Shown here in pieces: positions 1 through 32,174 of a DNA stretch of 32,174 nucleotides (position 1 is its first letter; each line of letters starts with the position of its first letter). The position numbers were made by a program, and so were the translations under genes. The notes beneath the pieces are model-generated. The model saw nothing but the letters and a program-made list of their open reading frames with translations, was not told the DNA's origin and ran no database searches. The stretch is from Natrinema thermotolerans DSM 11552 (GTDB taxonomy: Archaea > Halobacteriota > Halobacteria > Halobacteriales > Natrialbaceae). The DNA lies in NCBI GenBank assembly GCA_000337115.1, contig AOIR01000040.1, positions 1 to 32,174 on the forward strand, in the 5' to 3' direction.

Positions 1-19
1 AGATGTGTATAAGAGACAG
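1..19 (+). other. Tn5/Nextera mosaic-end adapter (library artefact)
   Basis: The first 19 bases, AGATGTGTATAAGAGACAG, are identical to the 19-bp transposase mosaic end used in tagmentation libraries. This is not genomic sequence. It keeps the following reading frame open by chance and adds five false residues to it, so the genome begins at base 20. It marks this as the raw end of an assembled contig. Confidence 0.95.
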
Positions 20-1153
20 GCGGACGGCGCGTACCGCGGCGTCGCCGGCGTCGTCCGCGATATCACCGCCCGCACCGAGCGCAAACGCGAACTCGAGGAG
101 TACGAGACGATCCTCGAGACGATCCCGGACGAGGCCTATCAACTCGACGCCGAGGGCTACATCACGAAGGTCGTCCCGCCGAGCAACGCCGAGGTGGCGA
201 TGACCGGCCACGCCCCCGCGGAGCTGGTCGGCGAACACGTCTCGCTGATCATGGACGAGGACGACATCGCCACCGCCGAACGCGAGATCGAGTCGCTACT
301 GGACGACTCGGACCGCGACCACGCCTCCTTTGAGATGGAGACGATCACGATCGACGGCGGCCGGGTCCCCCACGAAAACCACATTGCGGTCCTGCCGCGC
401 GACGAAGACGGCCGCTTTCAGGGGACCGTCGGCGTCCTGCGGGACATCACGGACCGCAAGGAACGCGAGCGCGAGCTGAAAGCCCAGAACGAGCGCCTCG
501 AGCGCTTTGCCAGTATCGTGTCCCACGACCTCCGGAACCCCCTAAACGTCGCACAGGGCCGCCTCGAGCAGGCCCGCCGGACCTGCGACTGTGACGAGAC
601 CCACCTCGAGGAGGTCGCGTGGGCCCACGACCGGATGGGCGTGTTGATCGAGAACATCCTGACGATCGCGCGCGATCGGGATCCACAGCCCGACCCGGAG
701 CCGATCGATCTCGCGGCGATCGTCGACGACTGCTGGGATCACGTCGACACCGGGACGGCCGCGTTGCGGGTCGACACCGACGCCGTCGTTCGGGCCGATC
801 GGGCGCGGCTCAAGCAGTTGCTCGAGAACCTGCTTCGCAACGCCGTGGATCACAGCGACGTCGGCCCCGCGGGCCCCGACGGCGATGGGGACCGCTCCGG
901 CGTCACGATCACGGTCGGCGACCTCGCGGACGGGGACGGCTTCTACGTCGCGGACGACGGCCCGGGGATCCCGCCCGACGAACGCGAGCGGGTCTTCGAG
1001 AGCGGCTACTCGAGCGACGGGGACGGGACCGGCCTCGGGCTCGCGATCGTCGAGCGGATCGCGGCGGCCCACGGCTGGACGGCGACGGCGACCGAGAGCG
1101 TGGCCGGCGGCGCACGGTTCGAGCTGGCCGATGTCGACTCGGTCGGCCGGTGA
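20..1153 (+). CDS. PAS-domain sensor histidine kinase, 5' truncated
   Basis: This is the C-terminal part of a cytosolic sensor kinase that autophosphorylates on histidine and passes the phosphate to a response regulator. The visible part starts with the end of one PAS domain (a VVRDITARTERKREL linker), followed by a complete PAS domain of about 110 residues ending in another GVLRDITDRKERE linker. Next come the HisKA helix with the H-box SHDLRNPLNV, and a HATPase domain with N-box LLENLLRNAVDHS, G1-box DDGPGIPPDE and G2-box GTGLGLAIV. All catalytic boxes are intact. The N-terminus is missing because the contig begins here; the apparent GTG at base 5 lies in adapter. No membrane segment is seen in the remaining part. 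No cognate response regulator is adjacent. Confidence 0.93.
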   Translation, partial: ADGAYRGVAGVVRDITARTERKRELEEYETILETIPDEAYQLDAEGYITKVVPPSNAEVAMTGHAPAELVGEHVSLIMDEDDIATAEREIESLLDDSDRDHASFEMETITIDGGRVPHENHIAVLPRDEDGRFQGTVGVLRDITDRKERERELKAQNERLERFASIVSHDLRNPLNVAQGRLEQARRTCDCDETHLEEVAWAHDRMGVLIENILTIARDRDPQPDPEPIDLAAIVDDCWDHVDTGTAALRVDTDAVVRADRARLKQLLENLLRNAVDHSDVGPAGPDGDGDRSGVTITVGDLADGDGFYVADDGPGIPPDERERVFESGYSSDGDGTGLGLAIVERIAAAHGWTATATESVAGGARFELADVDSVGR

Positions 1154-1201
1154 CGGCGACGAGGAGAAATCCTTTTGCGGGACCCCTACACACGTCGAGG
1201 T

Positions 1202-1528
1202 ATGAGCAACGATTGGCCAGTCGATCCCGACGGCGAGGAGGGCAGCGAGGGGATGCGCAAGTTCGACATGCGGATCATCGCGGACAAGGTCGACGAGGAG
1301 GAGGACTTCCCGATGGTGCGCGACGAGTTCGTCGAGGAGTACGGCGACTATCCCGTCCGAATCAACCACGAGACGGTCGTCGCGCTCAGCGACATCTTCG
1401 AGTACGTCGAACCCGCGGAGTTCGAGACGATGGTCGACATGCACAAGGCCGTCGGCGCGGCGATGCGAGAGGGCGGTTTCTGGAAGTACCACCCACACGG
1501 CAAGGACCCGGAGAAGGTCCACGCCTGA
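1202..1528 (+). CDS. Small acidic haloarchaeal protein (DUF5785-like)
   Basis: This 108-residue, very acidic, soluble protein has no membrane segment. It begins MSNDWPVDPDGEEGSEGMRKF and contains a conserved-looking MREGGFWKY segment near the C-terminus. These features match my memory of the haloarchaeal family DUF5785, whose function is unknown; the family name is recall, not a search. The ATG at 1202 is chosen because a TATA-like CCTTTTGC at about 1172-1179 lies 25-30 bases upstream, giving a leaderless transcript. A longer in-frame start at 1175 would lie inside that promoter. It follows the truncated kinase by 48 bases on the same strand but appears to have its own promoter. Confidence 0.75.
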   Translation: MSNDWPVDPDGEEGSEGMRKFDMRIIADKVDEEEDFPMVRDEFVEEYGDYPVRINHETVVALSDIFEYVEPAEFETMVDMHKAVGAAMREGGFWKYHPHGKDPEKVHA

Positions 1529-1567
1529 TCGGGCGCCCGAGCCATCACGAATCTGGATTACGTATCA

Positions 1568-1575
1568 CTTATATG
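1568..1575 (+). promoter_or_regulatory. TATA box of GTP cyclohydrolase III gene
   Basis: CTTATATG lies 26-33 bases upstream of the GTG start at 1601. This spacing is expected for a leaderless haloarchaeal transcript and supports the GTG start. Confidence 0.6.
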
Positions 1576-1600
1576 ACGGCGTTCGAAAGGAACGTTCACA

Positions 1601-2371
1601 GTGACTAACACGCAGGTAACGCTCGTTCAGATCGACAACTACGGCCCCTGGACCGTGACCCCGGAGCCCCGCCGGGAAGCGGACCTCCAGACCATGCAAT
1701 CCCGACTGTACGCCGACATCTCCCAGTTCGTCGGCAACCGCGACGGCTACACCTTCTTCACCCGGTTCGACAACATCATCGCCGTCACGAACGGCTGCTC
1801 GATGGAGGACCACGCGCTCCTCCAGGAGTCGGTCGGCAACCGATACCCCGTGACGCTCAGTCTCGGCGTCGCGACCGGTCGCAGTCCCGTCCAGGCGCTG
1901 TCGGACGCGACCGAACGCCTGCAAGACGCCGGCAGCGCACAGGACGAGGACCGCCGGGAGTGTCTCGAGGGTCGGGCCATCGACGAGGAGTTCCGGGCCG
2001 ACGAGGACGTCCAGATCGCCCACTTCGACGTGATCAACGCGACCGGCAACTACACGGACGAACTCAACGCCTTCGACACCTTCATCGAGATCGAGCAGGG
2101 CTATGCGGAACTCATGCGCCACATGCGCCACGCCCACGACAGCCTCTCCTTCTTCGTCGGCGGCGACAACGTCATCGTCGTCTGCCCCGATCTCGGGACC
2201 GCCGACTACGAGGAGGCGGTCACACACGTCGCGGACGCCGTCGGCGTCGAGATGCAGGTCGGCGTCGGTCGCGGGAAGAGCGCCCACGAGGCCGGCTACG
2301 ACGCCAAACACGCCCTCGAGACCTGTCGGGCCGACGGGACGCGGGTCGAACTCGAGTGGGAGAACGCCTGA
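1601..2371 (+). CDS. arfA: GTP cyclohydrolase III (GTP cyclohydrolase IIa)
   Basis: The 256-residue protein starts with GTG and matches archaeal GTP cyclohydrolase III (MJ0145 family). This enzyme opens GTP to 2-amino-5-formylamino-6-ribosylaminopyrimidinone 5'-phosphate, the first step toward riboflavin and the F420 chromophore in archaea. The sequence shows the family's two ferredoxin-like, cyclase-related halves. The N-terminal half has VTLVQIDNYGPWT, FTRFDNIIAVTNG and TLSLGVATGRSP. The C-terminal half has IAHFDVINATGNYTD, FFVGGDNVIVVCP and MQVGVGRGKSAHEAGYDAKHALE. The paired FDN and GGDN segments are the metal/GTP-binding turns. It is a single gene with its own TATA box. A creatininase-family gene at 22084, possibly encoding the next enzyme (ArfB), lies 20 kb away. 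Confidence 0.93.
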   Translation: MTNTQVTLVQIDNYGPWTVTPEPRREADLQTMQSRLYADISQFVGNRDGYTFFTRFDNIIAVTNGCSMEDHALLQESVGNRYPVTLSLGVATGRSPVQALSDATERLQDAGSAQDEDRRECLEGRAIDEEFRADEDVQIAHFDVINATGNYTDELNAFDTFIEIEQGYAELMRHMRHAHDSLSFFVGGDNVIVVCPDLGTADYEEAVTHVADAVGVEMQVGVGRGKSAHEAGYDAKHALETCRADGTRVELEWENA

Positions 2372-2455
2372 GTTCGGGAGTTAGAGAACTTCGCTCCCGA
2401 TTTTCTTAAGTGTGGTGGAGGTAGCTTTTAGCCCGTCCGTGTGATCCGTACACGT

Positions 2456-3064
2456 ATGGAATCGGAACTGTCCGTCAGGGACGTGCTGACGAGCGAGTAC
2501 GTCGGCGTCAGCGAATCGGATACCGTGCTCGACGTGGTGCGGCTCATGCGTGAGGAACGGACCAGCTGTGCGCTGGTCGTCCGGGGCTCCGAGCCCGTCG
2601 GCATCGTGACCGAGTGGGACGTCCTGGAACTGATCGCCGGGGAAGGCGAACCGTCCGCGACGACCGTCGACGAGGTGATGACGACGCCGGTCATTACGGT
2701 CGACCCCGCCCGATCGCTGACCGACGTCGCCACCACGATGGCCCGCCAGAACATCCGTAACGTCGTCGTCGACGGCCCGGACGGGATCGTCGGGCTCGTC
2801 ACCCAGCGAGACGTCATCGCGGCCGCCAGTTCCTTCCAGGCGACGATGACTCCCGCCCGCTCGAGCGAGCCGCCGATCGATCGCGACCGCGGCATCGCCG
2901 AGCCCGCGACCGCGCCCCCCGCCGGGGAGGGCGAGGCTGCCGTCCTCCCCAACGGCGGCGACGAGTACACCACCCAGGGCGTCTGCGAGGCCTGTGGCTC
3001 GCTCGCTGACGCGCTGTGGGACGCCAACGGCCAGCTGGTCTGTTCGGACTGTCGGACAGTGTAG
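2456..3064 (+). CDS. CBS-pair protein with C-terminal zinc ribbon
   Basis: The 202-residue cytosolic protein has two tandem CBS motifs: about residues 5-60 (VRDVLTSEYVGVSESDTVLDVVRLM to GIVTEWDVLELI) and about 68-125 (VDEVMTTPVITVDPARSLTDVATTM to GLVTQRDVIAAA). Such a pair normally forms a Bateman module that binds adenine nucleotides and senses energy or ionic state. A low-complexity linker of about 50 residues follows, then a C-terminal CEAC-x15-CSDC, a likely structural zinc ribbon. ATG 2456 is preferred over the GTG at 2441 because a TATA-like CTTTTAG at 2425-2431 sits at the right distance. The ligand and partner are unknown. It lies alone between arfA and pgk. Confidence 0.88.
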   Translation: MESELSVRDVLTSEYVGVSESDTVLDVVRLMREERTSCALVVRGSEPVGIVTEWDVLELIAGEGEPSATTVDEVMTTPVITVDPARSLTDVATTMARQNIRNVVVDGPDGIVGLVTQRDVIAAASSFQATMTPARSSEPPIDRDRGIAEPATAPPAGEGEAAVLPNGGDEYTTQGVCEACGSLADALWDANGQLVCSDCRTV

Positions 3065-3166
3065 GCCGCTCTCGGAATTCACAACTGCGTGTGGTGTGTC
3101 ATCAGTCAACGCAGACTATCTCTCCGATAGAAAGACCTTTCGGGTGCCGCAGTGGACTGACCGGTA

Positions 3167-4390
3167 ATGATCGCGACCCTCGACGACCTGGACGTCGAAG
3201 GGACTACCGTCGGTGTTCGCGTCGACGTCAATAGTCCGATCGACGACGATGACACGCTCGCGGACGACGCCCGCCTGCGCGCCCACGTCGATACCCTCGC
3301 GGAACTGCTCGAGCGGGACGGTCGGGTCGCCGTCCTCGCCCATCAGGGCCGACCCGGCGGCGACGAGTTCGTCTCCCTCGAGTCCCACGCCGAACGGCTC
3401 TCGGAACTGCTCGGGCAGCCGGTCGACTACGTGGACGCCACCTTCACCGACGCCGCCCGCGAGGCCGTCAGGGACCTCGAGGACGGCGACTGCGTCGTCC
3501 TCGAGAACACCCGCTTCTACAGCGAGGAGTACATGGAGTTCGAGCCGAAGCGGGCCGCCCGGACCCATCTGGTCGAGGGCCTCGAGCCGGTCCTGGACGC
3601 CTACGTCAACGACGCCTTCGCGGCGGCACATCGCTCCCAGCCCTCGCTGGTCGGGCTCCCGACGGTCCTGCCGAGCTACGCCGGCCGGGTCATGGAGTCC
3701 GAACTCGACGTACTGGGCTCGATCGAGGAGACCGCCGACCCCCGCGTCTACGTCCTCGGCGGGGCGAAAGTCTCCGACTCCATCGACGTCGCCTGGTCGG
3801 TCCTCGAGAAGGGACTGGCCGATCACGTCCTCACGGCCGGCGTCGTCGGCAACGTCTTTCTCATCGCCGACGGCGTCGACCTGGGCGACGCCAGCTCCGA
3901 TTTCATCTACGATCAGGGCTACTGGGACGAGATCGACCGCGCCGCGGACCTGCTCGACGCCCACGGCGACCGAATCGCGCTGCCCCGCGACGTCGCCGTC
4001 GACCGGGACGGCGGCCGCCACGAACTCGGCGTCAACGCCCTTCCGCCGGGCGACGGCGAATCCGCCATGGACATCGGCGGGTCGACCCTGGAGTACTACC
4101 GGCGCGTCCTCGAGGACGCCGAAACCGTCATCCTCAACGGCCCCGCCGGCGTCTTCGAGGACGACCGCTTCGAGACCGGGACACGACAGCTCTACGACGC
4201 CGCGACCGACATTCCCACGAGTATCGTCGGCGGCGGCGACACCGCCTCGGCGCTTCGCCAACTCGGCGTCGAGGGCTTTTCACACGTCAGCACCGGCGGC
4301 GGCGCGGCCCTCCGGATGCTCACCGCCGAATCCCTGCCCGCCGTGACCGCACTCGAGAATGCCCCCGAGCAACCAGCGGCCGACGATTGA
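3167..4390 (+). CDS. pgk: Phosphoglycerate kinase
   Basis: This 407-residue protein is full length for archaeal PGK, which interconverts 1,3-bisphosphoglycerate + ADP and 3-phosphoglycerate + ATP in glycolysis/gluconeogenesis. The N-terminal domain has the 3-PG site RVDVNSPID, the HQGRPG loop, ENTRFYSEE and YVNDAFAAAHRS. The C-terminal nucleotide domain has VLGGAKVSDS, ILNGPAGVFE and VGGGDTASAL, followed by STGGGA near the end. All the family's core motifs are present. A TATA-like AAAGACCTTT (3131-3140) precedes ATG 3167 by about 30 bases. The GNAT gene starts inside its last 32 bases, so the two are likely co-transcribed. Confidence 0.97.
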   Translation: MIATLDDLDVEGTTVGVRVDVNSPIDDDDTLADDARLRAHVDTLAELLERDGRVAVLAHQGRPGGDEFVSLESHAERLSELLGQPVDYVDATFTDAAREAVRDLEDGDCVVLENTRFYSEEYMEFEPKRAARTHLVEGLEPVLDAYVNDAFAAAHRSQPSLVGLPTVLPSYAGRVMESELDVLGSIEETADPRVYVLGGAKVSDSIDVAWSVLEKGLADHVLTAGVVGNVFLIADGVDLGDASSDFIYDQGYWDEIDRAADLLDAHGDRIALPRDVAVDRDGGRHELGVNALPPGDGESAMDIGGSTLEYYRRVLEDAETVILNGPAGVFEDDRFETGTRQLYDAATDIPTSIVGGGDTASALRQLGVEGFSHVSTGGGAALRMLTAESLPAVTALENAPEQPAADD

Positions 4391-4874
4391 ACTCGCCACG
4401 CGGGCCGACCTCGACGCTCTCACGGACCTCTGGGTCGACCTCGCCCACGACCAGCGCCGGTACCAGTCGGCGGTCCGCCCCGAGGCCAACCGCGAGGCCA
4501 TGCGGGAGACGCTCGGTGCCTATCTGGTCAGCGACGGCCTGTTCGTCGCCCGCCTCGAGGGCGCGATCGTCGGCTTCGTCTCGGTGACGGTCGAACGCGG
4601 CACCCTCGAACTCGACACCACGCGCGGCCTGCTCTCGAACATCTACGTCCGGCCGGCCTACCGGGGACAGGGGATCGGCACCGCCCTGCTTGAGGCCGCC
4701 GAAGCGTCGCTCGCCGACCGCGGCGTCGACGAACTGCTGCTCGAGGTGATGGCGGACAACGAGGCTGCCCGTCGGTTCTACCGCCGCCACGGCTATGATC
4801 CGTTCCGCGTGTCGATGACGCGCTCGCTCGCGGACCGCGACGAAAACGATACACACTCAAAGGAGGACGGCTAA
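4359..4874 (+). CDS. GNAT-family N-acetyltransferase
   Basis: The 171-residue protein has one GNAT domain that would transfer acetyl from acetyl-CoA to an amine; the substrate is unknown. Motif A, the acetyl-CoA pyrophosphate loop, is clear in NIYVRPAYRGQGIGTALLEAA (about residues 90-110), with motif B in EVMADNEAARRFYRRHGY. The ATG at 4359 overlaps the pgk coding end by 32 bases in another frame. No other ATG, GTG or TTG lies in frame before residue 50, and the domain needs the earlier start, so the overlap is probably real and points to translational coupling with pgk. The C-terminus is a hydrophilic acidic tail. Confidence 0.9.
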   Translation: MPPSNQRPTIELATRADLDALTDLWVDLAHDQRRYQSAVRPEANREAMRETLGAYLVSDGLFVARLEGAIVGFVSVTVERGTLELDTTRGLLSNIYVRPAYRGQGIGTALLEAAEASLADRGVDELLLEVMADNEAARRFYRRHGYDPFRVSMTRSLADRDENDTHSKEDG

Positions 4875-4886
4875 CCCACGGCCTGC

Positions 4887-4960
4887 GCCAGGGGAGCATG
4901 GGCGGTTCATGCACTCGACTTGTAATCGAGACTTCCGGGGTTCAAATCCCCGCCCTGGCT
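4887..4960 (+). tRNA. tRNA-Thr (anticodon UGU)
   Basis: A full cloverleaf of 74 nt is readable: acceptor GCCAGGG/CCCTGGC with discriminator T, D stem GCAT/ATGC, anticodon stem CTCGA/TCGAG with loop CTTGTAA (anticodon TGT at 4921-4923), and T arm CGGGG-TTCAAAT-CCCCG. All stems pair perfectly. No intron is present and CCA is not encoded. UGU reads ACA (and with modification other ACN) threonine codons. Confidence 0.96.
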
Positions 4961-5073
4961 TTCTACCTCGCGTTCAAACGCCGCCACCGACCGGTTCGGA
5001 CCGTCGGTTGCTATCGGCTCCCGTCGAATGTCACGCGCTCGAGACGCGACCGAGCAGTGCCCCACGGAGCCGA

Positions 5074-5087
5074 GAGACGGCCGTCTC
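5074..5087. other. 14-bp perfect palindrome GAGACGGCCGTCTC
   Basis: GAGACGGCCGTCTC reads the same on both strands and lies 33 bases beyond the stop of the minus-strand small membrane gene (5120). GACGGCC and GGCCGTC copies nearby allow an alternative longer stem. It may act as a 3' structure for that gene; function is not shown. The rest of 4961-5119 holds nothing I can recognise. Confidence 0.35.
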
Positions 5088-5119
5088 GCGGCGTCTCGGC
5101 CGTCGGTTCCGCCGGCGGC

Positions 5120-5290
5120 CTACCACAGTCCGAGCGCGCGACCGGTCGCGAGGACCGCGAACATCGCCAGTCCGAGCAGGATCAAAACCAGCGCTTCCGC
5201 CGAGACGGCGGTGACCAGGGCCCGAGCGACTCGAGTCGGACGACCGGTCGTCCGGTCGAGGCGCCAATCGGCCCGCTCGTCGGGTGACAC
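5120..5290 (-). CDS. Small single-pass membrane protein (56 aa)
   Basis: A short minus-strand frame from GTG at 5290 to TAG at 5120 encodes 56 residues: a hydrophilic basic N-terminus (SPDERADWRLDRTTGRPTRVAR) followed by one strong hydrophobic helix, about residues 30-50 (SAEALVLILLGLAMFAVLATG), ending RALGLW. Third positions are G/C-rich as in real genes here. A TATA-like CTTTTAG (minus strand, 5315-5321) lies 25-31 bases upstream of the GTG, matching a leaderless promoter. I recognise no family. It would be missed by a 60-residue cutoff. The topology suggests a small inner-membrane protein with a cytosolic N-terminus. Confidence 0.6.
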   Translation of the reverse strand: MSPDERADWRLDRTTGRPTRVARALVTAVSAEALVLILLGLAMFAVLATGRALGLW

Positions 5291-5360
5291 ACACGCGGGT
5301 ACGGGCGGGGACGACTAAAAGCTGTCCGCGGGACGCGGCGGTCGGCGACGCCCCGACGGA

Positions 5361-5777
5361 CTACTCGAGGAACCGGGTTCGAACGTCACCGGTCGGCAGC
5401 AGACACTGTTCTTTCTGCCCGAACCAGCGATAGCGACGGGCCGCGACGAAGTCGTAGGCGCGGTCCCGGATCGGGCGCGGGAGATACCGCAGTGCCGACA
5501 GGAGGGCGTAGACGCCGCCGAGGTGGGCCGCGATCCGAGCCACGGCCGCGGACTTGACGTAACAGTCGTCGCCCTCGATCAGGACGATCGACTCCAGCGC
5601 GTCCGTCGGCAGGTCGTGAGCCGCGAGCAGGTCCTGACCGACGTCGGACTGGAGGGACGCGAAGTGGATCTTCCCCGCCGGATCCCGGGGGACGATGAAC
5701 TGGACGACCCCGTTACAGAGGTTACAGACCCCATCGAACAGGACGATCGGACTCTCGTCGGGGACCTCGGTACTCAT
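5361..5777 (-). CDS. DCC-family thiol-disulfide oxidoreductase-like protein (DUF393)
   Basis: The 138-residue protein begins, after a short leader, with IVLFDGVCNLCNGVVQFIV (CxxC at Cys18 and Cys21), the defining signature of the DCC/DUF393 family, and ends with the conserved CLLPTGDVRTRFL. The family has a thioredoxin-like fold and is presumed to act in thiol-disulfide exchange; the substrate is not known. ATG 5777 is chosen; in-frame codons further upstream give an unlikely TTG start. It is transcribed divergently from the HTTM membrane protein 146 bases away. DCC and HTTM proteins commonly occur together, and in some organisms are fused, so the two may share a membrane-associated redox job. 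Confidence 0.9.
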   Translation of the reverse strand: MSTEVPDESPIVLFDGVCNLCNGVVQFIVPRDPAGKIHFASLQSDVGQDLLAAHDLPTDALESIVLIEGDDCYVKSAAVARIAAHLGGVYALLSALRYLPRPIRDRAYDFVAARRYRWFGQKEQCLLPTGDVRTRFLE

Positions 5778-5923
5778 CGGACGGAACGCAGTAGGCAGCG
5801 GGGCCAGTTCAGCGTTCCGATCGGACCCGTCTTCGAACGAGAAGTAATCGCACAAATAGCTGTTTCAGCTTGCACGAAGCATATTCCGTGCCGGTCGAGA
5901 CGCCCGGACGTCTCTCCACGACG

Positions 5924-7489
5924 ATGTCCCGACACCCCTCCATCACTGCCGTCCGCCGGCGACTCTCGAGCGGTGCCGATCGAGTCGCCGCCGGGATCGA
6001 ACGCCGGTTCGCGATCGACGCGCGAGCGCTGGCAGCGTTTCGGATCGCGCTCGGACTCCTGTTGCTCGCCGACCTCGCGCTCCGGGCTCGAAACCTCGAA
6101 GCGTTCTACACGGACGCCGGCGTCCTTCCGCGCCGGGCCCTGTTCTCGGACTACTCGCAGGTGTACTCGCTGCACGCCCTCTCCGGCGAGGCGTGGGCGA
6201 TCGCGCTGTTGTTCGTTCTAGCGGGCGGCGTCGCCCTCGCGATGACCGTCGGCTACCGGACACGGCTCGCGACGGTCTGCTCGTGGCTGTTGCTCGTCTC
6301 CCTGCACGCCCGGAACCCGATGGTCCTCAACGGCGGGGATGTGCTGCTTCGACTCCTCGTGTTCTGGGCGATGTTCCTCCCGCTGAGCGAGCGCTGGGCC
6401 GTCGACGCGTACCGTCCCGAGACGGCCCGGGCGACCGTTGCGAACGTGGCGACGATGGCGCTGTTGCTCCAGGTCGTCGTCATGTACGTCTCGAACGCCA
6501 TCCACAAGAGCCGGGGGGAGCTGTGGTTCGGCGGGGAGGCAGTCGCCTACGTCTTCAGCCTCGACTACATGTTCACGTACCTGCTCGGCGACATCCTCAC
6601 GGCCTATCCCGAACTGTTGCGGCTCATGACGTATCTGTGGGTGGCGTTGCTCGTCTGTACGCCGCTGTTGCTCCTCCTGACCGGATGGCCGCGAGCGGCG
6701 CTGGCTGGTGCATTCGCCGGAATGCACCTCGGAATGCTCGTGACGATGCGGATCGGGCTGTTCCCGCTGGTCGTCGTCGCCGCGCTCGTGCCCTTCTTCC
6801 CGCCGGTCGTCTGGGATCGGTTGACGGCGGCGGTCGTCCGAGCCGGCCTCGCCGGGCCGCTCCGAAACGCGGTGGAACGACTGCGGCGGTGCCGTCCCGA
6901 GCGGTCGATGGCCGACGTGGTCGGGACCGCCGTCGTGCCGTCGCATCGGTTCCTCACCGCCGGCGTCGCCCGCGGCCGGTCGCTGCTATCGACGGCCGTT
7001 CCAGCGGTCTTTCTCGTCCTCGTTGTTCTTTCGAACGCCCAGGCACTGGGATACACGCAGGTGCCCGACGCCGGCGAAACGGCCCTCGAGGCCACCGAGA
7101 CCGACCAGTCGTGGCGGATGTTCGCCCCGGAACCGCTTCGGACCGACGGCTGGTTCCACGCCCCGGCCGACCTCGAGAACGGCTCTCGAGTCGACGCCAT
7201 GCACCGGTCCGCGGTCAACTGGAACCCCCCTCCGAGTCACGAGGACGTCTACCCGACCACGCGGTGGCGGAAATACCTCGCGAACATGGAGAGCGGGGAC
7301 AACGAGAACCACCAGTCGTACGTATCGAACTACCTCTGTGAGCGGTGGAACGACGACCATCGGACGGACATCGAGCGTCTCGAACTCTACTACATGGCCC
7401 AGGAGTCGGAACCGTACAACGAGACCGAACCGGTCACCAGCATCAAACTGCGCGAGTACGACTGCGACGGCGCGTTCGTTCAGGACTGA
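5924..7489 (+). CDS. HTTM-domain multi-pass membrane protein (vitamin K gamma-carboxylase-like)
   Basis: A protein of about 521 residues whose first two thirds form a bundle of hydrophobic helices of the HTTM type, the membrane domain shared with vitamin K-dependent gamma-carboxylase. Visible family features are FAIDARALAAFRIALGLLLL at the first helix, TDAGVLPR, the NGGDVLLRLLVFWAMFLPL helix, NAIHKSRGELWFGGEAV, and WRMFAPEP in the extracytoplasmic C-terminal part. The last 130 residues are hydrophilic and acidic. ATG 5924 is preferred; an in-frame GTG at 5888 is possible. The carboxylase activity is not established for archaeal members. It is divergent from the DCC gene and convergent with the universal stress protein (40 bases between stops). 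Confidence 0.85.
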   Translation: MSRHPSITAVRRRLSSGADRVAAGIERRFAIDARALAAFRIALGLLLLADLALRARNLEAFYTDAGVLPRRALFSDYSQVYSLHALSGEAWAIALLFVLAGGVALAMTVGYRTRLATVCSWLLLVSLHARNPMVLNGGDVLLRLLVFWAMFLPLSERWAVDAYRPETARATVANVATMALLLQVVVMYVSNAIHKSRGELWFGGEAVAYVFSLDYMFTYLLGDILTAYPELLRLMTYLWVALLVCTPLLLLLTGWPRAALAGAFAGMHLGMLVTMRIGLFPLVVVAALVPFFPPVVWDRLTAAVVRAGLAGPLRNAVERLRRCRPERSMADVVGTAVVPSHRFLTAGVARGRSLLSTAVPAVFLVLVVLSNAQALGYTQVPDAGETALEATETDQSWRMFAPEPLRTDGWFHAPADLENGSRVDAMHRSAVNWNPPPSHEDVYPTTRWRKYLANMESGDNENHQSYVSNYLCERWNDDHRTDIERLELYYMAQESEPYNETEPVTSIKLREYDCDGAFVQD

Positions 7490-7529
7490 GACGGGTCGCT
7501 GTACCGGTGGTCCAGTGGGGACGCCGGCG

Positions 7530-8150
7530 CTACTCGTCGGCCGGTCCCATCGCGACGCGGGCCTCGCCGGAGACGGCGTCGACGTGGACGTGAACCGGTC
7601 CCGCGTCGGTCTCGAGGGGAACGATCCACGAGGCGCTGGTCCGGTGGGGCTGGTCGGCCAGCGCGATACCGTCGTATCCCTCGTTCGCGGCGGTCTTGCG
7701 GGCGATCTCCGCGGCCTCGTCGGCGTCGTCGATGCGGATGTCGTCGGTCAGCCGGACGGTCACGACGGGCACGTCGGCCATCCGGACGATCCGTTCGGTG
7801 ACGCTCCCGACCAGTACCCGGTCGAGCCCGGTCCGGCCCTGGGTCCCCATCACGATCATATCGATATCGTGCTCGTCGGCGTACTCGAGGATCGCCTCGT
7901 GGGGGACCCCCTGTTCGACGGCCGTGACGGCCGCCACGCCCTCGCGGTCGGCCTCGGCTTCGACGCGCTCGACCGCGCGCTCGGCCGCGGGGATCGCCTC
8001 GTCGGTCTGGAGCGTGCCGAGCGGCCCCTCGGGGACGATCGACAGCGCGTGGACCGTCGCGTCGAACCGGTCGGCGATCGCCAGGCCGTGGGTGATCGAC
8101 CGGCGGGTGCCGTCGCTCCCGTCCGTCGGGACGAGGATGTCCTGATACAT
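7530..8150 (-). CDS. Universal stress protein (UspA) with C-terminal extension
   Basis: This is a 206-residue cytosolic protein. Residues 1 to about 140 form a UspA domain: it starts MYQDILVPTDGSDGTRRS and contains the ATP-binding signature GTQG-x9-GS followed by VTERIVRMADVPVVTV. This marks it as the ATP-binding class. The last 60 residues are an addition to the usual single domain (about 145 residues) and include GYDGIALADQPHRTSASWIVPLE and GPVHVHVDAVSGEARVAMG, which resembles the strand pattern of a PepSY-type module. ATG 8150 is supported by a TATA-like TATTTAC at 8178-8184. It is divergent from the membrane protein at 8278 with 127 bases between. Confidence 0.92.
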   Translation of the reverse strand: MYQDILVPTDGSDGTRRSITHGLAIADRFDATVHALSIVPEGPLGTLQTDEAIPAAERAVERVEAEADREGVAAVTAVEQGVPHEAILEYADEHDIDMIVMGTQGRTGLDRVLVGSVTERIVRMADVPVVTVRLTDDIRIDDADEAAEIARKTAANEGYDGIALADQPHRTSASWIVPLETDAGPVHVHVDAVSGEARVAMGPADE

Positions 8151-8277
8151 CGCTGTCCGGAGGTTGGAAACGCGGCCGTAAATACCCTCGAGTCGTCCGC
8201 GCCGGTCTCGAGCGATCCGCATCGACTGCGTTCAACTGACCGACAGGAATATGTGTTCCGACGGAGTAGTTGAGAAT

Positions 8278-9102
8278 ATGTCAGGACGGTTCCGGCGCGC
8301 GGTCAGGGTGACCGACGCCAGCCTCGACGTGTTCCGGGAACGGCCCCGGCTCGCGGTCCTCCCGCTGCTGAGCCTGGTGGTCGTCGGAAGTGCGTACGCG
8401 GTCGTCGGCGTCGCGCTACTCCGCTACGGACTCGTCGACGCGGTGTTCACGAACCGACTCGTCAAGTACGGCGTCATCTTCGTCGGACTCGCCGTCTCCT
8501 CGAGCGCCGGGGTCTTCTTCAACGCCGCGGTGGTCCACTGCGCCGCCCGACAGTTCGCCGGCGAGGAGGCGACGGTCCGCGACGGGCTGGCCGCCGCGTG
8601 GGCCGTTCGCGGGCGGATCGCGAAGTGGGGGCTGTTGTCCGCGACCGTCGGCACCGCCCTCGCCGTCGCGGAAGACGCTATCCCCGGCGTCGGGACGCTC
8701 ACCAAGTCGATCCTCGATCTGGCGTGGGGACTTCTGACGTTCTTTGTCGTCCCGGTGATCGTCACGGATCGCACCGACGGGCTCCGGACGGACCTGCGAC
8801 GGAGCGGCGACGCCTTCGCCCGAACGTGGGGCGAGAGCGTGACCGTGACCTTCGGCATCGGGCTGGCGCTGCTGCCGGCGGCGCTCGTCGGCTGCTGCCT
8901 GCTCGCCGTCGCGTACCTCTCGGCGACGGGCGTCGCCGCGTACGTCACGGGTGCGATCGGCGGCCTGCTCCTCGTCGCGACGATCGTCCTCACGCAGGTC
9001 CTCGGGATGATCGTTCGCACCGCCCTCTACCGGTACGCGACTACCGGCGAGCCGGTCGGCCCGCTCGAGGGCTTCGCGCCGGACGACATCTTCTCGGAGT
9101 GA
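8278..9102 (+). CDS. Multi-pass membrane protein (DUF6159-like)
   Basis: The 274-residue protein has about six hydrophobic helices: roughly residues 27-49, 60-85, 117-140, 142-162, 196-220 and 226-252. A soluble N-terminal stretch (RRAVRVTDASLDVFRERPRLAVLPLLS) precedes the first helix. This opening and the overall layout recall the DUF6159 family of integral membrane proteins of unknown function; the assignment is by pattern only. ATG 8278 is chosen because a TATA-like GGAATATG at 8247-8254 lies 25-30 bases upstream. It is the last G+C-rich gene before the low-G+C island, and a hairpin lies 75 bases after its stop. Confidence 0.75.
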   Translation: MSGRFRRAVRVTDASLDVFRERPRLAVLPLLSLVVVGSAYAVVGVALLRYGLVDAVFTNRLVKYGVIFVGLAVSSSAGVFFNAAVVHCAARQFAGEEATVRDGLAAAWAVRGRIAKWGLLSATVGTALAVAEDAIPGVGTLTKSILDLAWGLLTFFVVPVIVTDRTDGLRTDLRRSGDAFARTWGESVTVTFGIGLALLPAALVGCCLLAVAYLSATGVAAYVTGAIGGLLLVATIVLTQVLGMIVRTALYRYATTGEPVGPLEGFAPDDIFSE

Positions 9103-9176
9103 CCGGCGTCGCCTCGTCAGGCAGTGTGAGTGATTGCCCCGTCTCCTTCGATCCTGTTAGTGACACGGAGGCTCCT

Positions 9177-9194
9177 GATTTAGGGTGCTAAATC
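9177..9194. other. Hairpin GATTTAG-GGTG-CTAAATC
   Basis: A perfect 7-bp stem with a 4-base loop, extended after one T:T mismatch by CTCC pairing with GGGG (one T:G). It sits 75 bases after the stop at 9102 and at the sharp drop in G+C. No T-run follows on the plus strand, so it is not a standard intrinsic terminator. It could be the boundary structure of the inserted segment or a 3'-end element. Confidence 0.45.
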
Positions 9195-9307
9195 TGGGGG
9201 TTGCGGACGTATGCGGCCTTAAGTTGCGTGTCACCAGAATTCCCCTATATGCCCCCTCTATATTTCCGCCAAGTCACAAAATATAGTTCTTGTATAGGAT
9301 AATAGAA

Positions 9308-9322
9308 ACATATTAGTATTAG
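9308..9322 (+). promoter_or_regulatory. TATA box region of the cysteine-rich Tat protein gene
   Basis: ACATATTAGTATTAG lies about 20-33 bases upstream of ATG 9341 in a very A/T-rich stretch, consistent with a leaderless promoter. The preceding 9103-9300 also carries CCTATATG and CTATATTT runs that could be further TATA-like sites; nothing else is recognised there. Confidence 0.5.
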
Positions 9323-9340
9323 AAGGTAATACAATCTGCT

Positions 9341-9994
9341 ATGGAAAAAGATACTAACGACGGAGAGAGCAGGGAAAAACCCGAAGGTGACAAATCACTC
9401 CTTGACGACAGTCCGCTATGTTCACGCCGTAATATAATGAAAATAGCTGCGGGATCTGGAGTGAGTGCGGTCGCCTCTACGGGACTTGCATCGGCAGAGA
9501 CCGGACCGAAACAGGTTGAGTCAAACAATTCAGGTGAGGATCTTGTTGAAATCGAACCTGACGATGAGATTGGTCGAACTGGGAAAGTTGTGGTTACAGA
9601 AGGCGTAAGTGGTGAATCAGGGACTGAAACTGGGACTATTTCACCAGCTTCGCATGGAGAATGTCAGTCTATTGGCGACACATGGACAATTCCGGTTGTA
9701 GGAGTCGACGTTGGTATTGAAATTACGTTCTGCCCAGAGTGTGATGTTTCCTTGGAAATAACTGTTCTCGGCCAATCAACTAAAGATAGCGTGAAAGTCT
9801 GCGGTGACGAGCTCGAAAAGTGTGAAGAATCTACCCTTAGAGGAGGGGTCTTTAAGATATCTCTTGAAGAATGCTATTATTACGACGAAGAACTTAACCA
9901 AACGAGGGTCGAGATGTCAGGAGAAATATGCGGTGTCAGTCTGCGTCATGGATGGGTGTGCGATAATGTTCATCGCACATACTACGAACCGTAA
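9341..9994 (+). CDS. Tat-exported cysteine-rich protein, function unknown
   Basis: This 217-residue protein has a twin-arginine signal in an unusual position, after a 27-residue hydrophilic leader: SRRNIMK (28-34), a hydrophobic stretch IAAGSGVSAVASTGLASA, and likely cleavage near residue 52. An acidic Ser/Glu/Thr-rich linker runs to about residue 105. The C-terminal 110 residues hold eight cysteines (108, 131, 134, 154, 161, 178, 197, 207), including CPEC, and end in aromatic-rich HRTYYEP. Eight cysteines in an exported domain suggest disulfide cross-linking or metal binding. Codon use (ATA, AGA, TTG, A/T third positions) differs strongly from the flanking genes, implying recent acquisition. 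I recognise no family. The layout (Tat leader, acidic linker, Cys-rich C-terminus) resembles halocin-type precursors, but no sequence identity is claimed. Confidence 0.8.
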   Translation: MEKDTNDGESREKPEGDKSLLDDSPLCSRRNIMKIAAGSGVSAVASTGLASAETGPKQVESNNSGEDLVEIEPDDEIGRTGKVVVTEGVSGESGTETGTISPASHGECQSIGDTWTIPVVGVDVGIEITFCPECDVSLEITVLGQSTKDSVKVCGDELEKCEESTLRGGVFKISLEECYYYDEELNQTRVEMSGEICGVSLRHGWVCDNVHRTYYEP

Positions 9995-10047
9995 TAGTGA
10001 TTAGGAGTATCGATCGGAGTAATTCTTGATTTGAACAATATGGAGCA

Positions 10048-10055
10048 TTTAAATA
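10048..10055 (+). promoter_or_regulatory. TATA box TTTAAATA
   Basis: A textbook archaeal TATA sequence ending 19 bases before ATG 10074, with its centre about 23 bases upstream. It fixes ATG 10074 as the likely leaderless start of the small membrane protein. Confidence 0.65.
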
Positions 10056-10073
10056 GGAAAGTAGAATTCAAAT

Positions 10074-10520
10074 ATGGTTCCCAGAATACGATGTTTGATG
10101 CCTGAATCGCTGTTTAGCAGGCGATTTCCGGCTCCCATCTTCTGGGGTACCCTGATATGCTTATTCATAAATATAATAGAACTAAACTATAATATAGCTA
10201 CATTGGTTGCCCCATCTGCTCCAACAGCTGGATCCGGCCAAATCGTCGGCGGATTCGTTGCCGGCTTCCTTCATAGCGGGACACGCCGAGACGCTTTGAA
10301 AGCCGGAGGGTATGCCGGTGGACTACCGATTCTCGTTCTCGGGCCAGTGGCCCTTGTTCTTCGTATCGGTACGCAATCGGCTGCTCTCCCGTTAGGGTCT
10401 ATCGCTCTCCAATATGCAACTGGATTCCTACTAGTCTATCCGTTTATGATCGGTATGGGTTCGCTCTTCGGCAGTATAGGGGCCTTCGTTGGACAGTGGC
10501 TATCGAAGAAACGCTCTTGA
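10074..10520 (+). CDS. Small four-helix membrane protein (DUF5518-like)
   Basis: The 148-residue protein has about four hydrophobic segments (roughly residues 23-48, 54-68, 77-97 and 107-141) and a glycine-zipper-like signature IVGGFVAGFLHSGTRRDALKAGGYAGGL, which recalls the haloarchaeal DUF5518 family of unknown function. A short KKRS tail ends it. ATG 10074 is supported by the TTTAAATA box; an in-frame ATG at 10098 is the alternative. It follows the Tat-exported cysteine-rich gene by 79 bases in the same orientation and shares its lower G+C, so both probably arrived together. A role as membrane partner, such as immunity or export, is only a hypothesis. Confidence 0.75.
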   Translation: MVPRIRCLMPESLFSRRFPAPIFWGTLICLFINIIELNYNIATLVAPSAPTAGSGQIVGGFVAGFLHSGTRRDALKAGGYAGGLPILVLGPVALVLRIGTQSAALPLGSIALQYATGFLLVYPFMIGMGSLFGSIGAFVGQWLSKKRS

Positions 10521-10565
10521 AGCCGACCGGAACCGCCTGTTCATCGTATTCTTTCACGGCTTCTC

Positions 10566-10586
10566 CGACGGTGAATCTCACCGTCG
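10566..10586. terminator. Hairpin CGACGGTGA-ATC-TCACCGTCG
   Basis: A perfect 9-bp stem with a 3-base loop, 45 bases after the stop of the small membrane protein at 10520. It could act as a 3'-end processing or termination structure for the island transcript; no T-run follows immediately. Confidence 0.45.
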
Positions 10587-10692
10587 ATAGAACTACCGAC
10601 AGAGCGATTCGCGTCGCCATCCTCCGCTATGGGCTACGCAAGACGAAACAGATGGCGGGATCGACAGTACGCCCCGCCGTTCACCGCTTTTC

Positions 10693-10734
10693 TCACGATT
10701 TCTGCGCCCGAGGTCACGATTTCTGCGCCCGAGG
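10693..10734. repeat. Perfect 21-bp tandem duplication
   Basis: Two identical 21-base units (10693-10713 and 10714-10734) abut without a spacer; each begins TCACGATTTC and ends GCCCGAGG. Because 21 is a multiple of three, any overlapping reading frame is preserved; on the minus strand the unit reads SGAEIVT then SGAEIVR. No further copies occur nearby, so it is a single duplication rather than an array. Confidence 0.85.
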
Positions 10735-10895
10735 CCATCTCCAACGCCGCAGATTCACTACCGGATCGGCGGTTCGACGGCCGTTCTATTCGTCGTTGGC
10801 CGCTCTAGGGCATTGATCTTCGACACGGAAAGCGTAGCCACACGATCTGCGTCGCGTTCGTTCGCCGATCGACAGCCGGCATCGCCTTTAATAAT

Positions 10896-10903
10896 CTTTT
10901 TTA
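10896..10903 (+). promoter_or_regulatory. TATA box of acyl-CoA synthetase operon
   Basis: CTTTTTTA lies 29-36 bases upstream of ATG 10932. The inverted repeat at 10904-10923 begins at the next base. Confidence 0.6.
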
Positions 10904-10923
10904 CGGTACGGGGAAACGTACCG
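10904..10923. promoter_or_regulatory. Candidate operator: inverted repeat CGGTACG-N6-CGTACCG
   Basis: Two perfect 7-base arms separated by GGGAAA lie between the TATA box and the ATG, covering about -28 to -9 relative to the start codon. In archaea a repressor bound here would block RNA polymerase entry. The position and symmetry fit a dimeric repressor controlling fatty-acid activation. The regulator is not identified in this window. Confidence 0.6.
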
Positions 10924-10931
10924 CACGGACT

Positions 10932-12500
10932 ATGACAAATCTTGTCACTAATCTCGCGGCCGCCGTCGAGGAACACGGCGATAACACCGCGATCGGTTTC
11001 CAGGGGTCGGAGACGAGTTACGAGGAGTTCTGGGGGCAGACGGGTGCCTTCGCCACTGCGCTCGAGGAGCGAGGGCTCGGCGAGGACGACCGCGTCGCGC
11101 TCTATCTGCCGAACGTGCCGCCGTTCCTGATCGGGTTCCACGGGACGCTGCGAGCCGGCGGGGTCGTCGTCCCGATGAACCCGCAGTACAAGTCCCGCGA
11201 GATCGGCCACCTGCTCGGCGACAGCGAGGCCAAGGTCGTCGTCGCGCTCGCCGACCTCGTCCCCTTCGTCAACGAGGTCCAAGACGAGACGAGCGTCGAA
11301 CACGTCGTCAGCATCGGCGGCGAGGCCGAGGGCGCGGTCACGCTCGAGGAGTTCCTCGAGCCGGGCGATCCCGATATCGTGGACCGGGCCGACGACGATG
11401 TGGCGGTCCAGCCGTACACCTCCGGGACGACGGGCCAGCCGAAGGGCGTCCAGCTCACCCACAACAACCTCGCGTCGAACGCGAACTCGGCCGCGAAGCT
11501 CATTCCCGATGGGATCCGCGCCGACGACAAAGGACTCGGCGTCCTCCCGTTGTTCCACATCTACGGGATGACCGTCACGATGAACGCGACCCTGTTCAAC
11601 GGCGGTGCCTTCTACCCGATGCCCGAGTGGGACGCACAGGACGCCGTCTCGCTGATCGAGGACGAGCAGTTGACGATTATGCACGGCGTGCCGGCGATGT
11701 ACAACGACGTTATCAACCAGCCAAACGCCGAGGAGTTCGACCTGTCGTCGGTACGGCTCTGTGGCGTCGGCGGCTCGGGCATTCCGGTCGAGGTCCTGCG
11801 CCAGTTCGAGGAACTCTACGAGCCGAAGGTCTACGAGGGGTACGGTCTGACCGAAACCAGTCCGATCACCCACTTCAACAGCCCGATCGACGGTCGACGC
11901 GTCGGCAGCATCGGAAAGACCGTCCCCGGCGTCGACTCGAAGGTCGTCGATGAGGACTTCGAGGAGATCCCACCGGTCGAGGAGGGACCGATCGACGAGG
12001 AAGAGGCCGATCTGCGCGAGGTCACCGGCGAGATCGTCGTCGCCGGGCCGAACGTCATGAAAGGCTACTACGGCCTGCCGGAAGCCAACGAGGAAGCATT
12101 CACCGAGGAGGGCGGCCGGACGTGGTTCCACACCGGTGATATCGGCTACCACGACGAGGACGACTTCTTCTACGTCGTCGACCGCGAGAAACACATGATC
12201 GTCACGGGCGGGTACAACGTCTACCCGCGTGAAGTCGAGGAACTCCTCTTCGAACACGAGGACGTCGCCGACGCCGCCGTCGCCGGCATCCCCGACGAGC
12301 GCCGCGGCGAGACCGTGAAAGCGTTCGTCGTCCGCACGCCCGACGGCGACGTGACCGAGGAGGAGATCAAGCAGTACTGTCTGACTAACCTCGCGGAGTA
12401 CAAACACCCCCGCGAGGTCGAGTTCGTCGACGAACTCCCCCGAACGACCACCGGGAAGGTCCAGAAGTTCAAACTTCGCGAGCAGGAGGGTGAGAACTGA
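10932..12500 (+). CDS. Long-chain acyl-CoA synthetase (AMP-forming)
   Basis: The 522-residue ANL-superfamily ligase activates a fatty or other carboxylic acid with ATP to an acyl-adenylate and then to acyl-CoA, feeding beta-oxidation. Visible motifs are the phosphate loop YTSGTTGQPKG (162-172), GYGLTETSP (A5, about 307-315), WFHTGDIGY (A7), GGYNVYPREVEELL (A8) and the catalytic lysine in PRTTTGKVQK (Lys509). The length fits medium/long-chain ligases. The stop TGA overlaps the next ATG by one base (TGATG at 12498-12502), so it forms an operon with the crotonase that follows. Exact chain-length preference cannot be read from sequence. Regulation is suggested by the inverted repeat in its promoter. 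Confidence 0.93.
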   Translation: MTNLVTNLAAAVEEHGDNTAIGFQGSETSYEEFWGQTGAFATALEERGLGEDDRVALYLPNVPPFLIGFHGTLRAGGVVVPMNPQYKSREIGHLLGDSEAKVVVALADLVPFVNEVQDETSVEHVVSIGGEAEGAVTLEEFLEPGDPDIVDRADDDVAVQPYTSGTTGQPKGVQLTHNNLASNANSAAKLIPDGIRADDKGLGVLPLFHIYGMTVTMNATLFNGGAFYPMPEWDAQDAVSLIEDEQLTIMHGVPAMYNDVINQPNAEEFDLSSVRLCGVGGSGIPVEVLRQFEELYEPKVYEGYGLTETSPITHFNSPIDGRRVGSIGKTVPGVDSKVVDEDFEEIPPVEEGPIDEEEADLREVTGEIVVAGPNVMKGYYGLPEANEEAFTEEGGRTWFHTGDIGYHDEDDFFYVVDREKHMIVTGGYNVYPREVEELLFEHEDVADAAVAGIPDERRGETVKAFVVRTPDGDVTEEEIKQYCLTNLAEYKHPREVEFVDELPRTTTGKVQKFKLREQEGEN

Positions 12501-13300
12501 TGGCGCTCGGTGACGCAGTCCTCCTCGATCTCGAGGCGGACGGAGCCGCGACGATCACGCTCAACCAGCCCGACCGACGAAACGCGCTCTCCGAGGAGAT
12601 CAGCACCGGGATCTCCGAAGCCCTCGACGAGATCGAGGGCAGCGACGCCCGCGTCGTCGTCTTGCAGGGCTCCGGCGGCTCGTTCTCCGCCGGCGGCGAC
12701 ATCGAGCGGATGACCGAGGCCATCGAGGACGACGTCCCCGCGGACGATCGGGTACGCCGCCTCGAGCGGTCGACGAACGAACTGATCGGGCGACTGGTCG
12801 AGTTCCCGATTCCGACGGTGGCGCTGATCGACGGGGCTGCCGTCGGTGCCGGCGCGAACCTCGCGATCGCGTGTGACATCCAACTGGCCAGCGAGGACGC
12901 CGCCTTCGGTTTCGTTTTCCGACAGGTCGGCCTGAGCGTCGACGCCGGAACCTCCTATCTGCTGCCCCGGATCGTCGGCGAGAACGTCGCCAAGGAACTC
13001 GTCCTGACCGGCGACATCTTCGGCCCCGAGCGCGCGGCGGATCTCGGGCTGGTCAACCACGTCTACGACGCCGACGAGTTCGACGACCGGGCCGACGCGT
13101 TCGTCGAAAAAATCGTCTCCGGGCCACCGATCGCCCTGCGCCATGCTAACCGGCTGGTCGGCGAAGGGCTGAACAAATCGCTCGAGCAGGCCCTGACCGA
13201 CGAGGCCGTCGCACAGGGCATCGTCTTCGAGACGGAGGATCACGCCGAGGGCGTCTCCGCCTTCCTCGAGGACCGCGAGCCCGAGTTCGACGGACAGTAG
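12500..13300 (+). CDS. Crotonase-family enzyme, PaaG-like isomerase more likely than hydratase
   Basis: The 266-residue protein has the crotonase fold: NQPDRRNALS at 22-31, the oxyanion-hole segment SFSAGGDIERM at 61-71, and GAAVGAGANLAIACDI at 112-127. The two glutamates that hydrate enoyl-CoA in classical hydratases are replaced by Asn120 and Phe140. Instead Asp148 in GLSVDAGTSYLLPRIVG matches the catalytic Asp position of PaaG-type isomerases (GLxPDxGGT). I therefore infer an enoyl-CoA or oxepin-CoA isomerase-like activity, not hydration. It overlaps the acyl-CoA synthetase stop by one base. Its tail SAFLEDREPEFDGQ resembles that of the fused enzyme at 26746. It is convergent with the dUTPase-like gene, 33 bases apart. 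Confidence 0.88.
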   Translation: MALGDAVLLDLEADGAATITLNQPDRRNALSEEISTGISEALDEIEGSDARVVVLQGSGGSFSAGGDIERMTEAIEDDVPADDRVRRLERSTNELIGRLVEFPIPTVALIDGAAVGAGANLAIACDIQLASEDAAFGFVFRQVGLSVDAGTSYLLPRIVGENVAKELVLTGDIFGPERAADLGLVNHVYDADEFDDRADAFVEKIVSGPPIALRHANRLVGEGLNKSLEQALTDEAVAQGIVFETEDHAEGVSAFLEDREPEFDGQ

Positions 13301-13333
13301 GGAGTCGGCTTCGGGTTTTAGTTCTCCCTCGAG

Positions 13334-13786
13334 TCACTCGCCTCGGGCGGACCCACCCAGCGGAACCAGCCTCGAGACCCGCGCGTTCTCCTTGAGCCGG
13401 AGGCCGCCACCGGCCACCGTCAGCGGGATCAGGGGCAGGTGATCCCGGACCTGCATCGACGGATGCGAGCCGCCCCGGGCGAGCAGTTCGTTGCGCGGCT
13501 GGAGCTGTACCGGCTCCGTGAGATCGGTCAGGAACTCGTTGTGCTGGATGACGTACTGGCCCCCATCGAGGTGCCACCAGCCGTACTCGTCGTCGGGGGC
13601 CTCGAGTTCCGTGGGGACGGGCTCGAGGTCGGCGTCTGCGAGTTCATCGCCGCCGAAGTCGAGCCGGCCCGGTGTGGCCACCTCGTAGACGGCACTCACC
13701 GTCAGCTCGATTCCGTTCTCATCGACCTGTACCGGTTCGTAGACGAGGTTGTCGACGGCGTCTGCGAGGGGATGGTCGGCGGACAT
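13334..13786 (-). CDS. dCTP deaminase/dUTPase-superfamily protein
   Basis: The 150-residue protein resembles the haloarchaeal proteins annotated as deoxyuridine 5'-triphosphate nucleotidohydrolase, relatives of dCTP deaminase. Supporting segments are NGIELTVSAVYEV (the DxxL-type substrate strand), YGWWHLDGGQYVIQHNEFL, LQPRNELLARGGSHPS (in the position of the RSS/LAR motif) and GGGLRLKENARVSRLVP. The role would be lowering dUTP or making dUMP in nucleotide metabolism; which reaction it performs is not settled by sequence. ATG 13786 is supported by a TATA-like CCTTTTTG at about 13815-13822; upstream in-frame residues look non-coding. It is divergent from the PAP2 gene across an A/T-rich 172-base region. 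Confidence 0.8.
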   Translation of the reverse strand: MSADHPLADAVDNLVYEPVQVDENGIELTVSAVYEVATPGRLDFGGDELADADLEPVPTELEAPDDEYGWWHLDGGQYVIQHNEFLTDLTEPVQLQPRNELLARGGSHPSMQVRDHLPLIPLTVAGGGLRLKENARVSRLVPLGGSARGE

Positions 13787-13958
13787 GTTGGGTGAGCTGA
13801 CGGTGCCGAACGTCAAAAAGGATACTGTCAGCGTCGCTCGAGTCGCGGGGCTGCCCGAACCCAGTAAACTAGACTCCATATAGATTGCAATATATAAATA
13901 TATGAATAAAATACTGATAACTCATCAATAGTTATTTGAGAAATGGTTTTCAACACAC
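13787..13958. promoter_or_regulatory. A/T-rich divergent promoter region
   Basis: It separates the minus-strand dUTPase-like gene and the plus-strand PAP2 gene. It holds a TATA-like CCTTTTTG (minus strand, about 13815-13822), a run of TATATAAATATATG near 13890-13903, and ATAGTTATTTG near 13928-13938, which is 21-31 bases upstream of ATG 13959. Its base composition is much lower in G+C than its surroundings. Confidence 0.45.
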
Positions 13959-14654
13959 ATGTCGATGCGCCCTCCACTCGACCGCCGCGATGTCTGTTAC
14001 ATCGCGATGGTACTCGTCGTTTCGAGCATCGTCGGTATGGCATCGGAACAGTCACCCTACCCGCTCCGTACAGACCTCATGTACGCCGTTGAGGGAAACG
14101 CCGTCGCAGTACTCCAACCTGACCCGAACCTTCTCCTGACCGCGCTGTTCGTCATCGTCTATCTTCTCGTGTACCCAGCGCTGCTTCTCGCCACCTATAT
14201 TAGTTTGAAACACCGCCACGGCCGCACCCGGGCACTCGATTACGTCACCACGTACACGACCGTCCTCGTCGTGTCCATGCCGTTCTTCTACTTCGTGCCC
14301 GTCGGCGTCACCGGCTACTACCTGGACGGCGTCGAACCGGTACTGTACGAATCGACCGGCCCGATTCAGACCGTCATGAAAAACGTCGACACCCTCGAAA
14401 AGGCGTTCCCGAGCCTGCACGCCGGCCTCGCCGGAACTGCGGCCCTCTACGCACCCAGCGGCTACAAACGGCTCAGTTGGGCGGTCACCGGTGCCATCCT
14501 CGCCGCCACGGTATACCTCGGCGTCCACTGGCTCACGGACCTCGTCGTCGGCCTCGCTCTGGCGTACGGCTGCTACCTCGCCACGCCGACGATCCGGGCC
14601 TTCCTCGAACGCGTCGAGCCGCGGCCGGAACCGGTCACCGTCACCGACGACTGA
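13959..14654 (+). CDS. PAP2-superfamily membrane phosphatase/phosphotransferase
   Basis: A 231-residue protein with about six membrane helices. The active-site segments are KAFPSLHAGLAGT (His154 in PSLH) and YLGVHWLTDLVVG (His190, Asp194), the PSxH and HxxxD halves of the PAP2 site. The PSLH form and the VYLGVHWLTD context resemble the Aur1/inositolphosphotransferase branch more than classical PSGH phosphatases, and a clear KxxxxxxRP motif is not seen. It may act on polyprenyl or archaeal lipid phosphates at the outer membrane face; the substrate is unknown. ATG 13959 fits a TATA-like sequence near 13930. Confidence 0.87.
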   Translation: MSMRPPLDRRDVCYIAMVLVVSSIVGMASEQSPYPLRTDLMYAVEGNAVAVLQPDPNLLLTALFVIVYLLVYPALLLATYISLKHRHGRTRALDYVTTYTTVLVVSMPFFYFVPVGVTGYYLDGVEPVLYESTGPIQTVMKNVDTLEKAFPSLHAGLAGTAALYAPSGYKRLSWAVTGAILAATVYLGVHWLTDLVVGLALAYGCYLATPTIRAFLERVEPRPEPVTVTDD

Positions 14655-14724
14655 CCGCGTCGCGTGTCGCCTTCTCGGAGACCGTCAGTGGTTACTATAG
14701 TGTCCGGCGGTCGTATTCGCGTGT

Positions 14725-15390
14725 ATGACCGACGTCCTCTCCGATGAGATCGCCCGGTTCGTCCGCGCGGTCGGTCCCGACCCCGACGAAACGCTGCTCG
14801 AGATGGACGAGTACGCCGCCGCCGAGGGCTTTCCCCACGTCGGCCCCGAAGTCGGCGCGTTCCTCCGACTGCTGGCCCGACTGACCGACGCCGAGCGGGT
14901 CTTCGAGTTCGGCTCGGGCTATGGCTACTCGGCCTACTGGTTCGCCGAGGCCCTGCCAGCGGACGGCGAGATCGTCCTGACCGAGGTCGACGAGGCGGAA
15001 CTCGACCTCGCCCGCGAGTACATGGCCGCGGGCGGCTACGACGGGATCGCGACGTACGAACTCGGCGACGCGATGGAGACGATCGACCGCTACGACGGTC
15101 CGTTCGACGTCGTCCTGATCGACCATCAAAAGGAGCGCTACGCGGACGCGTTCGCGGCCGTCCGCGATGAGATACCGGTCGGCGGCGTCATCGTCGCCGA
15201 CAACGCCATCACCGCCAGCGTCGTCGCGTTCGACGACCTGCTAGCGTGGGCCGAGGGCGACGCCGTCGAGACCAACGATCACACCCAGGGGGTCATCGAC
15301 TACCTCGAGACGGTCCGGGCGGACCCGTCGTTCGAGACGGTCGTCGTCCCGCTGGGCGAGGGAATCACGGTGAGTTACCGCGTCGAGTAA
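14725..15390 (+). CDS. SAM-dependent O-methyltransferase (family 3)
   Basis: The 221-residue soluble protein belongs to the catechol/caffeoyl-CoA-type O-methyltransferases. It shows motif I VFEFGSGYGYSAYWFAEAL (about 60-78) for SAM binding, the acidic LTEVDE after strand 2, FDVVLIDHQKERY with the metal-binding Asp, and GGVIVADNAI carrying the second metal ligand pair DN. The substrate is unknown. A TATA-like TTACTATAG (about 14693-14701) lies 25-30 bases upstream of ATG 14725. It is convergent with the small membrane gene at 15424, with 33 bases between stops. Confidence 0.9.
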   Translation: MTDVLSDEIARFVRAVGPDPDETLLEMDEYAAAEGFPHVGPEVGAFLRLLARLTDAERVFEFGSGYGYSAYWFAEALPADGEIVLTEVDEAELDLAREYMAAGGYDGIATYELGDAMETIDRYDGPFDVVLIDHQKERYADAFAAVRDEIPVGGVIVADNAITASVVAFDDLLAWAEGDAVETNDHTQGVIDYLETVRADPSFETVVVPLGEGITVSYRVE

Positions 15391-15423
15391 CCGCGAGCGG
15401 CGGCGATCGGTACGTGGTCCGTC

Positions 15424-15873
15424 TCAGGGGCTACTGTAGTCCGAGGTCTCGCCCTCGAGGACTGCGTCGTCGGCCGGGGCCGGCGAGCCGTACTCCCGGA
15501 GGCCGAGAAAGAGCGTCGTGCCCGCGGCGGCCAGCAGCGTCGCCCACGTGACCGCGGTCACTGCGAGAACGGTCGCGGCGGCGGGTCCCGGTGCGACAGT
15601 ACCGAGGGTCTCGAGGCCGGCGGCGTGACCGACGGCGGTCACCAGAAACGCGAGCCAGAGGGCAAGCGCCGTCCGCGCGAGCGCCCGCCGGCTGACCGAG
15701 CCGGCGTGGCGGGCGAGGGCGTAGACGCCGACGACGGCCACGGTCGTCGCCGTGAGGGTCAGCCCGAGCCCGTCGACGGTGGCGTTCGCGACGCCGGCGA
15801 CGGCGAAACAGGCCAGCGCGGCGGCGAGGCGAAAGCGGTCCGTCCCGCGTGGTGTCGAAGTCACGTCAGGCAC
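15424..15873 (-). CDS. Four-helix membrane protein, paralog of 19514-19960
   Basis: A 149-residue protein starting with GTG at 15873, supported by a TATATAT box about 28-36 bases upstream (15900-15909). Four hydrophobic helices (about 15-35, 38-55, 66-86 and 99-125) are followed by a hydrophilic tail REYGSPAPADDAVLEGETSDY. It aligns along its whole length with the product of 19514-19960: RLAAALACFAVAGVANATVDG versus RVAAVAIVAVGVAVNTGFDS, AGSVSRRALARTALALW versus AGTVGLRRAVTRWWLVA, and similar YG-P-VL-G tails. Function is unknown. It lies just downstream of the giant histidine kinase on the same strand but has its own promoter. Confidence 0.8.
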   Translation of the reverse strand: MPDVTSTPRGTDRFRLAAALACFAVAGVANATVDGLGLTLTATTVAVVGVYALARHAGSVSRRALARTALALWLAFLVTAVGHAAGLETLGTVAPGPAAATVLAVTAVTWATLLAAAGTTLFLGLREYGSPAPADDAVLEGETSDYSSP

Positions 15874-15967
15874 TGCTTTGCCGGGTTGAATGGGTGATCG
15901 AATATATAGCTGTTGACTGGGCTCGGGCTCGAGCCACGATCCCCGACTCGCCGCCCGCGCGACGGGC

Positions 15968-18900
15968 TCACTCGGCCGAGCCGTCGGCGGCCGGCAGGGT
16001 GACGGTAAAGGTTGCGCCCTCGCCCGGCTCGGAGTCGACGGTGATCTGGCCGCCGTGGCGCTCGATGATCCGGTGACAGAGTGCGAGCCCGATCCCCGTC
16101 CCGGGGTGGTCCTCGTGGCTGTGGAGCCGCTGGAACACCCGGAAGATCCGGTCTTGATGCTCGGGATCGATCCCGATCCCCTCGTCGCGGACCGAGATCG
16201 CCCACCGGTCGCCGGTTCGTTCGGCGCTGACGTGAATTTCCGGTGGCTCGTCGCCGCTGTACTCGAGGGCGTTCGTGAGGAGGTTCTGGAACACCTGTCG
16301 GAGCTGACCGGCGTCGCCCCGGACCACGGGCAGGGACTCGACCGTGACCGTGGCGTCTTCCTCCTCGATCCTGAACTGGAGGTCCTCGCGGACGTCTGCG
16401 ACGACGTCCGCGAGGGAAAGCGGCTCGAGGGGGTCCCCGCGGGTCTCGATGCGGGAGTACTCGAGCAGGCCGTTGATCATCTCCGAGAGCCGCTCGGCCC
16501 CGTCGACGGCGTAGTCGATGAACTCCTGGCCGTCCGCATCGAGGTCGTCGGCGTAGCGGCCCTCGAGCAAGCGGAGGTAGCTCGAGATCATCCGCAGGGG
16601 TTCTTGCAGGTCGTGGGAGGCGGCGTAGGCGAACTGCTCGAGGCGTTCGTTCGACTCCTCGAGTTTGCGCTGGTACTCCGTGCGTTCGGTGACGTCCTGA
16701 ATGACGAGCATCCCCGAGGTGACCGCCCCACCGGTCCGGACGGGAAGGGTAGTTGCGCGGAGTTCCCGGCCGCGGTAGCCGATTTCGAAGGACCGCTGCT
16801 CGCCCTCGAGCGCGGCGCGGAAGTGGGGTTCGATCTCCGCGAGTAGGTCGTCGGGGTATCGCTCGTGGATCGTCTGGCCGATCGTGGCCTCCCGATCGAT
16901 GCCGATCTCGCCGAGGAGACCACCGCCCGCGGCCGTATACCGCAGTTCCTCGTCGAACAGCGCGACGACGCCGTTCGGGAAGTTCTCGGCCAGCGTCCGG
17001 TAGCGCTGTTCGCTCTCCTCGAGTCGGCGCTGTCGCGCCTTCCGTTCGGTGACGTCCCTGACGACGCCGATCCGCTCGCGCCCGCGGTCGGCCGACGTGA
17101 CCGACGTGACCGCCGCCTCTATCGAACGTCGCTCGCCGGCTTTCGTCCGAAGATCCGCTTCGACGGTCGGCTCGCCGCACTCGTCGGCGGCGATCTCCCG
17201 TGCGAGGGCCATCACGTGTTCGTCGACGACCATCGAGGCGTGGCTCCCGAGCAGTTCCTCGCGGTCGTAGCCCGTCAACTCGACGTACGCGTCGTTGACC
17301 ATCGTGAACCGGCCCTCGGCGTCGAGGACGTAGATCCCGTCCTCGACCGTCTCGATGATCCGTTCGTACTGCTCGAGCTGTCGTTCCCGTCGCTTTCGCT
17401 CCGAAACGTCCCTGAAGTACACCGACAATCCGGTCTCGGAGGGGTAGGCCTGAATCTCCATCCAGACGTCGAGCGACTCGGAGTAGCGCTCCCACGAGAC
17501 CGGCTCCTGAGTCGCCATCGCCTCCCGGTAGCGGTCGGCGAGATCCGAGCGCGTCCCGCTGGGGAACACCTCCCAGATGTTCCGTCCGAGCAGTTCGTCC
17601 CGTGAACGGCCCAGTAGCTCCGCAGCGCGGTCGTTGACGTGAGTGAAACACCACTCGTCGTCGAGCGCGTAGAAGGCATCCGAGACGCGCCCGAGGATCT
17701 CGCTCAGTTCGGACTCGAGTTCGTGTTTGCGACGTTGGAGACGGCGTTCCTGTTCTTTCAGCGCCGTGATGTCCTCGCCGACGGAGACAACCCGTTCGAC
17801 GTCGCCATCGGGGCCGAACACGGGGACGGCAGTGATGGAAAACCACGTCCGCTCGCCCGAGTCCGCCCCGATCGACAACTCCACATCGCGGACCGGCTCG
17901 CCGGTGTCCCTGACGCGTGCCGACGGGCCGTGATCGGGGCCGATCGGCTCGCCATCGGCGTCGACGACGGTCCGTTCGGCGAGCAGTTCGGTCTCGCCGA
18001 GCGGCTCGCGATCCGCGAGTCCGAGCGCCGTCTGTGCGTGTCGGTTCGCCAGCACCGTCTCTCCCTCGGCGTCCTCGACCGAGACCGCCACCGGCATCGT
18101 CCGGAGCAGTGTCTCGGTCTGGACCCGTTCGCGCTCGAGGTGCTGTTCGTGGCTGATCCGGTCGAACGTCGCCTCCAGACTCGAGGCGACGATCTTCGCC
18201 AGTGAGAGATCGGCCGCGTCGAAGGCCGCTTGCTCCTCGGCACCGATGATGACGATCCCGTGGTCGCCGATCGGGAGACAGATCTCGCTGTGGATCGGCG
18301 TCTCGGGGTTGTAGACGGCCTCGTCGGCAGTGACGTCGTCGTAGATCAGCGGCTCGCCGGTCTCGAAGACCTGCCAGGCGATCCCCTCACCCGCCTCGAA
18401 CGTCGGCGGCTCGCCGAAGAGGGATTCGGCCGCGTCGGTCCAGGCGACCGGCTCGAGCGTCTCGTCGGCCGGCTCGTGGAGGAAGACGCCGTTGACCTCG
18501 AGCGCGAGGATGTCGGCGAGATGGCGACACGCCTGCTCGGCGACCGCCCGCCGCGTGCCGGTGGCGAGCCACTCGCGAACGGCCTCGTTGAGCCGCCGCA
18601 GCTGATAGGCCCGACGGTGTCGGTCGGTCACGTCGTAGTAGAGTTCGAGCCGGCCGCCGGCGTACGGCCCCGACCGGATGGGCTTGCTCCGGTGTTCGAG
18701 CCAGCGTTCCTCGCGGCCCTCGTCCGACGTGACGCGACACTCGAACCGTTCGGCGTCGCTGTTGTCGTCGTAGGTCGCGCCGACGATGTCGGCGAACCCG
18801 GCCGGTTCGGCGATCCGGTCGCTGATCACGTCGTCGACCACCGTCATCTTGTCCCGGCCGACGACGGTCGCCGCGTCGAGCCCGAAGTACCGCTCCGTCG

Positions 18901-19402
18901 CGTCGTTGATCCAGACGATATCGAACTCGTCATCGAGGACGAAGACGCCGACATCGGCCTCCTCGAGGACGGCCGTAATCGGTTCGAACGTCGAGGGCGG
19001 TCCCGCGGTGGCCGACGTCGCTTCGGACGCGGTGTCGAGTTCACGGACGAGCGCGATCGATCCCCGACTGCCATCGGCGGCCGGAACCGTCCCGAGGCGA
19101 ACCGAACAGGCCACAGTGGTCCCGTCTGCCGTCCGAACGGGGAACTCGAACGGGGCATCGTCGGCCGCGAGCGCGTCGGCACCCTCGAGCAGCCACGAGA
19201 CGTGTTCGCCCCGGAGCGCCTCGTGCGTGTACCCGGTCAGCTCGAGCAGGTCGTCGTCGACGGCGACGATCCGGTCGTCGGCGTCCAGTTGGATCACGCC
19301 GTCGTCGACCGTCTCGACGAGCGTTCGGTACCACTGGCGGGCCGCCCGGCCGTCGCCCTCGTCCCACGGTGGCGAGCCCGCTGGTTCCACCCGTTCAGTC
19401 AT
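15968..19402 (-). CDS. Multi-PAS/GAF sensor histidine kinase (1144 aa)
   Basis: This large cytosolic sensor kinase has no membrane helix. Rough domain order: PAS1 25-125, PAS2 140-265, GAF 275-420 (REWLATGTRRAVAEQACRHLADIL onward), PAS3 430-550, PAS4 565-680, PAS5 690-800, PAS6 805-920, HisKA about 930-990 with H-box SHDLQEPLRMI, HATPase about 1030-1140 with N-box NLLTNALEYSG, G1 DEGIGIDPEH, F-box IFRVFQRLHS and G2 GTGIGLAL. All kinase boxes are intact. No Cys/His pattern shows which PAS binds a cofactor; redox, light or ligand sensing are all possible. ATG 19402 is supported by a TATA-like CTTAT at 19428-19432; the in-frame extension upstream is not. It sits between two paralogous four-helix membrane genes in the same orientation. 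Confidence 0.95.
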   Translation of the reverse strand: MTERVEPAGSPPWDEGDGRAARQWYRTLVETVDDGVIQLDADDRIVAVDDDLLELTGYTHEALRGEHVSWLLEGADALAADDAPFEFPVRTADGTTVACSVRLGTVPAADGSRGSIALVRELDTASEATSATAGPPSTFEPITAVLEEADVGVFVLDDEFDIVWINDATERYFGLDAATVVGRDKMTVVDDVISDRIAEPAGFADIVGATYDDNSDAERFECRVTSDEGREERWLEHRSKPIRSGPYAGGRLELYYDVTDRHRRAYQLRRLNEAVREWLATGTRRAVAEQACRHLADILALEVNGVFLHEPADETLEPVAWTDAAESLFGEPPTFEAGEGIAWQVFETGEPLIYDDVTADEAVYNPETPIHSEICLPIGDHGIVIIGAEEQAAFDAADLSLAKIVASSLEATFDRISHEQHLERERVQTETLLRTMPVAVSVEDAEGETVLANRHAQTALGLADREPLGETELLAERTVVDADGEPIGPDHGPSARVRDTGEPVRDVELSIGADSGERTWFSITAVPVFGPDGDVERVVSVGEDITALKEQERRLQRRKHELESELSEILGRVSDAFYALDDEWCFTHVNDRAAELLGRSRDELLGRNIWEVFPSGTRSDLADRYREAMATQEPVSWERYSESLDVWMEIQAYPSETGLSVYFRDVSERKRRERQLEQYERIIETVEDGIYVLDAEGRFTMVNDAYVELTGYDREELLGSHASMVVDEHVMALAREIAADECGEPTVEADLRTKAGERRSIEAAVTSVTSADRGRERIGVVRDVTERKARQRRLEESEQRYRTLAENFPNGVVALFDEELRYTAAGGGLLGEIGIDREATIGQTIHERYPDDLLAEIEPHFRAALEGEQRSFEIGYRGRELRATTLPVRTGGAVTSGMLVIQDVTERTEYQRKLEESNERLEQFAYAASHDLQEPLRMISSYLRLLEGRYADDLDADGQEFIDYAVDGAERLSEMINGLLEYSRIETRGDPLEPLSLADVVADVREDLQFRIEEEDATVTVESLPVVRGDAGQLRQVFQNLLTNALEYSGDEPPEIHVSAERTGDRWAISVRDEGIGIDPEHQDRIFRVFQRLHSHEDHPGTGIGLALCHRIIERHGGQITVDSEPGEGATFTVTLPAADGSAE

Positions 19403-19460
19403 TGAGAGAGCAACGCCACTCCGACGGATAAGTGCAGCGCCGATGGCTATCACGGCGGGG

Positions 19461-19472
19461 CCCGCATGCGGG
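19461..19472. other. 12-bp palindrome CCCGCATGCGGG
   Basis: A perfect palindrome in the 111-base gap between the stop of the membrane gene at 19514 and the start of the kinase at 19402, upstream of the kinase TATA box (19428-19432). It could be a regulator site for the kinase or a 3' structure of the upstream gene. Confidence 0.35.
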
Positions 19473-19513
19473 CGCGGCCGTCGAACCGAAACACGGCGAC
19501 CGGGCCGTTCCCG

Positions 19514-19960
19514 TCAGTCGTCGCCGGTGAGGACGCGCTCCTCGGGGCTCGGCCGACCCGGATGGATCCCGTACGTGGCGAACCCGTAGAGGACCGTCAT
19601 CGCGACTGCACAGATGACCGTCGCACCCGCGAGCGACTCGACGGCGAGGCCGACGACGGGCCCGCGAAACGCCTCGCCGACGGCGGCCGCCGACTCGCCG
19701 TCGGGGGCCGCCGACAGCCCGTAGGGGAGAAACGTCGCGAACGCGACGAGCCACCATCGCGTTACGGCCCGTCGGAGTCCCACCGTGCCGGCGTCTCGGG
19801 CGGCGTTCGTGAGCGCGGCGACGCCGAGCGCGATCAGGAGCAGCGCCGGCAGCGTTCGAAGCGGGGAGTCAAAGCCGGTATTAACCGCGACGCCGACGGC
19901 GACGATCGCGACCGCGGCGACGCGCACCGAACGGGGCGGCCGATGGCCTGTTTCGGGCAT
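19514..19960 (-). CDS. Four-helix membrane protein, paralog of 15424-15873
   Basis: A 148-residue protein with four hydrophobic helices (about 12-30, 33-50, 62-80 and 100-126) and a hydrophilic tail TYGIHPGRPSPEERVLTGDD. It matches the product of 15424-15873 in length, helix layout and several residues (an AGTVGLRRA loop, an ATVICAVAMTVLYGFATYG final helix). ATG 19960 is chosen; a TATA-like GTTTTGTA lies about 27-35 bases upstream, and the in-frame TTG at 19990 would fall in it. Function is unknown. It lies 111 bases upstream of the giant kinase on the same strand. Confidence 0.8.
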   Translation of the reverse strand: MPETGHRPPRSVRVAAVAIVAVGVAVNTGFDSPLRTLPALLLIALGVAALTNAARDAGTVGLRRAVTRWWLVAFATFLPYGLSAAPDGESAAAVGEAFRGPVVGLAVESLAGATVICAVAMTVLYGFATYGIHPGRPSPEERVLTGDD

Positions 19961-20098
19961 CCTGTCGCCCGGTAGCAACGGGTTGTACAAAACTCTCCCG
20001 ACCCGTCCGTGTCGTCGCGCGGACGACGCGATCGCCGCGCCCCCGCGGCCACAACAAAGGACGTATTACCACTGCCGGTAACTCGAGGGTGAGAACGA

Positions 20099-20629
20099 AT
20101 GCAGGACCGCGATCGAGTCTCCCTGACGGCACTCCGACGGTCGGTGGCGGCCGCTCGCGGCCGCGCGATCCGCGCCGCATCGCGGCTGCCCGGTGCCGAG
20201 ACCGCCGGACGGCTGGGGCGGCTCTGGCAGCGACACGTCAGGGGCCGGCCCGACCAGTATCAGGCGTCGATCACCTTTCCGACCGGGCCCGACCGACCGG
20301 ATATCGGCGAGATACAGGGCTGGATCGAGGCCCTCGAGTACGCGTTCGAGGGGCGACTCGATGTCTACGCCCGACGGGGGCGCATCGCGGTCGAAACCGA
20401 TCCCGTGTCGGCGGAGCTGTTCGACTCCGAGGAGTTCGAGGCGATCTGCGATCGGATCGCGGACGGCTACGGCGGTTCCCACTCCCTCGCACATCTGCGG
20501 AAGTGGCGACGGAACGAGGGCCGGCTCGTGCGGGCCCACGTGATCGTTCCGGTCAAGCCGCTGTTTCCCCGCGATGAGGAACCGGCGACGGAACCCGCCG
20601 CGACCGCGCCGGCGGCCGGGTCCGACTGA
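20099..20629 (+). CDS. Hypothetical protein, basic N-terminus and acidic core
   Basis: A 176-residue soluble protein that I do not recognise. The first 45 residues are an Arg/Ala-rich, potentially amphipathic stretch (LRRSVAAARGRAIRAASRLPG). The core (about 52-155) mixes strands and helices: YQASITFPTGPDRPDIGEIQGWIEALEYAFEG, RGRIAVETDPVSAELFDSEEFEAICDRIADG and RLVRAHVIVPVKPLFP. A low-complexity Glu/Pro/Ala tail ends it. Third positions are G/C-rich and the acidic core is typical of a real haloarchaeal protein. The 138-base upstream gap contains the promoter of the divergent membrane gene at 19960; no clear TATA box for this gene is obvious. Confidence 0.75.
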   Translation: MQDRDRVSLTALRRSVAAARGRAIRAASRLPGAETAGRLGRLWQRHVRGRPDQYQASITFPTGPDRPDIGEIQGWIEALEYAFEGRLDVYARRGRIAVETDPVSAELFDSEEFEAICDRIADGYGGSHSLAHLRKWRRNEGRLVRAHVIVPVKPLFPRDEEPATEPAATAPAAGSD

Positions 20630-20677
20630 GGACCGGGCGCAGCGTCGCTCGGCCGCCTGCGGTCGTCGCCCGCCCGA

Positions 20678-21484
20678 TCAGTCGTCGTCGCTCGGCCCGG
20701 GGCCGGGCTCGCGGTCGGTACTCGGACTGCTGCCCGCGCGATCGCGGTCGCCGCTCCGCGACCGATCGCCGGTCGTATCGCCCTCGCTCGGCGTAACCTG
20801 ACTCGTCCGATTCATCCAGTTATCGATGTTCTCGGCGACGTAATCCTTGCCGCCCCAGCCGAAGGCGACGCCCGCACCGATGGCGATCGCCGCGCCCAGC
20901 CCCCACGCGAGCGCTCGAGCGAACACGTAGAGGATGCCGACGTCGATCCCCATCGTATCGAGGCCGATGACGATCACGGTGAAGTAGAGGAACATCCGCG
21001 CGCCGGTCGCGAACCAGGTCGTGTAGGCTGTCTCGGTCGCGGCCCGGGTCCGCTCGATGGCGTCGCCGATGAAGTCCGCGACGACGAACCCGAAGGTGAT
21101 CACCAGCAGGCCGGCGACGAATGCCGGCAGGTACGAGACCGCCGTGGAAATCCACTCCGACAGCATTGCGATCGCGAGCGCGTTCGCGGCCGCGAGGATC
21201 GCGAGGCCGTAGACGAACCACTTCGCGAGCGTTCCGAAGGCGTGTGAGACCGCCCGTTCGGTGCCGCCGAGGATGCGTCCCAGTGGCGTCTCGAGAACCA
21301 TCCGATCGAGTTCGACGCCGTCGGCGAGCCGGCGGACGACGCCGGCCGCGACGCGCCCGAGGACCCAGCCGATCGCGAGGATGATCAGCGCGCCGACCAG
21401 CCGCGGGAGGAACGTGACCAGCTCCGCGATCGGGTCCTGCAGCCAGTCGGGGACCTGTGCTTGAGCGGGGTACGGTGGGATCAT
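20678..21484 (-). CDS. MscS-type membrane protein (conserved TM-helix family)
   Basis: The 268-residue protein starts MIPPYPAQAQVPDWLQDPIAELVTF, then has four to five membrane helices of the conserved TM-helix/small-conductance mechanosensitive-channel type: LPRLVGALIILAIGWVLGRVAAGVVRRL, FVYGLAILAAANAL, AFVAGLLVITFGFVVADFIGDAI, FLYFTVIVIGLDTMGI and AWGLGAAIAIGAGVAFGWGGKDYV. It lacks a long MscS beta domain and ends in a disordered acidic/Arg/Ser tail of about 45 residues, so it is closer to CmpX-like proteins than to full channels. ATG 21484 is chosen; the 107 in-frame residues upstream are Arg/Gly-rich and look non-coding. Role is presumably osmotic or envelope-tension response. Confidence 0.85.
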   Translation of the reverse strand: MIPPYPAQAQVPDWLQDPIAELVTFLPRLVGALIILAIGWVLGRVAAGVVRRLADGVELDRMVLETPLGRILGGTERAVSHAFGTLAKWFVYGLAILAAANALAIAMLSEWISTAVSYLPAFVAGLLVITFGFVVADFIGDAIERTRAATETAYTTWFATGARMFLYFTVIVIGLDTMGIDVGILYVFARALAWGLGAAIAIGAGVAFGWGGKDYVAENIDNWMNRTSQVTPSEGDTTGDRSRSGDRDRAGSSPSTDREPGPGPSDDD

Positions 21485-22083
21485 GGACAGTGGGAGTTGG
21501 TGTCGTCCCGCCTTCGTAATTGAGTGCGTACGGATTGGTATCGAAATCAACCTGTTTCGGCGGCGGCCGCCGCGGCGATTGAAGTGTCCGTTACGGCGAA
21601 TTGCGCGCTGGCCGTACCGTGCCGGTCCGATGGGATTTCCGAGCGGACCGGCGGTCGTGCCGGTCTCGATCGGGCGGGCGACCCGCGAGCCCGCGGGCGA
21701 TAAACGGCTATTGGGGCCGATCGAACCAACGGCCGGAGACGTACCGGCACGCGGGCGACAGGAACGGTCGACCGCCACTGACCGAACATGTCCAGTTTCA
21801 CTCATGGGCTGCCCCGGTGACGCGCCGCCGTCGGCCGGTGACGTCGGTTTCGAGGGCGGTGTCGCGGCCGGTCCGCCGAGGGTCGACGGAGCGACCGCCC
21901 GACGGGAGCGCCAGTGAACGGCGTCGGGCCCCGCGTTCGGTAATCCCGCTTTACCGAGATCGGGGCTGCAGCGGCCGCGTTCGCCGGAACGGTGGCGTCA
22001 CGCCTTACGTCCGACGGTGCCACAGCACGGTCACGTACTGCCGTTATACCCACGCTTAGGAGGATCCGCGCACGAGGGGCAGT
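21485..22083. other. 599-base intergenic stretch, no gene recognised
   Basis: Frames here are open on both strands but give Arg/Pro/Gly-rich translations with no domain. The stretch contains an inverted repeat CGGTAA-N7-TTACCG (21938-21956) and a purine-rich TAGGAGGAT near 22057-22065, about 20 bases before the creatininase-family start. The minus-strand promoter for the MscS-type gene (TATA-like CAATTACG near 21513-21520) lies at its left end. Confidence 0.5.
21938..21956. promoter_or_regulatory. Inverted repeat CGGTAA-N7-TTACCG
   Basis: Perfect 6-base arms around TCCCGCT, 128 bases upstream of the creatininase-family start, in otherwise featureless DNA. It could be a regulator site or a small hairpin; nothing identifies the protein that binds it. 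Confidence 0.35.
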
Positions 22084-22854
22084 ATGTACCTCGCCGACCA
22101 CGCGTGGCCCGACCTCGAGTCGTACTTCGAATCGGAGTCGCTGGCGCTGGTGCCGCTGGGATCGACCGAACAGCACGGCCCGCATCTGCCGGAGGCGACC
22201 GACCACCTGATCGGGGAGGCGTTCGCCCGCGAGGTAGCCGACCGGACGGGCTATCTCTGCACGCCGACGATCAACGTCGGCGTCAGCGGCCACCACCGTC
22301 AGTTCCACGGGACGATGTGGGTCGAACCGTCGGCGTTTCGCCAGTACATGGAATCGTTGACCCGGAACCTCACGACCCACGGGATCGACCGGGTGATCTA
22401 CGTCAACGCCCACGGCGGCAACGTCCAACACCTGCGCGAGGTCGGGAGCCGACTCCGACAGGAGGGCGTCGCCTACGCCATCGAGTGGATGTGGGACGAG
22501 TCGATTCCGGACCTGGTCGACGACCTCTTCGAGCAGAACGGCCCCCACGGCGGGCCCAAGGAGACCGCGATGATCCAGTACCTCGAGCCGGAGTTGGTCC
22601 ACGACGACCGCCTCGAGGAGGCCAGAGACACTGGGGTCCCGAGCGTCGAGGACGCCGACACGGTCAAACACGGCTCGCGGACGTTCTTCGACGCGGCCGA
22701 CAACACCGACAACGGCGTGTTTGGCGACCAGACGGACGCCTCGGCCGAGAAGGGCGAGCAGTTGTTCGAGGCCGCGAGCGACCAGCTCGTCCAGTTGAGC
22801 GAGTGGCTCGCCGCACAGGACTTCGAAGACTTACTCCCGAACGACCACGTCTAA
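22084..22854 (+). CDS. Creatininase-family amidohydrolase, candidate FAPy deformylase (ArfB)
   Basis: This 256-residue metal-dependent amidohydrolase has the creatininase ligand set: STEQHGPHLP (Glu29, His31), Asp40 in ATDHL, YVNAHGGN (His110) and HGGPKETAM (Glu160). GVSGHHRQFHGT also fits the family. In archaea a creatininase homolog (MJ0116, ArfB) removes the formyl group from the product of GTP cyclohydrolase III in riboflavin/F420 synthesis. The ArfA gene is in this same window (1601), which makes ArfB a good guess, but creatininase relatives with other substrates exist. ATG 22084 is preceded by a purine-rich AGGAGG at about 22059-22064. It stands alone in its operon. Confidence 0.88.
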   Translation: MYLADHAWPDLESYFESESLALVPLGSTEQHGPHLPEATDHLIGEAFAREVADRTGYLCTPTINVGVSGHHRQFHGTMWVEPSAFRQYMESLTRNLTTHGIDRVIYVNAHGGNVQHLREVGSRLRQEGVAYAIEWMWDESIPDLVDDLFEQNGPHGGPKETAMIQYLEPELVHDDRLEEARDTGVPSVEDADTVKHGSRTFFDAADNTDNGVFGDQTDASAEKGEQLFEAASDQLVQLSEWLAAQDFEDLLPNDHV

Positions 22855-22933
22855 GCCACCGACTGCGGTCGTCCGACCCTGTCCCGGCCACGGCAATGAT
22901 AATCCTTAATAGCAACTTCTGCCGAGTTATTAT

Positions 22934-23359
22934 ATGGCAGTCGTCAGCGTCTCGATGCCCGACGAACTCTTGGAGCGACTCGACCAGTTCGCCGACGAAC
23001 ACGGCTACACCGGCCGGAGCGAAGTCGTCAGGGAGGCCTCACGGAACCTGCTCGGGGAGTTCGAGGACACCCGCCTCGAGGACCGGGACCTGATGGGGAT
23101 CGTCACCGTCCTCTTCGACTACGAGACCACCAGCGTCGAGGAGCGGATGATGCATCTGCGCCACGAACACGAACACCTCGTGGCCTCGAACTTCCACAGC
23201 CACGTCGGCGATCACTACTGTATGGAACTGTTCGTCCTCGAGGGCGAACTCGAGGACATCTCGGCGTTCGTCGGGAAGATCCGCGCGACCAAAGACGCGC
23301 TGACTGTCGATTACTCGGTGATTCCGGTCGACAGTTTCGATCCGCTCGCACAGGGATAG
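22934..23359 (+). CDS. nikR: NikR-like nickel-responsive transcription regulator (CopG/RHH)
   Basis: A 141-residue protein with an N-terminal ribbon-helix-helix DNA-binding domain ([38 protein letters not shown]) and a C-terminal ACT-like metal-sensing domain. The nickel ligands of NikR are matched by His88 and His90 (NFHSH) and Cys96 (HYCMEL), with a His-rich HLRHEHEH at 74-81 supplying the fourth ligand region. It probably represses nickel uptake genes when Ni is bound; no transporter lies beside it. A CTTAATAG TATA box (22905-22912) gives a leaderless start at ATG 22934. An imperfect inverted repeat, AATAGCAAC (22908-22916) against GTTATTAT (from 22926), spans the promoter and could be an autoregulatory site. 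Confidence 0.87.
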
Positions 23360-23599
23360 CGGCGAGTCCGCCGACTCTCGGCCAGCAGCGATCCCCCACA
23401 CCGGCTCCGTCGGCCACTGTGACTCCCGGTCCTACCCGAACGCCTCGCCGATCTCGAGGACTGCGCCTGCATGACCGCGAGCGGTCGGTTCGCGACGTTG
23501 ACCGACACCGCGGGGCGGCCGCGGCCGGCTCGCTGCCGACCGGCCCGAACTCGTTCGGCAGTCAGTATCGTTTTACTGTCGTCTCCCGAATGGATCCGT

Positions 23600-23974
23600 A
23601 TGACATACCGGAAGGTCAACTACGAGGAGGTCGAGGAAGTCTCGAGCGCGATGCACTTTCTGAGCGATCCGCTCGAGACCGAGCAGGTCGGGGTCACGGT
23701 CGCGCGGTGCGATCCCGGCTGGAACAGCAAGCCCCACGACCACACCGACAACGGCCACGAAGAGGTCTACGTCCTCATCGAGGGTGCGGCAACGGTCGTC
23801 GTCGACGACGACCCCGTGGCGATGGAGACCGGCGATGCGTTGTGGCTCCCGTCCGAATCGACCCGCCAGATCCGCAACGGGGACCGCGAGAGCGCGTTCG
23901 TCCTCGTGAGCGCGCCCAGCATCGCCGACGAGGACGGCGACGAGGAGTGGTCGCTCTCGGGCTTTGCGGGCTAG
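23600..23974 (+). CDS. Cupin-domain protein
   Basis: A 124-residue single-cupin protein. Motif 1 is GWNSKPHDHTDNGHEEVYVLIEG (HxH plus downstream Glu), and motif 2 is GDALWLPSESTRQIRNG, where the usual His is absent. The metal site is therefore only partly conserved, and the enzyme or binding role is open. ATG 23600 is chosen because a TATA-like CGTTTTACTG lies near 23568-23577 and the in-frame sequence upstream is non-coding in composition. It has an acidic C-terminus (ADEDGDEEW). The 240 bases between nikR and this gene hold nothing recognisable. Confidence 0.87.
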   Translation: MTYRKVNYEEVEEVSSAMHFLSDPLETEQVGVTVARCDPGWNSKPHDHTDNGHEEVYVLIEGAATVVVDDDPVAMETGDALWLPSESTRQIRNGDRESAFVLVSAPSIADEDGDEEWSLSGFAG

Positions 23975-24060
23975 CCTCGAGTCGCCGTGTGGTCGGCGGT
24001 CCGAAGCGAAACCGGCGGGGCTCGGCAACCGCGACCCTCGCACGAGGACCGGCGGGACGG

Positions 24061-24066
24061 TTTAGT
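24061..24066 (+). promoter_or_regulatory. TATA-like TTTAGT of the disrupted membrane gene
   Basis: GGTTTAGTGG lies 26-31 bases upstream of GTG 24092, the proposed start of the frame-disrupted gene. This marks the true 5' end even though the downstream frame is broken. Confidence 0.45.
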
Positions 24067-24091
24067 GGGCTGACGTGGTCGCCGTCCGTAG

Positions 24092-24572
24092 GTGACTCCC
24101 GATTTACTCGAAACATCACGCGGCGATCTCGTTCGTCGTCGCCGGGGTACTGGCCGTCCTCCTGCCACCGGTAACCCTGCTGGGCACGCCGATCCCGACC
24201 CCGGCGGTCGTCGCCTACGGCACTGCCGCCGGCGTCTGTATCGACTTCGATCACTTCCTCATCGCCCGGCTCAAGACCGGCCGCTGGGACGCGCTCCGGT
24301 TCTGTCTCTCCCATCCGCGCGCGACGATCACGGACCAGTCCGAGATCTTCGACCCCGGCGACGTCGGCGTCCTCTCGCGGCTGTTGAGTCACGTCGTCAT
24401 CGCCGGCGTCGTGGTTCCGGCGCTCGCACTGGCGAGCGTCTCGCTCGCGGTCGTGACCGGCGGCGTCCTCTATGCCCACCTGCTGGCCGATCTCGTCTGG
24501 GATCGCCACCTGCTCGAGTCCCACGCGGCCGCGGCCGACTCGATCGAGGACCTGGCGCGAACGTTCGGGTAG
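24092..24572 (+). pseudogene. Membrane protein (YdjM/DUF457-like) with a +1 frameshift near its start
   Basis: From about 24114 to the TAG at 24570-24572 one frame encodes a convincing membrane protein: HHAAISFVVAGVLAVLLPP, then GTAAGVCIDFDHFLIARLKTGRWDALRFC, then several helices and YAHLLADLVWDRHLLESH. The DFDH and HLLxDLxWD elements resemble membrane-bound metal-dependent hydrolases of the YdjM type. Yet this frame has no ATG, GTG or TTG before TTG 24384, and a TGA at 24093-24095. Reading from GTG 24092 (placed correctly behind a TATA box) and removing one A from AAA at 24111-24113 joins MTPDLLE to HHAAISF and gives 159 residues. It is either a sequencing indel or a fresh frameshift mutation. 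Confidence 0.7.
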
Positions 24573-24682
24573 GCAACCGGTCGAAAGCGTCGCTTCCGAC
24601 CGCGAATCGGGGGCGGCCGCACCGCTCTCAGGTTGCAATATTCGCCCGCGGCTATTTCCTCCGTGCGGTCGTGTGACGGGAC

Positions 24683-25834
24683 ATGGAACTACTCGACGAC
24701 GACATCGTCCCCGAACACGCACACGAGATCAAAGCCGAGGCCCGCGAGTTCGCCCGCGAACACATCGAGCCCAACGCCCAGGAGTACTTCCAGTCCGGCG
24801 AGTATCCCGAGGAGATCCTCGAGGCGGGTCGCGAGGCGAACCTCGTGGCACAGGACATCCCCGAGGAGTGGGGCGGGCGGGGGCTGGATCTGGCCCAGCT
24901 GCTCGCGATGACCGAGGAGTTCTATCGGGCCGACGCGGGAATCGCGCTGACCCTGCAGCTGGCGAGTTTCGGCTGCGAGATCACCTACGAACACGGCACC
25001 GACGAGCAGTGCGAGGAGTACATTCGTCCGGTGGCGGAGGGCGAGCAACGCTCCGGACTCGCCGTCTCGGAGCCCGAGACCGGCAGCGACCTCGCGGGGA
25101 TGCAGACCACGGCGGAGAAAGACGGCGACGAGTACGTCATCAACGGCGAGAAGTACTGGATCGGCAACGGTGTCGAGGCCGACTGGATCACCCTCTATGC
25201 CCGCACCGGGGACGACGAGGACAACCGCTACGGCAACCATTCGATGTTCATCGTCCCGACCGACACCGACGGCTACGAGGCCGAACACATCCCCGAGAAG
25301 ATGGCGATGCGGGCCTCGAAGCAGGCCCACATCGAGTTCGACGACTGCCGAGTCCCCGCCGAGAACGTGATCGGATCGGAGGGGGACGGCTTCATGCTGC
25401 TGGCGGACTTCTTCAATCACGGCCGGGTGGCCGTCGCCGGCCACGGGCTGGGCATCGCCGCGGCCGCGATCGAGGAAGCGTGGGAGTTCACCCACGACCG
25501 CGAGGAGTTCGGCAAGACGATCAGCGACTTCCAGAGCGTCCAGCACGGGCTCGCGGACATGCTGCTCGAGTTCGAAAGCGCCCGGACCCTCGTCTGGCGC
25601 GCCCGCGAGAAGGTCGCCGAGGAGGACAACGCGGGCTACTGGGCAGCGATGGCGAAGACGAAAGCGACTGAAACGGCCGTCGACGTCGCGGAACAGGGGA
25701 TGCAGTTCCACGGCGGCCGATCGATCCTCGACGAGCGGCGGATCGCGCGCGTCTACCGCGACGCCCGGATCCCCGTCATCTACGAAGGGGCAAACGAGAT
25801 CCAGCGCAATCTGATCTACGGGCAGGCGGAGTAG
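24683..25834 (+). CDS. Acyl-CoA dehydrogenase (first copy)
   Basis: A 383-residue FAD flavoenzyme that oxidises acyl-CoA to trans-2-enoyl-CoA, passing electrons to ETF. The family signatures SGLAVSEPETGSDLAGM (ACADS-1) and the C-terminal QFHGGRSILDERRIARVYRDARIPVIYEGANEIQRNLI are clear. The catalytic base is Glu368 in IYEGANEI, the position used by short/medium-chain enzymes. It appears to be a single gene; a TATA-like GCTATTTCC near 24649-24657 precedes ATG 24683. It shares family and length with the gene at 28835. Substrate chain length is not determined. No ETF genes are adjacent. Confidence 0.94.
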   Translation: MELLDDDIVPEHAHEIKAEAREFAREHIEPNAQEYFQSGEYPEEILEAGREANLVAQDIPEEWGGRGLDLAQLLAMTEEFYRADAGIALTLQLASFGCEITYEHGTDEQCEEYIRPVAEGEQRSGLAVSEPETGSDLAGMQTTAEKDGDEYVINGEKYWIGNGVEADWITLYARTGDDEDNRYGNHSMFIVPTDTDGYEAEHIPEKMAMRASKQAHIEFDDCRVPAENVIGSEGDGFMLLADFFNHGRVAVAGHGLGIAAAAIEEAWEFTHDREEFGKTISDFQSVQHGLADMLLEFESARTLVWRAREKVAEEDNAGYWAAMAKTKATETAVDVAEQGMQFHGGRSILDERRIARVYRDARIPVIYEGANEIQRNLIYGQAE

Positions 25835-25985
25835 CAGTAGCGAACGCGATTTCGTTGTTCGATCCCGACCCGGAACTGCTGGTCCGCGAAGTGGTTCGAA
25901 CGCACTGATAAAGTGAAGCAGTCGCTACCGGCTACACAGGTGGACAGTCACCACGGGCGAGAGCGGAGGGGAGTCGCTTCGAGTC

Positions 25986-26558
25986 CTAGTTCTCGGACTG
26001 GAGGTCCTGGAACGCACCCACGAAATCGTCGTGCGAGGACATCCCCGAGACCGTCTCGTCGACCCGTTCCTCGAGGCGGTCGACGCGGTCACAGAGGTCC
26101 TGATACTCCTCGTTGTCCGCGAGTTCGCGGTCGGCCTTCTCGGACTCCAGCAGCGCCTTCTTCGAGACGAGCGCGTAGTACTCCTGGATGTCGGATTCGT
26201 AGTCCGAGCGGTCGGCGACATCTTCGACCATGTCGACGAGTTCGTCCTTCGAGACCGGCTTGACGAGGTAGTCATCGAACCCCATTTCGATGATGTCGAA
26301 GTCCGGATCGACGGCCGTTACCATGACGACCCGGGAGTCGTAGCCAGCCTCGCGGATCTGCTCGAGGACCTCGTCACCGGAGAGCCCCGGCATCCGTCGG
26401 TCCAGCAGGACGACCTCGACGGAGTCGGCCATTTTCGAGAGCGCTTCCTCTCCGTCGTACGCCGTTTCGACGGTCCAGTCGGCCTGGAGCCACGCGGCGA
26501 ACAGATCCGCGAGCCGTGCCTCGTCGTCGACGACGAGGACCGATGGCCCGTCACTCAT
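25986..26558 (-). CDS. HalX-domain response regulator
   Basis: A 190-residue protein. The receiver domain (1 to about 115) has acidic pocket Asp11/Asp12, phospho-acceptor Asp53 in LLDRRMPG, Thr81 and Lys100 (YLVKPVS). The C-terminal 70 residues form a helical, charged HalX domain (SDYESDIQEYYALVSKKALLESEKADRELADNEEYQDLCDRVDRLEERV), an output module found in haloarchaea with unknown mechanism. Unusually for this window the start is preceded by a Shine-Dalgarno-like GGAGGT and a leader of about 30 bases. No kinase is adjacent; the kinases at 20 or 15968 may signal to it. Confidence 0.93.
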   Translation of the reverse strand: MSDGPSVLVVDDEARLADLFAAWLQADWTVETAYDGEEALSKMADSVEVVLLDRRMPGLSGDEVLEQIREAGYDSRVVMVTAVDPDFDIIEMGFDDYLVKPVSKDELVDMVEDVADRSDYESDIQEYYALVSKKALLESEKADRELADNEEYQDLCDRVDRLEERVDETVSGMSSHDDFVGAFQDLQSEN

Positions 26559-26563
26559 GGGGA

Positions 26564-26569
26564 ACCTCC
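26564..26569 (-). promoter_or_regulatory. Shine-Dalgarno GGAGGT of the HalX regulator gene
   Basis: On the minus strand GGAGGT lies five bases upstream of ATG 26558. A TATA-like ATTTATC near 26613-26620 implies a leader of roughly 30 bases, unlike the leaderless genes around it. Confidence 0.55.
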
Positions 26570-26745
26570 GTTCTCTTCATCGTTACAGCCACGGGACATC
26601 CATGGTACCTCTGGGTGATAAATCTCGCGACCAGAACTCAAATATCAGACAATAATGGTGGGCAAATAGGTGGTATGCTGCCGGTCTCCGTCACGAGTCG
26701 GCACGGGTTCTCGCTGACCGGCCGCTGGCGACAGCGAGCGTCGCC

Positions 26746-28719
26746 TTACTGCCCCTCGAACTCCGGCTCCTCGTCTTCCATGAAGGCCGTGATTCCCTCC
26801 ATCAGGTCGTCGGTCCCCATCAGGTGCCCGAACGCGGAGGCTTCGTACTCGAGACCGGACTCGGTGTCGTCGCGGCCGGCCAGCATCGCGCGCTTGGTGA
26901 ACTTCTGGGCGATCGGCGGGCCGCCCGCGAGGTCGGTCGCCAACTCGAGGGCGCGGTCCTCGAGGTCGGCGTTGTCGACGATCTCGTTGACGAAGCCGTA
27001 GTCGGCCAGCGTCTCGGCGTCGTAGCGCTCGGCGGTGAAGATGATCTCCTTCGCGCGGCCCTCGCCGACGATATGCTTGAGTCGCTGGGTGCCGCCCCAG
27101 CCCGGAATGAGGCCGAGGTCGATCTCGGGCTGGCCGAACTCCGACCGGTCGCTGGCCACGCGGAGGTCCGCACAGGTCGCCAGCTCCATCCCGCCGCCGA
27201 GACAGAAGCCGTCGATCCCGGCAACGACGGGCAGATCACAGGCCTCGAGCTTGCCGAACGTCTGCTGGCCCAGTCGCGAGAGTTCCTGGCCCTCGATCGG
27301 GTCGGCACCGCTGCCGGCCATGCTCTGGACGTCCGCACCCGCGGAGAAGGCCTGCTCGCCCTCGCCGGTGACGAGGATCGCACGCACCTCGTCGTCGTCC
27401 TCGAGGTGGTCGATCGCGGCCGACAGCTCCTCGAGGAGTTCGTCGCTGATGGTGTTCATCCGGTGCGGGCGGTCGAGAACGATCTGTCCGACGTAGTCGG
27501 CGGGGTACTCGAGTCGGATCGTCCCGAAGTCGACCCCCGATGCGTCCTCGTCGTCGTCGTAGAAGCCACCGGCCTCGGCTCGTTCTCCGAGGTAGTCATC
27601 GGGCGCGTATCGCTCGTGACCCGTCTCCTCGTAGGCGTCCTCGAGGGTCTCGTGTAGCGTCTCGAGACCGTAGTCGTCGACCAGCGCGACCGGGCCGTCG
27701 GGGAAGCCGGCTCCGAGCTGGACGGCCTCGTCGATCGACGCCGGCGGGGCGACGTCGCCGCCGATCAGCTTCGCGGCCTCGTTGGCGATCGTCGCGAGCA
27801 GGCGCTGTTCGACGAACTCCGATCCTTCGTCGGTCGGGATCTGGACGCCGTCGCCGTCCTCGTAGTCGTAGAAGCCCTTGCCGGTCTTCTTGCCCAGTTC
27901 CTCGTTCTCGACTTTCTCCTCGAGCAGCGGGGCCGGCTCGTAGGCCTCGCCCAGCACCTCGTTCATGTACTCGAGGACGTGGTAGCTGACGTCGTTGCCG
28001 ACCTGGTCGCCGAGTTCGAAGCTGCCCATCGGCAGGCCCATGTCGTATTTCGTCGTCGAGTCGACCTCGGCGATCGTCGCCTCGTCGTTGCTGACGAGCC
28101 ACGCGGCCTCGTTCATCAGCGGCACCAGAATGCGGTTGACGATGAATCCGGGCGAGTCCTTGTGGACCCGAACGGCAGTCTTGCCGAAGTCCTCGGCGAG
28201 GTCCTCCGTCACCGAGAGCGTCTCCTCGCTGCTTTCGGCACCCGAAATCACTTCGACCAGCTGCATCCGGACCGGCGGGTTGAAAAAGTGCATCCCGCAG
28301 AAGCGCTCCGGTCGCTCGGTGAACTCGGCGAGGTCGGTGATCGAGAGGCTCGAGGTGTTCGTCGCGAAGATCGCATCGTCGGGCGCGACCGCCTCGAGGT
28401 CAGTGTAGACGTCTTCTTTGATCCCCATCTGCTCGGGGACCGCCTCGATGACGAAATCCGTGTCCGCGACGGCCTCCTCCATATCGACCAGCGGCGTCAC
28501 TCGGTCCTTGGCGGCGTCGGCTTCCTCGTCGGTGAGCCGGTCGTTCTCGGCGAGTTTGTCAAGCGACCACTCGATCTGCTCGTAGCCGTTCTGGACGAAC
28601 TCCTCTTTGATGTCGCGCATGTTCACGTCGTACCCGGCCATCGCGGCGACCTCCGCGATACCGTGACCCATGTTGCCCGCACCCAGAACTGTGATGGTGT
28701 TGATGTCCTCGAGTTGCAT
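26746..28719 (-). CDS. Fused 3-hydroxyacyl-CoA dehydrogenase / enoyl-CoA hydratase
   Basis: A 657-residue bifunctional beta-oxidation enzyme. Residues 1-185 form the NAD-binding domain (ITVLGAGNMGHGIAEVAAMAGYDV, GxGxxG at 13-18), followed by the C-terminal dehydrogenase domains to about 385 (FIVNRILVPLMNEAAWL, GKKTGKGFYDYE). About 400-657 is a crotonase domain with both hydratase glutamates, in GGGMELATCADL and FGQPEIDLGLIPGWGGTQRL. It should hydrate enoyl-CoA and oxidise the 3-hydroxyacyl-CoA. The order dehydrogenase-then-hydratase is opposite to bacterial FadB and matches the archaeal crotonyl-CoA hydratase/hydroxybutyryl-CoA dehydrogenase type. ATG 28719 is chosen over an in-frame start at 28749. 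It is divergent from the acyl-CoA dehydrogenase at 28835 across 115 bases. Confidence 0.95.
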   Translation of the reverse strand: MQLEDINTITVLGAGNMGHGIAEVAAMAGYDVNMRDIKEEFVQNGYEQIEWSLDKLAENDRLTDEEADAAKDRVTPLVDMEEAVADTDFVIEAVPEQMGIKEDVYTDLEAVAPDDAIFATNTSSLSITDLAEFTERPERFCGMHFFNPPVRMQLVEVISGAESSEETLSVTEDLAEDFGKTAVRVHKDSPGFIVNRILVPLMNEAAWLVSNDEATIAEVDSTTKYDMGLPMGSFELGDQVGNDVSYHVLEYMNEVLGEAYEPAPLLEEKVENEELGKKTGKGFYDYEDGDGVQIPTDEGSEFVEQRLLATIANEAAKLIGGDVAPPASIDEAVQLGAGFPDGPVALVDDYGLETLHETLEDAYEETGHERYAPDDYLGERAEAGGFYDDDEDASGVDFGTIRLEYPADYVGQIVLDRPHRMNTISDELLEELSAAIDHLEDDDEVRAILVTGEGEQAFSAGADVQSMAGSGADPIEGQELSRLGQQTFGKLEACDLPVVAGIDGFCLGGGMELATCADLRVASDRSEFGQPEIDLGLIPGWGGTQRLKHIVGEGRAKEIIFTAERYDAETLADYGFVNEIVDNADLEDRALELATDLAGGPPIAQKFTKRAMLAGRDDTESGLEYEASAFGHLMGTDDLMEGITAFMEDEEPEFEGQ

Positions 28720-28792
28720 GCTCGAAAATCCTATTCGGACCCGTTTCAACGTTTCCCTCTCACTTAATGGGAACTGGAGTTTGGTTTACTAT

Positions 28793-28813
28793 CGGTTACA
28801 AAGCTCTTTACCG
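28793..28813. promoter_or_regulatory. Imperfect palindrome CGGT-N13-ACCG over the acyl-CoA dehydrogenase TATA region
   Basis: The 21-base element CGGTTACAAAG/CTCTTTACCG spans 28793-28813 and overlaps the TATA-like CTCTTTA (28804-28810), 25 bases before ATG 28835. Seven of ten base pairs match symmetrically, including the terminal CGGT/ACCG. The outer bases match those of the acyl-CoA synthetase operator (CGGT-N12-ACCG). It lies in the divergent fatty-acid promoter region, so a shared regulator is conceivable. Confidence 0.35.
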
Positions 28814-28834
28814 TTCCGATCGTAAGGGTCGTTC

Positions 28835-29980
28835 ATGGAATTCGGACTCAACGAAGAACAGGAGCAGATCCGCGACGAAGTTCGCCGGTTCGCCGAAAAC
28901 GAGATCGTGCCCCACGCCGAGGAGTACGACACCGAAGAGAAGTTCCCCCACGAGATCGTCGACAAGGCCGCCGAGATGGGGCTGGTCGGCACGTCGATCC
29001 CGATGGAGTACGGCGGGGCCGGCTACTCCACCCTCGAGTCGGCGCTCATCGCCGAGGAACTGTTCTCCTACGATCCCGGCATCGCGCTGTCGATCATGGC
29101 CTGCTCGTTCGGGACCGAGGCCATCAGCGAGTTCGGGACCGAAGACCAGAAAGAGCGCTACCTCGAGCCCGTCGCGACGGGCGAGAAGATCTCGGGCGCG
29201 GCCATCTCCGAGCCCGACACCGGGTCGGACGTCTCCTCCGTGTCGACCCGTGCCGAGAAGGACGGTGACGAGTGGGTGATCAACGGCAACAAGATGTGGA
29301 TCACCAACGGCTCGGTCGGCGACTACTTCGTCGTCCTCTGTAAGACCGACCCCGACGCCGACAGCCGCTACGGCGGCTTCAGCCAGATCATCGTCGAGTC
29401 CGACCGCGACGGGTTCTCCGCCGACAAGATCACCGGCAAGCTCGGCATTCGGGCCTCCGACACCGCCGAACTCATTCTCGACGACGTCCGCGTTCCCGAG
29501 GAGAACCTCGTCGGCGACGAGGACGCCGCCTTCCTCCAACAGATGCAGTTCTTCGACGCCACCCGGACCGGCGTCGCCGCGCAGGGACTCGGTATCGCCA
29601 AGGGCGCGCTCGAGGCCGCCCGCGAGTACGCACAGGACCGCGAGCAGTTCGGCCAGTCCATCTCGGAGTTCCAGGCAATCCAGCACAAGCTCGCGGAGAT
29701 GGCCACCGAGACCGAGGCCGCACGCAACCTGACCTACAAGGCCGCCTGGAACGTCGACCAGGGCAACGACATCACCAAGCTCGCCTCGATGGCCAAGGAA
29801 TACGCCTCCCGCGTCGCCGTCGACGTCGCCAACGAGGCCGTCCAGATCCACGGCGGTGCCGGCTACGTCAACGACTTCCCCGTCGAGCGGTTCTACCGCG
29901 ACTCGAAGATCACCCAGATCTACGAGGGGACCACCGAGATCCAGAAGAACGTCATCGCGCGGGAACTGCTGGACGAATAG
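28835..29980 (+). CDS. Acyl-CoA dehydrogenase (second copy)
   Basis: A 381-residue flavoenzyme of the same type as the gene at 24683. It has SGAAISEPDTGSDVSSV, the WVINGNKMWITNGSVGDYFVVL binding segment, QIHGGAGYVNDFPVERFYRDSKITQIYEGTTEIQKNVIAREL and catalytic Glu364 in IYEGTTEI. It is closer to the textbook short/medium-chain signature than the first copy. The coding start is ATG 28835 with a TATA-like CTCTTTA just upstream. It is divergent from the fused dehydrogenase/hydratase gene, so the enzymes of consecutive beta-oxidation steps share one regulatory region. A strong hairpin lies 35 bases after its stop. Confidence 0.95.
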   Translation: MEFGLNEEQEQIRDEVRRFAENEIVPHAEEYDTEEKFPHEIVDKAAEMGLVGTSIPMEYGGAGYSTLESALIAEELFSYDPGIALSIMACSFGTEAISEFGTEDQKERYLEPVATGEKISGAAISEPDTGSDVSSVSTRAEKDGDEWVINGNKMWITNGSVGDYFVVLCKTDPDADSRYGGFSQIIVESDRDGFSADKITGKLGIRASDTAELILDDVRVPEENLVGDEDAAFLQQMQFFDATRTGVAAQGLGIAKGALEAAREYAQDREQFGQSISEFQAIQHKLAEMATETEAARNLTYKAAWNVDQGNDITKLASMAKEYASRVAVDVANEAVQIHGGAGYVNDFPVERFYRDSKITQIYEGTTEIQKNVIARELLDE

Positions 29981-30014
29981 GAGCGAAATTTCACGTCACG
30001 AACTTTGGCTCTGC

Positions 30015-30033
30015 GGGCCGCCTTCGGCGGCCC
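30015..30033 (+). terminator. Strong hairpin GGGCCGCC-TTC-GGCGGCCC
   Basis: A perfect 8-bp all-G/C stem with a TTC loop begins 35 bases after the stop of the acyl-CoA dehydrogenase gene. It is a probable 3'-end structure. A second hairpin, GGAAGA-ACTTGC-TCTTCC, lies further on at 30103-30120. Confidence 0.5.
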
Positions 30034-30102
30034 TCGGCAACACATTCAAACGACCGCCAAGCGCTCTTTTGGACACGAGTGACCTTCGGACCCTCGCTGC
30101 TT

Positions 30103-30120
30103 GGAAGAACTTGCTCTTCC
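30103..30120. other. Hairpin GGAAGA-ACTTGC-TCTTCC
   Basis: A 6-bp stem with a 6-base loop in the 235-base gap between the acyl-CoA dehydrogenase and the HTH-10 regulator. Directly after it CGTAGG (30120-30125) can pair with CCTACG (30202-30207), so the whole stretch could fold, but no RNA class is recognised. Confidence 0.3.
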
Positions 30121-30215
30121 GTAGGATCGTGTGGCTCTCGCAGTCGCTCGAGTCGGGCTCACGGCCGCGCTCGTCCCCAGCAACGCTTTGCCCCACGGGA
30201 GCCTACGACGGCGTA

Positions 30216-30971
30216 ATGAGGGAGTTCGTCTTCGCTCTCGAGTACGAGCCCGGCCACAACGGGGTGGCGGATACGCTCGCCGACCACCCCGACGCCCGGA
30301 TCCGTTCGCTGTCGCTGCACGCCACTGACGAACGGCTCTGGCGGGTCGACCACGCCACCGGCACGCGGACGGCCCTCGCGGACATCGAGGCGGCCTTCCG
30401 CGACAGCGATTACTACGCGGACTGTCTCGCGACCGAGGACTGTGGCGCGACCCAGACCACGCAGGTCCTCGACCGCACCGACGACACGCTCGTCCTCTAC
30501 TCCGACTGGGAGCGCACCCCAACCTGTGCATCCGTCCCGCACATCGCCCGCGATCACCTCGGCGAGGGCATCCTGTTCGAGACGCGCCACGAGGGACGCC
30601 ACTACACCTGGCGGATCGTCCACTCCGGCGAGGGTGACGTGGCAGCCTTTTTCGACGCACTCGAGGCGGCGGTCGGTGACTGCGCCCGGATGGAGATGCT
30701 CCGGGCGGCGACGGCGGAAACCGACGCACCGACGGGCGACGCGAACGGCGGGGCGAGCGACCTCGCCCCCGAACAGGAGGCCGCGCTCCGGGCTGCGGTC
30801 GAACACGGCTACTACGAGTCGCCCCGCGAGGTCGACGCGGGGGAACTCGCCGACCACCTCGAGGTCCCCCGATCGACGCTTACCTACCGGCTCCGCCGGG
30901 CCGAAGAGCGGCTGGCGAAGGGGTACGTCGCGGGCGAGCGGCCGGTCGACGGCCCGGCGGCATCGCTCTGA
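30216..30971 (+). CDS. HTH-10 (Bat-type) transcription regulator, likely metal-responsive
   Basis: The 251-residue protein ends in an HTH-10 domain (about 190-245: LAPEQEAALRAAVEHGYYESPREVDAGELADHLEVPRSTLTYRLRRAEERL), the DNA-binding module of haloarchaeal Bat-type regulators. The N-terminal 150 residues form an unassigned sensory domain with Cys in YYADCLATEDCGA, PTCASVPHIARDH and VGDCARME plus several His, which could bind metal or sense redox state. The gene ends 51 bases before a P-type metal ATPase in the same orientation, so control of that ATPase is the natural inference. ATG 30216 begins right after a weak TATA-like GCTTTG near 30185-30190. Confidence 0.87.
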   Translation: MREFVFALEYEPGHNGVADTLADHPDARIRSLSLHATDERLWRVDHATGTRTALADIEAAFRDSDYYADCLATEDCGATQTTQVLDRTDDTLVLYSDWERTPTCASVPHIARDHLGEGILFETRHEGRHYTWRIVHSGEGDVAAFFDALEAAVGDCARMEMLRAATAETDAPTGDANGGASDLAPEQEAALRAAVEHGYYESPREVDAGELADHLEVPRSTLTYRLRRAEERLAKGYVAGERPVDGPAASL

Positions 30972-30985
30972 TTGGATTATTCCAA
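30972..30985. promoter_or_regulatory. Inverted repeat TTGGA-TTAT-TCCAA upstream of the metal ATPase TATA box
   Basis: Perfect 5-base arms lie directly after the stop of the HTH-10 gene and six bases upstream of the TATA-like GCTTATCG (30991-30998) that serves ATG 31023. The position just upstream of the TATA/BRE is typical of archaeal activator sites, making it a candidate target of the adjacent regulator. Confidence 0.45.
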
Positions 30986-31022
30986 CGAAGGCTTATCGAA
31001 CTGACGCCCCTACCTCGAGGTA

Positions 31023-32174
31023 ATGACTGACGACGCGGACGCGACGAGAGGAGTCGAGGGGGGCGGTCGGCGACGGGAACTGACCGCTCGACTCGCCGTC
31101 CCCGAGATGGACTGTCCGTCCTGTGCGGGGAAGGTCGACAAGAGTCTGGGGCGGGTCGACGGGGTCGTCGACGCCGACCTCAATCCGACGACCGGGACGG
31201 CCACGGTCACGTACGACCGCGATCGAACCAGCGAGGCCGACGTGGCCGCGGCGATCGAAGGCGCCGGCTACGAGGTCACCGGAGGAACGGCCGACGACGG
31301 GGCGACGGAATCGGACTCGAGCGGCGACGGCGTCGACGTCGCACCGCCCTCGGAGGTCTGGACGAGTCCGCGCGCGAAGAAGACGTGGCTCGGTGCGGTG
31401 TTCGTCACGCTCGGACTGGGCTTCGAGTTCCTCCTGACGGGCGGCAACGTCGCGGTGGCGAGCGTCCTCGAGTATCCCCTCCACGTCTCGGATCTGCTCT
31501 TTCTCGGGGCGGTCGCGGTCAGCGGCGTCCCCGTCGTCCGCAGCGGCTACTACTCCGCGAAGAACCGGAGCCTCGACATCGACCTCCTGATGGGGACGGC
31601 GATCATCGCCGCGACCGGGATCGGCTACTTCGTCGAAGCCGCGACGCTGGCCGTCCTCTTTAGCATCGCCGAACTGCTCGAGGACTACGCGATGGACCGG
31701 GCGCGGGACTCCCTGCGAGAACTGATGGAGCTGTCGCCGGACGAGGCCACAGTCATGCGCGACGGCGAGGAGGTGACCGTCGACGCGGACGACGTGGCGG
31801 TCGGCGAGACCGTCGTCGTCCGGCCCGGGGACAAGATCCCGCTCGACGGGACGGTCCGTGAGGGCGAGAGCGCGGTCGACGAGTCGCCGATCACCGGCGA
31901 GAGCGTCCCCGTGGACAAATCGACCGGCGACGAGGTGTACGCCGGAACCATCACCGAGGACGGCTACCTCGAGGTCGAGGTCACTTCGACGGCGGGCGAT
32001 TCGACGCTCTCACGGATCATCGAGATGGTCCAGGGGGCACAGGCCGACAAGACGGAAACCGAGCAGTTCGTCGACCGATTCGCGGGCTACTATACGCCCG
32101 TCGTGGTCGTCCTGGCGATCCTGACCGCCGCCGTGCCGCCGCTTCTCATCGGCGACACCGTCACCGCGGGGGTC
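31023..32174 (+). CDS. Heavy-metal P-type ATPase (Zn/Cd type), 3' truncated by the window
   Basis: The 384 visible residues are the N-terminal half of a P1B-type ATPase that pumps heavy-metal ions out of the cell. A metal-binding HMA domain carries MDCPSC (Cys31, Cys34). The first membrane helices follow (WLGAVFVTLGLGFEFLL onward), then SLDIDLLMGTAIIAATGIGYFVEAATLAVLFSIAELLEDYAMDRARDSLRELM, typical of ZntA/CadA-like enzymes, and the actuator loop with TGES (291-294). The ion-selecting CPx helix and the phosphorylated DKTGT lie beyond the window edge, so Zn/Cd versus Cu cannot be confirmed. ATG 31023 follows TATA GCTTATCG (30991-30998). It is likely regulated by the preceding HTH-10 protein. 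Confidence 0.94.
   Translation, partial: MTDDADATRGVEGGGRRRELTARLAVPEMDCPSCAGKVDKSLGRVDGVVDADLNPTTGTATVTYDRDRTSEADVAAAIEGAGYEVTGGTADDGATESDSSGDGVDVAPPSEVWTSPRAKKTWLGAVFVTLGLGFEFLLTGGNVAVASVLEYPLHVSDLLFLGAVAVSGVPVVRSGYYSAKNRSLDIDLLMGTAIIAATGIGYFVEAATLAVLFSIAELLEDYAMDRARDSLRELMELSPDEATVMRDGEEVTVDADDVAVGETVVVRPGDKIPLDGTVREGESAVDESPITGESVPVDKSTGDEVYAGTITEDGYLEVEVTSTAGDSTLSRIIEMVQGAQADKTETEQFVDRFAGYYTPVVVVLAILTAAVPPLLIGDTVTAGV

Follow-up and report, generated by a model that had tools for sequence, protein, structure and literature searches.

A residual Tn5 mosaic end opens a Natrinema thermotolerans contig inside a truncated sensor kinase gene

The first 19 bases of the DNA analysed here are almost certainly the synthetic mosaic end (ME) of Tn5, left behind as residual adaptor from an early (Epicentre-type) Nextera library. 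The window – the whole stretch of 32,174 nucleotides from N. thermotolerans DSM 11552 – comprises bases 1-32174 of contig C40 (39,570 bases) of a draft genome (G000) of 3,895,275 bases in 68 contigs. That the opening 19 bases stem from library adaptor is concluded from three bodies of evidence: the location of all 39 ME copies found in this genome at assembly breaks, the old type of the tails that lie outside them, and seven joints at which the same DNA is present free of the ME. The 19 bases are without biological function; they are an ordinary artefact and not a real genomic feature, and their significance is one of data quality and the cleaning of records only. The features concerned are collected in Table 1.

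Table 1. Features at the start of the window
Feature	Position	Strand	Basis
Mosaic end of Tn5 (ME), adaptor left over from the library, non-genomic	1..19	+	exact match, absent in shuffles
GTG within the ME, possible mock start of the kinase frame	5..7	+	ORF 5..1153; first in-frame start codon
First nine genomic bases, GCGGACGGC	20..28	+	G at 1 and C at 9, in line with Tn5 target preference; weak by itself
3' part of a PAS sensor histidine kinase, 377 aa, N-terminus missing	20..1153	+	Pfam (PAS, HisKA, HATPase_c); relatives

An earlier reading, made from the sequence only, had claimed that the window opens with an exact tagmentation mosaic end, and this is borne out: the bases AGATGTGTATAAGAGACAG differ from the Tn5 ME at no position, and the ME was matched in none of 100 dinucleotide-shuffled versions of the window. 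Even when as many as three mismatches are allowed, this remains the sole match on either strand, and the shuffles still give none. GC content is 37% in the 19 bases versus 66% window-wide, and the sequence is the same 19 bp that is printed as the ME in the text of PMC3046479. Original Nextera adaptors carry a tail on the outer side of the ME, whereas at the window's own contig end none is left.

The attribution to tagmentation finds its backing elsewhere in the same genome – in 38 other full or truncated copies, in adaptor tails and in seven joints with uninterrupted native DNA. The genome holds 30 exact copies, while the reversed ME, used as a control, gave none; a search with a 13-base ME core, covering remnants of 13 bases or more, adds nine truncated copies. 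Every copy found lies at an assembly break (21 at contig ends, 18 at joints marked by N). Eighteen of the 30 exact copies are at contig ends, with 0-19 bases outside them, and the other 12 are internal, N following on the outer side no more than 18 bases beyond the ME; of the nine truncated copies, all interrupted by the contig edge or by the N, three are at contig ends and the other six beside N. Wherever a full copy stands at a contig end (18 of 18), its 3' end faces inward, toward the insert: the copies lie on the plus strand at contig starts and on the minus strand at contig ends. At the 18 N joints (for example L013, L018, L023 and L027) adaptor is present inside scaffolds.

Flanks are duplicated at seven of the 18 joints, where the contig on the far side ends with the DNA that starts directly after the ME. 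Six of these overlaps are exact (30, 44, 58, 61, 82 and 83 bases) and the seventh spans 158 bases with one mismatch. Each of the seven loci holds one ME core and no second copy; the far contig therefore covers the same genomic position without the ME. At the remaining 11 joints no overlap was found within the limits tried: for full copies the overlap could reach 299 bases and contain no more than two mismatches, and for truncated copies it had to be exact and could reach about 200 bases. The unmerged flanks of 30-158 bp at the seven joints may leave genes interrupted or partly duplicated, and in drafts of this kind surveys of gene presence and absence could go wrong at ME joints.

The DNA on the outer side of the copies identifies the kind of library. 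At least one outer base is visible at 26 of the 30 full copies, and in 25 of these 26 the tail matches one of two old adaptor tails over its whole visible length, seven of the 25 showing just 1-4 bases; the tail at L001 leaves tail B after 11 of 17 bases. Ten full copies were assigned to tail A (GCCTCCCTCGCGCCATCAG) and nine to tail B (GCCTTGCCAGCCCGCTCAG), so that all 19 assignable copies are of the old types, while 11 tails are too short (0-4 bases) for assignment. The later Illumina tails gave no match exceeding one base at any of the 30 full copies. Both old tail sequences are found together in 232 papers, many of them, among the titles listed, on pyrosequencing or deep sequencing, and they therefore count as Nextera solely together with the ME. 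In this combination the 19-bp ME and the two outer tails of this assembly match the Nextera adaptors in their original form from the Epicentre era (Adey et al. 2010, PMC3046479), a text in which both tails, joined to the ME in PCR-free primers, are printed as original Nextera adaptor sequences.

A rival reading is that the strain truly bears a Tn5/ME element – a natural IS50, or the mark of a laboratory Tn5 mutant – at which the contig was broken. The exactness of the 19 bases and the many copies in one genome are as such an element would have them, but we consider this reading very improbable. A search for the Tn5-type domain Tnp_DNA_bind (PF14706) gave no match in the genome, with the E. coli positive control matched (14 control genomes); the outer sides of the copies are sequencing adaptor tails and no transposon body; native sequence runs uninterrupted by the ME at the seven joints described; and the copies found are confined to contig ends or N joints. 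PMC3046479 characterises the ME as derived from the ends of Tn5, hyperactive and 19 bp in length. On the missing PF14706 match, the ME-free joints and the adaptor tails taken together, we reject a natural Tn5 insertion.

If the 19 bases are library adaptor, then their arrival at the start of a contig can be pictured as follows. Hyperactive Tn5 transposase would have cut immediately before base 20, the ME being joined there. Reads from short inserts would then have run past the insert into the adaptor; adaptor screening would have failed to catch such reads; and the assembler would have prolonged the contig at its outer end with the ME and, elsewhere, with the tails behind it. C40 therefore starts inside the histidine kinase gene.

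The consequences for that gene are plain from its reading frame. In frame 2 the open stretch covers bases 2-1153, and its translation opens with DVYKRQ before passing into the kinase; the ME contributes the D (bases 2-4) and five codons, V-Y-K-R-Q, that begin with the GTG at base 5. The assertion that the ME holds the kinase frame open and adds five residues was accordingly correct. The next in-frame start codons are GTG at 194 and ATG at 200, and the ME also gives frame 3 an ATG (M-C-I-R-D-R), this frame closing after 66 codons. Automatic annotation may call a false start here, as had been predicted, the GTG at base 5 being the candidate codon; if a gene caller accepts open ends, its output would probably be a 5'-partial gene carrying a spurious DVYKRQ instead of a false start.

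How much of the kinase is missing was established through relatives. A search of 40 other genomes, 24 from the same genus, found several in which most of the gene's length is matched, with DNA identities of 74-90% and the best match in G004; other genomes of the genus gave weak matches only, which are probably paralogues. In all nine relatives fetched, the frame extends upstream across the junction, the sequence there being conserved (VSLLPL/ADGRYRG, the slash marking the junction, or a close variant), and the ME is absent from the approximately 4.1 kb covered. G004 offers two candidate ATG starts, at 363 and at 350 codons ahead of the junction. The comparison with full-length homologues that the sequence-only reading had proposed thus puts the loss at about 350-363 N-terminal codons. 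That the 19 bases are genomic by chance is the least credible reading of all: the frame is indeed open throughout them, but about 3e-6 exact copies are expected (3.9 Mb genome, both strands, assumed 64% GC) versus the 30 present, and the nine relatives have a different, conserved sequence at the site.

The missing upstream DNA is in part present on another contig. A search of the genome with bases 20-260 returned the window itself and weaker matches only (67-88% identity over 33-184 bases), and the DNA was located via G004 instead: in that relative, the DNA upstream of the junction aligns at 89% with the terminal part of contig C39 in the window's genome. The last base of C39, 101,091, lies in frame, 253-266 codons into the kinase, and neither the ME nor its core was found in this contig. 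By the coordinates of G004 the gap between C39 and C40 amounts to 97 unassembled codons (291 bp); the absence of an overlap at the window's own end is explained by this neighbouring contig stopping short. The ME here both puts the false residues on the truncated kinase frame and flags a gene that is split between C39 and C40. A further contig, C34, begins with sequence (bases 1-1156) in which similarity to the kinase's PAS portion recurs several times, with no ME found there; PAS-like arrays of this kind may be weak points of assembly.

Tn5 prefers targets with G at position 1 and C at position 9. At the 30 sites of the window's own genome G stands at position 1 in 16 (p=0.016) and C at position 9 in 15 (p=0.045; both one-sided and uncorrected), which is suggestive of a weak target bias. 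The bias is clearer at 130 sites from other genomes (p about 2e-4 each; three of 133 copies were dropped as duplicates or for short flanks or N), sites that are not independent given that many copies come from few projects. The window's own copy is single-sided, with a flank on one side only for a comparison of the 9-bp target duplication. Eight joints at which two copies stand back to back were available in four other genomes of the family (G066, G082, G083 and G084). None of the eight pairs has a common 9-bp end, and thus no joint was traced to one transposition event, as expected if the two contig ends arise in different events. A tail is visible at 13 of the 16 copies in these pairs, and in every case it agrees with old tail A or B as far as it can be seen; within the family, tails were read in these four genomes and the window's own, of 17 that bear the ME.

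The ME is not peculiar to this draft. Within the family it occurs in 17 of the 125 genomes examined, spread over eight of 29 genera with 10-51 copies each, and 108 have none. The 16 besides the window's own are G001, G013, G016, G066, G069, G082-G085, G088, G094, G098, G102, G103, G113 and G122; G001 and G013, of the same genus, hold 34 and 50 copies, none of them at the kinase. This all-or-none spread fits a common laboratory method and not descent. A haloarchaeal sequencing project described in PMC4230888 had PCR-free Epicentre Nextera among its libraries, assembled with A5 to a median of 66 contigs, and describes a post-assembly removal of E. coli BL21 and plasmid sequences; its main text does not contain the word 'adapter' in that spelling. 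The present genome is likely part of that project. According to the text of the A5 paper (PMC3441570), Nextera adaptors are screened by Tagdust by default, and leftovers therefore mean that the screen was incomplete or unused here. We think it probable that one sequencing effort with original Nextera adaptors left the ME in this batch of haloarchaeal drafts, and that the consequent losses and breaks of genes and spurious short duplications at these joints are systematic in public records and could be listed and cleaned automatically. Among the papers listed in a search of the literature on the ME in deposited assemblies, none concerned the present haloarchaeal batch, which is not proof of absence.

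At least 133 ME copies were found in at least 119 stretches of other public genomes. Among the matches listed, 121 of 133 have 100 or fewer outer bases in the stretch retrieved, and so lie near an edge as in the present case. The tails differ: among these same matches, 100 of 133 carry later Illumina tails (59 and 41 of the two kinds), unlike the old A and B here, the old B tail occurs once, in Natronococcus amylolyticus (L068), and 32 are unassignable. A related case comes from the SKESA paper (PMC6172800), in whose text the same 19-mer is the commonest suspect k-mer in 199 of the 219 sets that were trimmed, out of 5000 read sets taken at random; that case concerns reads, whereas the present one concerns assembled contigs. 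In Streptomyces and Actinoplanes NRRL scaffolds (Doro1 assemblies; L040, L072, L093, L109, L125 and L149) the ME lies more than 1 kb inside, possibly at the same kind of joint. In a contig of Achromobacter sp. ASV32 (L070; 6822 bases) it lies 150 and 171 bases from the ends, deeper than a tail alone would explain.

The remainder of the window and genome offers several further observations. Downstream of the kinase, bases 1601-4390 hold consecutive genes for GTP cyclohydrolase III, a CBS-domain protein with DUF7573 and phosphoglycerate kinase, the last with best plasmid matches that are haloarchaeal at 40-43% identity. A second sensor kinase, of 1161 aa with GAF, several PAS, HisKA and HATPase_c domains, is encoded on the minus strand at 15968-19453. 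Archaeal RNase P RNA was detected in the genome at 116.7 bits versus a cut-off of 84, a cut-off that bacterial controls also exceeded (four of 14 genomes); taken with the plasmid matches of the window's proteins, this makes a haloarchaeal source likely. The start of a gene for a heavy-metal P-type ATPase occupies bases 31023-32174 and runs off the window; its eight best plasmid matches are haloarchaeal, from several genera, at about 84% identity over 93% of the part searched, a similarity that hints at recent transfer.
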